Shown: piece by piece, positions 1-64,000 of the stretch
How the letters are laid out: each line of letters starts with the position of its first letter
Numbering within the stretch: the first letter of the stretch is position 1
Translations under genes and position numbers: made by a program
Notes under the pieces: model-generated
What the model was told of the DNA's origin: nothing
Database searches by the model: none
What the model saw: only the letters and a program-made list of their open reading frames with translations
Source of the DNA: Thermodesulfobium acidiphilum
GTDB taxonomy: Bacteria > Thermodesulfobiota > Thermodesulfobiia > Thermodesulfobiales > Thermodesulfobiaceae
Direction: 5' to 3'
Assembly (NCBI RefSeq): GCF_003057965.1
Contig: NZ_CP020921.1
Location: 684,501 to 748,500, forward strand
Length of the DNA stretch: 64,000 nucleotides

Positions 1-1
1 T

Positions 2-949
2 GCAATGGAGTATGATAAGAATTCAAATCTCCCCACTTATAGACTTTTGTGGAATTCTGTAGGCAATAGTCATGCTTTAGATGTAGCAAAGAAAATGGGT
101 TTACCTTCGGAAATTATTTCTGATGCAAAAAAATATCTTCTTAGCGATCAGGTTTATAATGAAATGATAAAGTTGAGCGAACTTACAGAATTTTATTACA
201 AAAAAATTGAAGATTTGAACGATAAAGAAAGATCTTTAGAGAAAGAAAAAAATTTTTTAGAGAAGAAATTTAATCAACTTGAAAGTGCTATGAAAGAGCA
301 GTATGAAGAAAAGATATCTCAATTGAATAAAATTTTGTCTTCTGTAGATTTGGTTGCTAAAGAATTGAAAAGAAATTTGAATCAACCAAAAAAAGATTTA
401 GTGCTAGAAAGTTTAAAGAAATGGGAAGAATTGAGTAGCCTAATTAATGATGAAATTTTAAAAAAGGGAGAGAATCCTAAAGATAATATAGAGATAAATA
501 TTGGCGATTATGTTAATATATCAACAATGAATATATCAGGAAGGGTAGTAAAAAAACAAGGAAGAAGGAGTTTAGTACAAACAGAAAAATCTAAAATCTG
601 GATTAATAATTCTTTGTTAACTTTTGAGAGGGATGAGTCTGATAAAAAGCTTGAAAGAGAACGTATTAATACTTTTAATGTCTTGAATAACTTGAAGAGT
701 GTTGGTTCTAATTTTGAGATTAGTGTTAGAGGCTTGAGGGCTGAAGAAGCAATACAAAAGGTTGAAAAATTTATAGATAAATCATTGATTTCCAATATTC
801 CTTATGTGAGAATTGTACATGGCAAAGGAGAAGGCATATTAAGAAAAATTATTCATGAAATATTGGAAAAACATCCACAAGTTAAAAGTTTTAACTTAGC
901 CGATCCTCATGAAGGAGGTGCAGGAGTTACAATTGTGCATTTTAAATAA
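2..949 (+). CDS. mutS2: MutS2 C-terminal part with Smr domain (5' end outside window)
   Basis: This is the C-terminal third of the MutS2 ATPase family, which acts on branched DNA or on collided ribosomes. The reading frame is already open at base 2, and the first residues (A-M-E-Y-D, then PTYRLLW and SHALDVAKKMGLP) match the family's conserved region just after the ATPase core, so the ATG at 5 is internal and the gene starts upstream of the window. A long charged coiled coil occupies about residues 55-130. The last 75 or so residues are an Smr nuclease-like domain with VRGLRAEEA and the VHGKGEGILR motif. The ATPase core is not visible. It is followed directly by a secreted-protein gene whose ribosome-binding site lies inside the mutS2 3' end. 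Confidence 0.93.
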   Translation, partial: AMEYDKNSNLPTYRLLWNSVGNSHALDVAKKMGLPSEIISDAKKYLLSDQVYNEMIKLSELTEFYYKKIEDLNDKERSLEKEKNFLEKKFNQLESAMKEQYEEKISQLNKILSSVDLVAKELKRNLNQPKKDLVLESLKKWEELSSLINDEILKKGENPKDNIEINIGDYVNISTMNISGRVVKKQGRRSLVQTEKSKIWINNSLLTFERDESDKKLERERINTFNVLNNLKSVGSNFEISVRGLRAEEAIQKVEKFIDKSLISNIPYVRIVHGKGEGILRKIIHEILEKHPQVKSFNLADPHEGGAGVTIVHFK

Positions 950-1571
950 ATTATTTTTTAGAAAAATCTATATTTTGTTGTTTTTATTTCTTATAATAAT
1001 ACCAACAAGTGCTTTTGCTGATGATTTAATATTCACGCCTTCTCCTTGGCAGCTGGCAAAGCTTCCTTTGAATAGCAGTCTTAACCTGGACTTTTCTTCT
1101 GGTGAATTTATTCCAGGCCAGCAAAACTCAATACAAAGAGTTTCAATTATTGTATTGAGCAATGATAATCCATTCTGGGATTCGGATAAGGCAGCTGTTT
1201 ATCTTACAGAGGGTGAAAAAGAAAGATATTATTCTCCAATTCCTGGTAACTTTTTTGGTCCCCCAGAATCAAGATGGTTTTTTATTACCTTTTCAAGGTT
1301 GGCTTCATTTAGTAGTTGTACCGTGAAAGTAATTTTGAAGGGCGCAATTGTGCCAACGGCTAATCTATATTTTTATACTAGCAATGGAATTTATAAAAAT
1401 ACAAAAATAGGTTTTGGATATTATGACACTGTTAGCTATACTTTTAAATTAGGGCAGCCAGGGGATAGTATTACTTTAGTAATTTTGAATTCACCATCAG
1501 ATTCAGGTCCTAATATGGTATCTAACTGGAGATCTTTGGATTATAAAATAGAAGTTTCAGGAAATCCCTAG
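933..1571 (+). CDS. Hypothetical secreted protein
   Basis: A protein of about 212 residues with an N-terminal signal peptide: a basic start (NKLFFRK), a hydrophobic run and a cleavage-like TSAFA before DDLIF. The rest has beta-rich, Gly/Pro/Ser-containing composition and no family I recognise. An ATG at 909 is in frame, but it would place a non-signal stretch in front of the signal peptide. A TTG at 933 lies 6 bases after a GGAG (923-926) inside the mutS2 tail, so I chose 933; the gene overlaps mutS2 by 17 bases. It probably acts in the cell envelope or outside the cell. Function unknown. Confidence 0.7.
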   Translation: MCILNKLFFRKIYILLFLFLIIIPTSAFADDLIFTPSPWQLAKLPLNSSLNLDFSSGEFIPGQQNSIQRVSIIVLSNDNPFWDSDKAAVYLTEGEKERYYSPIPGNFFGPPESRWFFITFSRLASFSSCTVKVILKGAIVPTANLYFYTSNGIYKNTKIGFGYYDTVSYTFKLGQPGDSITLVILNSPSDSGPNMVSNWRSLDYKIEVSGNP

Positions 1572-1631
1572 TGTTTACAATATTCATTCTAGTAACTATA
1601 ATACATAGGAATTTTAGTACAGGAGGGTCAT

Positions 1632-2111
1632 ATGAAAGAAATAATTAATTTGACTCAAGAAGGTTACGATAGATTAAAAAACGAACTCGAATATCTTAGG
1701 GATGTTAAATTAAAAGAAATATCTGAAAGGATTCAAGAAGCAAAAGACTTTGCAGAAGATTTTGGTAACCTTGAATATGAAGAGGCAAAGAGCGAACAAG
1801 CTATGGTTCTTGCAAGAATTAATGAATTAGAAGCTCAGCTTTCCAATGCAAGAATAATTGATAAAGATAAAATAGAAATATCAAGAGTTGGCATAGGTTG
1901 TAAAGTCATAGTAAAGGATCTTAACAAAAAAATTATAAAGGAATATACTATTTTAGAACCTATTGAAGCAGATCCTGTAAATGGAAAGATATCCTTTCAA
2001 TCTCCAGTAGGAAAAGCTTTATTTGGGAAACAGGTAGGAGATGAAGTCACTGTTCACACTCCAGGTGGTCAAACAATAAAATTAAAGGTGGTAAGCATTG
2101 AAAGGGCATGA
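1632..2111 (+). CDS. greA: Transcription elongation factor GreA, unusual tip
   Basis: A 159-residue GreA-family factor, of typical length, which enters the RNA polymerase secondary channel to rescue backtracked complexes. The N-terminal coiled coil (about 1-75) is followed by an FKBP-like domain with PVGKALFGKQVGDEV near residue 135 and the C-terminal LKVVSIE strand. A strong AGGAGG ribosome site precedes the ATG. Oddly, the coiled-coil tip, normally GDLSENAEY with two catalytic acidic residues, reads AEDFGNLEY here. The position of E. coli D41 is Glu42 and that of E44 is Gly45, so cleavage-stimulating activity may be altered. The next gene, lysS, overlaps its last 14 bases. Confidence 0.92.
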   Translation: MKEIINLTQEGYDRLKNELEYLRDVKLKEISERIQEAKDFAEDFGNLEYEEAKSEQAMVLARINELEAQLSNARIIDKDKIEISRVGIGCKVIVKDLNKKIIKEYTILEPIEADPVNGKISFQSPVGKALFGKQVGDEVTVHTPGGQTIKLKVVSIERA

Positions 2112-3600
2112 TGAAGAATCTTTTTTAATTGGCAACGACTTAGAAGACGAATGCTATAGGCAAAGACTTGCAAAAATAAATGCACTAAGGGATATGAAAA
2201 TTGACCCATATCCAGTTGAGTCTAATTTTGTTGACTATATTTCAAATATAAAGAATAGATTTGAAGAAAATAAGTTATCTAAAACAGAAGAAGTAATAGT
2301 AGTTGGACGACTCTTTTCTAAAAGGCTTCACGGGAAGATGAGTTTTGCTGATATAATAGATTTTAGTGGGAAAATCCAAATACAATTAAAAAAGGATGTT
2401 TTAGGTGATCAGTATGATCTTTTTAAAAATTATATTGATATAGGAGATTTTGTTCAGGTTTCCGGTAATCTTTTTAGAACTAAAACAGGTGAAATTACTG
2501 TTTTAGTTAAAAAGTTGAAAATATTGTCGAAGTCCTTAAGGACTTTGCCAGAAAAATGGCATGGCTTAAAAAACGTTGAGTTAAGATATAGATTCAGGTA
2601 TTTGGATCTCATATCTAACCCAAAAACAAGAGATGTTTTTGTAAAAAGAAGTAAGATAATAAGTTATATTAGAAAGTTTTTTGAAGAGAGAGGTTTTCTG
2701 GAAGTTGAAACTCCAATGCTACACATAATACCGGGAGGCGCATCTGCAAAACCTTTTGTAACTTATCATAACGTTTTAGAGAAAAATTTGTTTTTGAGAA
2801 TTGCTCCAGAATTATACTTGAAAAGACTCTTGATTGGTAATTTTCATAAAATTTTTGAAATAAATAGATCTTTCAGAAACGAAGGAGTTTCTGTTAAGCA
2901 CAATCCAGAGTTTACAATGTTAGAAGCCTATCAGGCTTATTCTGATTTGAAGGATATGATGTCCCTTGCAGAGGAGCTTTTATCTTATCTTTGTCAAAAC
3001 ATTTTGGGTACTACAGATATTGTTTATCAGGGGAAAACTTACAGTTTTAAGCCCCCTTTGAGAAGACTTGATTTTGACGAATCAATCAAAGAATATGTTG
3101 GATTAACTGAGGATCAGCTAAAAGATAAAGCTTTTTTGCAATCCTTTGTAAAGGATTTAGGATGCCAATTTAGCAAGGAATGGGGGCTTGGAAAATTAAA
3201 ACTTGAAATATTTGAACATCTTGTAGAGAAGAAAATTGAAGAACCTACCTTTGTAATTGGTTATCCGGCAGAAGTTTCTCCACTGGCAAAAAAAGATCCA
3301 TTGAACCCAGAAAAGGCTCACAGATTTGAGCTGATTGTAGCTGGCAGGGAAATAGGAAATGCTCATAGCGAATTAAACGATCCGATTTATCAAAAAAATA
3401 TGTTTTTAGAACAGGCAAGATTGAAAGAAATTGGGGATGAAGAAGCTCAAAGTATGGATGATGATTTTATTTTTGCACTTGAGCATGGCATGCCACCTGC
3501 AGGCGGTCTGGGTTTGGGGATTGATAGAATAGTTATGCTCTTGACCGATTCTCCTTCGATAAGGGATGTTATATTTTTTCCCCATTTAAAACCAAATTAA
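2098..3600 (+). CDS. lysS: Lysyl-tRNA synthetase, class II
   Basis: A 500-residue class II LysRS that charges tRNA-Lys in the cytoplasm. An OB-fold anticodon-binding domain spans about residues 60-165. The catalytic domain shows motif 2 (FRNEGVSVKHNPEFTMLEAY, around 260-280) and motif 3 (GLGIDRIVMLLT) near the C-terminus. The start is a TTG at 2098 inside the end of greA, with AAGGTGG about 7 bases upstream; overlap with greA is 14 bases, suggesting translational coupling. Length is normal for the family. Confidence 0.95.
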   Translation: MKGHDEESFLIGNDLEDECYRQRLAKINALRDMKIDPYPVESNFVDYISNIKNRFEENKLSKTEEVIVVGRLFSKRLHGKMSFADIIDFSGKIQIQLKKDVLGDQYDLFKNYIDIGDFVQVSGNLFRTKTGEITVLVKKLKILSKSLRTLPEKWHGLKNVELRYRFRYLDLISNPKTRDVFVKRSKIISYIRKFFEERGFLEVETPMLHIIPGGASAKPFVTYHNVLEKNLFLRIAPELYLKRLLIGNFHKIFEINRSFRNEGVSVKHNPEFTMLEAYQAYSDLKDMMSLAEELLSYLCQNILGTTDIVYQGKTYSFKPPLRRLDFDESIKEYVGLTEDQLKDKAFLQSFVKDLGCQFSKEWGLGKLKLEIFEHLVEKKIEEPTFVIGYPAEVSPLAKKDPLNPEKAHRFELIVAGREIGNAHSELNDPIYQKNMFLEQARLKEIGDEEAQSMDDDFIFALEHGMPPAGGLGLGIDRIVMLLTDSPSIRDVIFFPHLKPN

Positions 3601-3619
3601 TTATGGAAGGTGAATTTAT

Positions 3620-5188
3620 TTGGGATTTGATGAAACTATTGACGATTTAAGATGTCTTATTGACATCTTACCAGATGATTTTAAGTATCCAATATTAGAG
3701 CTCAAGAATCTAAACGATATTGTAGAAATTGTCCTGGATCTAGGTAGGTATCCTGAAGTAAGATTTTCAGAAGATGCATTTGAAATAACTACTAAACAGG
3801 TAACAAGAGAAGATTTGCAAAACGTGGTAAATAAAGTTGGCGTTTTTTCAGGGGATAATAGGGCAGGTATAGAAAGAACATTGCACAGAATTTCGTGTAT
3901 TAGAAACAGATCTGGAGAGATTGTCGGTCTAACGCTCAGAGTAGGTAGGGCTGTTTTTGGTACTATAGATATAATAAAGGATATAGTAGAAAGCAAAGAA
4001 AATATACTTTTGATGGGTCCACCTGGTATTGGTAAAACTACAAAATTGAGAGAAATTGCCAGGGTTTTGTCTGTAGATATGAAAAGAAGGGTAATTGTAA
4101 TAGATACCTCTAACGAAATAGGTGGAGACGGAGATATACCTCATCCTGCAATAGGAAAATCAAGAAGAATGCAGGTACCAACCCCTGAGAAACAGCATGC
4201 TGTTATGATTGAAGCTGTGGAAAATCACATGCCACAAGTCATTATAGTAGATGAAATAGGCACAGAATTAGAAGCTCAGGCGGCAAGAACTATAGCGGAA
4301 AGAGGAGTTCAACTTATTGCAACTGCTCATGGCAACAGTTTGGTAAATCTAATTATGAATCCAACTTTAAGTGACCTTGTAGGAGGGGTTCAAGTAGTAA
4401 CTTTATCAGATGAAGAAGCTAAGAGAAGAAGAACACAAAAGACAATACAAGAAAGGAAAACCCAACCAACTTTTAATGTAGTTATAGAACTTATAGATAG
4501 GGAAAAGATGGTGATCCACAAAAACGTGGATAAAGTTGTAGATCAGCTATTAAAGGGTGAACAAATAACACCAGAAGTACGTTCAAAATCTAGCAATGGG
4601 GAAATAATAGTTGAAGAACACCGTATGGAGTTAAAAGAGGATAGATTTGAAAACAAAAATTCTTATTATAATAATAATTTTGAAGCAAGAAAGAGTTCTG
4701 AGGTAAACGTTTGTAAAGAATTTTTGAATATATTTTCATTTGGGGTTAGTAAAGATATTTTAGAAAGAGTATCAAAGGAGTTAAGAGTTTCAACAAATAT
4801 AGTAAAGGATTTAAACGTTGCTGATGTTGTTATAACCTTAAAAGGTTTTTTGAAGTCAAGAGGTAAATTCTTTGATGAAGTTGAAGGAAAAAATCTTCCT
4901 GTATACGTTATGAGGAGCAATACCATAACACAAGCGAGAAAGGTTTTGTCGGAGATTGTACAGCTTAAACCAGTTAGTTTTGAAGATATGGATTTTGAAA
5001 AATTTGAAGCTTTAAGGGAAGCGGAAGAAGCTATTAAAAAAGTTTTAAGAGATAAAGTTTCAGTCGAATTAAGTCCCAGAAATGCTTATTTCAGAAGACT
5101 TCAACATCAACTGGTAGAAAAATACAATCTTTTTTCAGAAAGTCTGGATGAAGAACCCAGGAGAAGAGTGAAGATCTTTGCAAAATAA
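3620..5188 (+). CDS. SpoIIIAA/Ycf45-type AAA ATPase with R3H domain
   Basis: A 522-residue protein of the single-stranded nucleic acid-binding R3H/AAA family. The ATPase has Walker A GPPGIGKTTKL (about residue 133) and Walker B VIIVDEIG (about 208), followed by a conserved TAHGNSL sensor region. After a variable linker, the C-terminus carries an R3H domain (LSPRNAYFRRLQHQLVEKY, then EPRRRVKIF). The start is TTG 3620 with GGAAGG 8 bases upstream. It sits between lysS and tmk and overlaps tmk by 11 bases. Family members are widespread in bacteria and plastids; a precise function is not established. Confidence 0.88.
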   Translation: MGFDETIDDLRCLIDILPDDFKYPILELKNLNDIVEIVLDLGRYPEVRFSEDAFEITTKQVTREDLQNVVNKVGVFSGDNRAGIERTLHRISCIRNRSGEIVGLTLRVGRAVFGTIDIIKDIVESKENILLMGPPGIGKTTKLREIARVLSVDMKRRVIVIDTSNEIGGDGDIPHPAIGKSRRMQVPTPEKQHAVMIEAVENHMPQVIIVDEIGTELEAQAARTIAERGVQLIATAHGNSLVNLIMNPTLSDLVGGVQVVTLSDEEAKRRRTQKTIQERKTQPTFNVVIELIDREKMVIHKNVDKVVDQLLKGEQITPEVRSKSSNGEIIVEEHRMELKEDRFENKNSYYNNNFEARKSSEVNVCKEFLNIFSFGVSKDILERVSKELRVSTNIVKDLNVADVVITLKGFLKSRGKFFDEVEGKNLPVYVMRSNTITQARKVLSEIVQLKPVSFEDMDFEKFEALREAEEAIKKVLRDKVSVELSPRNAYFRRLQHQLVEKYNLFSESLDEEPRRRVKIFAK

Positions 5189-5822
5189 TAAAAAGGGTTT
5201 ATTTATTACTTTTGAAGGAATTGAAAAGTGTGGTAAAACTACACAGTCAAGATTGCTCTATGAAAAACTGCTATCCTTGGGAGAAGAAGTAGCATATTTT
5301 AAGGATCCAGGTGTTACAAAAGTGGGAGAGAATTTTAGGGATATTTTGCTATATGGCAAAAATATTTCTGTTGAAACAGAGGTTTTATTATTTGCTGCTT
5401 GTAGGGCTCAGCTGGTAAATGAGTGCATTATTCCAGCGCTAAAGGAAGACAAAATTATTATTTGCGATAGGTTTTCCGACTCTACCTTTGCATATCAAGG
5501 TTATGGAAGAAACGTTAATTTATCATTTTTGGAAAATCTTGATAAATATGCGACAAAAGGGTTAAAGCCTGATGTCACATTTCTCTTTGACTTCTCTTTC
5601 TTTGAAGCAAAGGAGAGGGTTCTGGATAGTAAAGATAGAATGGAAACTGAAAGTGTAGATTTTCATAACAGGGTAAGGATAGGATATCTTATGCTTGCTT
5701 CTATGGAACCTGATAGGTTTTGTATTTTGCATCCAAAATTGAGTAAGGAAAAACTTCATGAAATTATTCTAAAAAAGGTTTTAGAGAGAAAGACTGAAAG
5801 AAGATGTTTGAAAAAAGATTAG
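5178..5822 (+). CDS. tmk: Thymidylate kinase
   Basis: A 214-residue dTMP kinase that makes dTDP for DNA synthesis. The P-loop is FEGIEKCGKTTQS; a DRF/S motif (CDRFSDSTFAYQGYGR) and the RV-D-R-E lid region follow. It starts at a TTG inside the end of the R3H ATPase gene (11-base overlap) and its end overlaps the next gene by 19 bases. The order tmk, holB, ricT is a conserved bacterial arrangement and supports the calls of its two neighbours. Confidence 0.93.
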   Translation: MQNNKKGLFITFEGIEKCGKTTQSRLLYEKLLSLGEEVAYFKDPGVTKVGENFRDILLYGKNISVETEVLLFAACRAQLVNECIIPALKEDKIIICDRFSDSTFAYQGYGRNVNLSFLENLDKYATKGLKPDVTFLFDFSFFEAKERVLDSKDRMETESVDFHNRVRIGYLMLASMEPDRFCILHPKLSKEKLHEIILKKVLERKTERRCLKKD

Positions 5823-6691
5823 AACAATTAGATAGACTTTTCGACAAAGTTAAAGAATTAGAGCTAAAGTCATTTGTAGTATGGGGCCCAAAGGGTTGTT
5901 TTAAAAAACAAATAGTGCTTAGGCTTTTAGAGAAGATTTATGGTTATAAATTTGATTCATTATACGAGAACAAACCAAACTTTTTTTCATTTGTTTTTGG
6001 CAAGCAGGTTGGAAATGAATTATTGTCTGATAGGGAATTTTTAAGAGAAATATTGAACGATGTATTGTGGCAGAAGCGAATTAATAATGAAATTATTACA
6101 GTTTATGTAGAATTTGGAAACGATCCTCAAAGAATGAGAGATATTGTTGAAGTACCAGATTTTTTTTTAAAAATAGTAGAAGAGCCGCCCGAGAATACTT
6201 ATTTTATTTTTTTGTCTGATTTTCAAATCATATCCACTTTACGGTCTCGATGTATTGAGATCTATGCACCTTTGTTTTCTGATGAAGAAAGTGCAGAATT
6301 ACTTGTAAGTTTGGATAAAAACCTTGAAAATGACGAAGAATTTGCGAATTTAGTTTATGGATGTCCTGGATTACTTTCTGATAAAGATGAAGCAACGTTA
6401 AAAGACATAAAAGAAAAAGTTAAATTAATGAAAGGCTTTATTAAATCAGAAAAATTTGGTAATCAAAGCTATCTGTTTGATAATATTTATAAAGATGTAG
6501 AGCCTTATCTTTCTATATTCTTTTTTAAATCACAGTTACTTAACTTATTTAAAAAAAGAGAAATAGATTTTGACAAATATCTAAGTATTTTAAATAGAAT
6601 AAAAATAGCAAATGAATTTTATTTGAACAGAGTTAGTCCTTCATCGATATTTTTGATCACTAATTTTTTGTTGGATTCGAAGGAGATTTGA
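5804..6691 (+). CDS. holB: DNA polymerase III delta'-like subunit
   Basis: A 295-residue protein placed exactly where delta' (clamp-loader subunit) is encoded in many bacteria, between tmk and the PSP1 gene. The sequence is divergent. The P-loop position reads GPKGCFKKQ and lacks the GKT needed for ATP binding, which is acceptable because delta' subunits do not need to bind ATP. The segment VEEPPENTYFIFLSD followed by LRSRCIEIY matches the clamp-loader sensor 1 and SRC region, the strongest family signal. No zinc-binding cysteine cluster is seen, in contrast to many delta' proteins. It is immediately followed by the next gene with no gap. Confidence 0.75.
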   Translation: MFEKRLEQLDRLFDKVKELELKSFVVWGPKGCFKKQIVLRLLEKIYGYKFDSLYENKPNFFSFVFGKQVGNELLSDREFLREILNDVLWQKRINNEIITVYVEFGNDPQRMRDIVEVPDFFLKIVEEPPENTYFIFLSDFQIISTLRSRCIEIYAPLFSDEESAELLVSLDKNLENDEEFANLVYGCPGLLSDKDEATLKDIKEKVKLMKGFIKSEKFGNQSYLFDNIYKDVEPYLSIFFFKSQLLNLFKKREIDFDKYLSILNRIKIANEFYLNRVSPSSIFLITNFLLDSKEI

Positions 6692-7498
6692 ATGAACTAT
6701 TATTATGTTAAGGTATTACCATTAAGGAGATTTGGTTATTTTTCGTCAGAAGAAATATTTTCAAAGGGTGATTGTGTTGTAGTTGAAGGAAATTTTGGAA
6801 TTGAGATGGGAATTGTCGACTCCATTGTTGAAGGAGCTTTTGAAAATATTGAGAAAGTTAAAAGGATTATAAAATTAGCTAGCAAGGAAGATATTAGCGG
6901 AATACAAGAAAGAGAAGAAAAAGCCAAAGAGATTCTTTCTCTTTCAAAGGAGCTTGCGAGAGAACTAAAACTAGAAATGAAATTTCTTAAGGCTGCATAT
7001 AATACTGACGGTTCTAAGGTTACGATTTACTTTACTGCAGATGGAAGAATTGATTTTAGAGAATTAATTAAAGAAATTACAAAAAGGGTAAAAAAAACAA
7101 GGGTTGAACTATTTCAGGTTGGTTCTAGAGATGCAGTAAAGCTACTTGGAGCTATCGGAAGTTGTGGCAGAGAGGTTTGTTGTACTACTTTTTTGGATGA
7201 GATTGATACCATTTCAGTGAAAATGGTTAAGGATCAAGGGCTTCAATTAAACCCTACTAAAATATCTGGCGTATGTGGAAGACTCTTATGTTGTATGGCA
7301 TATGAATATCCCTTTTATGCTTCTTGCAAATCTCGTTTTCCGAACATAGATGATTTAATTAAGACTTCAAGAGGTATTGGAAGAGTTATTGAAAATAGAT
7401 ATCTAAAAGATTCGTTTGTTGTGATGTATGAAGATGGTTTAAAGGAAGAAATTTCTATAGATCAATGGCGCAATAAAAAGGACAATGAAAAGGCGTAG
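6692..7498 (+). CDS. ricT: PSP1-domain protein, RicT/YaaT-like
   Basis: A 268-residue PSP1-domain protein. In Bacillus, YaaT/RicT forms an Fe-S complex with RicA and RicF that influences RNase Y and phosphorelay activity. The diagnostic cysteine motifs are present: GSCGREVCC near residue 153 and GVCGRLLCC near 192. The gene begins one base after holB stops, with GGAGA as ribosome site, and overlaps the M48 peptidase gene by 14 bases. No RicA or RicF homologue is visible in the window. Confidence 0.88.
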   Translation: MNYYYVKVLPLRRFGYFSSEEIFSKGDCVVVEGNFGIEMGIVDSIVEGAFENIEKVKRIIKLASKEDISGIQEREEKAKEILSLSKELARELKLEMKFLKAAYNTDGSKVTIYFTADGRIDFRELIKEITKRVKKTRVELFQVGSRDAVKLLGAIGSCGREVCCTTFLDEIDTISVKMVKDQGLQLNPTKISGVCGRLLCCMAYEYPFYASCKSRFPNIDDLIKTSRGIGRVIENRYLKDSFVVMYEDGLKEEISIDQWRNKKDNEKA

Positions 7499-8222
7499 TT
7501 TCTTAATTATTTTTTTTGGCATAGCTTCTTCTCTGGTTTTTCCTGAGGAAGCAAATGCTTCTTTGATTTCCACACAGGAAGAAATAAAAATTGGGAGGGA
7601 CGCTTCTAAAAGTTTTGAAAAGAAATATGGATTGTACAACGATCAATATTGGAATCAAAAGGTATCTGAAATAGGTTCACGACTTGTAGCTGTTTGCGAT
7701 AGAAAGGATTTGCCATATAGTTTTAAAATTGTTAATATAAACCAAGTAAACGCTGTTTCTTTTCCGGGTGGATTTATTTATGTATATAAGGGATTGTTAA
7801 ACTTTGTTAAATCAGATGATGAGCTTGCATGTGTATTAGGTCACGAAATTGGCCACGTTTGTAGAAGACATGTTGTTAAAAATATTGAAAAAGAATTTTA
7901 TGCGGATTTATTGTTGCAAATTTTTTTTGCGAGAAGTTCTTCTTTAACTAAATATATAGCAAGGCTGACAGAAAACTTAGTGATGCTAGGATATAGTCGC
8001 GAAGAGGAGTATGAGGCAGATCATTATGGGGCGATTTATGCGTATAGGGCTGGGTATAACCCCTGTGCGATGATTACCTTTATGGAAAGGTTGAAAACTT
8101 TGGAAAAAAATAGCTTTGGCAAAGCTTATGAAATTTTTTCTGACCATCCTGCTACAGAAGAGAGGATAAAACGTCTACAGGAATTAGATAAAGAATTAGG
8201 GGTGCAATGCAATGTGGTGTAA
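7485..8222 (+). CDS. M48-family zinc metalloprotease, exported
   Basis: A 245-residue peptidase related to HtpX/BepA-type M48 enzymes. It begins with a signal peptide (MKRRSFLIIFFGIASS, cleavage near ANA). The zinc site is HEIGH (LGHEIGHVCRRH, about residue 119), with the downstream Glu ligand in EEYEADHYGA, and a conserved DHPATEERI motif closes the domain. It likely acts in the periplasm or cell envelope on misfolded proteins. It overlaps the upstream ricT-like gene by 14 bases. Confidence 0.9.
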   Translation: MKRRSFLIIFFGIASSLVFPEEANASLISTQEEIKIGRDASKSFEKKYGLYNDQYWNQKVSEIGSRLVAVCDRKDLPYSFKIVNINQVNAVSFPGGFIYVYKGLLNFVKSDDELACVLGHEIGHVCRRHVVKNIEKEFYADLLLQIFFARSSSLTKYIARLTENLVMLGYSREEEYEADHYGAIYAYRAGYNPCAMITFMERLKTLEKNSFGKAYEIFSDHPATEERIKRLQELDKELGVQCNVV

Positions 8223-8251
8223 ATGAGTTTATTTTCAGGAGGGAAAGAATT

Positions 8252-9304
8252 ATGGATAAGAGTGTAATGGACAAATACGTTTCTAACATTGCATATCATA
8301 TGAAAGATTTTTATAAAGATTTAACCTTTTATAAAGATGGCAAAATAGATTTACCTGAAATAGAGAACTTGATTTTTTTGGGAATTGGTGGATCCGCAAT
8401 TTCTCCAAAAATCTTTACTGAGATTATGAACACTAATAAAAAAGCTTACTTTTTTTCTGCTTTAAGTGGACATGAGATTTTACCAGATCCATCGAAGAGC
8501 TTTGTTATGGCTTTTAGTTACTCCGGAAATACTGTTGAAACGTTAAAAAGTATTGAATTAATTGCAAAAGATGGATTTAAGGGAATTGGGGTTTCATCTG
8601 GTGGCAAGATTGTTGATCTGTGTAAGGATTTGAACTGGCAACATATTTCAGTACCTAAAGATAGAGCTCCAAGAGCTGCTATGCCTTTTACTCTCTCAAT
8701 TTTATTTAAATTAGCCCTTTCCAAGAAATGGACTGAATATAATGAAGGTGATTTCTGGAATGACATAATCGAGTTATCGAATAGTAAAAATAATTTTTTG
8801 CCTGAAGTTGATTTTGAGGATAATATTTCAAAAAGGATTGCGTATAAGCTTTATTCTAAAAAGAATATTATAATTTGGGGAGTGGAATCGATTAGTAAAA
8901 ATATAGCCTATAGGTTTAAATCTCAACTAGAGGAGAATGCAAAACAGCTATCTTATTATTCTTATCTACCAGAAGCTTCACATAATCAAATTGTTCCAAT
9001 CTCACTGGTTAACAATAAAGAAGAGTATATCGTTTTAATATTCAGAATTCCTCAATCTGAATCTATTCTGGTTTCTAATATTATAAGTACTGTTAAAACC
9101 TTTTTAAATTCTGAAGGGGTAGAAGTTTTAGAAATATTTGGTTCTGGAAAAAATCACGTTTTGGCAGGACTTGATCTCATATATTCTACTGATTTTGCGA
9201 GTTATTATCTTGCACTACTTAAAGGGATAGAGCCTGAGCCAATTGAGCCAATTAGCAGAATGAAGGTTATTTTAAATGATAATCTTCGCAAAGTTCTTTT
9301 ATAG
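8252..9304 (+). CDS. SIS-domain phosphoglucose/phosphomannose isomerase
   Basis: A 350-residue protein of the bifunctional phosphoglucose/phosphomannose isomerase family, interconverting aldose and ketose hexose 6-phosphates. The first SIS domain shows GIGGSAISPKIF and the phosphate-binding SYSGNTVETL; PRAAMPF marks the active-site region, and the C-terminus ends with YLALLKGIEPEPIEPISRMK, typical of the family. I chose the ATG at 8252 because AGGAGGGA lies 7 bases upstream; the in-frame ATG at 8207 has no such site. Its 3' end overlaps the convergent endonuclease III gene by 38 bases. Confidence 0.9.
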   Translation: MDKSVMDKYVSNIAYHMKDFYKDLTFYKDGKIDLPEIENLIFLGIGGSAISPKIFTEIMNTNKKAYFFSALSGHEILPDPSKSFVMAFSYSGNTVETLKSIELIAKDGFKGIGVSSGGKIVDLCKDLNWQHISVPKDRAPRAAMPFTLSILFKLALSKKWTEYNEGDFWNDIIELSNSKNNFLPEVDFEDNISKRIAYKLYSKKNIIIWGVESISKNIAYRFKSQLEENAKQLSYYSYLPEASHNQIVPISLVNNKEEYIVLIFRIPQSESILVSNIISTVKTFLNSEGVEVLEIFGSGKNHVLAGLDLIYSTDFASYYLALLKGIEPEPIEPISRMKVILNDNLRKVLL

Positions 9305-9926
9305 GACATATTTGACAACTTTGTTTTTTAGCCCTGCAAATATTTCTTCCTAATTCGATTAAATATAGGTGCAGGGCTTTTAATTTTTTCCAATTCTGAA
9401 CAGATCTTTCTACTTCAATTTGTATATCCTTTTTGGAAATCCTTTTATTTTTAATCTTCTGGATAATTCTTAAGATATGCGTATCAACAGGAAAGGCGCA
9501 TTTGTGTAAACCAAACAATATTGCGCAGGAAACGGTCTTTAAGCCTATTCCGTCAATGTCAAGAAAAACTTCTATAATTTCAGAAACTTCCTTTTTTCTA
9601 AAATTATTTTCAATATCTAAATAATTTTTGCTAAGTAGGAATTTTTTACTCAATAAATATAAGGTTTTCGTCTTTTGATTGTTTAAACCAGCTATCTTTA
9701 TAGAATTCTTAATTTTGTCATAAAATTCAACCTTTGAAAGATTTTGCAATTCATTATTTATGACTTTTATTAGGTTTTTGTAGGCTTGTATGGAATTTGT
9801 ATCTGTAGTATTCTGGGAAAGTATTGCTTTAATCAGCTCATGAAAAAAATCTTCGTCTTTTCTTTCTATTTTTCCAAAATAGTCTTCTAATTTACTTAGT
9901 AAATTCTCATAAAAATTTTCTTTCAT
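9267..9926 (-). CDS. nth: Endonuclease III-like DNA glycosylase/AP lyase
   Basis: A 219-residue HhH-GPD glycosylase of base excision repair. The helix-hairpin-helix is LDIDGIGLKTVS, with Lys at the catalytic lysine position, and the catalytic Asp follows in FPVDTHILRI. A [4Fe-4S] ligand set with spacing C-x6-C-x2-C-x5-C is present at the C-terminus (CRAKKQSCQICPIKELC). N- and C-terminal parts are more divergent than in E. coli Nth, so substrate preference (oxidised pyrimidine or mismatch) is open. Its end is convergent with, and overlaps, the isomerase gene. Confidence 0.9.
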   Translation of the reverse strand: MKENFYENLLSKLEDYFGKIERKDEDFFHELIKAILSQNTTDTNSIQAYKNLIKVINNELQNLSKVEFYDKIKNSIKIAGLNNQKTKTLYLLSKKFLLSKNYLDIENNFRKKEVSEIIEVFLDIDGIGLKTVSCAILFGLHKCAFPVDTHILRIIQKIKNKRISKKDIQIEVERSVQNWKKLKALHLYLIELGRNICRAKKQSCQICPIKELCEDYHLK

Positions 9927-9973
9927 TAAGTTATCACCTTCTTTCTAAAAAGTATGATACAATATTCTAAACT

Positions 9974-10064
9974 GGAGGGGTGTCCGAGCGGTTTAAGGAG
10001 CCGGTCTTGAAAATCGGTGTCCCCTTTATTGGGGCCGTGGGTTCGAATCCCACCCCCTCCGCCA
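9974..10064 (+). tRNA. tRNA-Ser (anticodon TGA)
   Basis: A cloverleaf with acceptor GGAGGGG paired with CCCCTCC, discriminator G and encoded CCA. The anticodon loop is CTTGAAA, giving TGA (reads UCA/UCG). A long variable arm (GTCCCCTTTATTGGGGCC) is typical of tRNA-Ser, and the T-arm has GTTCGAATCC. A -10-like TACAAT lies at 9958-9963; the -35 is weak. Confidence 0.97.
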
Positions 10065-10139
10065 TTTTTATTTTTAAATAAATGATCTAGGTATTTTTTG
10101 TTAATGTTAAATATTATAAGTGAAATAGCAATTTTCTTA

Positions 10140-10250
10140 ACATTAAATAGTACTCTCTTTAAAGTTTATGGGTGTCAGTTTATAGTGACAAAGTTGCTGC
10201 CTTCTTAAAGGACAATATCACTGTCCGTTAAAAAAATCACATTAAATAGT
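10140..10250. repeat. 12-bp direct repeats flanking an 87-bp insert with two inverted repeats
   Basis: ACATTAAATAGT occurs at 10140-10151 and again at 10239-10250. Between them lies a segment visibly richer in G and C than its surroundings. It contains two short inverted repeats: TGTCA/TGACA (10173-10190) and GGACA/TGTCC (10210-10226). The right-hand copy runs into the -35 hexamer of the tRNA-Leu promoter. The arrangement resembles a small non-coding insertion with a duplicated target. Otherwise the 225 bases between the two tRNAs hold no gene that I can support. Confidence 0.5.
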
Positions 10251-10278
10251 TGACTTTATAAGATTTTATATTTATACT
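10250..10278 (+). promoter_or_regulatory. Sigma-70-type promoter of tRNA-Leu
   Basis: TTGACT (10250-10255), a 17-base spacer and TATACT (10273-10278), ending 10 bases before the mature tRNA-Leu 5' end. Confidence 0.75.
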
Positions 10279-10288
10279 AATAAAAAGT

Positions 10289-10375
10289 GCCGAGGTGGCG
10301 GAATGGCAGACGCGCTAGTTTGAGGGGCTAGTGAACGCTTCGTTCGTCAGGGTTCAAGTCCCTGTCTCGGCACCA
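10289..10375 (+). tRNA. tRNA-Leu (anticodon GAG)
   Basis: Acceptor GCCGAGG pairs with TCTCGGC (one G-U), with discriminator A and encoded CCA. The anticodon loop TTGAGGG gives GAG, reading CUU/CUC. The long variable arm (TGAACGCTTCGTTCGTCA) and T-arm GGTTCAAGTCC fit tRNA-Leu. Confidence 0.97.
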
Positions 10376-10523
10376 AGGGCTTGCCTGCAATTTACTATTG
10401 GGTGGGTTCTTAAAGGGAGGTGAACTTTGCTCTAGGTTTCTTGATCTAAAGAGAAGAAGAGTTAGGTAGAAGAGAATAGAAAAAAAATTAAACTTTTGAA
10501 AGGGTTTTAGGAGGTTATTTATC

Positions 10524-10730
10524 ATGTTTTTAGGAAAAGTAAAGTGGTTTAACAATGAAAAGGGTTATGGATTTATTTCAAAGGATGACGGGAGCGGCGA
10601 TGTCTTTGTCCATTATAGTGCAATCCAGGGCAAAGGGTTCAGAACCTTAGAGCAAGGTCAAGCTGTTCAGTTTGAAATTGTAGATGGTCCAAAAGGACCA
10701 CAGGCATCTAACGTTACCAAGGTATCATAA
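10524..10730 (+). CDS. csp: Cold-shock domain protein
   Basis: A 68-residue single-domain CspA-type RNA chaperone with both RNA-binding motifs intact: KGYGFIS (RNP1) and DVFVHYSAI (RNP2). GGAGG precedes the ATG by about 7 bases. A leader of about 150 bases separates it from tRNA-Leu, so it may be read from its own promoter or through the tRNA. A strong terminator hairpin follows at 10782-10804. Confidence 0.96.
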
Positions 10731-10781
10731 ATAAGATATTATTGTCCTTAAAATAATAATTTTTTAATAGTTAAACTTTTC

Positions 10782-10804
10782 AAAAGCCCCGGGGAGGGGC
10801 TTTT
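10782..10804 (+). terminator. Rho-independent terminator after csp
   Basis: A perfect 9-bp stem AAAAGCCCC/GGGGCTTTT with a 5-base loop, followed by a T-rich tract (TTTTGTTTTCTT). Confidence 0.9.
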
Positions 10805-10903
10805 GTTTTCTTAATTTAATATTCTGTATAAAACATAAAAACAATTATAAAAAGCTTTATAAGTACTAAATATTATTAAAATTAAGTTTATAGGAGGATA
10901 AAT

Positions 10904-11443
10904 ATGCAAATAGTCGTAAAAGATAAGGGTGTAAATTTATCAGAAGATCTTAAGAATTATACTACAAACAAGATATCAAAATTAGAAAAATTTTTCAAAA
11001 AAATAATTGAAGTCCAGGTTGTTCTTTCTAAAACAAGCGCTAAAAAAAATAAGCAAATTTTTTCGGCGGAAGTTACAATTTTTGCGGCTGGTTCAACAAT
11101 TAGGGCTCAAGAGAGATCGGAAGATTTAAGGACAGCAATAGATTTGGTTTATGATAAACTGGAAAGACAAATTTCTAAGTATAAGGAAAAGCTTGTGCAA
11201 AGGCACAGGAATTTGATGAATGAAAACTTCTTAGTACAAAAAGGTGAAGAAGTAGTGCATGAAAATAAAATAGTTAAAACAAAAAGGTTTCCTTTAAAGC
11301 CAATTACACCAGAAGAGGCTATAATAGATATGGAACTATTGGGTCATAATTTTTATGTTTTTATTAATTCTCAAACTATGGATACAAACGTAGTTTATAG
11401 AAGAAATGAAGGTGGATACGGTTTAATTGAGCCAGAAAAATAA
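10904..11443 (+). CDS. hpf: Long ribosome hibernation-promoting factor
   Basis: A 179-residue long-form HPF/RaiA. The N-terminal domain (1-100) has the family's beta-alpha fold and basic face; the C-terminal domain (about 120-179) has the conserved KPITPEEAIIDMELLGHNFYVF and ends with VVYRRNEGGYGLIEP. The long form dimerises 70S ribosomes into inactive 100S particles in stress or stationary phase. AGGAGG lies upstream of the ATG. It sits just ahead of secA, a common bacterial neighbour pair. Confidence 0.95.
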   Translation: MQIVVKDKGVNLSEDLKNYTTNKISKLEKFFKKIIEVQVVLSKTSAKKNKQIFSAEVTIFAAGSTIRAQERSEDLRTAIDLVYDKLERQISKYKEKLVQRHRNLMNENFLVQKGEEVVHENKIVKTKRFPLKPITPEEAIIDMELLGHNFYVFINSQTMDTNVVYRRNEGGYGLIEPEK

Positions 11444-11461
11444 ATTTTTTGAGGAATATAA

Positions 11462-13978
11462 ATGTTTAATAAGCTTTTAAGTAAAATTCTTGGTTCTAGT
11501 AAAGAAAATGAATTAAAGAAATATTATGAAATTGTTGCAACTATTAATAATAAAGAAGAAGAAATAAAGAAATTAACTAGGGAAGATTTTCTACAGATAA
11601 CTAATAATTATAGAGAAGCGCTAAAAGAGTACAAAGAGAAAGATTTCCCAAATGAAATTCTTATTAATTCATTTGCAATGGTAAGAGAAGCATCTCTAAG
11701 AACTTTAGGGCTCAGGCACTTTGACGTTCAACTTATTGGTGGTTTGGTACTAAATGACGGCAAGATTGCTGAAATGGCTACGGGTGAAGGCAAAACCCTT
11801 GCTGCTACAACTGCTGCTTATCTTAATGCGTTGAGTGGGAAAGGCGTTCATATTGTTACAGTCAATGACTATCTTGCAAAAAGAGATGCTGAGTGGATGA
11901 AACCTGTTTACGAATATTTAGGAGTTTCTGTAGGGTATTTACAAAATAATTTCGATAATGAAAAGAGAAAAGCTGCATATAATTGCGATATAACATATGG
12001 CGTGAACCATGAATTTGGTTTTGACTATCTAAGAGATAATATGGCTTTATCTGTGGCTGATCAGGTTCAGAGAGGTTTGAATTATGCAATTGTTGACGAA
12101 GTAGACAGCATTCTAATCGATGAGGCCAGGACCCCTCTTATCATATCTGGAAGAGCTGCTCAAAAAACAGAGCTGTATAATAGGCTCAATCCTATAGCTC
12201 TCAGACTGAAGCCTGAAGAGGATTTTACACCTGATGAGAAGACTAAAACTCTTTCTTTGACTGAAGTTGGAGTTGCTAAAGCTGAGAAATTATTGGGAAT
12301 AGATAATCTTTTTGACGTTAAGTACATTGATGTGCTTCACGTTCTTACTCAATTATTAAGAGCTCATCACCTGTTTAAAAGAGAAAAAGATTATGTGGTC
12401 AAAGATGGAGAGGTAATTATTGTAGATGAGTTTACCGGAAGGCTTATGCATGGGAGGAGATATTCTGATGGATTGCATCAGGCTATTGAGGCAAAGGAAC
12501 ACGTAAGGGTTAGAGAAGAAACACAGACTATAGCTACCATTACTATTCAAAACTATTTTAGATCTTATGCAAAATTGGCAGGTATGACAGGTACTGCAAA
12601 AACGGATGAGGCTGAGTTTATAAAGATCTACAACTTGATGGTAGTAGAGATTCCAACGAACAAACCTGTAATTAGAGTCGATTTTCCTGATGTAATATAT
12701 AAAAATGAAGAAGCAAAATTGAGAGCCTTGATAAGGGAAATTCAAGAATGTTTTGAAAGAGGTCAGCCAGTTTTGGTTGGCACAACATCTATTGAGAAAT
12801 CAGAAAAACTTAGCCTGCTTTTAAAGAAAAAGGGAATACCTCATCATGTGTTGAATGCAAAGTATCATGAAAAAGAAGCAGAAATAATTTCACATGCTGG
12901 TGAAAAGAAATCAGTAACTATTGCTACAAATATGGCTGGTAGAGGTGTGGATATTGTAATTGATGATGAGGTAAGACAACTTGGAGGACTTCATGTAATA
13001 GGCACATCAAGACATGAAAGCAGGAGAATTGATAATCAGTTAAGAGGTCGAGCAGGTAGACAGGGAGATCCTGGTTCATCTAGATTTTATCTATCCTTAG
13101 ATGACGATCTCTTGAGATTGTTTGGTTCTGATAGGCTTGTTGCTTTGATGGACAAGCTGAACATAGATGAAAACGAGCCAATTGAACATAAATGGGTTAC
13201 AAAAGCCGTAGAAAATGCACAGAAAAAAGTAGAAGAAAACAACTTTGCAATAAGAAAACAACTAATTGAGTATGACGATGTTTTAAATAGACAAAGAGAA
13301 TATATATATTCTGAAAGGCAAAAACTTTTAACCCGTGATGATTGTAAGGACATAATTGTTGGTTGGATAGAGCAAATTGTTGAAAAGTATGTAGATGAAT
13401 CGTTTCCGAAAAAAACAATTAATGAAGAAGGCTTGTCAGTTCTTAAAGAATCTCTTCAAGAAATAATAAAACTAGATGATGACGCTTTTGATAGCTGTAA
13501 GGACATAACTGAATTAAAAAGTAAGCTTAAATTAGTTTTGAAAGAAAAATATAGTCTTAGAGAGTCGGAGCTCGGTTCAGAATTATTGAGGTCTTTAGAG
13601 AAATATATAGCTTTAAGAATTATAGATGAAAAGTGGATGGAATATTTACAAGATAATGATTCTTTGAGAGAAGGTATAGGACTTAGGGCTTACGGTCAAA
13701 AAGATCCTCTTGTGGAATATAAGATAGAAGCATCGAAATTGTTTCAGGAAACTGCTACTCTTATAAAAAAAGATACTCTAAAATTTTTGTTCAACGTAAT
13801 TGTTGAAAAAAAGGAAGATTTGAGTGATAAAAAAGAGGCTCCCCAAGGGAAAACCAATATAAACAATGCTAACAATAACCAAAAAAATAATAAAAAGAAA
13901 AAGATTGGCAGAAATGATCCTTGTCCTTGTGGTAGCGGAAAAAAATATAAACATTGTTGTGGAAGGAATGAAACATGA
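11462..13978 (+). CDS. secA: Preprotein translocase ATPase SecA
   Basis: An 838-residue SecA, the motor that drives preproteins through SecYEG at the cytoplasmic membrane. Visible motifs: Walker A MATGEGKTLAA (about residue 102), VNDYLAKRDAEWM, Walker B DEVDSIL, TNMAGRGVDIVI, and the RGRAGRQGDPGSSRFYLSL helicase motif VI. The C-terminus ends in a zinc-binding SEC-C motif (CPCGSGKKYKHCC) after a low-complexity Asn/Lys linker. Its stop codon overlaps the prfB start (ATGA). Confidence 0.97.
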   Translation: MFNKLLSKILGSSKENELKKYYEIVATINNKEEEIKKLTREDFLQITNNYREALKEYKEKDFPNEILINSFAMVREASLRTLGLRHFDVQLIGGLVLNDGKIAEMATGEGKTLAATTAAYLNALSGKGVHIVTVNDYLAKRDAEWMKPVYEYLGVSVGYLQNNFDNEKRKAAYNCDITYGVNHEFGFDYLRDNMALSVADQVQRGLNYAIVDEVDSILIDEARTPLIISGRAAQKTELYNRLNPIALRLKPEEDFTPDEKTKTLSLTEVGVAKAEKLLGIDNLFDVKYIDVLHVLTQLLRAHHLFKREKDYVVKDGEVIIVDEFTGRLMHGRRYSDGLHQAIEAKEHVRVREETQTIATITIQNYFRSYAKLAGMTGTAKTDEAEFIKIYNLMVVEIPTNKPVIRVDFPDVIYKNEEAKLRALIREIQECFERGQPVLVGTTSIEKSEKLSLLLKKKGIPHHVLNAKYHEKEAEIISHAGEKKSVTIATNMAGRGVDIVIDDEVRQLGGLHVIGTSRHESRRIDNQLRGRAGRQGDPGSSRFYLSLDDDLLRLFGSDRLVALMDKLNIDENEPIEHKWVTKAVENAQKKVEENNFAIRKQLIEYDDVLNRQREYIYSERQKLLTRDDCKDIIVGWIEQIVEKYVDESFPKKTINEEGLSVLKESLQEIIKLDDDAFDSCKDITELKSKLKLVLKEKYSLRESELGSELLRSLEKYIALRIIDEKWMEYLQDNDSLREGIGLRAYGQKDPLVEYKIEASKLFQETATLIKKDTLKFLFNVIVEKKEDLSDKKEAPQGKTNINNANNNQKNNKKKKIGRNDPCPCGSGKKYKHCCGRNET

Positions 13979-15067
13979 TAGAGTACGACATTAATTCTTT
14001 GAATGAGAGAATCTTAAAAATTCGTGACTGCCTTTGACCTGGACAACAAGATAAAAAAGTTAGAAAACATAAGAAATGAACTTTCAAATCCTGAAATTTG
14101 GCAGGATGTTCAAAAGTCTTCGAATCTAACTCAGTTAGCTGATAGTCTCCAGAAAAGTATTGATGAATGGAATAATTTAAATTCTAGTTTTGAAGATTTT
14201 TTGTTTTGGACTGAATTTCAGGGCGAAGATGTAGAAAATGAAATTACTGAAAGCTATAAGAATTTAATTAAAATTCTTGAAGAAATGGAAATTAGAGCCC
14301 TTTTGTCCGGAAAATACGATAGTTATAATGCAATGCTTTCTATAAGTGCTGGAGCAGGTGGAGTGGATGCGCAAGATTTTGCAGAAATGCTTCTTAGAAT
14401 GTATATTCGTTGGGGAGAAAAGAATAAATATTCTGTAGAATTAGTGGATCAAAGTCCTGGCGATGAAGCGGGTATCAGATCTGCTACGATTTTTTTTAAA
14501 GGGAAATATTCTTATGGTTTTCTGAAATCTGAGCAAGGCGTTCATAGACTAATAAGGCTTTCTCCTTTTGATTTCAATAACAGAAGACATACATCATTTG
14601 TTTTGGTAGAGGTTACTCCACTAATTGAAAACGTTAAAGAAGTTAACGTAAAAAATGAAGATATAAAAATAGAAACCTTTAGGGCTTCTGGGGCTGGTGG
14701 TCAACACGTGAACAAAACTGATTCAGCAGTAAGAATTACGCATTTGCCAACAGGAATTGTTGTAACTTGTAGAAATGAAAGGAGTCAATTTCAGAATAAA
14801 GAGGCAGCGATGAAAATTCTTATTTCAAGGCTTAATAGCCTTTATGAAGAAAAACAAAAGGATAAGATGAATGAATTCAAGGGCGAAACTGATGCTTCAT
14901 GGGGAAAACAAATAAGAACCTATGTTATGCATCCATATACAATGGTAAAAGATCATAGAACTAATGTAGAGTTTGGAGATGTTTATGGGGTTTTGGACGG
15001 AAATATTGATGAATTTCAAAAAGCTTTTTTGCTTAAAGAATCAAAAGAAAAAAATCAGGGTGATTAG
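13975..15067 (+). CDS. prfB: Peptide chain release factor 2, programmed +1 frameshift
   Basis: RF2 terminates translation at UGA and UAA. The zero-frame start is ATG 13975, overlapping the secA stop, with GGAAGGA upstream. It encodes 20 residues (MIEYDINSLNERILKIRDCL) and reaches CTT TGA at 14032-14037. Reading then continues in the +1 frame from GAC 14036, giving 363 residues in total. CTTTGAC is the classic RF2 autoregulatory slippery site. Downstream, SPF (RLSPFDFNN) is the RF2 specificity motif and SGAGGQHVNKTDSAVR holds the catalytic GGQ. An open frame starting at GTG 14024 would miss the true N-terminus. Unlike E. coli, no clear Shine-Dalgarno-like stimulator lies just before the slip site. 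Confidence 0.95.
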
Positions 15068-16993
15068 ATGACTAATAGAAAACTTCTCTTTCTTACAGGA
15101 CTCTTTATGCTTGCTGTTTCTGGTTTATTTTCCTTTATCGTTTCTTCGATCAGGTCAGATGTAGAGGTGAAAGCGGACAAACATATATCTATTGTAATTG
15201 ATTATGAAGGATTTAGGGATTTAGCTGAACTAACTGATTATCCTTTTGATAAGTTTTTGACTGAGCTTAGAAAAGAGGGGGTTACTGCTGTGGCCCTTAA
15301 AGAATCCAACCTCAAATCTCTGGTTGAGAGGGGGGAGGTTTTTCTGGTTCATCCAGATGAAAAATCAATTAAGGATGGAATAATATGGGTAGCTGAGTTT
15401 AGAGATCCTGAACTTGCTAAGGAAGTATTTGATAAATTAACAAATAAATACAACAGCCTGCTCAAAAAAACTTATTTGAAAGGATCTTCTATATATTCTT
15501 CTGATGAAGATTTGCCATCTTTGTATTTTGGTTTCCTTAATAAAGAAATAAATTTTTGTAAGAAGTTAGGCTTTTATATTGTATTAAGACCAATAAACGA
15601 TTATCGCTTTTACTCTAATAAAGAAGATTTTGAAAGATGGGTAAACCAGTATCCTAAAAATGTGTGGATGATAATTTTTGGTGAAAGAGAGGTTTTAGGA
15701 TACCCAAACTTTATCAATATTTATGCTAAGATCCTGGAAAAGAATAACATACGCTTTGGTTATGTGGAATTTGCCAAACAAAGAGGCATTGATGAATTAG
15801 CTAGGATGATTCCATATCAAGTGTTAAGAGTTCATGCAATTACCAACAATGAAATACCAGGCGCTAACGTCATTTATTCAGATTCCAAATTTGAGTCTGG
15901 CAAAAAGATAAAATACTCGGATGCTATCCCTCGTTGGGGAAGGGCTATTAAAGAGAGAAACATAAAGGTACTATATGTAAATCCGTGGGGTGAACCGTTG
16001 AAGGGCAATCTTATCAATACGAACTTGGAGTATATAAAAAATATTGTTCAGGAAATAAGGCTTCAAGGATTTGTGCCTGGAAAAGCTCTCTGGAATGCAC
16101 ACGATGAGTTTTATTTTAAACCAATAAGACTTATATGGATTTTTGGCATATTTTTCTGTTTGGGATGTCTTTTGCTTTTAATGTTTTCTGTTAATTTGGA
16201 TACCCGAAAGATATTAATTTTTTCGTCTGTTCTTTTAATAATAAATGTTTTGTTGTTTATTTTTGGCAAATTTAACTTTATAGCGTGGGAAACTGCTTTG
16301 ATGAGTTCTACTTTCCCGCCAATATATCTATATAATAGAATCAAAACCTCCAGCTGGATATCCTTTTTGTTGAATTTTATAATGGTATTTTTAATTTCAA
16401 TTTTGGGAGCTTTGCTGACAAATAATATCTATTTGTCTGCAACTTCCGTTATTGGAATTAATATCTTTCCTTTGATTAAGTTACTTTTAGTTTTACCGAT
16501 ATTACTTTTAGGTTTAAGAATATTTTTTAGGACTATCAATATTAAGGAATATATTAACGAGCTTATGAAGCCGATGAGAAGGGTAGAATTTGCGGCATTA
16601 ATAGTTTTTTTGATAATTTTGATAATATATGTCTTAAGATCTGGAAATCAAAACCCAATTGGTTTATTGCCTGATGAAGAACATATAAGAATATTTTTAG
16701 AAAAAACTCTTTTTGTAAGACCCAGATTTAAAGAATTGATAGGGTATTCGATGCTTATTTTCTCTTTCTATTTGTATAGATTAAAAAATATTAATTTCTT
16801 CAAATTTTTCTTTTTGATTTCTTCTGTAGCATTTATATCTCTAACAGATACATTTTTGCACATTCATATTCCAATATATATTAGTATAATTAGATGTTTG
16901 GAAGGGCTCTTTTTGGGTTCAGTTTTGGGATTTATTTTTTGTTTTGGACTTAATATCTTATTAAAACTATATAAAACGAGGTTTGATAAATGA
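15068..16993 (+). CDS. DUF5693-like polytopic membrane protein
   Basis: A 641-residue protein with one N-terminal membrane segment (about 7-29), an extracytoplasmic domain to about residue 350, then roughly eight further hydrophobic segments. The soluble region shows VTAVALKESNL and the final PWGEPLKGN-type motifs that I associate with DUF5693, an uncharacterised family near surface-polymer genes. It directly follows prfB (no gap) and overlaps cmk by 4 bases. Substrate and function are unknown. Confidence 0.65.
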   Translation: MTNRKLLFLTGLFMLAVSGLFSFIVSSIRSDVEVKADKHISIVIDYEGFRDLAELTDYPFDKFLTELRKEGVTAVALKESNLKSLVERGEVFLVHPDEKSIKDGIIWVAEFRDPELAKEVFDKLTNKYNSLLKKTYLKGSSIYSSDEDLPSLYFGFLNKEINFCKKLGFYIVLRPINDYRFYSNKEDFERWVNQYPKNVWMIIFGEREVLGYPNFINIYAKILEKNNIRFGYVEFAKQRGIDELARMIPYQVLRVHAITNNEIPGANVIYSDSKFESGKKIKYSDAIPRWGRAIKERNIKVLYVNPWGEPLKGNLINTNLEYIKNIVQEIRLQGFVPGKALWNAHDEFYFKPIRLIWIFGIFFCLGCLLLLMFSVNLDTRKILIFSSVLLIINVLLFIFGKFNFIAWETALMSSTFPPIYLYNRIKTSSWISFLLNFIMVFLISILGALLTNNIYLSATSVIGINIFPLIKLLLVLPILLLGLRIFFRTINIKEYINELMKPMRRVEFAALIVFLIILIIYVLRSGNQNPIGLLPDEEHIRIFLEKTLFVRPRFKELIGYSMLIFSFYLYRLKNINFFKFFFLISSVAFISLTDTFLHIHIPIYISIIRCLEGLFLGSVLGFIFCFGLNILLKLYKTRFDK

Positions 16994-17652
16994 TAATAGC
17001 AATTGATGGTCCTGCTGGAGCTGGTAAAAGCACTGTAGCGCGTGAACTATCAAAGAGATTGAATTACAAGTATTTAGATACTGGAGCAATGTATAGAGCT
17101 ATTACATTTGAGCTAATAAACAGAAAGTTAGAAGACTCAAAAGATCTGGAAAATATTTTTAAAAAAATAATAGATTCTATTGAGCTAGATTTTGTTGATG
17201 GAAATATTGTATTGAACGGAAGAATTTTAACAAAAGAAATAAGAGATCCAATTATAGATAAACATGTTTCGAAAGCGGCTTCGAGTAAAGTAGTGAGATT
17301 ATTTCTTTTGTCTGAACAGAGGAAATTAGCAACTAATTCACCAAATATTATTTTAGAAGGTCGCGATACAACTACTGTTGTGTGTCCTGATGCTCAAGTA
17401 AAAATATTTCTAACGGCTTCACTTGAAGAGAGGGCAAGAAGAAGGTATAAGGAGTTACTTAAAAAAGATATTAAAATTGACTTCGAAGAGGTAAAAAAAC
17501 AGATTGAGAAAAGAGATGAGTCTGATATGAACAGAGAAATAGGCCCTCTTAAGGTTGCAGAAGATGCAGTAATAATTGATTCAACCGAAAGGGATGTAGA
17601 ATGGGTTGTTGATAAAATTTTTTCAATTGTTGGAGATAAAAAAAATACCTAA
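16990..17652 (+). CDS. cmk: Cytidylate kinase
   Basis: A 220-residue CMP/dCMP kinase of pyrimidine nucleotide metabolism. The P-loop is GPAGAGKSTVAR at residue 6, followed by YLDTGAMYRA (substrate site) and the EGRDTTTVVCPDA and ERARRRYKEL lid regions. The ATG lies in the ATGATAA overlap with the preceding gene. Length is normal. Confidence 0.95.
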   Translation: MIIAIDGPAGAGKSTVARELSKRLNYKYLDTGAMYRAITFELINRKLEDSKDLENIFKKIIDSIELDFVDGNIVLNGRILTKEIRDPIIDKHVSKAASSKVVRLFLLSEQRKLATNSPNIILEGRDTTTVVCPDAQVKIFLTASLEERARRRYKELLKKDIKIDFEEVKKQIEKRDESDMNREIGPLKVAEDAVIIDSTERDVEWVVDKIFSIVGDKKNT

Positions 17653-17688
17653 GGTATAATTGATTACAAAATGAAAGGAGAATGGATT

Positions 17689-18519
17689 TTGGATGACTTG
17701 CTATTAAGAGAACGTGCAGTAAATATAAGAGAGTCAATAATTGAAATGATTACTGCTGCAAAATCAGGACATCCAGGTGGTTCGCTTTCTAGTGTAGAAA
17801 TAATGGTTTCGTTATTTTTTGGTGGGGTTATGAGTTATGATCCTAAAAATCCCCAATTAGAATCGAGAGATAGATTTTTCCTTTCTAAAGGTCATGCTGC
17901 TCCAGTTTTGTATTCTACTCTTGCAGAAGCTGGTTATTTTGATAAATCTGGATTAAACACTTTAAGACAACTAAATAGTCCGTTTCAGGGGCATCCAGAT
18001 ATGAGAAAATTGCCAGGAATAGAGGCATCAACAGGTTCTTTAGGGCAGGGTTTATCTATTTCTGTGGGTTGTGCTTTGGGATTAAGGTTAAAGGGTTTAA
18101 ATTCTCATGTCTTTACTCTGTTAGGAGACGGAGAGTTAGAAGAAGGTCAAATTTGGGAAGCTGCAATGGCAGCAAGCCATTTTAAGTTAGATAATCTGAC
18201 TGCAATTGTTGATAGAAATAGACTTCAAATAGATGGTTTTACAGAAGAGATAATGTCTTTGGAGCCGTTGACTGATAAATGGCGTGCCTTTGGTTGGAAT
18301 GTCTTAGAATTAAACGGACACAGCTTTGACGAACTAATACCTGCTCTTAAAAAAGCAAAAAAGAGAGGTGATAAAAAACCTCAAGTAATTATTGCTCATA
18401 CCATAAAGGGCAAGGGGGTTTCCTTTATGGAAAATGTATGCGATTTTCATGGGAAAGCTCCAAGTGAAGAACAGGCAAAGATAGCATATTCTGAAATAAA
18501 AGAGTGTGATGTACAATGA
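17689..18519 (+). CDS. Transketolase, N-terminal subunit
   Basis: A 276-residue N-terminal half of a split transketolase, holding the thiamine-diphosphate-binding part: GHPGGSLS, SKGHAAPVLYSTLA, EASTGSLGQGLS and GDGELEEGQIWEAA with the metal-binding DRNRLQIDG. Split transketolases are common in anaerobes and archaea and move two-carbon ketol units between sugar phosphates. I prefer TTG 17689 because AAAGGAG ends 8 bases upstream and gives MDDLLLRERA; the ATG at 17671 overlaps that ribosome site. It overlaps the second subunit by 4 bases (ATGA). Confidence 0.93.
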   Translation: MDDLLLRERAVNIRESIIEMITAAKSGHPGGSLSSVEIMVSLFFGGVMSYDPKNPQLESRDRFFLSKGHAAPVLYSTLAEAGYFDKSGLNTLRQLNSPFQGHPDMRKLPGIEASTGSLGQGLSISVGCALGLRLKGLNSHVFTLLGDGELEEGQIWEAAMAASHFKLDNLTAIVDRNRLQIDGFTEEIMSLEPLTDKWRAFGWNVLELNGHSFDELIPALKKAKKRGDKKPQVIIAHTIKGKGVSFMENVCDFHGKAPSEEQAKIAYSEIKECDVQ

Positions 18520-19439
18520 AGGCGACCAGAGAAGCTTATGGAGAAGCGTTATTGGAGTTAGGCAGGTCAAATGATAAGGTAGTAGCTTTAGATGCCGACC
18601 TTTCTAAATCTACTAAAACTTCGCTTTTTGCAAAGGAATTTCCTGAGAGATTTTTTAATGTTGGAATAGCTGAGCAAAATTTAATAGGCGTAGCTGCAGG
18701 ATTATCCCTTGCAGGATTTGTTCCATATGCAAGCACCTTTGCAATATTTGCTACAGGTAGAGCGTGGGAGCAAATTAGAAACACTGTTGCCTATCCATCT
18801 TTAAACGTTAAAATATGTGCATCTCATGCAGGAATTACTGTAGGAGAGGATGGGGCATCACACCAATCTATAGAAGACATAGCTTTGATGTCAGTGATTC
18901 CTAATATGACAGTATTAGTTCCTGCTGATTCTATAGAAACAAAATCAATGGTTAATTGGGCATATCAGTATAATGGCCCTGTATATATAAGATTGGGGAG
19001 AATGGGAGTTCCAGATATTTTGTCTGAGAATTATAATTTCGATACAAAACCGTTTGTTCTAAAAAAGGGGAAAAGAATAGTGATATTTGCTACAGGAATA
19101 ATGTTGTGGAAGTGTCTTGAAGCAATTGAGCTATTGAAGCCTTATAATGTAGAGCCAACTTTGGTAAATGTTTCTTGTATAAAGCCATTTCCTGAAGAAT
19201 CTATAATAGAAATAGCAAAAGAGCACGAAATAGTATTTACTGCTGAAGAACACAATGTTATAAACGGACTCGGATCTATGATATCATCAACTCTTTCAAG
19301 GAACTATCCAATGAAAGTATACTTTATTGGCATTGATGATAGATTTGGCACATCAGGAAAGCCAAACGATTTATTAAGTTATTATGGTTTGGATGCAAAC
19401 AGTATAAAAGAGAAATTGTTATTATTAGGATTAAAATGA
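18516..19439 (+). CDS. Transketolase, C-terminal subunit
   Basis: A 307-residue partner of the preceding gene, carrying the pyrimidine-binding and C-terminal domains: ALDADLSKSTKT, FNVGIAEQNLIGVAAGLSLAG (with the TPP-activating Glu), and PVYIRLGR. The start is coupled to the first subunit by a 4-base overlap, and its own stop overlaps ftsE. The two chains together make one active transketolase of the non-oxidative pentose phosphate or Calvin-type carbon rearrangements. Confidence 0.93.
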   Translation: MKATREAYGEALLELGRSNDKVVALDADLSKSTKTSLFAKEFPERFFNVGIAEQNLIGVAAGLSLAGFVPYASTFAIFATGRAWEQIRNTVAYPSLNVKICASHAGITVGEDGASHQSIEDIALMSVIPNMTVLVPADSIETKSMVNWAYQYNGPVYIRLGRMGVPDILSENYNFDTKPFVLKKGKRIVIFATGIMLWKCLEAIELLKPYNVEPTLVNVSCIKPFPEESIIEIAKEHEIVFTAEEHNVINGLGSMISSTLSRNYPMKVYFIGIDDRFGTSGKPNDLLSYYGLDANSIKEKLLLLGLK

Positions 19440-20131
19440 ATCCAGCTATAGTTTTTAAAAACGTTTCAAAGATTTATCACGGTCAAATATATGGTCTGAA
19501 AGACATAAATCTTGAAGTAGAAAAGGGGGACTTTGTTTTTGTCACCGGTCATAGTGGGGCCGGAAAATCAACTTTGTTAAAGCTGTTATATAGAGCATTG
19601 CTTCCTTCTACTGGTGAGGTTTATGTCAATAACATGAATTTATTAAAATTAAAGCAAAAGGATATTCCGCTGTTTAGGAGAACGCTGGGAGTTGTTTTTC
19701 AGGATGTAAAGCTATTGCCAAGGAAAACAGCAATTGAAAACATATCTTTGTGTCTTGAAATGTTAGGCTTATCTGATAGAGAGGTTAAAAAGAGGGCATA
19801 TAAATCTTTAGAACTTGTTAAATTGAGCTCAAAGTCTAGAGCTTTTCCAAACGAACTTTCAGGAGGGGAGCAACAAAGGCTTGCAATTGCAAGAGCTATA
19901 TCGTATTATCCAACACTTCTAATTGCAGATGAGCCAACGGGGAATATAGATCTTAAGACTTCATGGGAGATAATGTCTATTTTTGAAAACTTGAATAGAA
20001 TGGGTATGACGATTTTGATAACAACTCACAATCCAATTATTGTTAGTAAGATGAACAAAAGGGTAGTTCAATTGAAAAATGGTCAGATTGAATCTGATAG
20101 TCTCTGGGATAAACCCTTAATTTATGAGTAA
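19436..20131 (+). CDS. ftsE: Cell division ABC-type ATPase FtsE
   Basis: A 231-residue FtsE with Walker A GHSGAGKSTLL, Q-loop FQDVKLLPRKT, signature LSGGEQQRLAIARA and Walker B LLIADEPTGNID. With FtsX it controls peptidoglycan hydrolases at the division site. It overlaps transketolase by 4 bases and ftsX by 8. Confidence 0.94.
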   Translation: MNPAIVFKNVSKIYHGQIYGLKDINLEVEKGDFVFVTGHSGAGKSTLLKLLYRALLPSTGEVYVNNMNLLKLKQKDIPLFRRTLGVVFQDVKLLPRKTAIENISLCLEMLGLSDREVKKRAYKSLELVKLSSKSRAFPNELSGGEQQRLAIARAISYYPTLLIADEPTGNIDLKTSWEIMSIFENLNRMGMTILITTHNPIIVSKMNKRVVQLKNGQIESDSLWDKPLIYE

Positions 20132-21020
20132 ATTCAGAATATATTTAAGAGAAGCAATTATTTCTTTGAGTAGGGGTGGGGGGATGGCTATAGCTTCTAT
20201 TATTTCTATCTCTTTTACAATGATAATATTTGGATTGATTTTAATGCTTTTTTTGTCTTTATTCCAGGCCTCAACCAAGATAGGAGATCAGTTAGAACTA
20301 CTTGTATTCTTGAAAGATAACGTATCAAGTCAGGATATAAATAGTCTGATTGGAACAATTTCAAATATGGAAGGTGTCTCTTCTGTTGAGTTCGTTTCAA
20401 AACACGATGCGTGGGAAAAATTCAAGAAGTATTTTCAAAACAAAATTAATGTTTCTGACATAAAAAACCCTTTACCGGATACTATAAAAGTGAGAGTAAA
20501 AAGTCCGGATTACATTGCAGGACTTGCAAAAGTTATATCACAGTTTCCGCAGGTAGATGAGACAAGGTATCCACAACAACTTTTGAATGCTCTGAATGCT
20601 CTGGTTCAAAAAATTACTCTTATAGGTTTACTTTTGCTCATTGGTTTTGCTCTTGCATCTCTTGTAGTTATTTCAAGCACTATAAAGGTATCTGTTCTTG
20701 CAAGAAGGGAAGAACTTGAAATACTGGAGCTGGTAGGCGCTGAACCGAATTTTATTAGAATGCCGTATATCCTTGAAGGCAGCTTTATAGGCCTTCTTTC
20801 TTCGCTTTTAGCAATTTTTTTCTTTATTATTTTATCGATCTTTTTAAGTTTTGCTATAGTAAATACTGCTCCTCCCTGGTCATTTTTCTGGCCATTAGAT
20901 ACGTCTTTGTGGATTCTAATGTGTATGGTTGTTGTAATTGTAGGAACGTTTATAGGTTTTTTGGGAAGCTTAATTTCACTTAAAGACGTTGGAAAATTTT
21001 CTGTTACTAAAGACTTTTAA
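20124..21020 (+). CDS. ftsX: Cell division membrane protein FtsX
   Basis: A 298-residue FtsX with four predicted membrane segments (about 20-45, 175-200, 225-250, 265-290) and a large extracytoplasmic loop after the first, containing the family's LLVFLKDNVSSQDI and TIKVRVKSPDY regions. Conserved VSVLARREELEILELVGA precedes the third membrane helix. Its last four bases overlap the convergent UDG gene. Confidence 0.93.
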   Translation: MSKFRIYLREAIISLSRGGGMAIASIISISFTMIIFGLILMLFLSLFQASTKIGDQLELLVFLKDNVSSQDINSLIGTISNMEGVSSVEFVSKHDAWEKFKKYFQNKINVSDIKNPLPDTIKVRVKSPDYIAGLAKVISQFPQVDETRYPQQLLNALNALVQKITLIGLLLLIGFALASLVVISSTIKVSVLARREELEILELVGAEPNFIRMPYILEGSFIGLLSSLLAIFFFIILSIFLSFAIVNTAPPWSFFWPLDTSLWILMCMVVVIVGTFIGFLGSLISLKDVGKFSVTKDF

Positions 21021-21655
21021 CTTTTATTTTCTTCTATAAAATGTTTTACCTTCTGGATATCTTTCCATGTTAGCCATCGTGGAGACCCAACGCTTCTACT
21101 GGCATTCCTGAGCAAATAAGAGGGGTGAAACATTGGTATGTAATATCTATTGTCCTGTAATATTATTTCGCCTCTAATTTTTGTAATGGAAGAAAAATTT
21201 TTTAAAATTGTTTTACATGCAACTGCACCCAATAAAATTATTATTTTTGGATCTAAGATTTTTATTTGAGCATCTAAGAAAGGTCGGCACTGTTCAATTT
21301 CTTCTGGGAATGGATTCCTATTGCCTGGAGGTCTACATTTCACAACATTTGTAATATATATTTCGTCTCTGTTTAGGCCCACAGATTCAAAAATTTTAGT
21401 TAATAGTTGACCTGCTTTTCCTACGAAGGGCCGTCCTTGTATGTCTTCTGTTTCTCCCGGTCCCTCACCAATAACCATAATTTCAGGATTCATAGGCCCC
21501 TCTCCAAAGACAACATTTTTGCGAGTTTCACTTAATTTACATCTCTTGCACGTTTTTGTTTCAATTAATATATCACTAAGTTCTAGTTTGCTTAAGTTTT
21601 CTTTTTGGTTATTTTCTTGCTCTTCAAGATTATCAAACAAACTGGGTATATACAA
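21017..21655 (-). CDS. Type-4 (Fe-S) uracil-DNA glycosylase
   Basis: A 212-residue family 4 uracil-DNA glycosylase that removes uracil from deaminated DNA. Motif GEGPGETEDIQGRPFVG and motif FHPSYLLRN frame the active site; Cys residues in CKRCKLS and further on in KCRPPGNRNP and the QCRPF region match the [4Fe-4S] ligands. Such enzymes are typical of thermophiles. The N-terminus (about 30 residues) is variable and charged. Confidence 0.93.
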   Translation of the reverse strand: MYIPSLFDNLEEQENNQKENLSKLELSDILIETKTCKRCKLSETRKNVVFGEGPMNPEIMVIGEGPGETEDIQGRPFVGKAGQLLTKIFESVGLNRDEIYITNVVKCRPPGNRNPFPEEIEQCRPFLDAQIKILDPKIIILLGAVACKTILKNFSSITKIRGEIILQDNRYYIPMFHPSYLLRNASRSVGSPRWLTWKDIQKVKHFIEENKS

Positions 21656-21746
21656 GATATTTCCTCCAGATTTAAAATTTTAAGTCAAACTATATAAATT
21701 ATATGTTAAAATAACAAACCATGAAACAAAGAAAGGATTGATTTAG

Positions 21747-22277
21747 ATTATAAAATTTCTTGTTAAAAAAAGAACAAAACTTTTGTATTTGCTTTTTGTT
21801 TTAATAATTTTTTTGTCACGTCCAACAATGGTATCTTTGATCGCAGGAGCTATTTTTTCAATTTTAGGTTTGTTACTAAGAGCATGGGCTGCTGCAACTA
21901 TAAATAAAGTAAAAGTTCTTTCTACTGATGGTCCATATTCTTTAGTAAGAAATCCACTTTATCTGGGGAGTTTTCTGGCTGGTTCTGGGGTAATGATATC
22001 AAGTGGAAGTTTTTTCTTGCTTGTTATATTTGTTATTGGTTTTTTGTTTATACATTTTCACAAAATGAAAGAAGAGGAAGAAGAACTTTATAGAGAACAT
22101 AAAGAAAAATTTCTTGAATATAAAGAAAGAGTTCCTGCTTTTTTACCAAACTTTTTAAATTTTAAAATGGCTCCTATTTCTTTCAAAAGATATATGGCAA
22201 ATAACGAATACAGAGCACCTTTAACAGTGATAGCTATATATATATTTTTAATTTTGAAATATATATTTTTTAATTAG
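21747..22277 (+). CDS. ICMT-like membrane methyltransferase (isoprenylcysteine methyltransferase family)
   Basis: A membrane protein of 164 residues from TTG 21783, or 176 from ATT 21747. The family core is clear: LSTDGPYSLVRNPLYLGSFLAGSG, then EEEELYREHKEKFLEYKERVPAFLP; several membrane helices. No ATG, GTG or TTG in frame before 21783 exists, and 21783 has no ribosome site. GAAAGGA at 21731-21737 lies 9 bases before ATT 21747, which would add IIKFLVKKRTKLL, a positively charged lead-in typical of the family. I therefore annotate from 21747 and mark the start as uncertain. Substrate unknown; bacterial members methylate unidentified lipid or protein groups. Confidence 0.75.
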   Translation: MIKFLVKKRTKLLYLLFVLIIFLSRPTMVSLIAGAIFSILGLLLRAWAAATINKVKVLSTDGPYSLVRNPLYLGSFLAGSGVMISSGSFFLLVIFVIGFLFIHFHKMKEEEEELYREHKEKFLEYKERVPAFLPNFLNFKMAPISFKRYMANNEYRAPLTVIAIYIFLILKYIFFN

Positions 22278-22289
22278 GGAGAGAGATAA

Positions 22290-23285
22290 ATGAATATATT
22301 AATTACTGGTGGTGCAGGCTTTATAGGCAGCGAGTTTGTGAGACAATCAGTTGAAAGGGGTTATAAAGTTAGCGTAATCGATAAGCTAACTTATGCAGGT
22401 TCTATGGACCGAATTAACTCAGTTGTTAAAGAAATTAGATTTTATAAAGATGATATTAAGAACGAAGATTCTATAAAGAAAATTATAAAAACAGATAAGA
22501 TCGAAGCTATTATAAACTTTGCAGCTGAGACTCACGTGGATAGATCTATTCTTAAACCAGATGAATTTATTAGCACAAATATCTGTGGCACTACCAGCAT
22601 ATTAAATTCTCTGGCAAATTCTGATGTTTTGTTGTTACACGTGTCTACTGATGAAGTTTATGGTGAGCTTGGAAAGGAAGGAAAATTTTCTGAAGATTCA
22701 CCACTTAGACCGAACTCTCCCTATTCCGCCAGTAAGGCAAGTGCAGATTTACTGATAAAAGCTTATGCAAGGACCTTTTCCCTTAGAACTCGAATAGTTA
22801 GACCTTCAAACAACTACGGAATGTGGCAGTTTCCTGAAAAATTAATTCCGGTAGTAATATATAAAGCTTTAAACAATCAAAAAGTTCCTATATATGCTGA
22901 TGGAAGCAATATTAGAGAATGGACATACGTAAAAGATTGCTGCAGCGCAATTTTTAAAGTCTTAAATGATGGTAAAGATTCTAATATTTATAACATTGGC
23001 AGTGGAGAAGAGATGACCAATCTTAATCTTGTTAAAAAAATATTAAGTATTTTAGGCAAGTCAGATGAGCTTATTGAGTTTGTAAAGGATAGACCAGGAC
23101 ATGATTTTCGATATTCGCTGAATACTGAAAAAATTTCAAAAGAATTGGGATGGAAACCGTCTTTTTCAGTAGATGATGGCTTAAAGGAAACCGTCCAATG
23201 GTATGTAGAAAATTATGCATGGTTGGAAAAGGAAGTTTCAAATTTAAAGGAGTATTGGAATAAAGTTTACAGATCTAAATCGTAG
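22290..23285 (+). CDS. rmlB: dTDP-glucose 4,6-dehydratase-like NAD-sugar epimerase/dehydratase
   Basis: A 331-residue extended short-chain dehydrogenase. NAD-binding TGGAGFIGSEF is at the N-terminus, FAAETHVDRSI follows, then STDEVYGELG and the catalytic YSASK (about 145). The RmlB signature PFQ/P region reads RPSNNYGMWQFPEKLIP, and REWTYVKDCC replaces the usual REWLYVEDH. It most likely converts dTDP-glucose to its 4-keto-6-deoxy form for surface polysaccharide. No other rml genes are adjacent. GGAGAGA is its ribosome site; the end overlaps the convergent rluD-like gene. Confidence 0.88.
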   Translation: MNILITGGAGFIGSEFVRQSVERGYKVSVIDKLTYAGSMDRINSVVKEIRFYKDDIKNEDSIKKIIKTDKIEAIINFAAETHVDRSILKPDEFISTNICGTTSILNSLANSDVLLLHVSTDEVYGELGKEGKFSEDSPLRPNSPYSASKASADLLIKAYARTFSLRTRIVRPSNNYGMWQFPEKLIPVVIYKALNNQKVPIYADGSNIREWTYVKDCCSAIFKVLNDGKDSNIYNIGSGEEMTNLNLVKKILSILGKSDELIEFVKDRPGHDFRYSLNTEKISKELGWKPSFSVDDGLKETVQWYVENYAWLEKEVSNLKEYWNKVYRSKS

Positions 23286-24226
23286 TTAATATTGCATTTT
23301 TTTATAAAATTCTGCAAATCCTCAGGTAATGGAGCCTGGAAGCTTACTACTTCTTTTGTGACCGGGTGTAAAAATTCTATTTTTAGTGCGTGTAGAGCAA
23401 TTTCAGGGCAATTTTTAAAGCTTTTTGTTGAATACTTTTTATCACCTACTATGGGATGGCCTATATAGGACATATGAACTCTTATTTGATGTGTTCTTCC
23501 TGTATAGATATTTACTTTCAAGAGAGAAACTGTTTGATTTTCAAAGGTTCCCTTACCAATAATAGAGTACTCAGTAAAAGCTACCTTTCCTGATAAATCT
23601 ACTTCCATTTTTTGCCTATGAATTTTTGAGCGTTTAATAGGCATTGAAATAAAGCCTTCTTTATAATTTAGGTCTCCATGAACTAAAGCTAAATAAGTTT
23701 TTTTTACCTGACGGTTTTTAAATTGTTCTGAAAGTTGTCTCATTATTTTTTCTGATTTTGCTATTATCAGTACGCCAGTAGTTTCTTTGTCGAGTCTATG
23801 AACAATTCCAGGTCTTTCTTGATCTGTAAACTCATCTTTGTGAATTGAATTAATAAGTGCATTGAGTATAGTATTTCTGAAATTCCCAGCTCCAGGATGC
23901 ACCACCATGTTCCTTTCTTTGTTTATGATTATGATGTAGTAGTCTTCATATAGGATCTTTATATTTAATTTATCGTGCTCTATTGACATGGTTTTTTTAG
24001 GTTTTAGAAGGAGAGTTACTTTGTCATATGGTCTAACAGTGAAAGACGGTTTTTTGACGGACTTATTGTTTACTTTTACAAAGCCCTCTTTAATTAGTTT
24101 CGAATAATAATTTCTTGATTCTTCTTTTATGGTTTTGTAAAGAAACTGATCAAGTCTTTCTTTATCAAAAGTTGGGAGGGCAAAGAGTTCTATTTGATTA
24201 GAATTTATTTTCTTTTCATCGTACAT
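23267..24226 (-). CDS. RluD-family pseudouridine synthase with S4 domain
   Basis: A 319-residue RNA pseudouridine synthase. An S4 RNA-binding domain lies at about 20-80 (ERLDQFLYKT, VKVNNKSVKKPSFTVRPYDKV). The catalytic domain carries PGIVHRLDKETTGVLIIAKS with the catalytic Asp, and TGRTHQIRVHMSYIGHPIVGD. Members of this class modify 23S rRNA; RluD-type specificity is the likeliest but not provable here. It sits 22 bases downstream of the rqcH gene on the same strand. Confidence 0.92.
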   Translation of the reverse strand: MYDEKKINSNQIELFALPTFDKERLDQFLYKTIKEESRNYYSKLIKEGFVKVNNKSVKKPSFTVRPYDKVTLLLKPKKTMSIEHDKLNIKILYEDYYIIIINKERNMVVHPGAGNFRNTILNALINSIHKDEFTDQERPGIVHRLDKETTGVLIIAKSEKIMRQLSEQFKNRQVKKTYLALVHGDLNYKEGFISMPIKRSKIHRQKMEVDLSGKVAFTEYSIIGKGTFENQTVSLLKVNIYTGRTHQIRVHMSYIGHPIVGDKKYSTKSFKNCPEIALHALKIEFLHPVTKEVVSFQAPLPEDLQNFIKKCNINYDLDL

Positions 24227-24248
24227 AGTTTAAAATTTTATTAAAATC

Positions 24249-25787
24249 CTAAAAATTTTCTTCCTGTTCTGGTGATACAAAGATTGTCTTTTCATTTCTG
24301 TAAAATATGGTTCCGTTTTTCTTTCCCTTTGGTTTTGTAAGATATTTTACTTGCGTAAAAACTACTTCAACTTCTTTTTCTCTCTTGGCTTTTGAAAAAT
24401 GAGCACATATTTGTGCAGCTTTTTTAATGTCAACTTGGCTTAATTCCTTTTTTGTAGTTTTTAAAATCACGTAACTTCCAGGATAATTTCTTGTATGAAA
24501 CCACCAATCGTTTGGATTTGAAATTTTTAAAAGATTAATGTTAGAATTAGCATTTTTTCCAACTAATGCAATAGTATAATCGTCAAAATCAATTTTTATG
24601 TAATCTTTTGGCCTATCTTTTTCTTTATGACTTTTTTCTTTAGTACTCTTTTCTACTCTTGAATTATCAGTATTTTCAGCTTTAACTCTTTGTATTTGTG
24701 ATTCTAAAGAATTTATCATTTTTTCAATTTTTAATAGGGCGCTCTTCATCTTTTTTGATTTTTCGAATAAATCGTTTGCAAGTTTGCCTGGAGTTTTGCT
24801 TAGATTTCCAATTATTTTGTCGTTAAAAACGTACTGGTTATTTATGATTTCGATTTTATCTAAATTATTTAAAATATTTTGAGCTTTTGAGTGTATATCT
24901 TTCCAGCGTAAATTTTTTTCATAATCTTTTCTAACGTTTTCAAGTTTTTTTTCCAGATATGCTATTTTTTTCTTTCTTTGTAATTCTAATTCTCTTTTTT
25001 TCTTCTCTTCATTTATTTCAATAATTTTATTTATGCCAACTGAGTAGATATTTTCTAAAATAGAGCTTTTATCAAAATTTAAAGACAAAATTAGTTCGTT
25101 GTTTAATACCTTTGAATTTAGGTTTTCAAAATCAGCATTTATCCATTGGATCACCTTTTGAGGAGTCCAATCCTTTACCTCTTCAATAACGTTTTTTGGA
25201 ATGCCGAACGTCTTTTCTGATAAGGCTTTTTCAATACCCAGCTCTGATAGGATTTCGAAAGTAATTTCTTTTGGCTCAAGCTTTTTGGTGGACTTTTCAG
25301 GATATTGATACTCTAATGCGGGAAGAATCTTTCTTTTCAATGGGTCGTCGGGAATTATTTCTTTATAAGAGGTTTTAATAATATTGTCTACCAGTGCGAT
25401 TGCGTTTGATTTGTTTGTGATCAACTCAAGAACAACGTCTACTTTGGGAAGCTTCCCTACAGGAAAGTCATTTGAAAAAGATATTTTTAAAACTTTATCA
25501 AATCTGTTTATTGTAATTTCAGATATCTCAGACCCTATTAGATGTTTGTTCAAGAAATCGTAAAAAGGATGTTTATATGGTTCTAGTTTTGTAATCTTTT
25601 CCTTTGAAATACCTATAAAAGGAATGCTATTTACAAGAGATATAAAGAAGAAGATAGCACCTTCTTCCTTGTTCCAGAGATTTAGAACAAAACAGTCCTT
25701 GTAAAATAGCAACTTGCTAACCTGTCTTTTAACTAATCTATCTCTTGCTTCTAAAAAGCCTAAATAAAGCGCTAAGGTACTAAACAG
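24249..25787 (-). CDS. rqcH: NFACT-family ribosome quality control protein RqcH
   Basis: RqcH/Rqc2-type NFACT protein, which binds stalled 50S-peptidyl-tRNA complexes and adds alanine tails. The C-terminal NFACT-R domain shows NPNDWWFHTRNYPGSYVILKT and AQICAHFSKAK; a coiled coil fills about 240-300; the N-domain is divergent. TTG 25712 would give 487 residues but truncates the conserved N-terminus. The frame stays open upstream, and residues FSTLALYLGFLEARDRLVKR align with the N-terminal helix of Bacillus homologues. The only near-cognate start is CTG 25787 (512 residues), 10 bases after a GGAG in the thi4 end. That start overlaps thi4 by 8 bases, implying coupling. Confidence 0.88.
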   Translation of the reverse strand: MFSTLALYLGFLEARDRLVKRQVSKLLFYKDCFVLNLWNKEEGAIFFFISLVNSIPFIGISKEKITKLEPYKHPFYDFLNKHLIGSEISEITINRFDKVLKISFSNDFPVGKLPKVDVVLELITNKSNAIALVDNIIKTSYKEIIPDDPLKRKILPALEYQYPEKSTKKLEPKEITFEILSELGIEKALSEKTFGIPKNVIEEVKDWTPQKVIQWINADFENLNSKVLNNELILSLNFDKSSILENIYSVGINKIIEINEEKKKRELELQRKKKIAYLEKKLENVRKDYEKNLRWKDIHSKAQNILNNLDKIEIINNQYVFNDKIIGNLSKTPGKLANDLFEKSKKMKSALLKIEKMINSLESQIQRVKAENTDNSRVEKSTKEKSHKEKDRPKDYIKIDFDDYTIALVGKNANSNINLLKISNPNDWWFHTRNYPGSYVILKTTKKELSQVDIKKAAQICAHFSKAKREKEVEVVFTQVKYLTKPKGKKNGTIFYRNEKTIFVSPEQEENF

Positions 25788-26559
25788 TTTTTATGTACTC
25801 CATTATTAGTTTGGCAGCTTTCAACCCAGATTTTATCATTCCGCCAAATATTGGCCCCATTCTACTTCCGCCGTCCACGTTGTTGGCTGCCATCCCAGAG
25901 ACAAATAGACCGTTTGCTAACATTTTTGTATTGTTTACCGTATCTTCTTCTCCTTGAACTGCGTTCATAAAGTGCTCTTTCCTAAGAGGTAACTGAACTC
26001 TTTTTGAATAGATGTTTGCAGCTATGGCATCGTGGCCTGTGGCGTCAAGAACTGCTTTTGTTTGAAAAACCATCGGATCCACATGAAGACCTGCTATTTC
26101 TATACCTGTATTATTCACAACTACGCCTGTGATTGCATTATTTGTATACTCTAAATCTACAACGGTCATCAGATTGAAAAGCTTAACGTTCTGAGTTTTG
26201 AGCGCTTTAGCGATTAGTTGACTTGCAAAAAGACAGGAGTCTACCACAAGCGCATCTAGGTCTTCTACAAAAGGAATTTCTAGTTCATTTAGATAGTCTT
26301 TTAGATCTTTTTGTATAACGACTTTGTTAAAGGACATAGAGCCACCCCACGTACCCCCGCCAGGTGATAGCTTTCTTTCCATAATTACTACTTTATATCC
26401 TGAATTTCCCAGCTCTCTTGCAGCGGTTAGGCCAGATGGTCCTCCTCCTACGATTATAACGTCAGAGGTAAGCGCGTCAGTAATGCTTTCGAAATAATGT
26501 TTTAAAATTAATTTGCTGACATTTACGTCTGTAACAGGATTAAGAAAGTGTTTTGTCAT
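25780..26559 (-). CDS. thi4: Thiazole synthase Thi4, sulfide-using type
   Basis: A 259-residue Thi4-family enzyme, making the thiazole phosphate of thiamine from NAD and glycine. The FAD/NAD site is IVGGGPSGLTAARELG; GGGTWGGSMSFN, ATGHDA and NNVDGGSRMGPIFGGM are family hallmarks. At the place where yeast Thi4 has its sacrificial Cys, this protein reads GLHVDP, with His, as in the archaeal enzyme. That implies reusable catalysis with free sulfide, sensible in an anaerobic sulfidogen. AGGAGG precedes the ATG. No TPP riboswitch is recognisable upstream. Confidence 0.92.
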   Translation of the reverse strand: MTKHFLNPVTDVNVSKLILKHYFESITDALTSDVIIVGGGPSGLTAARELGNSGYKVVIMERKLSPGGGTWGGSMSFNKVVIQKDLKDYLNELEIPFVEDLDALVVDSCLFASQLIAKALKTQNVKLFNLMTVVDLEYTNNAITGVVVNNTGIEIAGLHVDPMVFQTKAVLDATGHDAIAANIYSKRVQLPLRKEHFMNAVQGEEDTVNNTKMLANGLFVSGMAANNVDGGSRMGPIFGGMIKSGLKAAKLIMEYIKTV

Positions 26560-26909
26560 TATTTCCTCCTCAAAAAATTTTGTACTAAATTATAAATGAT
26601 ACAATATATTTGGGATTTTTTCATGCTGATGTCATAGAGATTAAGTGATAAATTATGCTGCCTATATATCTATGCTAACAAAGAACTGAGGAAAAACTCT
26701 TAATATTAATATATTAGAGATATTATATGTCATAAAAGATATATAGATTTAGAAGAGCTTTTGATATACTTTACGCTATAAATGTAAATCATTTGGAGAA
26801 TGGAAAATAAAAACTATATTAATTCAAGTGTAAAAAATTCTATAAAAAGATACTTGAGTAGTAAGCATAAAATAAAGATTTCTTAAAAATTTAGAAAGGA
26901 GAGGTCAGT
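26560..26909. other. Divergent intergenic region thi4 / MBL gene
   Basis: A 350-base AT-rich spacer between divergent genes. It holds the thi4 leader with a TATAAT-like box (minus strand, near 26590) and the AAGGAGAGG ribosome site of the MBL gene at its right end. I looked for the conserved TPP-riboswitch cores (CTGAGA, ACCTGA) and did not find them. A 28-codon ATG frame from 26800 has its ribosome site too close to be convincing. Nothing else is supported. Confidence 0.5.
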
Positions 26910-27743
26910 ATGGATTTAAGAATTACTATTTTAGCTGAAAATAGTGTAGCGCTTCCATTTGGTGTTATTGGTGAACACGGTTTTAGCGCTTTAGTAGAAA
27001 CCCCTAACTTTAACTTTTTATTTGATACTGGTCAAGGTAAGGCTTTGTTAAATAATTCAATTGCTTTAAAAAAAGATTTAGCCAGTATAAAGTTTTTGTA
27101 TATATCCCATGGGCATTATGATCATGTAGGCGGTATTGCTGATCTTTTAAAAATTAAGTCTCCACTTGAAACATATGCGCATCCAGATATATTTTCTAAT
27201 AGGTATTGGTCAATTGGCAATACAAGAAGATATATAGGGATACCATTTAGCCGATTTTATCTTGAAAGTCTTGGCGTTAAATTTAATTTTCATAGAGAAT
27301 TTACAGAGATAGAGAAGGGTATTTTTTCGTCTGGAGAAGTTGAACGTAAAACAAAATTTGAGAAGATTGATAAAGAAATGAAAGTTGTAAACGCCAATGG
27401 TGAACTGGTTCAAGATGAGATTTGGGATGATTTTTCTTTAGCTATAGAAACGCCAAAAGGTCTTGTGGTTCTATTAGGTTGTGCTCACGCTGGCATAATA
27501 AACATTTTAAATCACTTTATAAATAAAACAGGTAAAAAAGAAATATATGCTGTAATAGGGGGAACCCACTTAGGCTTTGCTTCGCAAGAGCAGATTAACA
27601 GTGTCCTCGAGGTGATTGAAAAATACAATATACAGAAATTGGGTGCCTCTCATTGCACGGGCATGGAAGTTGGAGCAAAATTGTATAACAAGCTCAAGGA
27701 TAGATTTTTCTTTGCAAGTGCTGGTAGCGTATTTGAACTATAA
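26910..27743 (+). CDS. Metallo-beta-lactamase-fold hydrolase, DHPP-synthase-like subgroup
   Basis: A 277-residue MBL-fold metalloenzyme. The metal site is HGHYDHVGG (residues about 70-78), followed by GCAHAGIIN and the late GGTHLGF and GASHCTG motifs. This pattern belongs to the subgroup that includes the archaeal dihydropterin-ribofuranosyl-aminobenzene phosphate synthase (MJ0301-like). Bacterial members are mostly of unknown substrate. It has a strong AAGGAGAGG ribosome site and stands alone. Confidence 0.85.
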   Translation: MDLRITILAENSVALPFGVIGEHGFSALVETPNFNFLFDTGQGKALLNNSIALKKDLASIKFLYISHGHYDHVGGIADLLKIKSPLETYAHPDIFSNRYWSIGNTRRYIGIPFSRFYLESLGVKFNFHREFTEIEKGIFSSGEVERKTKFEKIDKEMKVVNANGELVQDEIWDDFSLAIETPKGLVVLLGCAHAGIINILNHFINKTGKKEIYAVIGGTHLGFASQEQINSVLEVIEKYNIQKLGASHCTGMEVGAKLYNKLKDRFFFASAGSVFEL

Positions 27744-27911
27744 AAACTTTTGAAAAAATTTGGTAAAAATGAGACTGTTTGTATATTTTTGTCTAGCTTA
27801 GAGTTATAACGTTAAATTTTTAAGTTTTTTATGCTCTCAATCTTAAAGATAGCTTTTGTTATATTTTTTTTGATCAATTTCTATCTGTAATACCTTAATC
27901 CACCTTTAAAG

Positions 27912-27940
27912 TTGCAAAAAAATTCTAAGTCCTTTATAAT
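27912..27940 (+). promoter_or_regulatory. Promoter of tRNA-Ala (and probably cfa)
   Basis: TTGCAA (27912-27917), a 17-base spacer and a perfect TATAAT (27935-27940), ending 9 bases before the tRNA 5' end. The gene at 28041 begins only 16 bases after the tRNA, so it is probably transcribed from here too. Confidence 0.8.
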
Positions 27941-27949
27941 AATTGCAGT

Positions 27950-28025
27950 GGGCCTGTGGCGCAGTTGGGAGCGTGCCTCAATGGCATTGAGGAGGTCAGG
28001 GGTTCGAATCCCCTCAGGTCCACCA
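27950..28025 (+). tRNA. tRNA-Ala (anticodon GGC)
   Basis: Acceptor GGGCCTG pairs with CAGGTCC, including the G3-U70 pair that identifies tRNA-Ala; discriminator A and encoded CCA follow. The anticodon loop is ATGGCAT (GGC, reads GCC/GCU), and the T-arm contains GGTTCGAATCC. Confidence 0.98.
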
Positions 28026-28040
28026 AGTGGAGACTATATT

Positions 28041-29237
28041 ATGAGTAAAGCTGAGTGTGAATTATATTTTAAAAAAATAGATTCAAAAGGCTTCAGGGTA
28101 AAGTATTGGGACGAAGAAGTTGTAGATTACGGCAAAGGTGAACCCAATTTTACCATAACCTTTAAGAAAGATCTGGCAGATTTTTCTATAAAAGAAGGAG
28201 ACTTAACAGAGCTAATAGAAGATAACGCTGAAGAAATTATAGATATTGATGGAAAGATAGATGATATATGCGCTGCGTTTGGTTTTAATCAGGAGACTGA
28301 TACCTTTAAAACTATAAAAAGACAAATTTTATTATCCATTGCTGAACTATTAATAAACGTCAGGAAAGAAAGACAAAAAAAAGAAGTCCAATCTCACTAT
28401 GATCTTGGTAACGACTTTTTCTCTTTATGGCTGGATGACACTATGACTTATTCATGCGCATACTTTAAGGATCCAAATATGAGCTTACGCGATGCCCAGA
28501 TAGAAAAGATAAATCACACTCTTAAAAAATTAGACTTGAAAAAGGATGAAAGGCTTCTCGACATAGGAAGTGGCTGGGGTCATTTAATACTAAAAGCTGC
28601 ACAGGAATATGGAGTAAAGTGTATGGGAATAACCTTAAGTGAGGAGCAATTTAGGGCGACTAAGGATCTTATAAAAAGATCAGGACTTGAAGATAGAGTT
28701 GAAGTAAGACTTATGAACTATCTTGACCTTGATGAAAATAAATTGCAATTTGATAAGATAGTTAGCGTTGGGATGTTTGAACATGTTGGGAAAGAGAATT
28801 TAGAGAAATACTTTGAGAAGATCAATAAACTTCTTGTTGATAAAGGTTTATCTCTACTGCATACGATAACCTTGCCTGAAGTTTCCGAAGAAGATTCTTT
28901 TAGCATCTGGTTAAAGAAATATATTTTTCCTGGTGGTTATATTCCAGAGTTGAGAGAATTGGTTAGTATTTTGCCCAAATATGACTTTCATCTTATGCAT
29001 CTTGAAAGCTTAAGAATGAATTACGCCTTGACGCTTGATAAATGGTATGAAAATTATTCTCTTCACGCCAAAGAGATAGAAGAAAAATTTGGGAGACAAT
29101 TTATGCGTCGTTGGGGGTTTTATCTAAAAGGTTGTGCAAACGCTTTCAGAACATCTGGCCTTGATGTTCATCAACTTCTCTTTTCAAAGGGCCTCAATAA
29201 CGATATGCCTTTGACGTTCGAGTATATATACAAATAA
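28041..29237 (+). CDS. cfa: Cyclopropane-fatty-acid synthase-family methyltransferase
   Basis: A 398-residue SAM-dependent methyltransferase of the CFA synthase family, which adds a methylene bridge (or methyl) to unsaturated lipid acyl chains at the membrane. The SAM site is LLDIGSGWGHL (about 172); earlier HYDLGNDFFSLWLDDTMTYSCAYF and later GMFEHVG and FPGGYIPEL are family motifs. ATG 28041 is chosen because GTGGAG lies 8 bases upstream; the longer open frame runs through the tRNA. It is very close to tRNA-Ala and has no promoter of its own that I can see. Confidence 0.92.
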   Translation: MSKAECELYFKKIDSKGFRVKYWDEEVVDYGKGEPNFTITFKKDLADFSIKEGDLTELIEDNAEEIIDIDGKIDDICAAFGFNQETDTFKTIKRQILLSIAELLINVRKERQKKEVQSHYDLGNDFFSLWLDDTMTYSCAYFKDPNMSLRDAQIEKINHTLKKLDLKKDERLLDIGSGWGHLILKAAQEYGVKCMGITLSEEQFRATKDLIKRSGLEDRVEVRLMNYLDLDENKLQFDKIVSVGMFEHVGKENLEKYFEKINKLLVDKGLSLLHTITLPEVSEEDSFSIWLKKYIFPGGYIPELRELVSILPKYDFHLMHLESLRMNYALTLDKWYENYSLHAKEIEEKFGRQFMRRWGFYLKGCANAFRTSGLDVHQLLFSKGLNNDMPLTFEYIYK

Positions 29238-29401
29238 TTTCGGTATATATTTTTCTCAAGAAATCTGCAAAATTTTTCCAACTGTCATTGATTGTTACCA
29301 AATTATTAAATAAGTGAATTTAGGGTAGTTTTTTGATACTGCTAATGGTCTTTAGTAAAATTTTAATTTAAATATGATTGTTATTTTTAAGGAGATTTAA
29401 A

Positions 29402-30017
29402 ATGGGTAACGAGCGCGAATGGAAATGTAAAAGGTGTGCTAGTTTGCCTGTTATAAGTAATGAAGAAGAAACAGTTATGTTTCGCTGTGATGTGGATTTG
29501 TTACAAAATAAACTTTATAATACTCTTAATGAAATTGGGATTTGAACTGATAAATGATGGCGAAACGCTAAAAATTGAAACAAAAAATTTCAACAGTTTT
29601 TAGAGTTTTTTCGACGCAACCGTATTCAGAGATTGAGCAAGAAGGTATTCATGTTTTATTTCTGAAAAAAGATGAGACTTTAAAATTTTCCGCTTTGTCA
29701 AACACTAAAACTCTTAAAAAATGGCTTTTTCTATTAAACAACGTAGATTTTATAAATATATTTGAAAACAAGTCATTAACCACATACTTTCAGCCTATTC
29801 TGGAACTAAATAATATGCAAATAAAGGCTTATGAGTGCTTAACAAGAGGTGTCAAGGCTGATGGAAACCTTATGGCGCCCAATCTACTTTTAAACTTGCA
29901 ATAGAGAATGATCTTTTGTTCTTTCTTGATAGACTATGTAGAGAAAATGCGATAAAGACTGCTACGGTTAAAAACATTAATTGCGATTTATTTATTAACA
30001 AGGATAGATCTAACTGA
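29402..30017 (+). pseudogene. EAL-domain cyclic-di-GMP phosphodiesterase, frameshifted and truncated
   Basis: Four pieces in changing frames rebuild the N-terminal part of one known architecture. From 29402 (AGGAG site, ATG) an N-terminal zinc-ribbon-like CKRCASLP continues to LYNTL. The frame then shifts near 29525 to KLGFELINDGETLKIE, and again near 29575 to TQPYSEIEQEGIHVLFL, followed by the EAL start TYFQPILELNNMQIKAYECLTRG. A third shift near 29888 leads to FKLAIENDLLFFLDRLCRENAI and CDLFIN, where it stops. The EAL catalytic half is missing. The intact protein would have degraded c-di-GMP. Clearly non-functional. Confidence 0.8.
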
Positions 30018-30139
30018 TACTTCTTGTATCCCTTTGTCAGCTTTTCATTGTCTATTAGCTTTACAGAATCTAAATCAATGTGTTCTCTGATATCCTTTGG
30101 AAAGAACCTGCTTATAAAAGTTCTCGTATCCAATTCATT
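30003..30139 (-). pseudogene. Fragment of a probable Rpn/YhgA-like PD-(D/E)XK transposase
   Basis: On the minus strand a short open segment reads RTFISRFFPKDIREHIDLD followed by SVKLIDNEKLTKGYKKYQLDL, the style of the N-terminal part of Rpn-family recombination-promoting nucleases (the LP-x-DI-x-EHIDLxSLxL region up to the conserved LDL). It has neither a start nor an end of its own and lies wedged between the EAL remnant and the methyltransferase remnant, with both junctions abrupt. Identification rests on pattern only. Confidence 0.45.
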
Positions 30140-31506
30140 TGAAGAGATAGAAGGAAAGATAAAGCAAATTAAGCACAAGTTCTTTCAGGCAAAAACAAGA
30201 AACAATAAGATGAATCTTCAAAAAAGAGACAAAGAACTAAGGAAAAGGTTATCTGAAATGCTAAATAAAGTTATTCCATTTGAAGACTCTGAGAAAATAG
30301 CTAACTTTGATATCTTTGACCAGAATTCAAGCGCTGATTGGTTTGACCCTGAGTGGATGTTTGGCTTAAGAGATGGCTTTGATATTGTAATCGGAAATCC
30401 ACCGTATGGAATTAAAGTCTCTCAAGTTGATCTTTCAAAATATAAATTTAGTGATTCAAAGAATAATTCAGCATCTCTTTTCATTGAGTTTGGTTTTAAG
30501 ATAACCAAGAATAATGGGGTTGTAATCTATATAGTTCCAAAGTCTTTAGCTTATTCTGATGGTTGGTCGAAAACAAGGAAATTTTTGATACTTGAAAATA
30601 AATTAAATTCAATAATTGATGTTAGTAAAGCATTTGAACACGTTAAGCTAGAACAGGTGATAATTTGTTTTTCAAAATTTCAGCAAAAACAATATAGTAT
30701 TTCAACAGGTGAGGGTTGGTTTGATTGTATAAAAAAAATAGGAGAAATTGGAAATTTTTTTGCTCTAAATTTAGATATTTTACCTATTTATATCAATAAT
30801 ACTAAGAAAAACATTTTAGAAAAGATCAAAGATAAAACTTTATTGCTTGGACAAATTTCTGAAACATGTAGGGAGATGCCTTTTCAGAAAAAAATTAGTA
30901 AAAATGGAATTCCGATCTTAAGAAGAAGAAATATTGGAAAATATTATATTCATGGAAACCTTGATTTTGTTACGATTTCAAAAGATGAATTGAACATGCC
31001 AAAACTAAAAAAACTTTTAGAAAAAACACCTAAAATTTTGTCTCAAAATATTGTGGCTCATATAATGAATCCTGTAGATAAAGTGCTTATTATGTCTACT
31101 ATTGACTTTGATGGAAGTTTAACCTTAGAATACGGTAATGAATACATATATAAAAAATGAATTTAAAGATATTTTTTCATATAGTTATATTTTGGGAATT
31201 TTGAACTCTAAATTATCAGAATGGTTTTATTACTGGTTTGTTTATAATAGGGCCATAAGAACTATGCATTTTGATAAATATTATATTGGCAAACTTCCAA
31301 TAAAAAAAATTGATACATCCAATCAAAATATTGTTTCTGAAATAGAATCAAAGGTTGAAGATATTCTTACTATTAAACAAAAAGATAGTAGTTCAGATAC
31401 CTCTCAACTTCAAAGAGAAATAGATGGATTGGTTTATCAGCTTTATGACTTAATTAAGGGTGAAATAAAAATCATCGAGAAGGGGGTTTATAATAGGGAT
31501 AGATGA
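30138..31506 (+). pseudogene. Type IIG-like restriction/N6-adenine methyltransferase, 5'-truncated and frameshifted
   Basis: Starting abruptly at FEEIEGKIKQIKHKFFQAKTR, this is the C-terminal half of an Eco57I/type IIG-like adenine methyltransferase. DWFDPEWMFGLRDGFDIVIGNPPYG contains the catalytic NPPY motif; later come PILRRRNIGKYYI and the target-recognition end RAIRTMHFDKYYIGKLPI. The N-terminal nuclease half and the SAM-binding motif I are missing. A frameshift inside a run of six A (about 31151-31156) separates GNEYIYK from KNEFKDIFSYSYILGILNSKL, so the tail (31138-31506) is in another frame. Not expected to be active. Confidence 0.8.
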
Positions 31507-33274
31507 AATTTCTGAAGAAAAGAACTTAAATAAAATATACGATGCATTTTTATTTGGTTTTTTTACTGATTTTCTAAAATCAAGCGAGGATTTGCCAGAT
31601 TCAAGCTTAAAGGATTTTTGTCGTTTAGAATCTTTGTTCTGGTTAAATAATTTCGATGAATATTACGAATATATAAAAGAATTAAGTTCTAAAGATAAAA
31701 ATATAGGATATTTGCTTGAATTTAATTTTAAACTTTTTGCTCTTGAATATATTCCAAAACTTTATGTGGAAAAGTTTAAAGAGAATAAAACCTACGAATA
31801 TAAAGAGGAATTTAAAAGTCTTTTACCTGAATTTTATCGTATTTTAGAAAAGCCAATAGACAGAGTAGCTTCTCCTTTTTATTTAGAAGTTTTACTCAAT
31901 ATATTTATTATATATTTAGGTATTGCTGAAAAACTATTTGATGTCAAAAAGCTTCCACTTTCCGATCATATAAGACTAAAAACAAACATTTTTACAAAAC
32001 TTCAGCAGATAGAATCAGAATTTCAAAATCAAAGTTTTAATACAGAAGAAGATAAAATCTGGCAAACTCTTATTTACAAAGGATTAGCTAATGTTTACTC
32101 TTATTATGATGAGTTTTCACATATAGAAAGGCTATACTATGAAAAATCTTTGACAATTAGATCGAATGTGTTTGCTTTGTTAGATATGATTGATTATATT
32201 TTCGATGATGATGAAAAAGAATATGAAGCATGGAATTATCTTAAAAATTTTGAGAAATATTTTAATTATGAAAAATCGTTAGATGAAACAGAATATTTTA
32301 TTTTTTTTGATAAGAAAACACAATTTTCAGGATATCAAAGTAATCAAGAAATAAAGGATAGTTATATAAGAGCTATCAGATCAATTGAGAAAATGAAATA
32401 TAAAACAATTTATGAAAGTTATTTTTACTATAATTTAGCCCTATTTTTAGAGGACGAAGAAGATTATTTAAGAAGTGAAGAAAATCTTAATAAGTCATTA
32501 GAAATACTAAAAAATGCTTGTCAAATACCCGATCTAAGTTATAAATCAGATATAAAAAACAGAGAGAATTTGATTTATTTTTTAGATGATTTTGAAGATT
32601 ATCTTTATGAGATATGTTTTTGCCAAATTAATTTAAATAAAGTAGAAAGTTACGAAGAAACTCTTGCAAATATGGAAAACATTAAGGACGAATTAAGTTC
32701 TCAGGACTATTATGACGAAAAAACTGATATTTCCTATGATATAACTCTTTTAAGGTCAAAAATTCTTGAAAATATAGAGAAATATGATGATTTGATCAAG
32801 ATAATTGAGAATTGTTTAAACGAAAACAGAAATCTGCTTTCTGATGAACAAAAATCAGAATTAAAGGCGAGACTTGCTGTTGCATATTTAAAAGTTGATA
32901 ATTTAGATAAATATAATAAATTGGTAAAAGAGGCTATTGATTTGGATTCTAATAATAGAACTGTATTAGAAATAGCGGTAAAGAGAGATTATTTAAAAAC
33001 TAAGTTTTTATCAAAGAAGCATTGGTATGAAATAATCAAAAGCTTTTCAATTCCATTTGTTATTTTTACACTAATTATTATACCTTTATTTAAAATCCAT
33101 TTAATTCCTGAATTGTATGGCTTAATTTATAATTTACTTATTATAATTGCAATAGCTTGTTGTTTGCCGCCCGTAATTGCATTTATTTATCCGATTGTTT
33201 CAAGGATATCAATAGGTAATACTGTAATAGATTTTGAACTACCTCACAAGGAAAGAAAATCCGATTTGCACTAA
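31493..33274 (+). CDS. Hypothetical TPR-like protein with C-terminal membrane segments
   Basis: A protein of about 593 residues (560 from TTG 31592) that I do not recognise. It is almost entirely helical, rich in Asp, Glu, Lys, Asn and Tyr, with TPR-like repeats such as YESYFYYNLALFLEDEEDYLRSEENLNKSLEIL and AVAYLKVDNLDKYNKLVKEAIDLDSNN. Two strong hydrophobic segments lie near the C-terminus (IPFVIFTLIIIPLF and LLIIIAIACCLPPVIAFIYPIV), so the helical domain is probably cytoplasmic and membrane-anchored. The TTG at 31592 has no ribosome site, and coding-like sequence continues upstream to 31469. AGGGGG at 31481-31486 would fit an ATA start at 31493. Alternatively the gene has lost its start. 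It follows a dead restriction gene. Confidence 0.6.
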   Translation: MGIDEISEEKNLNKIYDAFLFGFFTDFLKSSEDLPDSSLKDFCRLESLFWLNNFDEYYEYIKELSSKDKNIGYLLEFNFKLFALEYIPKLYVEKFKENKTYEYKEEFKSLLPEFYRILEKPIDRVASPFYLEVLLNIFIIYLGIAEKLFDVKKLPLSDHIRLKTNIFTKLQQIESEFQNQSFNTEEDKIWQTLIYKGLANVYSYYDEFSHIERLYYEKSLTIRSNVFALLDMIDYIFDDDEKEYEAWNYLKNFEKYFNYEKSLDETEYFIFFDKKTQFSGYQSNQEIKDSYIRAIRSIEKMKYKTIYESYFYYNLALFLEDEEDYLRSEENLNKSLEILKNACQIPDLSYKSDIKNRENLIYFLDDFEDYLYEICFCQINLNKVESYEETLANMENIKDELSSQDYYDEKTDISYDITLLRSKILENIEKYDDLIKIIENCLNENRNLLSDEQKSELKARLAVAYLKVDNLDKYNKLVKEAIDLDSNNRTVLEIAVKRDYLKTKFLSKKHWYEIIKSFSIPFVIFTLIIIPLFKIHLIPELYGLIYNLLIIIAIACCLPPVIAFIYPIVSRISIGNTVIDFELPHKERKSDLH

Positions 33275-33290
33275 ATAAGCCAAAATCAAT

Positions 33291-34713
33291 AACCAAAATC
33301 CAATCTAACATTATCCCTCCCCTCATTGATAAAAATGTCAAGTGTTTCAAGTATTGAAGATTGTAAAACAATTGGTCAAAAAGTTCAAAAAAGGTATAGT
33401 AAAACATGATGTTGTATGGAAGAGAAGAGTATCTAAAAAAAATAGAAAAACAAAAACAATTGATCCTATAAAATAAACCTAAGGACAATATTGGGAAAAA
33501 TGAATTTGAACGTTTTCGTTCTTATGAGAAGAATTTGTTCAGGATTTCTACTATCTTTGGAATAAATTATTTGCTATCTAAGTAAGTATTGTTTCTATTG
33601 TATTCTTTATTTACACGTTCCTTAAAAAATTTTATAAAATCTGGAAATGTTTCTTCTTTTATAATATCCTGTACATTAAAAATATGAAGATAAGCATGCC
33701 TGGAAGAATATATTCCCAATCTTTTAATTTCACAATTTGATGGCAAACCGTCAATACCGCCAATTTTATAAAGTATATAATATCCAAGTAATTGATTTAA
33801 ATATTCTTGAGTTAATATAAAATTTTTTGTAGTTTTAATATCTATGATTGCATTATCTATTACTATATCACAATCTGCTCCTCTAATAAGTTAAGATGCT
33901 TAACCAAATGTTGGATTTAATATATATTGTTTTTGATATAAAATATTCAGGTTTTACTATTGATATTAAATTTTTTAGATCTTCTATATCTTTTTCATCA
34001 ATATTTCCTAAATCTTTATCTACCAATCCAGCTCTATATATATAATATCTATTTGACCTAACAACAATGTTATTTTGAGTAAATTTGAATTAATTTCGCC
34101 TTTATTAATAAAATCTTCGTAAACTTTTTTTGCTTCGTGTATAATTTTCGCTGTTTTTTTATAAATTGAAGTACCAAATAATGGATCATCTACTCTATAT
34201 TCTAATAAACGAAGAGATGACATAGCTACCCATTCGTGTTCTATAGCATTTGGATTTTTATTTTTTATATAAAAACGAAGTAAATAATCAAATGCTGTTC
34301 CAACCAATGGATAATTTAGTTGATAAGGGAGGGAATAATAATTCTGACTTAGTTTTTAATGAAGGCACTTTAAAAAATTTTAAAAGTTTCTTTAATTTCT
34401 TTGTTCTTATAAAAAAGATGTTAGACTCAAAATATACCTCCATAAATTTTAAATTTTGATTATTGGTAAAAAAATTTATACAAAAATATAGGTTTACTAG
34501 TCTATAAAGATTAATTCCAATTTTTTTCTGTAAATTTGTCCTTTGATAGAATCAATTGAAATTGATCTTACTTCAAGGTTGTAAATCTCATTTACTCAAT
34601 GTCAATAACAACTCCTTATTTACTCTTATGGAAAACAAAAAGTAACCTGATCTTTGATAAAAGGATAGAAAATCAAATTCGTACTAATTAATTTAAAACC
34701 AAAATCCAATCTA
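33291..34713. repeat. 17-bp direct repeat bounding a degenerate block
   Basis: AACCAAAATCCAATCTA occurs at 33291-33307 and 34697-34713. A second shared word, CACTAAATAAG, lies just outside each copy (33269-33279 and 34721-34731), so the order is mirrored on the two sides. The 1.4 kb in between holds only a decayed minus-strand gene. The bases from 33308 to 33566 and from 34444 to 34696 show no gene that I can support. Confidence 0.6.
33567..34443 (-). pseudogene. Decayed gene with PD-(D/E)XK-like motif
   Basis: Pieces in shifting frames on the minus strand join into one protein. It starts at ATG 34443 (MEVYFESNIFF, ending FPPLSTK), shifts near 34320 into YPLVGTAFDYLLRFYIKNKN (open to 34020), then shifts in a TA-rich run near 34045 into RAGLVDKDLGNIDEKD. 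A further break near 33895 leads to GADCDIVIDNAIIDIKTTK and EYLNQLLGYYILYKIGG, ending at 33567. The D-x(n)-D-I-K arrangement resembles a PD-(D/E)XK nuclease core. Family name unknown to me. Three disruptions make it non-functional. Confidence 0.7.
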
Positions 34714-34778
34714 CCCCAATCACTAAATAAGTTTATAATATTTTGTGATGAAAAAATAAATTTGAAGGGAAGATTGCG

Positions 34779-37016
34779 ATGAACGACAAAGTGAAGGTAA
34801 CCTGGACTATTACTGATGAAGCGCCATATCTTGCTACATTTTCCTTGCTCCCCATAGTAAAGAAATTTTTTGATGTGTCAGATATCGAGATAGATATAAA
34901 GGATATCTCTCTTTCGTCAAGGATATTGGCCAATTTTTCTGACTTTCTAACTGAAGAGCAAAGGGTCTCTGACGATCTTTCTATTCTTGGTGAACTTGTA
35001 AACCAGCCAGATACCATTCTCATAAAGCTGCCAAACATAAGCGCTTCTCTTCCACAACTGAAGATTGCCATAAAGGAATTGCAGTCAAAAGGATACAATC
35101 TGCCTGATTATCCAGATGAGCTAAAATCAGATTGGGATGAGCAGATAAGAGAGAGATATTCCAGAGTATTGGGCAGCGCTGTGAACCCGGTATTAAGGCA
35201 GGGGAACAATATTCGCGCGGTCCCTAGGTCTATCAAAGAAACAGCCAAAAAATTTCCTGAGTTGATGGGACTTCCTTTAAAGGAGTGGAGTTCATCTTCT
35301 AAGACTCACGTTTCACACATGACTGATGGGGATTTTTATGGCCATGAAAAATCAATAACTCTTTCAAAGAATACCAAAGTAAGGATAGAGTTTATAGATA
35401 AAAGCGGCAGTGTTTTCGTCTTTAGAGAGCTGAATCTTTTGGACAAAGAGATATTTGACGGTTCATTTATAAGCATAAAGGCCTTGTCTGATTTTTACGA
35501 AGATCAGATAAAGGATGCAAAGAGAGAGGATATATTGTGGTCGTTACACCTTAAAGCCACCATGATGAAGATATCCGATCCAGTATTATTTGGCCATGCT
35601 ATCAGGACATACTTTAAGGAAGTATTTGCAAAGCATCAAGACACTTTCAATGAGATAGGAGTCAATCCAAACAATGGATTAAGCGATATCCTTTCAAAGC
35701 TAAAAAAATTATCTGATGACAAGAGAACTGAAATAGAGAAAGATATAGAGGCTACTTATGAGAAAAATCCAGGTTTGTATATGGTAGATTCAAACAAAGG
35801 GATTACAAATCTTCATATGCCTAATCTTGTCCTTATAGACGCCTCAATTCCAACCATCATTAGAGACGGAGGAAAAGCCTGGGGTCCAGATGGTATGCTT
35901 CATGACGTAAAGATAGTTATTCCTGATAGGTCGTACGCTACCATATATGCTGAAATAGTTGAAGATTGTAAGAAAAATGGAGCTTTTGACAGAACTACTA
36001 TGGGAACTGTTATAGATATCGGTCTGATAGCAATGAAAGCTGAAGAGTACGGATCTCATGACAAGACTTTTATAGCTCCTGATGATGGAGTTTTCAGAGT
36101 GGTAGATACTGAAGACGGCCAAATTCTTATGCAGCACTCTGTAGAAAAGGGTGACATATGGAGAGGTTGCCAGGTAAAGGATGTGGCTATCAGAAACTGG
36201 GTTCAAATTGCTGTAGAAGAAACTAAGAAAAATAATCTTCCTGCCATATTCTGGCTGGATGAAAACAGACCTCATGATAAAGAGGAGATCAAAAAGGTTA
36301 GAGAATATTTGAAAACTTATGACCTAACAGGTCTGGATATAAAGATAATGAAGCCCTTGGATGCAATGAAAGCTACTCTAAAGATGATTAGGAAAGGACA
36401 GGATGTGATTGCAGTAACTGGGAATATATTAAGAGATTATCTTTCTGATCTCTTTCCTATATTGGAAGTAGGAACCAGCGCAAAAGTATTTTCTATAATC
36501 CCCCTTCTTTCAGGTGGTCGCATGTTTGAGACTGGTGCAGGAGGTAGCGCACCAAAGCATGTAGAGCAATTTCTGGAAAAAAATCACTTGAGATGGGATT
36601 CTATTGCAGAATTTGTAGCCATTTCTCAAAGTCTGAGGTTTATTTTTGATAAGTATAACCTTAGAAAAGCTTTTGTTTTAGGCAATGCCTGTGAAGGTGC
36701 AATATCTGATATACTCTCAAATAAAAAATGGCCGTCGAGGAAGGTTGGGGAGATAGACAATAGAGGAGAACACTATTATTTCATGAAATATTGGGCCAAT
36801 CATCTTTCGAATCAGAAAGAGGATATTGACATAAAAGAAAAATTTTTAAAAGTAAAGATTGAACTTGATAAAAATGAAGACAAGATTAACGAAGAGCTTT
36901 TGAGCGTTCAAGGTAAAAAGGTTGAGATAAATGGCTATTATAGGCCAGATAAGGACATAGTAGAAAGGCTAATGCGTCCAAGCTCGATTTTAAACAATAT
37001 AGTGGACAATATATAA
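34779..37016 (+). CDS. icd: NADP-dependent isocitrate dehydrogenase, monomeric type
   Basis: A 745-residue monomeric-type isocitrate dehydrogenase (about 740 is normal), interconverting isocitrate and 2-oxoglutarate with CO2 and NADP(H). Family hallmarks include [19 protein letters not shown] at the N-terminus, [35 protein letters not shown], and the C-terminal [25 protein letters not shown] precedes the ATG. It begins the TCA-cycle module that continues with the LeuCD-like pair, kor and suc genes. Gas-fixing anaerobes can run this step towards isocitrate. A large terminator-like hairpin follows. Confidence 0.96.
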
Positions 37017-37030
37017 AAATCAAAATCTAT

Positions 37031-37084
37031 GTTGGCCGCTAAACTTAGCGCAAGTTTTACCGTGGCGTCCATTTAGCGGTCAAC
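37031..37084 (+). terminator. Long hairpin after icd
   Basis: GTTGGCCGCTAAA (37031-37043) pairs over 13 bp, with one G-T, with TTTAGCGGTCAAC (37072-37084), followed by TTTATT. The 28-base loop is itself GC-rich. It acts plausibly as terminator for icd and for the remnant on the other strand; its size also fits an element end. Confidence 0.6.
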
Positions 37085-37088
37085 TTTA

Positions 37089-37981
37089 TTATTTATTTTC
37101 TGGCAAGAATTTCTTTTCTAGATCTCTAATTTCGGGGAATCCTATTAATTTATTAAACTCTTGAAATGGGAAAATCCTGTCCTGCAGGTTTTTATTTGTG
37201 CCATCTTTATAAAGTTGATTAAGCGTTTCATAAAGAGCTTTTGCAGCTGCATAAATAGTTGGCACAGGAACACTTATCCTTGAAAATCCCATATCTTCAA
37301 GTTCTTTAAAGCTAAGAAGTGGAGTCCATTATCTATCCCATTATCCTAAAAAACCCTTAAATGTAGTGCCTACTGAAAATATTACTCCTGACTTTATTGT
37401 ATAAAATGCTATAATTTTTCTATGTTTGTAAGAATAAAAACAACACCCAAAAGCCCAAGAAAGTCTGTTCAGATTGTTACATCTTATAGAATAGGCGGCA
37501 AGGTCAAACAGAGGATTGTAAAGCATGTAGGCATAGCGCGAGACGATAAATAATTAGAGGAGCTTAAATCTTTAGCCTATTCTATAAAGGTAAAACTTGA
37601 AACAGAAAATCATCTCCCTATGGCCACATCTTTTTGGCTATATCTGATCTTCGAGGTTTATTCCAGCTATACCCGCTTGTTCGAATTCCTGGACTATTCT
37701 AATAACGTTTAGAGAGTTCCCATATCTCGTGTCTTTATTTGCCATTACTGGAATATTTACAGCATTACAGATGTTATGGGTATGGCGCAAAACTTCGTCA
37801 AAACTCAAAAGGCCTATATCTGGTTTTCCGAGTAAACTTGCGCTAAATCCATATCCTGACAACTGTACAGCTTTAAAGCCAGCAAGTTCTACCATCTTGC
37901 AGAAAGACAATCATAGGCACCAGGCATTACTAAAATTTCCTTTGCTTTTATTAAATCTAAAAGTACTTTTGCTTTAGACAT
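37089..37981 (-). pseudogene. PEP-mutase/isocitrate-lyase-family gene, frameshifted and interrupted
   Basis: The original start (ATG 37981, GAGGAG upstream) gives MSKAKVLLDLIKAKEILVMP up to AYDCLSAR. A frameshift near 37893 follows and the frame resumes MVELAGFKAVQLSGYGFSAS. The normally invariant DADTGYGN reads NKDTRYGN. At 37638 (NLEDQI) the gene is cut. After about 300 foreign bases the C-terminus resumes near 37331 with TPLLSFKELEDMGFSRISVP and ends at 37089. About a third of the protein, the middle, is lost. The living family includes methylisocitrate lyase and oxaloacetate decarboxylase-type enzymes. Confidence 0.85.
37422..37620 (+). mobile_element. IS1634-family transposase N-terminal remnant
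   Basis: From ATG 37422 the frame reads MFVRIKTTPKSPRKSVQIVT, then GGKVKQRIVKHVGIARDDK, then a TAA at 37551-37553, then LEELKSLAYSIKVKLE in the same frame. This matches the N-terminal, pre-catalytic segment of IS1634-type transposases with one nonsense mutation. The DDE catalytic part is absent. A TATAAT sits at 37410-37415. It lies inside the broken PEP-mutase-family gene and is probably what interrupted it. Confidence 0.75.
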
Positions 37982-38102
37982 TTTTTAGCTCCTCATTTAA
38001 GAATTATTTAGATTATACTTAGATATTTTAACTATCTTCTAGTATTATATTAAAAATATCTTTTATAATTAATTAACAGAAAATTGAAAGGACGTGAAAG
38101 GT

Positions 38103-39356
38103 TTGGCCAAAACTATGGTACAAAAGATCTTTGAAAGGAAGATTGAAAGTGATGTAAAATCAGGGATGATGATAATTGTGCCTGTTGATCTGGTTTACGT
38201 TCAGGATGGTACAGGACCTTTATCCTTTAGACAATTTGAAAAGCTTGAAAAGGATAGTCTGGCATTTTCCGAGAATACCGCTATATTTTTAGATCATGCT
38301 GCTCCTTCCCCAAGAAAGGAGTTATCAAATGATCATATATATTTAAGAACAATGGCTTCAAAATTGGGTTGTAAAATATACGATGTGGGAGAAGGCGTTT
38401 GTCATCAAATAGCAATAGAGTCTCTTGTAAGGCCCTTTGACATAGTTGTTGGTGCAGATTCCCACACGTGTACAGGTGGTGCTCTTGGAGCTTTTGCTAC
38501 TGGTATGGGTTCTACCGATATAGCTGTGTCTATGGGACTTGGAAAGAACTGGTTTAGAATTCCTGAGAGTATACTCATAAAACTTATTGGCAAGATGCCT
38601 AAATACATCACTGGAAAGGATATTATTATATCCATTGTAAAGTATTTCGGATCGAATGGTGCTAGCTATCAAGCGCTGGAATTTTCAGGAGATATAGAAA
38701 ATATTTCAATTTATGATAGATTGACGATATCAAATATGGCAATTGAGTGTGGTGCAAAGGTTGGGATATTCCCATCTGATGAGGTTACGAGAGAATTTCT
38801 TGAAAAAAACAATCGATTTGAAGACTTTAAAGAATTAAAGCCTGATCCGGATGCGGAATACATCGATAGACTGGAGTTCAAACTTGATGAGATTGAGCCG
38901 ATGGTGAGCGTCCCTCATTATGTGCACACTGCAAGGAGAGCAAAGAATCTAAAAGATATAAAAATAAATCAGGTTTTTTTAGGCTCTTGCACGAATGGCA
39001 GGCTGGAGGATTTAAGGATGGCTGCAAAGATATTGAAGGGAAAGAGCGTCGCAAAGGGCGTAAGGCTGATAGTGGTTCCCGCATCAAAGAAAGTATATCT
39101 GGATGCTATCAAAGAAGGTATTATTGAAACTTTGGTAAATTCTGGGGCGAGCATAATGGCACCAGGATGTGGACCCTGTGTAGGCGTTCATGAAGGAATC
39201 TTGGGCGACAACGAAGTAGCACTTGCCACGTCAAATAGAAATTTTCGTGGCAGAATGGGAAACCCTGATTCATATATATACCTGTCTTCGCCACTTACAG
39301 CAGCAGCCTCTGCGATTACAGGATATATTACCGATCCAAGAGAGTTTGACATTTAG
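38103..39356 (+). CDS. LeuC-type hydro-lyase large subunit, probable aconitase role
   Basis: A 417-residue large subunit of the 3-isopropylmalate dehydratase/homoaconitase group with a [4Fe-4S] cluster: SCTNGR (first Cys) and PGCGPCVG (two more), then SNRNFRGRMG. Start TTG 38103 gives MAKTMVQKIFERK, matching the family; GTG 38094 is an alternative. By family alone it could be LeuC. No other leucine gene is nearby, and the neighbours are isocitrate dehydrogenase, kor and suc, so I infer that it isomerises citrate and isocitrate. The small subunit's Arg28 supports a tricarboxylate substrate. Confidence 0.85.
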   Translation: MAKTMVQKIFERKIESDVKSGMMIIVPVDLVYVQDGTGPLSFRQFEKLEKDSLAFSENTAIFLDHAAPSPRKELSNDHIYLRTMASKLGCKIYDVGEGVCHQIAIESLVRPFDIVVGADSHTCTGGALGAFATGMGSTDIAVSMGLGKNWFRIPESILIKLIGKMPKYITGKDIIISIVKYFGSNGASYQALEFSGDIENISIYDRLTISNMAIECGAKVGIFPSDEVTREFLEKNNRFEDFKELKPDPDAEYIDRLEFKLDEIEPMVSVPHYVHTARRAKNLKDIKINQVFLGSCTNGRLEDLRMAAKILKGKSVAKGVRLIVVPASKKVYLDAIKEGIIETLVNSGASIMAPGCGPCVGVHEGILGDNEVALATSNRNFRGRMGNPDSYIYLSSPLTAAASAITGYITDPREFDI

Positions 39357-39392
39357 TTATCAGGAGTAAATTTATTTTAGGAGGACTGAAAA

Positions 39393-39896
39393 TTGATTAT
39401 ATCGGGAAGAGTAATAAAAGTTCAAGACAATATATCCACAGATCATATAATTCCGGGAAGATATTTTCATTTAAGATCAGATCTGAAAAAGCTATCTGAA
39501 CATACCCTTGAAGATGTAGTGGAAAACTTTTACGAAAAAGCAAAGAACGGTGTAATACTGGTGGGCGGTAGCAATTTTGGCATAGGTTCCTCAAGAGAGC
39601 ATGCTCCTATAGTATTAAAAATGAGCGGTGTAAAGGCAGTAGTAGCAAAATCCTTTGCCAGAATATTTTTCAGAAATGCTATCAATATTGGTCTTCCTGT
39701 AATTATTGTAGATACATCAAAAATTTTTGATGGAGACGACATCACAATAGATCTCGAAAAGGGCGTTTTAAGAGAAAGGAGAGATAGTTATAAGCTAAAT
39801 TTTCCTCCCCTGGATATCAGAATTCAATCAATAATAGATGAAGGCGGAATTGTAAATTACATAAAAAAACATGGCGACATTTCGTTTGAGATGTAA
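39393..39896 (+). CDS. LeuD-type hydro-lyase small subunit
   Basis: A 167-residue swivelling subunit that completes the active site of the preceding large subunit. ISTDHIIPGRY and GGSNFGIGSSREHAPIVLK are conserved. In the loop that sets substrate choice (YLRT in homoaconitases, hydrophobic in isopropylmalate isomerases) it reads FHLRS, with Arg28. That is the feature expected for a substrate with a third carboxylate, such as aconitate or homoaconitate. The start is TTG 39393 with AGGAGG 7 bases upstream. Confidence 0.85.
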   Translation: MIISGRVIKVQDNISTDHIIPGRYFHLRSDLKKLSEHTLEDVVENFYEKAKNGVILVGGSNFGIGSSREHAPIVLKMSGVKAVVAKSFARIFFRNAINIGLPVIIVDTSKIFDGDDITIDLEKGVLRERRDSYKLNFPPLDIRIQSIIDEGGIVNYIKKHGDISFEM

Positions 39897-40056
39897 ATAG
39901 CCTAATAAAATCACCTAATACAATAGAAACAAAAGTTTTTTTAATGGATATTATAAAATATGTAAATAAGGTAATAGTACTTTTAGTAATATAATTTTGT
40001 ATATAGCTTATTTATTAACAATACAAAACATTATATTTTGTTTGAAAGGGGAAGTT

Positions 40057-40272
40057 ATGTCACAAAGTTCTCGTCTAGAACCTGTGGTAAACAGGGCTTT
40101 TTGCAAGGGGTGCGGGATATGTATAGAATTTTGTCCGGCAAACATTCTTGAATTCGATGAGCAGAGAAAGTGTAGAGTAACTGATCCCGAGAAGTGTATA
40201 AATTGCTATCAGTGTGAGTTAAGATGTCCAGATTTTGCGATAGAACTTGTTGAAAAAGGTGAAAAAAAATGA
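40057..40272 (+). CDS. korD: 2-Oxoacid:ferredoxin oxidoreductase, ferredoxin-like delta subunit
   Basis: A 71-residue two-cluster ferredoxin subunit: CKGCGICIEFCP and CINCYQCELRCP. It passes electrons between the KorB active site and external ferredoxin. ATG 40057 is preceded by GAAAGGGG; a longer frame from 39997 has no ribosome site. It overlaps korA by 4 bases. The 160 bases upstream are AT-rich and probably hold the promoter of the kor-suc operon. Confidence 0.92.
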   Translation: MSQSSRLEPVVNRAFCKGCGICIEFCPANILEFDEQRKCRVTDPEKCINCYQCELRCPDFAIELVEKGEKK

Positions 40273-41405
40273 GCGCAAAACTAATTCAGGGTAATGAAGC
40301 AGTGGTTTACGGAGCAATTAAAGCAGGACTAAAATTTTTTGCAGGATATCCAATTACTCCTTCTACAGAGATAGCAGAAATGTGTGCAAGAGATCTACCA
40401 AAGGTTGGGGGAGTTTTTATCCAGATGGAGGATGAAATATCTTCGATAGCGGCTTGTATTGGTGCATCATTAGGCGGGTTTAGAGCTATGAGTGCAACTA
40501 GTGGTCCTGGTTTTTCTCTTATGCAGGAAAATATTGGTTATGCAATAATGGCAGAAGTGTCAGTTATCATTGTAAATGTACAGAGAATGGGGCCAAGTAC
40601 AGGAATAGCGACAGCACCATCTCAATCTGATTATATGCAGGTAAGATGGGGGACACATGGAGATCATCCAATGGTTTCATTTGCACCATTTTCTGTTGAA
40701 GAATGTTTTACTGAAGTTGTAAGAGCGTTTTATTGGTCTGAGAGGATTTCATCTGTAGTAGTTTTACTTCTTGATGAGGTAGTAGCTCACATGAGAGAAG
40801 GTATAGACATTGATAATATTAAAGATGTTGTTCAGATTCCCGAACGTGGTCCATTTCCTGAGGAAAAAGAAGGATATCGACCTTATAGAGTTGAGATAGA
40901 TAAGGGAGCAAAATTGCCACCTCTTGGAACAGGCTACAGGTTCAACGTTACAGGTCTAGTGCACGATGAGTTAGGCTTTCCTGTAGAGAATCCTGAAAAA
41001 ACAGAGTTCTTGATTAAAAGATTGCACAATAAAGTAGATGCAGTTGAAGATGAGATAACTTCTTATGACGAAAGGTATACAGAAGATGCTGAAGTGATAG
41101 TTATTTCTTATGGTTCGGTTGCCAGATCAAGTTTACGTGCTGTAAGAGAACTTAGAAAGAACAACGTTAGAGTTGGCTTTTTTAGACCAATTACGGTATG
41201 GCCATTTCCCTCGAAAAGAGTGAGGGAACTATCAAAGAACGTTAAAAATATAATTGTGGCAGAAATGAGTATGGGCCAAATGGTACTTGAGGTAAGGAGA
41301 TCGATTGTAGAAAATTGTAATGTAACTTTGATTCAAGGCATAAAAGGAGAGCTTATTACTCCAGATATCATATACAACACTGTAAATGAGGTGATCTCAA
41401 AATGA
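40269..41405 (+). CDS. korA: 2-Oxoglutarate:ferredoxin oxidoreductase alpha subunit
   Basis: A 378-residue subunit with the pyrimidine-binding and domain-II parts of a 2-oxoacid:ferredoxin oxidoreductase: GYPITPSTEIAE, QMEDEISSIAACIGAS and TSGPGFSLMQE. With KorB it interconverts 2-oxoglutarate and succinyl-CoA plus CO2 using ferredoxin. Adjacent sucCD, which uses succinyl-CoA, favours 2-oxoglutarate over pyruvate or branched-chain acids. Overlaps both neighbours by 4 bases. Confidence 0.92.
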   Translation: MSAKLIQGNEAVVYGAIKAGLKFFAGYPITPSTEIAEMCARDLPKVGGVFIQMEDEISSIAACIGASLGGFRAMSATSGPGFSLMQENIGYAIMAEVSVIIVNVQRMGPSTGIATAPSQSDYMQVRWGTHGDHPMVSFAPFSVEECFTEVVRAFYWSERISSVVVLLLDEVVAHMREGIDIDNIKDVVQIPERGPFPEEKEGYRPYRVEIDKGAKLPPLGTGYRFNVTGLVHDELGFPVENPEKTEFLIKRLHNKVDAVEDEITSYDERYTEDAEVIVISYGSVARSSLRAVRELRKNNVRVGFFRPITVWPFPSKRVRELSKNVKNIIVAEMSMGQMVLEVRRSIVENCNVTLIQGIKGELITPDIIYNTVNEVISK

Positions 41406-42229
41406 TTGGGGAGCTTGTTAAAAGATATCTAAGAATGGATAGATTGCCTCATATGTGGTGCCCTGGTTGTGGACACGGTATTGCCCTTGGTGCGCTTCTC
41501 AGGGCTTTTGATAGGGTAAAGATTGATAAGGATAGGACAGTTATACTCTCTGGCATCGGTTGTGCTTCTAGAGTAGTGGGATACTTAGATTTTAGTACTG
41601 TTCATACTACTCACGGTAGGGCTCTAGCTTTTGCAACCGGATTGAGGCTTGTTAGAGATGACGTAAAAGTCATCGTGATAATGGGCGATGGAGATGCTTT
41701 GGCTATTGGCGGCAATCACTTTATACACGCCTGTCGAAGAAATATTGATATAACTGCAATTGTTTTAAATAATCAGATATATGGTATGACAGGTGGACAA
41801 AGTTCACCTACTACTCCCCAATCTATGTTATCTACTACCACGCCGTATGGAAATTTTGCACGAGCATTTGATTTTTGTAATCTCGCTATCGGTGCAGGAG
41901 CCACTTATGTGGCAAGGGCTACTACATATCATGTCTCACTTATGACTGAACTTTATGCGAGCGCTATAAAACATCACGGTTTTTCTTTTGTAGAAACTTT
42001 TACACAGTGTCCAGTGAATTATGGGAGAAGAAATAAGTTTCCTGATCCTGCTTCGATGCTCAAATATATGAAAGATATTTCTGTGCCATTTAAGGTGGCT
42101 CAGAATATGGGAAGCGATGAGTTACAAGGAAAGATTGTGATAGGTGAACTAATAAAAGAAAAAGAAGATGTAGAGCTAAATAAAGTAGTTAGAGAGCGCA
42201 TAATGAAATTTAGAGGAGGTGCCCAGTGA
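41402..42229 (+). CDS. korB: 2-Oxoglutarate:ferredoxin oxidoreductase beta subunit
   Basis: A 275-residue TPP- and [4Fe-4S]-binding subunit. Cluster cysteines lie in MWCPGCGHG, GIGCASR and FTQCPVNYGR; the TPP/Mg site is MGDGDALAIGGNHFIHACRRN with NNQIYGMTGGQ. Start and stop overlap the flanking kor genes by 4 bases, so the four chains are coupled. Confidence 0.94.
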   Translation: MIGELVKRYLRMDRLPHMWCPGCGHGIALGALLRAFDRVKIDKDRTVILSGIGCASRVVGYLDFSTVHTTHGRALAFATGLRLVRDDVKVIVIMGDGDALAIGGNHFIHACRRNIDITAIVLNNQIYGMTGGQSSPTTPQSMLSTTTPYGNFARAFDFCNLAIGAGATYVARATTYHVSLMTELYASAIKHHGFSFVETFTQCPVNYGRRNKFPDPASMLKYMKDISVPFKVAQNMGSDELQGKIVIGELIKEKEDVELNKVVRERIMKFRGGAQ

Positions 42230-42795
42230 CAAAGGAACTAAGATTTGCCGGAACTGGGGGTCAGGGTCTGATACTTGCAGCTATCATATATGCTGAGGCT
42301 GCCCTCTACGATGGATACAGGGTTTTACAGAGCCAATCGTATGGACCAGAGTCAAGAGGAGGGGCAAGTAAGGCAGACTGCATCATTTCTGATACAGAGA
42401 TAGATTATCCGAAAGTATATCTAGCTGACTTTTTGCTTGCTATGTCACAAAAGGCATATGATAAATATAAAAAAGACGTTAAAAATGGTTCTGTTATATT
42501 GTTCGATTCTACTTACGTTGAAGTGGAAAAAAGAGAAGAAAATATTATTTATTTCAGTGCTCCTATATCAAAAACGGTAAGAGATAGGATAGGCAAAGAA
42601 CTAGCATCAAACATAGCTGCCCTTGGAACCATTTCTGTTGTATATCCTTTAATTGGCGAAGAAACCTTATTGAAAGCTATTTTAAACAGGGTGCCAAAAG
42701 CAACAATAGAGTTGAACAAAAGCGCATTTGATATAGGGAAACAATTAGGCAAGGAGATCTTGGAGGCTAAAGGTTCTATAGAATTTGTATTTTAA
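42226..42795 (+). CDS. korC: 2-Oxoglutarate:ferredoxin oxidoreductase gamma subunit
   Basis: A 189-residue gamma subunit beginning at GTG 42226 with AGGAGGTG upstream. TGGQGLILAA and SYGPESRGGASKADCIIS are typical; this domain contacts CoA and the active site. It completes the four-subunit korDABC enzyme and lies 14 bases before sucC. Confidence 0.93.
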   Translation: MTKELRFAGTGGQGLILAAIIYAEAALYDGYRVLQSQSYGPESRGGASKADCIISDTEIDYPKVYLADFLLAMSQKAYDKYKKDVKNGSVILFDSTYVEVEKREENIIYFSAPISKTVRDRIGKELASNIAALGTISVVYPLIGEETLLKAILNRVPKATIELNKSAFDIGKQLGKEILEAKGSIEFVF

Positions 42796-42809
42796 TAAGG
42801 GGTGAATTA

Positions 42810-43907
42810 ATGAGACTTTTTGAATATCAGGCTAAAAGTATTTTAAATCAATATTTGAAAGTACCAGAAGGGGTCCTTGTTGAAAAAGAAAATATGGGGC
42901 AAATGATTAAGAAATTAAATTTACCATGCATTCTAAAGGCACAGGTAAAAGTTGGAGGTAGAGGGAAGGCTGGGGGAGTTTTGAAAGTAAAGGATTTAAA
43001 TGAGTTAAAAAGTAGTCTTGAAAAACTTTTTTCTATGGAAATAAAAGGGGAGAAAGTTAACAAAGTGCTTGCAGAAGAGCTAATAGATATTGACAGAGAA
43101 CTTTATTTTAGCGTGATTTTCTATAGACCTTCTAGAAGATATATGATGGTTTTTTGCAAAGAAGGCGGAGTTGACATAGAGCAGCTTGCTGAGGTAAAAC
43201 CTGATGCTATTAATAAAGTTAAGATAGATCCAATTATAGGTTTAAAGGATTTTATGATAAGAAACTTGATAAAAGATTTTGAACTTTATAGCATATTAAA
43301 CCAGTTTATAAAAAGTGCGTATAAAATTTTTGTTGAAAAAGACCTTGTAATACTTGAAATAAATCCTCTTGTTATCACGAAAGATAAAGAACTAATTTGT
43401 GCAGATGCAAAGGTGGAGTTTGACGATAATGCCCTTTATAAGCATCCCGAATTTGAGGCTTTTCTTGAACAATCTGAAATAAAGGCAAGAAATTTAGGCT
43501 TTTCATTCGTACCTTTAGAGGGAGATATTGGAATTTTAGGAAATGGTGCAGGATTAGTTTTAGCTACTATTGACTCTGTAACCAGAGCAGGTGGAAAATG
43601 TGCTAACTTTTTAGATATTGGAGGCGGAGCAAAAGCTGAGAGGGTTAAAAGCGCACTTAAATTTTTAGTAGAGCAAAGGCAACCGAAAGGTATCTTAATA
43701 AACGTATTTGGTGGAATTACAAGAGCTGATGAAGTAGCAAAAGGCTTATTAGAATTTGAGGAAGAGCAGAAATTAAATCTTCCAGTAGTAGTAAGGCTTT
43801 CTGGAACTAAAGCTGAAGAGGGATTAGAAATGCTTCGGGGAAGATTTGAAATAGTTTCGTCTTTGAGAGATGGTGCTAAAAAGATAGTAGAGTTAGTTAA
43901 TCAATAA
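42810..43907 (+). CDS. sucC: Succinyl-CoA synthetase beta subunit
   Basis: A 365-residue ATP-grasp subunit of succinyl-CoA synthetase, interconverting succinyl-CoA and succinate with nucleotide phosphorylation. FEYQAKSILNQY starts the protein, KVGGRGKAGGV is the nucleotide-binding loop, EINPLVI carries the metal ligands, and GILINVFGGITRADEVA is the C-terminal hallmark. Ribosome site AAGGGGTG. Confidence 0.94.
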   Translation: MRLFEYQAKSILNQYLKVPEGVLVEKENMGQMIKKLNLPCILKAQVKVGGRGKAGGVLKVKDLNELKSSLEKLFSMEIKGEKVNKVLAEELIDIDRELYFSVIFYRPSRRYMMVFCKEGGVDIEQLAEVKPDAINKVKIDPIIGLKDFMIRNLIKDFELYSILNQFIKSAYKIFVEKDLVILEINPLVITKDKELICADAKVEFDDNALYKHPEFEAFLEQSEIKARNLGFSFVPLEGDIGILGNGAGLVLATIDSVTRAGGKCANFLDIGGGAKAERVKSALKFLVEQRQPKGILINVFGGITRADEVAKGLLEFEEEQKLNLPVVVRLSGTKAEEGLEMLRGRFEIVSSLRDGAKKIVELVNQ

Positions 43908-43929
43908 ATCGTTTGTTGGAGGTGTCAAT

Positions 43930-44889
43930 TTGAGTATTCTTTTAGATAAAAGAAGTAAAATTCTGGTACAGGGTATTACGGGCAGAGAAGGTTCTTTTCA
44001 TGCAGAACAGATGTTAAACTACCCGAGCAAAGTCGTAGCAGGGGTTACTCCAAAAAAGGGCGGGACTTTATTTTTAGATAAAATACCAATTTTTGACTCT
44101 GTTGAAGAAGCAGTAAAAAAGACCGGCGCAAATGTTAGTGTAATTTTTGTTCCTCCATTTGCATGTCAGGATGCTATATTTGAAGCAATATTTGCGAAAA
44201 TTAAATTAATAATATGCATTACAGAAGGCGTAAGTTTACATGAGATGGCAGATGTATATAGCTTTTTAAAAACAAAAAAAGATATAAGGCTAATTGGCCC
44301 TAATTGCCCAGGATTGATAGTGCCAGGTGTATGTAAAGCAGGAATTATGCCTGCAAATGCCTTTATGCCAGGTTCTGTAGGAATAGTATCAAGATCAGGC
44401 ACACTCACTTATGAAATTTCTTATATGCTGACCTCCAATGGGATTGGTCAGTCCACTGTAGTTGGGATCGGTGGGGATCCTGTTATTGGTACAACATTTA
44501 AAGACATTCTCATGCTTTTTGAAAGAGATTCTCAAACTGAATTGGTATTTTTAATTGGGGAAATTGGCGGTACTGACGAAGAAGACGCATGTGAATTTAT
44601 TAGAGAAATGACGAAGCCTGTTGTAGCTTTTATTTCTGGTGCAAGTGCGCCTGAAGGTAAGAGAATGGGACATGCGGGGGCAATTGTTTATGGAAAGATG
44701 GGTAGCGTCCAGAGCAAGATAGAAACCTTCAGATCGACAGGAGTGCTGGTAGCTGAAAGCATTGACGATCTTTTAAGTATTGCAAAAAGATCTCTAGGAG
44801 TGGTGAGAACTTCAAAAGAATCAAAGCAACACTTATTCGAATATTATATTTCGCAAATTGAAGGAAGAGATTTTAGCGGTAGATTTTGA
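43930..44889 (+). CDS. sucD: Succinyl-CoA synthetase alpha subunit
   Basis: A 319-residue CoA-binding subunit. [14 protein letters not shown] and GVTPKKGG form the CoA site, IGPNCPG and SRSGTLTYE follow, and the phosphorylated His lies in [14 protein letters not shown] start at 43930 with TTGGAGG upstream. About 30 residues longer at the C-terminus than the usual 290. Last gene of the plus-strand TCA module; convergent and abutting hypE. Confidence 0.93.
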
Positions 44890-45900
44890 TTAACATATTC
44901 TGGGCAAGTTTTCACCTATTGGCATATCCAGGAATCTTTTGCCGCCTATCTTTGTGTTAAGAATAACTCTTCGTGATACCTTATTAGTTGCTGTGCCTAT
45001 TATAGCAGCATCCTTTCCAAGTGGATGAGACTTTAGCATGTTTAGTAGTTCCTCAGCGATATCTGGAGAACATGCTATGAGCATCTTCCCTTCGCAAGTC
45101 ATAGTAAACGGGTCAAGACCTAAAGGATCAAGAAGACCATAGATTTCATCCTTTATTGGGACCTTTGCTTCATCTACTTCAATGCAAATATTTGAAGATG
45201 AAGCAAACTCGTTTAAGACTGTAGAAAGGCCTCCTCTTGTGGGATCCCTCATTGCGTGTATTTCGTTTTGAAACCTTTCTACTGCAGGTAAAATAAGCTT
45301 GTCAAGGCAGGCGCAGTCGCTTTTTATGTTTGACTTTAGGGGAAAATCTTCTCTAGCAAGCATAATAGCGCAGCCGTGATCAGCAATAGTTCCTGTAATG
45401 ATGAAAACGTCGTTTTCTTTGATATTTCTAGAGTTAATTGATAAAGTAGATTTTTTTTGTCCTACACCGGATACGCTTAAGTAAACTCCATCTCCTTGCC
45501 CTTTGGGGACTACTTTTGTGTCTCCTGCAACAACCTTTACGTTGCATTCATCTGATGCTTTTTTAATTTCATTAGCAAGTTCTTTAATTAGACTAATTTC
45601 GACTCCTTCTTCTATTATCCATCCTAGAGTTAGATAAAGAGGTTTTGACCCCATAGCTACTAGGTCATTGATAGTACCGTATATAGCAAGTAGCGAAAGA
45701 TTTCCACCAGGAAAAAAGATTGGCTTTACTAGATGAACATCAGTGCAAAAGGTAAGTTCGTTTTCTCTACCTGAAAAATCTAAAACTGCAGCATCATCAA
45801 ACTTTAAAGGCTTTTCTAGATATATTGAGAAAACATTTTCAATTAATTCTGAGGTAAGTCTCCCACCCGCTCCATGCGCAAGCGTAATTATATTCGACAT
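44890..45900 (-). CDS. hypE: Hydrogenase maturation protein HypE
   Basis: A 336-residue HypE, which dehydrates the thiocarbamate on its own C-terminal Cys to form the cyanide ligands of [NiFe]-hydrogenase. The essential end PRIC is intact. LAHGAGGRL at the N-terminus, TGTIADHG, and DPTRGGLSTVLNEFA are family motifs. It is the last gene of hypC-hypD-hypE; its partner HypF and the nickel chaperones HypA/HypB are not in the window. Confidence 0.96.
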   Translation of the reverse strand: MSNIITLAHGAGGRLTSELIENVFSIYLEKPLKFDDAAVLDFSGRENELTFCTDVHLVKPIFFPGGNLSLLAIYGTINDLVAMGSKPLYLTLGWIIEEGVEISLIKELANEIKKASDECNVKVVAGDTKVVPKGQGDGVYLSVSGVGQKKSTLSINSRNIKENDVFIITGTIADHGCAIMLAREDFPLKSNIKSDCACLDKLILPAVERFQNEIHAMRDPTRGGLSTVLNEFASSSNICIEVDEAKVPIKDEIYGLLDPLGLDPFTMTCEGKMLIACSPDIAEELLNMLKSHPLGKDAAIIGTATNKVSRRVILNTKIGGKRFLDMPIGENLPRIC

Positions 45901-45947
45901 TAGTTTCCTCCCATATCAATGATTTGGTGTTAAAAGGTATTTTTTAT

Positions 45948-47042
45948 TTATATTTTTCCATACTTATAATGAGCTGCACATGAACCTTCGGTAGATACCA
46001 TGCATGGACCTACTGGCCTAATAGGAGTACAAGCTTTTCCAAAGAGTGGGCATTCATATGGTTCTATTAATCCCTGTAGAACTTCTCCACACCTGCAGCC
46101 TGGTGGATCGGGGCTTTTTTTACTTTTGAGATTAAATTTCGTTTTGGCACAAAATTTTTTATATTCATCTCTAAATCCTAGCCCACTATTTGGTATTGTT
46201 CCCATGCCTCTCCACTCAGCGTCTTCAGTAACGAATACTTCGTTTATAAAATTCATGGCGTTAACGTTTCCTTCATCCTTTACTGCTCTGCTATAGTTGT
46301 TTACTACTTTTGGTTGATTGTCTTTTTGCATTTTTAGTAACTCTAATATAGCTGAAAGTATATCAACTGGATCAAATCCTGCTACCACTCCACCCTTATT
46401 AAATTTTTTTAAGATACCCCTATAAGGTTTTGTCCCGATTACAGTACTTACGTGGCCAGGATAAATGAAGCCATCAATTTTTGGATTTGTAGATAGGAGT
46501 GCATCAAGCGCTGGAGGAACAACTTTGTGGAATGAGAGAACACTGAAGTTATCAATATTTTGTTCTTTTGCTTTTTTTATAGTAGCTGCTATCGTTGGAG
46601 CTGTTGTTTCAAAGCCTATTCCGAGGAAAATAACTTCAGTTTCGGGATGCTCTGCAGCATACTTCAAGGCATCTAAAGGTCCATAAACGACCTCTACATG
46701 TTTGCCTTCAGATCTTGCTTGAGCTAGATTTGACTTTGATCCAGGGACTTTTAGCATATCACCAAAAGTTGTTATACAGATATTTGGGATCGAAGCAGCT
46801 AAAATAGCAAGATCACAGTCACCCTGCGATGTTACGCAAACTGGACAACCAGGTCCTGAAATGTGTTTGATGTTTTTGGGAAGTAGAAATTTAATTCCAG
46901 ATCTTAAGATACTTACTGTATGTGTTCCGCAAACCTCCATAAAGGTATATGGAAAATCAAATTCTTTTATTTGATCTAATATTTTTTGTGATATTTCTGG
47001 AGATTTGAACTCATCAAGCCAATTCAATGCTTTTTTCCTCAA
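45948..47042 (-). CDS. hypD: Hydrogenase maturation protein HypD
   Basis: A 364-residue iron-sulfur scaffold on which, with HypC, the Fe(CN)2CO unit is built. MEVCGTHTVSILRSG, SGPGCPVCVT and GIGFETTAPT are hallmark motifs, and the C-terminal cysteine-rich part (PGCRCGEVLQG, ECPLFGKACTP) holds the [4Fe-4S] cluster. It overlaps hypC by 29 bases. Confidence 0.96.
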   Translation of the reverse strand: MRKKALNWLDEFKSPEISQKILDQIKEFDFPYTFMEVCGTHTVSILRSGIKFLLPKNIKHISGPGCPVCVTSQGDCDLAILAASIPNICITTFGDMLKVPGSKSNLAQARSEGKHVEVVYGPLDALKYAAEHPETEVIFLGIGFETTAPTIAATIKKAKEQNIDNFSVLSFHKVVPPALDALLSTNPKIDGFIYPGHVSTVIGTKPYRGILKKFNKGGVVAGFDPVDILSAILELLKMQKDNQPKVVNNYSRAVKDEGNVNAMNFINEVFVTEDAEWRGMGTIPNSGLGFRDEYKKFCAKTKFNLKSKKSPDPPGCRCGEVLQGLIEPYECPLFGKACTPIRPVGPCMVSTEGSCAAHYKYGKI

Positions 47043-47283
47043 CTAATTTTGGTTCTTTTTTTTCGGGAGACAAATCTTCAAGTTCTTTCCATAGTTTTAA
47101 GGCTTCAAGTGCTGATTCTTCATCAAGAATCTCCATTGCAAATCCTGCATGCACCAGTACATAATCTCCTACTTTAACTTCTGGTAGAAAAGCTGTACAG
47201 GCCTTGGTTTCTGTTCCCATATAATCGACAGTAGCCATGTCGTTTTCGATCGATTTGACTTTCATTGGAACAGCTAAACACAT
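47014..47283 (-). CDS. hypC: Hydrogenase maturation chaperone HypC
   Basis: An 89-residue HypC/HybG chaperone. The essential Cys2 is in MCLAVPMKV; GDYVLVHAGFAMEILDEESA is the second conserved part. An acidic tail of about 15 residues is longer than in E. coli HypC and overlaps hypD. GGAGGA precedes the ATG. First gene of the hypCDE operon, divergent from the aminotransferase gene. Confidence 0.95.
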   Translation of the reverse strand: MCLAVPMKVKSIENDMATVDYMGTETKACTAFLPEVKVGDYVLVHAGFAMEILDEESALEALKLWKELEDLSPEKKEPKLVEEKSIELA

Positions 47284-47344
47284 AATGTCCTCCTAAAATT
47301 ACTAATATATACTTATTTTTATAAGTAACAACTATTATTCTACT

Positions 47345-47358
47345 ACACTAATTAGTGT
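47345..47358. promoter_or_regulatory. Perfect palindrome between hypC and the aminotransferase gene
   Basis: ACACTAATTAGTGT is a perfect 14-bp palindrome in the 141-base divergent spacer. A second weaker dyad, ACTTA-TAAGT, lies at about 47311-47326, nearer hypC. Size and place fit a repressor or activator site; the binding protein is unknown. Confidence 0.45.
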
Positions 47359-47424
47359 TAAATCAACAGTAATATTTTAACTTTATTGTATAATTATTAA
47401 ATCAAATAATCAAAGAGGTGTGTT

Positions 47425-48615
47425 ATGAAATCTGAAGAGTGGATAGAGCTGGAACACAAGGTTCATTTGCAAACTTATAAAAGATATCCTGTAGTTTTGG
47501 CAAGCGGTGAGGGGGTGTATTTAAAAGACATTGAGGACAAGAAATATCTTGATTTTATAGGAGGTATATCAGTTTGTTCTCTTGGTCACTCTCATCCAGA
47601 AATTGCAGAAATTCTTCATAAACAAGCTCATACACTGATTCATGCAAGCAATTTATTTTATCACCCAAATCAAATCCTTCTTGCAAAGAAATTAGTAGAC
47701 CTTTCTGGTCTGGGAAAGGTATTTTTCTGTAATTCTGGGGCAGAAGCAAATGAAGGTGCTCTAAAGATAGCTAGAGCTTACCACTTTTCTAAAGGCATTC
47801 CTGAAAAGAATAAATTTCTTGCTTTTGAAGGTTCATTTCATGGCAGAACCTTTGGTGCACTTTCTGTGACAGGTCAAGAGAAATATCAGGAGCCATTTAG
47901 GCCACTTGTGCCTGGTGTAGTTTTTGGGCCTATGGACAATCTGGATAAATTTTTAGATATATTAGAAAATGAAGAGAATTTAGCGGCTGTAATAATGGAA
48001 ACAATGCCTGTTGAGGGTATGGGCATTTTCGTTTTGCCAAAAAAATTCGTAAAGAGAGTCAGAGAAATATGCGATCAAAAGGATATTCTACTTATCTTAG
48101 ATGAAGTGCAAGCAGGCATAGCGAGAACTGGAAAGATGTTTTGTTATGAACACTATGAAATAACTCCTGATATTGTCAGCCTTGCAAAGGGACTGGGTAC
48201 AGGTGTTCCTATTGGTGCAGTATTAGCGAGGGATAGCGTAGCATCGCATTTGAAATATGGACAACACGCTACTACTTTTGGAGGATCCCCTTTAATTTGC
48301 TCTGTTAGCTTAAAAGTTCTTGAGATTATAGAAAGAGATAAAATTGTTGAACATGTGGCAAAATTGGGAAAGTTGGCCGATGAAGTTTTTGACAAATGGT
48401 TGAAAGAAGGATTACTAAAGGATTATAGAGGAATGGGCCTTCTTTGGGGGATCGATCCTGTGAAAAAGACAGAAGAAGTTTTTAATAGAGCGTTTGAATT
48501 AGGCCTTTTTGTTAATATGTTGGGGACTGATACCTTGAGAATTGCTCCACCTTTGATTATTTCAAATGAGGAATTTGAAAAGGGTTTGAATATTCTTGAG
48601 ATAGCTTTAAAATAG
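47425..48615 (+). CDS. argD: Class III aminotransferase, acetylornithine type
   Basis: A 396-residue PLP enzyme, closest in style to acetylornithine aminotransferase (arginine synthesis) or related omega-aminotransferases. YLDFIGGISVCSLGHSHPEI, FFCNSGAEANEGALKIAR, SFHGRTFGALS, LDEVQAGIARTGKMFCYEHY and the PLP lysine in SLAKGLGTGVPIGAVLA are all present. No other arg gene is adjacent, so ArgD is the best but not the only reading. A shared bidirectional terminator follows. Confidence 0.85.
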   Translation: MKSEEWIELEHKVHLQTYKRYPVVLASGEGVYLKDIEDKKYLDFIGGISVCSLGHSHPEIAEILHKQAHTLIHASNLFYHPNQILLAKKLVDLSGLGKVFFCNSGAEANEGALKIARAYHFSKGIPEKNKFLAFEGSFHGRTFGALSVTGQEKYQEPFRPLVPGVVFGPMDNLDKFLDILENEENLAAVIMETMPVEGMGIFVLPKKFVKRVREICDQKDILLILDEVQAGIARTGKMFCYEHYEITPDIVSLAKGLGTGVPIGAVLARDSVASHLKYGQHATTFGGSPLICSVSLKVLEIIERDKIVEHVAKLGKLADEVFDKWLKEGLLKDYRGMGLLWGIDPVKKTEEVFNRAFELGLFVNMLGTDTLRIAPPLIISNEEFEKGLNILEIALK

Positions 48616-48630
48616 ATATATAGACAATAA

Positions 48631-48670
48631 AAAACACACCCTCTTTATAATTTCTTCGAGGGTGTGTTTT
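48631..48670. terminator. Bidirectional terminator between two aminotransferase genes
   Basis: AAAACACACCCTC (48631-48643) pairs perfectly over 13 bp with GAGGGTGTGTTTT (48658-48670), with a 14-base loop. A-rich and T-rich flanks make it work for both converging genes. Confidence 0.92.
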
Positions 48671-48682
48671 AAAATTCTAAGA

Positions 48683-49852
48683 TTAGAAAATCTCTGATAA
48701 TCTCTTGATGCCGACCTCTATCATATCGTTTTGTGCATTAGAAAAATTTAATCTCATTGTGTTTTCTCCGCCACCATTGGCATAGAAGCAAAATCCCGGA
48801 ACGTATGCTACGTTTTTTTCAATAGCTTTAGTAAACAATTCTTTAGTATTATATTTTTCCTGTAATTGAACCCAGATAAATAATCCGCCCTCAGGTTTGG
48901 TCCAATCAGATCCCTCTGGAAAATATTTTTCTATAGCATCTAACATCAATTTGCATCTTTCACCATAAATCTTCTTTATTTTTGGGATTTGGATGTCAAG
49001 AATGTTATTTTTACATAACTCATAAACTACCATGTGAATAAAAGGACTGGAGCAAAGATCTGTGCCTTGCTTTGCTTCAACTAATTTTATCATTATATTA
49101 TCTGGTGCTACTATCCAGCCAATTCTTACGCCGGGAGATAAAACTTTTGAAAAGGTGCCCAGATAAATTACGTTATCGTTAGTATCAAATGATTTTATAG
49201 GACTAAGGCTTTCTCCTGTATATCTTAAATCTCCGTAAGGGTCGTCTTCAATTATTAAAGTGCCTGTTTTGTTTGCAACTTCAATCACTTCTTTTCTTCT
49301 ATCAAGTGACAATGTAACCCCTGCTGGATTGTGAAAATTTGGTAAAAGATAAACAAATTTTGGGTTGTATTTTTTTACTTTCTCTTCCAAAAAATTTGTT
49401 AAGGTGCCATTTTTATCTATTGGTATGGTAATGAATTTTGTTTCATAGGCTGTAAATGCCTGTATTGCTCCAAGATATGAAGGTTCTTCTAAAAGAATAT
49501 GATCACCAGGATCGCACATTACCTTTGCTATCAGGTCAAGTGCTTGCTGAGATCCGTTGGTTAAAAGTATATTTTTTGCATTACATTTTATGCCCTTTTT
49601 TGAAAGATATGAAGCTAAAAATTCTCTTAGAGGAGGATATCCTTCGGTAATTGTATACTGCAGGGCCTGTATCCCATTATCTTTAAGAACCTTGTTTGAT
49701 GCTTCTCTGAACTCTTCAACTGGAAAAGTTTCTGGACCTGGTAACCCACCAGCAAAGGATATTAAATCCTTTTTAGCTGTAAGTTTTAAAAGTTCTCTTA
49801 TAACGGAGCTTTCAAATAAATTTGTTCTTTTTGCCATCCTTTCATTCCACAT
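48683..49852 (-). CDS. Class I/II PLP aminotransferase (LysN/aromatic type)
   Basis: A 389-residue fold-type I aminotransferase of the subgroup with 2-aminoadipate, aromatic and branched-chain aminotransferases. ISFAGGLPGPETFPVEEF starts the conserved part; TNGSQQALDLIAKV binds the PLP phosphate, YLLPNFHNPAGVT and DDPYGDLRY follow, the PLP lysine is in GTFSKVLSPGVRIGW, and the C-terminus has MRLNFSN. Exact substrate cannot be told. It is transcribed away from nrdD. Confidence 0.88.
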   Translation of the reverse strand: MWNERMAKRTNLFESSVIRELLKLTAKKDLISFAGGLPGPETFPVEEFREASNKVLKDNGIQALQYTITEGYPPLREFLASYLSKKGIKCNAKNILLTNGSQQALDLIAKVMCDPGDHILLEEPSYLGAIQAFTAYETKFITIPIDKNGTLTNFLEEKVKKYNPKFVYLLPNFHNPAGVTLSLDRRKEVIEVANKTGTLIIEDDPYGDLRYTGESLSPIKSFDTNDNVIYLGTFSKVLSPGVRIGWIVAPDNIMIKLVEAKQGTDLCSSPFIHMVVYELCKNNILDIQIPKIKKIYGERCKLMLDAIEKYFPEGSDWTKPEGGLFIWVQLQEKYNTKELFTKAIEKNVAYVPGFCFYANGGGENTMRLNFSNAQNDMIEVGIKRLSEIF

Positions 49853-50054
49853 TTAAAAACCTCCACCTGTTTATTTGGTATTTCTTTATACCCGATGGTA
49901 ATAGTCAAATCAATAGATACATGACTTTATTATATTAGAAATTTTATAAAAAGGTAATTTTTTGTAATTAATATAATTTATTGCAGTTATATATATTATA
50001 TAAATAAATGTTTTATATACTTATTTTGGGAAACATAGAGAAAACCGTATTGAC

Positions 50055-50089
50055 AAACTATATATAGTGTGACAAACTATATATAGTTA
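50055..50089. promoter_or_regulatory. Two tandem NrdR-box-like palindromes upstream of nrdD
   Basis: AAACTATATATAGTGT (50055-50070) and AAACTATATATAGTTA (50074-50089) each contain the perfect 10-bp palindrome CTATATATAG, at 50058-50067 and 50077-50086, centred 19 bp apart. They resemble the published NrdR box (ACAC-w-ATATAT-w-GTGT). A TTGACA lies directly at the left edge (50050-50055). Position, 47 bases before the nrdD start codon, suits repression. Confidence 0.75.
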
Positions 50090-50135
50090 TTACTTGAGTT
50101 TATTTTTTAAAAATTTAGAAAGAAGGGGTAGGAAG

Positions 50136-52412
50136 ATGAAATGTCCTTATTGTGATTCGAACGATTCTAAAGTTATCGACACTCGATTTGTAGAAGAAAG
50201 TGGTGTTATAAGAAGGAAGAGAGAATGCCTTTCTTGTGGGAAGAGGTTTGTTACCCATGAAATTTACGAAGAGGGTTCGAAAAAAAATATAGATAACAAT
50301 TCTGATGAAACTGTAATACTTTCTCCTGAATATGTAAAAAAGAGAGATGGCAGGGTTGTACCATTTGATATCTTTAGAATTGAAAGGGCAATTGCAAAAG
50401 CTTTCAAAGCTGTTGGAGAACACCTTGGTGCAGAAAAGGAATTAGCAGCTAGGGTTTCTAAGAAATTATATCGTCAATATAGAGAACAAGAAGTAGTAGA
50501 TATTGAAAGGATTCAAGACGTTGTAGAAGAGGTCTTGATAGAAAATGGTTTTGCAAAAGTTGCAAAGGCTTATATTCTTTATAGAAGAAAGAGACAGGAA
50601 GCTAGAGAAAATCTTTCTTGTGCTGTGGATATAGAGCACATAATTCAAGACTATCTTCATCAGGAAGATTGGAGAACAAATGAAAACTCTAATACTACAT
50701 ACTCTTATCCGGGTTTAGTTCTTCACGCTGCTGGATCGGTCATGGCACATTATACTTTGAATCGTATTTATCCTGATGAAGTAAAAGATGCTCACGTAAA
50801 CGCAGATATGCATATTCACGATCTGTCCTATGGTATTACAGCTTATTGTGCAGGTTGGTCTCTGGAAGATCTTCTAAGAGAAGGGTTTGGAGGTGTTCCG
50901 GGTAAAGTCGCAGCAGGTCCAGCAAAACATCTCTCTGCTCTTACCGGGCAAATGGTTAATTTTCTTGGTACAATGCAGATGGAATTTGCAGGTGCACAGG
51001 CATTTAATTCTGTAGATACATTTCTTGCACCTTTTGTAAGGGCTGATGATCTGGATTATAAGAATGTAAAACAGATAATTCAGCAGATGGTTTTTGCAAT
51101 GAATGTGCCTTCCAGATGGGGATCTCAACCTCCTTTTATTAACTTTACTTTTGATTGGACTGTTCCAGAAGACATGATGAACAGGCCTGTTATAATAGGA
51201 GGGAAAGAGTGCCCTGAATATGGCACTTACGGCGATTATCAGAAAGAAATGGATATGATAAATAGAGCATACATAGAAGTAATGCTGGAAGGCGATTATG
51301 ATGGAAGAATATTTTCATTCCCAATTCCTACATACAACATTACTAATAACTTTCCCTGGGAAAGCGAGAATACAGATCTATTATTTGATTTAACGGCAAA
51401 ATATGGCGTTCCATATTTTCAAAATTTTATAAACTCTGATCTTAAGCCTTCAGATATTAGAAGCATGTGTTGTAGACTACAGCTAGATCTAAAAGAACTC
51501 AGGAAAAGGTGTGGAGGACTTTTTGGTTCTGGAGATAAAACTGGATCAATAGGTGTAGTAACTATCAATCTGCCTAGGATTGGATATCTTTCTAAGAGCG
51601 AAAGCGAATTTTTTGCAAGACTTGATAAGGTTATGAACCTTGCAAAAACTTCTCTTGAGATAAAGAGAAAGGTAGTGGAAAGAAATCTTAAGAATGGCTT
51701 GTTGCCGTATACCAGAAGATATCTAGGCTCATTTTCTAATCACTTTTCTACAATTGGCCTTGTAGGGATGAATGAAGCTTGCTTAAATTTCTTGGGAGCA
51801 TCTATTGCTACCGAGAAGGGGAAGAGTTTTGCTATCAAAGTTCTAAAACATATGAGAGAAAAATTAGCTAGCTATCAAGAAGAGACTGGTAATTTATATA
51901 ATTTGGAGGCCACTCCTGCAGAAGGAACATCTTATAGACTTGCAAGGCATGACAAGAAAAAATATCCTGATATTATTACCTCAGGAGAAAGTGAACCGTA
52001 TTATACGAATTCAACTCATTTACCGGTAAATTATACAGAAGATCCGTTTGAGGTAATGGATCACCAGGAGGAATTACAAAAGCTTTATACAGGAGGCACA
52101 GTTATTCACACATTTTTGCCAGAGTCTCCTACTCCTGAAGCTGCAAAACAATTTATAAAGAAGGCATTTGAAAATTACTCTTTCCCTTATCTTACGCTTA
52201 CGCCTACCTTTTCTATATGTCCAACCCATGGATATATTGCAGGAGAACACTTTGTTTGTCCAAAGTGCAATCAAGAAACAGAGGTATATTCAAGGGTGGT
52301 AGGGTATTATAGACCTGTAAGGATGTGGAACAAGGGAAAGAAAGAAGAGTTTAGAAATAGAGTAGAGTATGATATTAACAAATATTCTATTCATAGATTG
52401 GTAGTAAGATAA
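50136..52412 (+). CDS. nrdD: Anaerobic ribonucleoside-triphosphate reductase with N-terminal NrdR zinc ribbon
   Basis: A 758-residue class III ribonucleotide reductase, making dNTPs without oxygen by a glycyl radical. Domains in order: a zinc ribbon (1-45) with C3, C6, C31, C34 and IRRKREC, the same spacing and sequence style as the repressor NrdR; an ATP cone (about 66-155, KKRDGRVVPFD); and the catalytic barrel (NADMHIHDLSYG onward). A C-terminal zinc site (CPTHG, CPKC) precedes SRVVGYYRPV, whose Gly723 is the likely radical residue. ATG 50136 has AAGGGGTAGG upstream; a longer frame from 50094 lacks one. The zinc ribbon is not a normal part of NrdD. nrdG follows after two bases, and NrdR-box-like repeats lie upstream. 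Confidence 0.94.
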   Translation: MKCPYCDSNDSKVIDTRFVEESGVIRRKRECLSCGKRFVTHEIYEEGSKKNIDNNSDETVILSPEYVKKRDGRVVPFDIFRIERAIAKAFKAVGEHLGAEKELAARVSKKLYRQYREQEVVDIERIQDVVEEVLIENGFAKVAKAYILYRRKRQEARENLSCAVDIEHIIQDYLHQEDWRTNENSNTTYSYPGLVLHAAGSVMAHYTLNRIYPDEVKDAHVNADMHIHDLSYGITAYCAGWSLEDLLREGFGGVPGKVAAGPAKHLSALTGQMVNFLGTMQMEFAGAQAFNSVDTFLAPFVRADDLDYKNVKQIIQQMVFAMNVPSRWGSQPPFINFTFDWTVPEDMMNRPVIIGGKECPEYGTYGDYQKEMDMINRAYIEVMLEGDYDGRIFSFPIPTYNITNNFPWESENTDLLFDLTAKYGVPYFQNFINSDLKPSDIRSMCCRLQLDLKELRKRCGGLFGSGDKTGSIGVVTINLPRIGYLSKSESEFFARLDKVMNLAKTSLEIKRKVVERNLKNGLLPYTRRYLGSFSNHFSTIGLVGMNEACLNFLGASIATEKGKSFAIKVLKHMREKLASYQEETGNLYNLEATPAEGTSYRLARHDKKKYPDIITSGESEPYYTNSTHLPVNYTEDPFEVMDHQEELQKLYTGGTVIHTFLPESPTPEAAKQFIKKAFENYSFPYLTLTPTFSICPTHGYIAGEHFVCPKCNQETEVYSRVVGYYRPVRMWNKGKKEEFRNRVEYDINKYSIHRLVVR

Positions 52413-52414
52413 AT

Positions 52415-53104
52415 TTGTTTAAAGGGTGGATTAAACTCTCTTTTATAGATTATCCTGATAAGCTTTCTACTGTTCTTTTTACTGAAGGCTGTAACTTTAG
52501 ATGTCCATATTGTCATAATTTTGATCTTGTTTTGCCCAACAACTTAGAGGTTATTAACATTGAAAAAATTCTAAATTTTCTTGAAAAAAGAAAAAGAAAA
52601 ATAGATGCAGTGGTTATATCTGGTGGAGAGCCCTTCCTACACGGTAAAGAATTAGAGGATTTTGTAAAGAAAGCTAGGATAATGGATTTTTTAATTAAAA
52701 TTGATACAAATGGTTCTTTTCCTGAAAAGGTTTTTGATTGGGACAGAAGAGGTCTGGTGGATTTTTGGGCAGTTGATTTTAAGGTACCATTTGAAAAATA
52801 TGATTTGGTACAGGGGAATGGAGAAAAAACGAAAATTACCATTCGTTATCTATTAGAAAAGGATACTCCCTCAACTTATGAACTTCGCACTACGATTTTT
52901 CCAAGATTTCATAGTATTGAAGTTTTAACGAAGATGCTATTTGAGATTGAAGGAGCTACTATGTGGTATTGGCAAAATTTTAGAAATGACAGAACGCTTG
53001 ATGAAAGTGCGGCTTTGGTTGAGCCTTATAGCAAAGACTTATTGAACGAGTGGAAAAGTAGATTGGATGTATTTAAAAAAGTTGGCAAGATTATAATTAG
53101 ATAG
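52415..53104 (+). CDS. nrdG: Anaerobic ribonucleotide reductase activating radical-SAM enzyme
   Basis: A 229-residue radical-SAM activase that installs the glycyl radical on NrdD. The cluster motif is CNFRCPYC (C26, C30, C33); SGGEPFLHG follows and an IDTNGSFPE region sits in the barrel. It starts at TTG 52415, two bases after the nrdD stop, so translation is coupled. It is longer than E. coli NrdG (154) and belongs to the longer activase branch found in many anaerobes. Confidence 0.9.
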   Translation: MFKGWIKLSFIDYPDKLSTVLFTEGCNFRCPYCHNFDLVLPNNLEVINIEKILNFLEKRKRKIDAVVISGGEPFLHGKELEDFVKKARIMDFLIKIDTNGSFPEKVFDWDRRGLVDFWAVDFKVPFEKYDLVQGNGEKTKITIRYLLEKDTPSTYELRTTIFPRFHSIEVLTKMLFEIEGATMWYWQNFRNDRTLDESAALVEPYSKDLLNEWKSRLDVFKKVGKIIIR

Positions 53105-53113
53105 TTTTTATCT

Positions 53114-53142
53114 ACAATTCAGGGTGTTATGCCCTGAATTGT
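53114..53142. terminator. Terminator hairpin between nrdG and the secreted-protein gene
   Basis: ACAATTCAGGG pairs perfectly over 11 bp with CCCTGAATTGT around a 7-base loop; TTTATTTT follows on the plus strand. It separates two converging genes. Confidence 0.85.
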
Positions 53143-53769
53143 TTATTTTGGAACGCCGTTTATTGTGTATGTCCAGGAAGGAATTTCAAACGTAGATGAG
53201 GGGATTTCTCTTCCAACAGAGATGTCGGTAATTACGACAGTTGTATCTCCTTTGGGGGATTGGATGTATATTTTTCTTATCCATGAAGTATAGTCCTCTA
53301 TCCAGACAGTAAAATTTAGATTCTCTCTGCTAAACGTATATACATGACAGGGCCCAATATTTAGCGTATCAGTTCCCTCTAGTGTAGCTGATGATGCAAT
53401 TTGACCCCCTTCTGTAGGGAAGAATAGATAATTAAAAGTTCTATCGGCATATTTTTCAAGATCTTTTCTTGACATTAAGTACGCTATATGAAGGAGATGA
53501 GAGTTAAAAAAGTACTGGTTATCTGCAACATTTATCACAGCGCTGCCGTCTCCGATAATAAATGGTCCGTCAACTCTAACTTTATCTTTAGTTGCCCATA
53601 CCTGAAAGGTCCCATTTATTCTGTATCCTGAAATTTGTAAAACGAACGTCTGAGGTTCAATAGAGTCAAGCACAGAGATGACCCTGTTTACATCAGCATA
53701 AGAACTGTTTCCTGATGATAATACAATGGGTAAAACAAAAAGTAAAAAAAAGAATTTTAAAAATTTCAT
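53143..53769 (-). CDS. Secreted LolA-like protein
   Basis: A 208-residue protein with a clear signal peptide (MKFLKFFFLLFVLPIVLSSG, cleavage near SYA). The mature part looks like the open beta-barrel of LolA/LolB-type lipid carriers: VLQISGYRINGTFQVWATKDKVRVDG early and IYIQSPKGDTTVVITDISVGREIPSSTFEIP at the end. Family assignment is by fold impression only. It probably works in the periplasm or at the outer surface. Paired with the PLD-like lipoprotein gene 30 bases upstream on the same strand. Confidence 0.6.
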   Translation of the reverse strand: MKFLKFFFLLFVLPIVLSSGNSSYADVNRVISVLDSIEPQTFVLQISGYRINGTFQVWATKDKVRVDGPFIIGDGSAVINVADNQYFFNSHLLHIAYLMSRKDLEKYADRTFNYLFFPTEGGQIASSATLEGTDTLNIGPCHVYTFSRENLNFTVWIEDYTSWIRKIYIQSPKGDTTVVITDISVGREIPSSTFEIPSWTYTINGVPK

Positions 53770-53799
53770 TTTTCCTCCTGAATTTTAATGTGGTGCAAC

Positions 53800-54387
53800 T
53801 TAAAGTGTAAGGTTTCTAAAATTCATATTGTCATTCCACATTTTATTAAAATAGTCCTCACATTTTTTTGCGAAAGCTGGATCTTTTATAACCACAAACA
53901 TTTCATCATTAGTATCAGTTGCAGATTTTGTATAATTGTAGCTTCCTGTAGTGGCTATAGAATCGTCTATTATACTCATTTTTAGATGCATAAGCCCGGT
54001 ATGGGTATTTACTTTAACAGGAATTTTATCAATTAAAAGAGTATTAACGGCGTGTTTCATTACATTGTTATTTGCTTGCTCTCTGTCAACTATTACCCTT
54101 ACTTCAACACCTCTTTTTTTGGCATTAGTCAACGCTTTTAAAATTTCTGGTTGTGTAAAACTGTATATTGCAACATCAATCTTTTTCTTTGCACTGTTAT
54201 AAAGGTTAACTAGAACTGGTACAGGATTCTCATTTTCTCTTGGAAATAATAATTCAACCGACTTTGAGCTTATTTCTTTTTTTGGTTGTGCTGGGGGATT
54301 GATATTCCCATTAGTTACAGGATTGTTGCAACCTGATAAAATAAAAACAAAAAGTAAAGGGAATAAAATGCTTGCTATTCTTTTCAT
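53800..54387 (-). CDS. Phospholipase D-like lipoprotein (single HKD)
   Basis: A 195-residue lipoprotein: signal MKRIASILFPLLFVFILSGC with lipobox LSGC. The rest is one PLDc_2 domain with FTQPEILKALTNAKKRGVEVRVIVD and the catalytic HLKMSIIDDSIATTGSYNYT (HxKx4D). Single-HKD proteins of this size (Nuc-like) are dimeric nucleases or phosphodiesterases. Being lipid-anchored, it may degrade extracellular DNA or lipid. Confidence 0.85.
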   Translation of the reverse strand: MKRIASILFPLLFVFILSGCNNPVTNGNINPPAQPKKEISSKSVELLFPRENENPVPVLVNLYNSAKKKIDVAIYSFTQPEILKALTNAKKRGVEVRVIVDREQANNNVMKHAVNTLLIDKIPVKVNTHTGLMHLKMSIIDDSIATTGSYNYTKSATDTNDEMFVVIKDPAFAKKCEDYFNKMWNDNMNFRNLTL

Positions 54388-54511
54388 TTTTTTCTCCTAA
54401 AATTTATATAACTAAATTTTTTAGCAACTTTTAAATTATAATATCTAATTATATTTTTTGCTAATTAAAGAAAAATTAGACTTTTTTTAGCTTTTTTGGA
54501 GGTATTTATTT

Positions 54512-55249
54512 ATGGAGTTTGCTTTTGTTGTTATTTGCGGTGCTGTGTTTGGCAGCTTTTTAAATATGCTCATTTATAGACTTCCCAGAGAACAGTCAAT
54601 ACTACGTCCGCCATCTCGATGTCCTAAGTGTGGCAATTCTCTAAAATGGTATATGAATATTCCTATTTTGTCATATATATTTTTAGGTGGAAAATGTTTT
54701 TATTGTAAAGAGACCATACCAATAAGATATCTGATAGTAGAAATTCTAGAAGTTATGATTTTTTTAGTATGTTATTTGGATTGGGGGATTAGTTTGGAGT
54801 TTCTTTTACATGCCTGGTTTTTTACCGCTTCGCTTGGGATATTTTTTACTGATCTTGAAACTCTTTTGATCCCAGATTCCTTTTCCTTGCTATCTTTGAT
54901 TCCTGCTATTGGGATTGCTGCTCTTCGAGGTAATCTTATAGAGTCATTTATTGTCGCTGCTGGAGTATTTTTACTCTTTTATGGGGTTTCTATAGTTACA
55001 AATGGTGGGATGGGGGGAGGAGATACAAAATATTCTATCTCAATGTCTTGCTTTTTAGGAGTGTTTCATTCCTTTTTTGGTTTTTTTATGGCATTTTTCC
55101 TTGGTAGTATAATTGGTATTGTTTTTAGGATCCTTGGTATTATTAAGAGGGGTGAACCTATACCCTTTGGTCCATTTTTAGTGCTTGGCTGTATAATTTC
55201 ATATGGATTTGGAGATTATTTTATCCGTTTATATCTTTCTTTATTCTAA
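54512..55249 (+). CDS. pilD: Prepilin peptidase / N-methyltransferase
   Basis: A 245-residue membrane aspartyl protease that cleaves and methylates type IV prepilins. The cytoplasmic zinc loop has both Cys pairs (CPKCGNSLKWYMNIPILSY and CFYC); the catalytic Asp residues lie in FTDLETLLIPD and GGMGGGDTKYS. Eight or so membrane helices. GGAGG precedes the ATG. No pilin genes are in the window. Confidence 0.95.
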   Translation: MEFAFVVICGAVFGSFLNMLIYRLPREQSILRPPSRCPKCGNSLKWYMNIPILSYIFLGGKCFYCKETIPIRYLIVEILEVMIFLVCYLDWGISLEFLLHAWFFTASLGIFFTDLETLLIPDSFSLLSLIPAIGIAALRGNLIESFIVAAGVFLLFYGVSIVTNGGMGGGDTKYSISMSCFLGVFHSFFGFFMAFFLGSIIGIVFRILGIIKRGEPIPFGPFLVLGCIISYGFGDYFIRLYLSLF

Positions 55250-55806
55250 AGCCTATTAGGATCAAGCCAGTAGTTTGCAATACCAATGCAAAATTTTACA
55301 GAAAAGTGAGCTATTATGGGAGCTGTGATAGTGTTTGTATAGTTATACAAAAGTCCAAAGCAAAGTCCTAAAAATGCAAGGTACATTGCATTTGCCATGC
55401 CTTTGTTGGTCCATTCTGACATGTGAAACAATCCAAATACTAAAGCAGCAAAAGGGACGTCGAAAAGTCTTTGTAAAAGACCTCTAAAAAAGATTTCTTC
55501 GCAGAATGAAGACAGCATAGCAAGATAGAAAATTTCAAGTGCCCCAATATCTCTGAATACAAAAGATTGTATTTGATTTCCCATATCTTTAATAAAATCA
55601 AATTTTCTGCCAAGAAAGTATGTAAGAATAAAAAGAGAACCGCCTATGGTTGTGGAAATAAATATTACTGTTTTAGTTGTACTGAAGTAAATTGGTTGAT
55701 CAAGAAATCTAAGAGCAAGAATTGCAACTATTGCAAACATTAGTTCGCTAACAGTTAGTAGGAGAATCTTTAATTCTTCTGATTTTTCTATATCATTATG
55801 ATCCAT
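55246..55806 (-). CDS. CPBP-family intramembrane metalloprotease
   Basis: A 186-residue integral membrane protein with the CPBP/Rce1 motifs CEEIFFRGLLQRLF (EExxxR), FGLFHMSEW (FxxxH) and HFSVKFCIG near the C-terminus. Several membrane helices. Bacterial members cleave unknown substrates, sometimes bacteriocin-related. Convergent with pilD (4-base overlap). Confidence 0.85.
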   Translation of the reverse strand: MDHNDIEKSEELKILLLTVSELMFAIVAILALRFLDQPIYFSTTKTVIFISTTIGGSLFILTYFLGRKFDFIKDMGNQIQSFVFRDIGALEIFYLAMLSSFCEEIFFRGLLQRLFDVPFAALVFGLFHMSEWTNKGMANAMYLAFLGLCFGLLYNYTNTITAPIIAHFSVKFCIGIANYWLDPNRL

Positions 55807-55890
55807 AACAAAATTATATTTTACTATATAATAAATTTAACTGTTAACATAAAAACTATTTTTTTGTAGAGTTTTTTATTTCAAAAATAA

Positions 55891-57375
55891 TTAATATGCT
55901 CCTTCTCTTTTAATTACTGCTGAAAAGGTTTTAAATAATATTTCTAAATCAAGCCATACAGACCAATTTAAAATGTACCATACGTCAATGTTTAACCTCT
56001 CATTGAAATTAAGCTCACTTCTGCCAGAAATCTGCCACAAACCTGTGATCCCTGGGACCGTGAGAAATATTGTTTCTTTATAGTCTTGCATTTCATAAAC
56101 TTCGGAAAATAAGTATGGTCTTGGACCCACAAGACTCATTTCACCTTTTATGACATTAAAAATTTGAGGGAGTTCATCAAGAGAAGTTTTTCTAAGAAAT
56201 CTGCCAAATTTTGTAACTCTTGGATCAAAGCCTTTAATTTTTTTAAACTTTTGCCATTCTAATTTTTTCTCAGGGTATTTATTAAGATAGTCATTTAATA
56301 CCTCGTCAGAATTTAATACCATCGATCTGAATTTTATACACTTGAATGGTTTGCCGTGTTTTCCAACGCGCTCTTGAATAAAAAATACAGGTCCTTTTGA
56401 ATCTCTTTTTATTAATAAAGCTATTATAATTATAATAGGTATGATTAACCACGATGCAGCCAAACACAATGCTAAATCAAATAGTCTTTTTATAATCTGA
56501 TTAATTTTGGATTTTAAATTGTTCTTTATGCTGATTAAAAATAATCTTTGATCAAAGAGAGTTAATAATTCAGAATTTAGAAGCGCAACTCCTTTGAAAT
56601 CCGGGACTACTATGACCTTATTTACCAATAGTTGTACTTTGCCAACAAGTTTCGAAGATGATTGAGCATCAAGAGATGGTATAGCTATTATAATAGTCGA
56701 AATACTTAATTTTTTCACAAATTTTTTAAAGTGAACGATGCCGCCGAAAACTTTATAGTTTTTGCCGCATATTTCTAGCAAATTTCCCCATTTTTCCCTG
56801 TCGTCATCCAAAAAACCTACCAGATGATATCCTAAATATTTATCGCTTATCAAACCAGAAGCGCTATCTTTTGCGGTTTTTCCTGCTCCTAAAAATAGTA
56901 TTCTCTCTTTAAAAAAATCAAAGTTGAACAAAGTTAATTTTACTGCGAGTCTTATCAGAGGGAACAAGAAAAGGCTAATTAGCCAAAATAGTATAAGTAC
57001 ACCTCTTGAAACCTCATCAAGAAGCTTCCCTAAAGATACCATAGCAAATATCAAAACTGAATTTAAAGTAAGAATCTTAATTAAGTTTGATGCCTCAATC
57101 CAAAAAGGCAATCTTTTTGTGTAAAGGTTTGTTGCCCATATAAGGACTATTGTTATAGTAGGCATCCACCACATTTTTATGAAAGAAGAAAATGGAAATG
57201 ACATAGGAACAAGTTTTCCAGGTAAAAGGTAGAAAAGAATATATCTAATCTCATAAGCCAAAAATAAACTTAGATAAAAGGAGAAAAGATCTGCAAACAT
57301 TAAAATTATTATTAGTATAATGTTACCTTTAAAAATTTTCATAAGAATATTATAAACCCTACATAAAACAATCAT
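55891..57375 (-). CDS. Undecaprenyl-phosphate sugar-1-phosphate transferase (WbaP-like)
   Basis: A 494-residue polyprenyl glycosylphosphotransferase that starts surface-polysaccharide repeat units on undecaprenyl phosphate. An N-terminal membrane region and a Rossmann-like domain (LFLGAGKTAKDSASGL) precede the catalytic end: KRLFDLALCLAASWL, GPVFFIQERVGKHGKPFKCIKFRSM, RFLRKTSLDELPQIFNVIKGEMSLVGPRPY and the closing WYILNWSVWLDLEILFKT. The start is uncertain: ATG 57375 or ATG 57342 (MKIFKGNII). The rmlB-like gene at 22290 could feed the same pathway. Confidence 0.9.
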   Translation of the reverse strand: MIVLCRVYNILMKIFKGNIILIIILMFADLFSFYLSLFLAYEIRYILFYLLPGKLVPMSFPFSSFIKMWWMPTITIVLIWATNLYTKRLPFWIEASNLIKILTLNSVLIFAMVSLGKLLDEVSRGVLILFWLISLFLFPLIRLAVKLTLFNFDFFKERILFLGAGKTAKDSASGLISDKYLGYHLVGFLDDDREKWGNLLEICGKNYKVFGGIVHFKKFVKKLSISTIIIAIPSLDAQSSSKLVGKVQLLVNKVIVVPDFKGVALLNSELLTLFDQRLFLISIKNNLKSKINQIIKRLFDLALCLAASWLIIPIIIIIALLIKRDSKGPVFFIQERVGKHGKPFKCIKFRSMVLNSDEVLNDYLNKYPEKKLEWQKFKKIKGFDPRVTKFGRFLRKTSLDELPQIFNVIKGEMSLVGPRPYLFSEVYEMQDYKETIFLTVPGITGLWQISGRSELNFNERLNIDVWYILNWSVWLDLEILFKTFSAVIKREGAY

Positions 57376-57533
57376 AAATTTTACATATTTTACATATTAT
57401 ATATATATAATCTGATTCGGGAAAGATAACTGGAATACCAATGTTATACAATTCTGAACTTTTCAATAATTTAAATTATACAATTTTATAAATTTGGTTT
57501 TACAATATATTAAATATGTTTTTGGAGGTATTT

Positions 57534-58115
57534 ATGCAAACAGTTTTGTGGGATGAAAAGTTTAGCGGGAAGGTTGAGAAAGGTTCTTTTGAAGATTTTA
57601 AAAGGAGAGCTGAAGCAGTTTCTTCTGAGGTTTATATCACAAACTTAAAGGATACAAAAAAAATTTTCCAAGAGATTTTTAAAAGAGAAAATGTTAAAAA
57701 TATTATTGCTTTTAAATCGGATCTAATTGATAGACTTGAAATTGATAAGATTACAAAAGATATGAATATAAATTTATATTTCGAAGGTGGAAAGAAAGAA
57801 GCAGGTATTGCTGATGTTGGTATTTCTGAAATGGAATGTGCGCTTGCTGAAACAGGATCTGTTATAGAGTGGTCATATCCTGTTTGGAAGAGATTAGTTT
57901 CTGCAATGCCAAACGTTCATATAGCTCTTGTGAAATCAGACAGGATTGTAAAGGATTTTGAATCGCTATTTGAAATTTTCGGAGAAAAGTTTGAGAGTGG
58001 TCATATAAGTTTTATTACAGGACCTAGTAGGACTGCAGATATTGAAAGAGTTTTAACTATTGGCGTGCATGGACCCAGCAAGTTGGTAGTAATTTTTGTT
58101 GAGGAGGAAAAATAA
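57534..58115 (+). CDS. lutC: LUD-domain protein, LutC-like
   Basis: A 193-residue LUD-domain protein like LutC/LldG of the L-lactate utilisation complex. Conserved GISEMECALAETGSVI and FITGPSRTADIERVLTIGVHGPSKLVVIFV are present. ATG 57534 is chosen because GGAGG lies 8 bases upstream; the ATG at 57516 precedes that site. Its stop overlaps the start of the LutB-LutA fusion by one base, so the two form one unit. Confidence 0.9.
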   Translation: MQTVLWDEKFSGKVEKGSFEDFKRRAEAVSSEVYITNLKDTKKIFQEIFKRENVKNIIAFKSDLIDRLEIDKITKDMNINLYFEGGKKEAGIADVGISEMECALAETGSVIEWSYPVWKRLVSAMPNVHIALVKSDRIVKDFESLFEIFGEKFESGHISFITGPSRTADIERVLTIGVHGPSKLVVIFVEEEK

Positions 58116-60274
58116 TGATTACTAAAGAGCTTAAAGATAAGATAAAAGATAAATTAAAGGATACTGTCCAAAGAAAAAATTTGGGAACTTTTTCCGAAGT
58201 ATATCCAGGAGCACGCGCGAAGGCTTTCGAAGGATATGACATAGAGGATTTGCGCGAACAAGTTGCTAATATTAAAAAAAACGTAGTTAAAAATTTAGAT
58301 AAATTAGCTGATCAGTTTCAGCGAGAAGCAGAAAAAAGGGGTGCTATATTTTACCGAGCAAAAACGGACAAAGACGTTATCGACTACATTATGAAACTTT
58401 GCAGAGAGAAAGATGTCAAACTGGTAGTAAAGAGCAAGTCTATGGTGTCTGAAGAGGTAGAGCTAAATGAGGCTTTTAAAAAAGAAGGAATAGAGTCTCA
58501 GGAAACTGATTTGGGTGAGTGGATAATTCAGATTGCAGGGCATAAACCCTCACACATGGTTATGCCTGCTATACACTTAAATAGACAACAGGTAGCCGAT
58601 TACTTTTCTAAGGAATTAGGAAAGGATATAGAGCCAGATATACCCTTTTTGGTTCATACAGCAAGGGTTCAGCTCAGAGAAAAGTTTTTGAAAGCTGATA
58701 TGGGTATATCAGGAGCAAACATTGCAGTAGCAGAAAATGGATCTCTTTTCATAGTAACAAATGAGGGCAATGGAAGGCTTACTGCTACTTTGCCAAGAAT
58801 TCACGTTATATTAGTTGGTTATGAGAAGCTAGTAGAAAAAATGTCAGATGTTATACCTATTTTGAGAGTTCTGCCAAGAAATGCAACCGCTCAAGTTCTA
58901 ACAAGCTATGTAAACTTAATTTCTGGACCATCAGAGGCAATAGTTGAAAATTCTGATGGTTCGTTTTCAGTACAGAAAAAAGAATTGCATATAATTTTAG
59001 TAGATCACGGAAGGCTGGATATGGCAAAAGATCCAGTTTTTAAAGAACTTTATCAATGTATAAGGTGTGCTGCCTGTACTAACGTATGTCCTGTGTATGC
59101 GCTTTTGGGTGGTCATGTATATGGCCATGTTTATAGTGGCGGTATTGGTGCTCTTTTGAATTCATTCATTGGCAGCAAAAATACTGCAGATCAGATTCAA
59201 GAGCTTTGCCTTACTTGTGGAAGGTGTACTGAGGTGTGTGCTGGTAAGATAAATATCCCTGAACTCATAGTAGAGATGAGAAAAAGGAGCGTAAAAAAAG
59301 CTGGTTTGCCTACACTACCCAAAGTGGTATTTCAAAATATTATGTCAAATAGGCAGCTTTTCCATAGTGTGTTAAGAATGGCGAGTCTTGCCCAAAAGCC
59401 CTTTAAGAATGGAGCGTTTATTAGAAACTTACCCATGTTTTTGTCAGGATACACAAAGGATAGGTCTTTGCCCGCTATTGTGGAAGTACCTTTTAGAGAA
59501 AGGTTTAAGGGGTTGAAATTAAAAAGGGAAACAAAAAAGCAAAAAATAGCATTTTTTAGTGGTTGTCTAATTGATTTTGCTTATCCTGAGATTGGGGAAG
59601 CGGTAGTCGAGAGCCTTAATTGTGCAGGTTTTAAAGTGAACTTTCCTCAAGGTCAGACATGTTGCGGTACGCCTATGTTCTTAATGGGGGACCTTGAAAG
59701 TGCTAAAAAGGTTGCTATGCAAAATCTTGATGCTATGCAAAAGGAAAATCCAGATTTCATAGTTTTAGCCTGTCCGACTGGTGTAGAGATGTGGGAGAGA
59801 TACCCAGAATTGATGAAGGATAGTCAAAGATACTATGAGATTGCTGTAAAGTTTAGTAAGAGAATAAAAGAATATACTTCGTATATCAATGAGCTTTGTG
59901 AAAAGGGAGAAATGAAATTAAAATCTCTCAAAGGAAAGGGTCTTGTAACGTATCATGATTCCTGTCATCTGAAAAGGGTTTTGGGGATCTTTGAAGAACC
60001 AAGAAATATAATAAACAAAACAGGAATAGATTTTGTAGAAATGAAGCACTGTGATCAGTGTTGTGGTATGGCTGGATCATATTCAGTTAAATTTCCAGAG
60101 ATCTCAGGAGAGTTAGCCGATCAAAAGCACAAGGATATAATGGAATCAAAGGCAGATATTGTGCTAGCTGGATGCCCAGCTTGCGTTCTTCAAATTAAGG
60201 GCTTAATCGATAAAAAGGGTGGAAATGTGAAAGTAAGGCACATTGCTGAGTTGATAAAAGAAGCTCTTAAATAA
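58115..60274 (+). CDS. LutB-LutA fusion: LUD, [4Fe-4S] and cysteine-rich domains
   Basis: A 719-residue fusion of what are usually two chains of the Lut/Lld lactate-oxidising complex. The LutB part (about 1-430) has a LUD domain (SMVSEEVELNEAF, ISGANIAVAENGSLFIVTNEGNGR) and two ferredoxin sites (CIRCAACTNVCPVY, CLTCGRCTEVC). The LutA part (about 455-719) has two CCG domains: FFSGCLIDFAYP with CCGTPMFLMGD, and HDSCHLKR with HCDQCCGMAG, plus a final CPACVLQ. With lutC it should oxidise lactate to pyruvate and pass electrons to the respiratory chain. A strong terminator follows. Confidence 0.92.
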   Translation: MITKELKDKIKDKLKDTVQRKNLGTFSEVYPGARAKAFEGYDIEDLREQVANIKKNVVKNLDKLADQFQREAEKRGAIFYRAKTDKDVIDYIMKLCREKDVKLVVKSKSMVSEEVELNEAFKKEGIESQETDLGEWIIQIAGHKPSHMVMPAIHLNRQQVADYFSKELGKDIEPDIPFLVHTARVQLREKFLKADMGISGANIAVAENGSLFIVTNEGNGRLTATLPRIHVILVGYEKLVEKMSDVIPILRVLPRNATAQVLTSYVNLISGPSEAIVENSDGSFSVQKKELHIILVDHGRLDMAKDPVFKELYQCIRCAACTNVCPVYALLGGHVYGHVYSGGIGALLNSFIGSKNTADQIQELCLTCGRCTEVCAGKINIPELIVEMRKRSVKKAGLPTLPKVVFQNIMSNRQLFHSVLRMASLAQKPFKNGAFIRNLPMFLSGYTKDRSLPAIVEVPFRERFKGLKLKRETKKQKIAFFSGCLIDFAYPEIGEAVVESLNCAGFKVNFPQGQTCCGTPMFLMGDLESAKKVAMQNLDAMQKENPDFIVLACPTGVEMWERYPELMKDSQRYYEIAVKFSKRIKEYTSYINELCEKGEMKLKSLKGKGLVTYHDSCHLKRVLGIFEEPRNIINKTGIDFVEMKHCDQCCGMAGSYSVKFPEISGELADQKHKDIMESKADIVLAGCPACVLQIKGLIDKKGGNVKVRHIAELIKEALK

Positions 60275-60294
60275 AGAGCAACACAGCTTATCCG

Positions 60295-60329
60295 ATGGAC
60301 AGCACAATTTAAAATGCTGTCCATTTTTT
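60295..60329 (+). terminator. Rho-independent terminator of the lut operon
   Basis: ATGGACAGCA (60295-60304) pairs over 10 bp with TGCTGTCCAT (60315-60324), followed directly by six T. Confidence 0.93.
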
Positions 60330-60432
60330 ATTGTTAGTTCTATACCATATTAAAAATTAATTATATATTATTTGTATTTTTTATAGTTCTATGCTAATAT
60401 TCTATCTTAACCAGTTTTAAGGAGGGTGTTAA

Positions 60433-61542
60433 ATGAGGGCTAAGATTTTAATTTTTTTATTTGCATTTTTAATGATTTTTTCGAGTGTATCCTTTGCTGT
60501 AGAACTAAATTCAAAAGATTTGCAATGGGAACCAAAATGGTATAAACCTCAGGTTTTAAGTTCTGTTGAATTAGCAAAATCTATTCTTACAAACCTAATG
60601 GCTTCTCAGAAATTTTCAACATGGCTGGGATATATTCCTACAAAGATTGATGCTGATAAATACGGTCTAAGAGTTTTTGGAGTATATGGCGATCAGCAGG
60701 AGACTTCTGTTATAAATCTTACTGAGGTCAGGGATGCGTTTATTTATTACTTACCTAATCTTGATAGGGATTTTAAATGGTGCGTAGTGGTAGTTCTATC
60801 TCATCAGGATCCAAGCTTCCAATATTTCAGGACTCAAGATTTAGAGACTGCTCAAAAACTTAGCGATGTAATAAGTACATTTGCTTTAGCAGCTGGGTCT
60901 AAGTTGTATACACCTACTGGTATTGATTATTTTGTAGATGAAAAAAAGATGGATAAATTAAAAAAAGATACTTGCTGGAGTGAAAATTATGGTGCATTTG
61001 TAGAGAGTGTCGAGAGCACTTCGCCTGCTGATACAGCAGGCTTTAAGCCAAATGATATTATTACAGAAGTCAATGGTGAAAAAGTGAAAGACAATATGGG
61101 TTTTGTTGGACTTATCCAGAATGGTGTGGAGGGAAAGGAGAGTGCACAGTTTAATGTAAAGGTTTATAGAAACAAGACCTTTTTAAATCTTTCTATGACA
61201 GTACCAAACTTTAATTATGGAAAAGAGAAATTAGTATCAGATACAAATCAACAAAAACCTCAAATTTTAAGCAAAGCCAGTCTTGGCATAGACGTAAAAT
61301 CAATTTCATACTCAACTGATACTGGAGAGACTTATAATGGCTTGAAGGTATTAAACATAAAGCCAAATAGTTTGGCAGAGGAGTCAGGAATAAAGGTAGG
61401 AGATATAATTTTAGAGATTAATGATAAAGCAGTGAGAGATATACCTTCTATGGCAAATGTTATTTCTAATGAGATTCCAGTTAAGTTTAAAGTTTTGCGA
61501 AACGGCGAAATTCTTGCGCTTGATGCTGCACAGAGCTTTTAG
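60433..61542 (+). CDS. Secreted protein with two PDZ domains
   Basis: A 369-residue exported protein: signal MRAKILIFLFAFLMIFSSVSFA. The N-terminal region (30-180) is unfamiliar. Two PDZ domains follow, with VESTSPADTAGFKPNDIITEVNG (about 195-212) and VLNIKPNSLAEESGIKVGDIIL (about 310-330). No Ser-protease triad or other catalytic domain is visible, so it is a PDZ-only adaptor in the cell envelope. GGAGGG precedes the ATG. Confidence 0.8.
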   Translation: MRAKILIFLFAFLMIFSSVSFAVELNSKDLQWEPKWYKPQVLSSVELAKSILTNLMASQKFSTWLGYIPTKIDADKYGLRVFGVYGDQQETSVINLTEVRDAFIYYLPNLDRDFKWCVVVVLSHQDPSFQYFRTQDLETAQKLSDVISTFALAAGSKLYTPTGIDYFVDEKKMDKLKKDTCWSENYGAFVESVESTSPADTAGFKPNDIITEVNGEKVKDNMGFVGLIQNGVEGKESAQFNVKVYRNKTFLNLSMTVPNFNYGKEKLVSDTNQQKPQILSKASLGIDVKSISYSTDTGETYNGLKVLNIKPNSLAEESGIKVGDIILEINDKAVRDIPSMANVISNEIPVKFKVLRNGEILALDAAQSF

Positions 61543-61567
61543 AAATATTGTGCTAAAATCATGTTAA

Positions 61568-61840
61568 ATGAGCAAGAAGATTAATGAAAAAATTTATAGG
61601 TGGGATGGAATAAATTCTGATCAAGAAATACTAATCAGAAAGATGCTTTATGCTGATCCAGGAGATATTTTATCTAAATATAGTGAAGGCATTTTAAAAG
61701 ACGTTTTTTTGAGAAATATTCATCGATTTAAAAAGAAAAATAGAAGTTTTTGGAAATTAATTTTAGGAGTATCAGACGATGAAGTTGACGAGGCAGCAGC
61801 TAAGTGCTTTAGAAGTAGTTCTGAATTATGGGATAGATGA
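61568..61840 (+). CDS. Small protein upstream of AbiEii-like toxin, probable antitoxin
   Basis: A 90-residue basic helical protein resembling the short DUF6922-like proteins encoded before AbiEii-type nucleotidyltransferases (DILSKYSEGILKDVFLRNIHRF and KKNRSFWKLILGV). It starts at 61568, 25 bases after the PDZ gene, without a strong ribosome site, and its last 62 bases overlap the next gene. The overlap and family pairing suggest the antitoxin of a toxin-antitoxin pair. This is inference. Confidence 0.65.
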   Translation: MSKKINEKIYRWDGINSDQEILIRKMLYADPGDILSKYSEGILKDVFLRNIHRFKKKNRSFWKLILGVSDDEVDEAAAKCFRSSSELWDR

Positions 61841-62399
61841 GGGCTTTTACCTGGCAGGTGGGACTGCTATTACAATAAAGTATAATCACAGGCATTCTGA
61901 AGACTTTGATTTTTTTACTATTCCAGGTTTTAATTTTGATATTTTAAGGCTTACCAAAAAAATTGACAGGCTAAACGTATGTTGGTTGGAAAATATCAAA
62001 GATACTGCAATTTTTGAAGTTTTTAATGTTAAATTTTCTTTTTTTGAATTTCCTTATCCATTAATTAAAAAATTAGATTATGATGAGAATTTAAAAATTT
62101 CACTTGCCTCAGATGTAGACATAGCTTGTATGAAAGCATTGGCAATTACACAAAGAGGAAGCAAAAAGGATTTTTTTGATTTATGGTATCTAATGAAGAA
62201 AAATTTTTGGGATCTATGTATCTTAAAAGAGTTTTTAAGAATAAAGTATAAAAATTTTAATTTTGGTATTTTTTTAAAAGCTTTAACATATTTTGAAGAT
62301 GCTAATAAAGAAAATTTTGTTGACATTGATCCAAAGTGGGATGCTATAAAAGATTTTTTTCAAACAAGCGTAAAAAACAAAAACTGGGTAAAGTTCTAA
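61779..62399 (+). CDS. AbiEii-type nucleotidyltransferase, putative toxin
   Basis: A 206-residue nucleotidyltransferase of the AbiEii/AbiGii (DUF1814) group, toxins that transfer nucleotides to tRNA or other targets. FYLAGGTAITIKYNHRHSEDFDFF is the active site (GG then DxD-like), and DIACMKALAITQRGSKKDFFDLWYLM is the second conserved block. The start at ATG 61779 has GGAGTATCAGACG upstream, inside the 90-residue gene. The C-terminal part is short for AbiEii. It is convergent with the Lrp regulator (4-base overlap). Confidence 0.85.
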   Translation: MKLTRQQLSALEVVLNYGIDEGFYLAGGTAITIKYNHRHSEDFDFFTIPGFNFDILRLTKKIDRLNVCWLENIKDTAIFEVFNVKFSFFEFPYPLIKKLDYDENLKISLASDVDIACMKALAITQRGSKKDFFDLWYLMKKNFWDLCILKEFLRIKYKNFNFGIFLKALTYFEDANKENFVDIDPKWDAIKDFFQTSVKNKNWVKF

Positions 62400-62851
62400 A
62401 TTAAAATTGATCCTCTTTCTTTGAATCTTTTGATTATAATTTCTGATCTTAAGCTTTTCACTCCATCAATTGTTTTCAAACTTTCAATAAAATTGCTTGT
62501 ATGAGTTTGATCTTCAAATAGGGCGTGAACGTGTAGGTGCGGAAAAGAACTCATCTGGTATATATTAGTTATTTCTTCCTTCTTCAATAATTCTTCAACT
62601 ACTTTATTAATTTTGGGCCACTCTACTTCAATCTCAAAATACATTGAAATATTTCTTCCAGCCTTTAGCGGATTAATTATTATGGTAAACCTATCAATTA
62701 TTCCATTTTCTATAAGCTTATTTACTCTATCCCTTACTGCAGCTCTTGTGAGGTTTAACTTTCTACCAAGCTCTGCATTACTTAGTCGTCCATTTTCCAA
62801 GAGATGTTTTAAGATTTGTCTGTCTACTTCGTCTAAGCTTTTAAAATGCAT
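62396..62851 (-). CDS. Lrp/AsnC-family transcriptional regulator
   Basis: A 151-residue regulator with an N-terminal winged helix (DEVDRQILKHLLENGRLSNAELGRKLNLTRAAVRDRVNKL, about 6-46) and a C-terminal RAM/AsnC ligand domain (GRNISMYFEIEVEWPKINKV). Such proteins respond to amino acids or other small ligands as octamers. AGGAGTAAGG precedes the ATG. It is divergent from the TauE/SafE exporter gene, which is a natural target candidate. Confidence 0.92.
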   Translation of the reverse strand: MHFKSLDEVDRQILKHLLENGRLSNAELGRKLNLTRAAVRDRVNKLIENGIIDRFTIIINPLKAGRNISMYFEIEVEWPKINKVVEELLKKEEITNIYQMSSFPHLHVHALFEDQTHTSNFIESLKTIDGVKSLRSEIIIKRFKERGSILI

Positions 62852-63035
62852 CCTTACTCCTCGTTTATGATCTTATTACTTTTATAAAGATTATTCTAAC
62901 AGAAATTTTGCTTCGATTATAATTTCTTAGTCTATTTCTACAAAGTAAAATAAAATTATTTATATTGACTACAATGTATAAATTATATTATACTTATGGT
63001 AAAATTAAGTTAAAAATTAAAGGTGGTATGTTAAT

Positions 63036-63785
63036 ATTTTTATCTATTTAATATTATTTGTGGTATCTTTTTTTGCAGGTATTCAAAATGCCCTTGCAGG
63101 TGGAGGTTCATTTTTAACTCTGCCAACTCTTATGTTTACTGGATTAAATGCAAGGACCGCAAACATAACATCAACTATAGCTCTTTTTCCTGGTCAAATT
63201 ACTACAGGACTTGCTGGTAAAAAACACGTTTCAGATTTACCTCGTATTTCTTTTAAGATGTTGTTTTTAATTAGCTTGGTTGGCGGAATAATTGGGGCAT
63301 TTTTATTAATTAAGACACCTGTAAAAATCTTTGAATATCTTGTGCCGTGGCTGGTCCTTTTTGCTACACTTGTTTTTATCTGGGGGAGTTATTTCAGAAA
63401 AAATACTGAATCACAATCTTATATGTCTCCAATGAAAACTGTTTTTTTACAATTTATAATAGCAATTTATGGAGGATATTTCGGGGGAGGAATTGGTATT
63501 TTGATGCTTGCTACCCTTACTCTTTCTGGACTTGCCGTGAGAAATGCAGGGGCTACAAAGAACGTTTTGGCTGCTGTGATGAACGCATCGGCGGTGGCAG
63601 TGTTTCTCTTTTCAAAGGATATTGCTTGGACCCAGGCAATAGTAGCATCTATAGGTGCTATAATTGGCGGTCAGGTTGGTGCATATGCGCTTCACAGGGT
63701 AAACGAAAAACTACTTAGGGTTTTTATAATAGTTTTAGGGTTAGCTCTTGCAGTAGGGTTGTTTTTAAAAGCAGGTAATATATAA
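63036..63785 (+). CDS. TauE/SafE-family sulfite or sulfonate exporter
   Basis: A membrane protein of 241 residues from GTG 63060, or 249 from ATT 63036, with about eight membrane helices in two homologous halves: GIQNALAGGGSFLTLPTLM near the N-terminus and YGGYFGGGIGILMLATLTLSG in the middle. The family exports sulfite, sulfoacetate or related anions. GTG 63060 lies inside the first helix and has no ribosome site. AAAGGTGG at 63019-63026 sits 9 bases before ATT 63036, giving a fuller first helix (NIFIYLILFVV). ATG 63028 is in another frame and stops at once. I annotate from 63036 with the start uncertain. Confidence 0.85.
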   Translation: MFIYLILFVVSFFAGIQNALAGGGSFLTLPTLMFTGLNARTANITSTIALFPGQITTGLAGKKHVSDLPRISFKMLFLISLVGGIIGAFLLIKTPVKIFEYLVPWLVLFATLVFIWGSYFRKNTESQSYMSPMKTVFLQFIIAIYGGYFGGGIGILMLATLTLSGLAVRNAGATKNVLAAVMNASAVAVFLFSKDIAWTQAIVASIGAIIGGQVGAYALHRVNEKLLRVFIIVLGLALAVGLFLKAGNI

Positions 63786-63845
63786 CTGCTAAAGTTTAGG
63801 TGTCAAACAAAAGCTTTCAAGTTCCAAGGCTATCTACTAAATTGT

Positions 63846-64000
63846 TTAATTTATATGCTCTTTTTTGAGATTTTCTAAACTTTTATTAAGTACGTTCTTA
63901 TCGCTCAGTTCGTTTAATAGTTTTTCGGTAATTTTATGTAAAGCTACACGATTGGTTTTAATATCCTTAAATGTCTTAAAATTTTTATATTTCTCAATGT
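63846..64000 (-). CDS. Partial hypothetical protein (C-terminus only)
   Basis: On the minus strand, 50 codons are open from the window's right edge to a TAA at 63846-63848, encoding a charged helical tail (KITEKLLNELSDKNVLNKSLENLKKEHIN). No start is in the window. I do not recognise the family. Coding status is likely because no stop interrupts it and composition is protein-like. Confidence 0.5.
   Translation of the reverse strand, partial: IEKYKNFKTFKDIKTNRVALHKITEKLLNELSDKNVLNKSLENLKKEHIN

Follow-up and report, generated by a model that had tools for sequence, protein, structure and literature searches.

A class III ribonucleotide reductase fused to an NrdR-type zinc ribbon in Thermodesulfobium, and its possible role as its own repressor

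Can a ribonucleotide reductase be the repressor of its own gene? NrdR and ribonucleotide reductases read the same dATP/ATP signal each through its own copy of one type of domain, the ATP cone, and dATP bound in the cone of class III reductases inhibits the enzyme. Metabolic enzymes with a DNA-binding domain that represses genes of their own pathway include PutA, BirA and NadR; to our knowledge, none of these is a ribonucleotide reductase and none has an NrdR ribbon, and their fold and pathway are unrelated to those considered here. The question is raised by a 64,000 nt stretch of the Thermodesulfobium acidiphilum genome (contig NZ_CP020921.1, positions 684,501 to 748,500; hereafter, the window), for which an earlier note had proposed that the anaerobic reductase NrdD begins with the DNA-binding zinc ribbon of NrdR. 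As far as sequence can tell, the idea of an enzyme that carries its own regulator is supported: the ribbon is rare among NrdDs, there is no separate NrdR, and the upstream boxes are conserved. We consider it likely that the reductase represses transcription of its own gene, and that dATP bound in the enzyme's cone probably gates this activity.

An NrdR ribbon and an NrdD cone in the only reductase of the genome

The nrdD fusion ORF starts at an ATG at position 50136 that is preceded by AGAAGGGG, and its stop codon ends at position 52412 (Table 1). The cysteines at residues 3, 6, 31 and 34 and the IRRKREC motif, from which the earlier note recognized the ribbon, are present in the first 45 residues of the protein. 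Indeed, the Pfam model for the NrdR ribbon (PF22811; cut-off 27.2 bits) matches residues 1-42 with 63.8 bits in the full protein, and matches residues 1-45 alone with 71.2 bits (E 6.6e-20). The assignment of the remainder to an ATP cone followed by a full class III reductase also holds: the Pfam cone model covers residues 66-155 (80 bits); the NRDD domain (PF13597) covers residues 183-745 (646 bits, above the curated cut-off); the NCBIfam models PRK08270 (class III ribonucleoside triphosphate reductase) and TIGR02487 score 1102 and 559 bits; and in a search of PDB sequences, the catalytic part aligns with class III reductases, 8p23 among them. A glycyl-radical motif (RVVGY, residues 720-724) and a C-terminal Cys-rich site (C695, C708 and C711) complete the protein. 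As in other class III NrdDs, the cone, NRDD and glycyl-radical parts are all complete and nrdG is the neighbouring gene; unlike its class III relatives, which usually begin at the cone, the fused protein has a 45-residue ribbon and a linker of about 19 residues ahead of it.

Table 1. Features of the nrdDG locus, in window coordinates
Feature	Position	Strand	Basis or remarks
NrdR box 1 (ACTATATATAGT), just after TTGACA at 50050-50055	50057-50068		Perfect palindrome, kept in 4/4 genus genomes
NrdR box 2 (ACTATATATAGT)	50076-50087		Perfect palindrome, kept in 4/4 genus genomes
nrdD fusion gene: NrdR zinc ribbon, linker, ATP cone and class III ribonucleotide reductase	50136-52412	+	758 aa; ORF, Pfam, NCBIfam, PDB sequence search
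NrdR-type zinc ribbon, residues 1-45	50136-50270	+	PF22811, E 6.6e-20; residue comparison; Foldseek
Linker, residues 46-64	50271-50327	+	Residues 47-59 predicted disordered; relaxed selection
ATP cone, residues 65-156, NrdD type	50328-50603	+	Pfam; alignment; structure alignment
NRDD catalytic part	50604-52409	+	Pfam, NCBIfam; RVVGY 720-724; C695, C708, C711
nrdG, radical-SAM activase (NrdG2 type), directly 3' of the nrdD fusion	52415-53104	+	TIGR02495, 162 bits (cut-off 131)

The resemblance to NrdR is confined to the N-terminus. Residues 1-55 match Escherichia coli NrdR in the search of PDB sequences (E 2.5e-9), and the NCBIfam model for NrdR (TIGR00244) likewise aligns with residues 1-55 only, scoring 49.2 bits against a cut-off of 124.65. 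Modelled with AlphaFold2 (pLDDT 83.9), residues 1-166 form a three-stranded ribbon, a disordered stretch at residues 47-59 and a cone; the full-length model is of moderate confidence (pLDDT 63). A comparison of such an N-terminal model with NrdR, as the earlier note had proposed, placed NrdR structures in the first 13 ranks of a Foldseek search. By contrast, the cone alone is closest in a structure alignment to 9d3x, a class III reductase (Z 15.3, 2.6 A over 104 residues), has AKAYILYR where the NrdR cone has YVRFASVY, and aligns with NrdD cones. The alignments divide the NrdR-like N-terminus of the earlier note, with a ribbon that comes from NrdR and a cone that is the reductase's own, of the NrdD type; the NrdR cone is gone. 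Since the fused cone is not of the NrdR type, the ATP/dATP switching known for NrdR is not simply transferable to it.

The genome is a single contig of 1,774,794 bases that is 99.99% complete, and it has one match to PF22811, one ATP cone and one match to NRDD, all three in the fusion protein. A search for class I or II catalytic subunits (PF02867) gave no match in this genome. The fusion protein thus accounts for both the one reductase found in the genome and its one NrdR-type ribbon, and the profile search for a separate NrdR, proposed as a check on the regulatory role, found none in this complete sequence; hence, there is no other NrdR protein to read the boxes. We also found no in-frame start codon in the linker of the window copy, and none between ribbon and cone that is conserved; the fusion gene should thus not give rise to an enzyme without the ribbon. 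Elsewhere in the window, the minus strand between 45948 and 47283 has ORFs that, on reading of the sequence alone, resemble the hydrogenase maturation genes hypD and hypC.

Paired boxes with an altered spacing

The repeats upstream of nrdD, named in the earlier note as a possible target of the ribbon, proved to be two perfect ACTATATATAGT palindromes, which end 67 bases (box 1) and 48 bases (box 2) before the ATG and are conserved across the genus: both are perfect in all four genomes, in a flanking upstream sequence that drifts. Perfect box cores occur at five places genome-wide, and the three outside this locus are single and inside long ORFs. Allowing one mismatch gives 51 sites genome-wide, versus 45 with a reversed control, so single sites are at the background level; the one-mismatch sites listed include no second pair within 60 bp. 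A promoter scan detected no consensus promoter over the boxes; judging from their position and from the TTGACA just before box 1, we infer that they would overlap the promoter.

The distance between box centres is 19 bp in the window genome and in one other member of the genus (G001), and 29 bp in the remaining two (G002 and G003). The difference of 10 bp is close to one helical turn, but it represents one event and so lends weak support to helical phasing. By contrast, the best or equal-best box pair in the 16 relatives with a separate nrdR is spaced 30-32 bp centre to centre. Published work indicates that NrdR needs 14-17 or 24-27 bp between 16-bp boxes, corresponding to 30-33 or 40-43 bp between centres, and that an E. 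coli NrdR reporter is derepressed with spacers of 13 bp or less, corresponding to 29 bp or less between centres (PMC12051234). Although the box cores are perfect, the arrangement typical of NrdR, paired 16-bp boxes with a spacer of 15-16 bp (about three helical turns), is not found here, and this operator would be a poor fit for an ordinary NrdR tetramer. Because the spacing is unlike that for NrdR, the fusion protein would have to contact the pair in another geometry, or else occupy each box on its own. The operator spacing appears to have changed together with the protein that reads the boxes, and the locus would then be a natural example of an operator changing its spacing along with its reader.

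Probable self-repression and its alternatives

The fused ribbon has C3, C6, C31 and C34, and comparison with 46 stand-alone NrdRs showed that it also keeps D15, R17, R26, R27, R29, R37 and E42. The roles of the residues for DNA recognition and ribbon pairing are taken from studies of NrdR (PMC12176259; PMC9110341): D15 and R17 are base readers in the structure of Streptomyces coelicolor NrdR (PMC9110341), and R27, R29 and E42 join the two ribbons of a pair in the E. coli protein (PMC12176259). Four of the five residues in the DNA-recognition set (D15, R17, R26, R28 and R37) are identical in the fused ribbon; the exception is R28 of the Arg motif (window positions 50217-50219), which is Lys in all the fused proteins and Arg in all 46 stand-alone NrdRs. 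Between species of the genus, the ribbon has a dN/dS of 0.02-0.04, near the values for the cone and the catalytic domain, whereas the linker has values of 0.12-0.37 (relaxed selection in Table 1); the ribbon is under strong purifying selection.

The fusion protein is like NrdR in having the four cysteines and most of the DNA-contact residues in a ribbon followed by an ATP cone, in the paired palindromic boxes before a reductase gene, and in the structures that Foldseek ranks first. It is unlike NrdR in that its ribbon is fused to a reductase with an NrdD-type cone, through a linker of about 19 residues rather than 4-7 (PMC12051234). Along with the cone type, two further differences, R28K and a box spacing of 19 or 29 bp instead of the 30-32 bp in relatives, count against self-repression. 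By its whole-length score, cone type and operator spacing, the protein falls outside the NrdR family; it probably works like NrdR.

We infer from these features that the fusion protein would bind DNA, repress nrdDG and respond to dATP. Every NrdD chain has an NrdR ribbon on a flexible linker before its ATP cone. At high dATP levels, dATP bound in the cone would switch the enzyme off and draw the cones of a dimer, or possibly a tetramer, together; this would pair the ribbons, which would then bind the two palindromic boxes before nrdDG and repress both genes. With ATP, the cones would part, leaving the enzyme active and the promoter free. Movements of this kind are known: in one class III reductase, the two cones of a dimer form a unit with dATP and lie some 40 A from each other with ATP (PMC12662201); dATP favours tetramers in another (PMC11226230); and in NrdR, a ribbon pair binds one box (PMC9110341). 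Here, where the genome has just one reductase, the same cone appears to act in catalysis and in gene control alike. The fusion makes it possible to test directly if the cone of a reductase is able to gate DNA binding, and if the movements of NrdD cones suffice to pair two ribbons. We see an even chance that this is the first known ribonucleotide reductase to be its own dATP-responsive repressor, with one cone per chain setting both catalysis and expression, and with an operator spacing refitted to the quaternary structure of the enzyme rather than to the NrdR tetramer. Among known enzyme-repressor proteins, our literature search turned up no ribonucleotide reductase.

An alternative possibility, which we regard as unlikely, is that the ribbon represses nrdDG through the operator according to the amount of protein and not to dATP, as simple autoregulation of the enzyme level. 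With a linker this long and flexible, the ribbons could move independently of the cone; the spacing of the operator has also changed; and NrdD is likely to be far more abundant than a usual repressor. Nonetheless, the ribbon lies directly before the cone, as it does in NrdR, and published NrdD cones move far between their ATP and dATP states (PMC12662201). Ribbon binding that is independent of nucleotide would still leave the protein autoregulating its own level.

It is less probable still that the ribbon does not bind DNA but is a structural or oligomerization element, the boxes being read by an unrelated protein or being mere promoter sequence. Ribbon pairs drive the formation of NrdR tetramers (PMC9110341) and could be kept for assembly alone, and both R28K and an operator spacing unlike that for NrdR would fit such a role. 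However, the ribbon retains the base readers D15 and R17 as well as other contact residues, the boxes have no mismatch in any of the four genomes and are of the same sequence type as those before nrdR-nrdD in relatives, and the genome has no other protein of the NrdR ribbon family. We prefer repression by the reductase itself, probably gated by dATP.

Origin and spread of the fusion

The same 758-aa fusion is present, with no separate NrdR ribbon, in all four genomes of the genus Thermodesulfobium, two of which are single-contig assemblies. An artefact in which a frameshift or an assembly error joined adjacent genes is refuted: nrdR and nrdD do abut in close relatives, but the fusion recurs in four genomes, synonymous change between the two species pairs is near-saturated with low dN, and the absence of the NrdR cone means that this is no read-through of two intact genes.

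Outside the genus, the fusion was not found in about 830 other sampled genomes, consistent with the earlier view that most NrdDs lack the ribbon. With a ribbon-plus-cone query of 386 domain-wide genomes, a single long frame covered residues 1-158 in the four genus members alone; this set samples large phyla thinly, such that independent fusions may occur elsewhere. There was no fusion in 50 Atribacterota genomes, and none in 398 genomes of another phylum, searched with a threshold that a fusion would be expected to exceed. The nearest NrdDs, 33 loci drawn from 84,980 species genomes, include a single fused one (L056), which matches the locus of G002, a member of the genus, in position. No fusion was found in phages or viral contigs, and there was none among the best plasmid matches listed. 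Our literature search, mostly of open-access papers, returned no report of a ribonucleotide reductase fused to an NrdR ribbon.

The nearest NrdDs are those of Atribacterota, which are 76% identical to the fused protein and lack the ribbon; their genomes have, immediately 5' of nrdD, a normal nrdR of about 150-164 codons that either abuts it or overlaps with it. The two genes are arranged likewise in a Synergistota-labelled genome from the sister branch. A tree of the catalytic domain places the fused proteins in a single clade, next to the branch of Atribacterota and Synergistota. Fused residues from about 55 onwards align with the N-terminus of Atribacterota NrdDs, and residues 1-45 align with the ribbon of the relatives' NrdRs, with NrdR's own cone missing. 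The Atribacterota nrdR-nrdD pair (Caldatribacterium and others) has the same components, order and box sequence type as the fusion, but comprises two proteins with two cones, and has boxes 30-32 bp apart. Since the Atribacterota NrdDs lack a ribbon and have nrdR directly upstream, the fusion probably arose from such a pair by deletion of the NrdR cone and the gene junction, with the operator spacing changing alongside.

Several other loci in this comparison have features of their own. In the Atribacterota loci L046, L047, L057-L071 and L077, nrdR is directly before nrdD and paired NrdR boxes are 30-32 bp apart. One NrdD ORF (L048:560-4525, minus strand) is unusually long, at 1321 codons, possibly due to an insertion or extra cones. 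The NrdDs of Aquificaceae and Desulfurella (L073 and L074) group next to the fused clade; in Desulfurella, nrdR is about 2.2 kb before nrdD and not adjacent to it. Lastly, archaeal NrdDs from DHVE2 and Aciduliprofundum (L076, L078-L083 and L085) start without a cone and are about 61% identical to the fused NrdD, which suggests gene transfer across domains.
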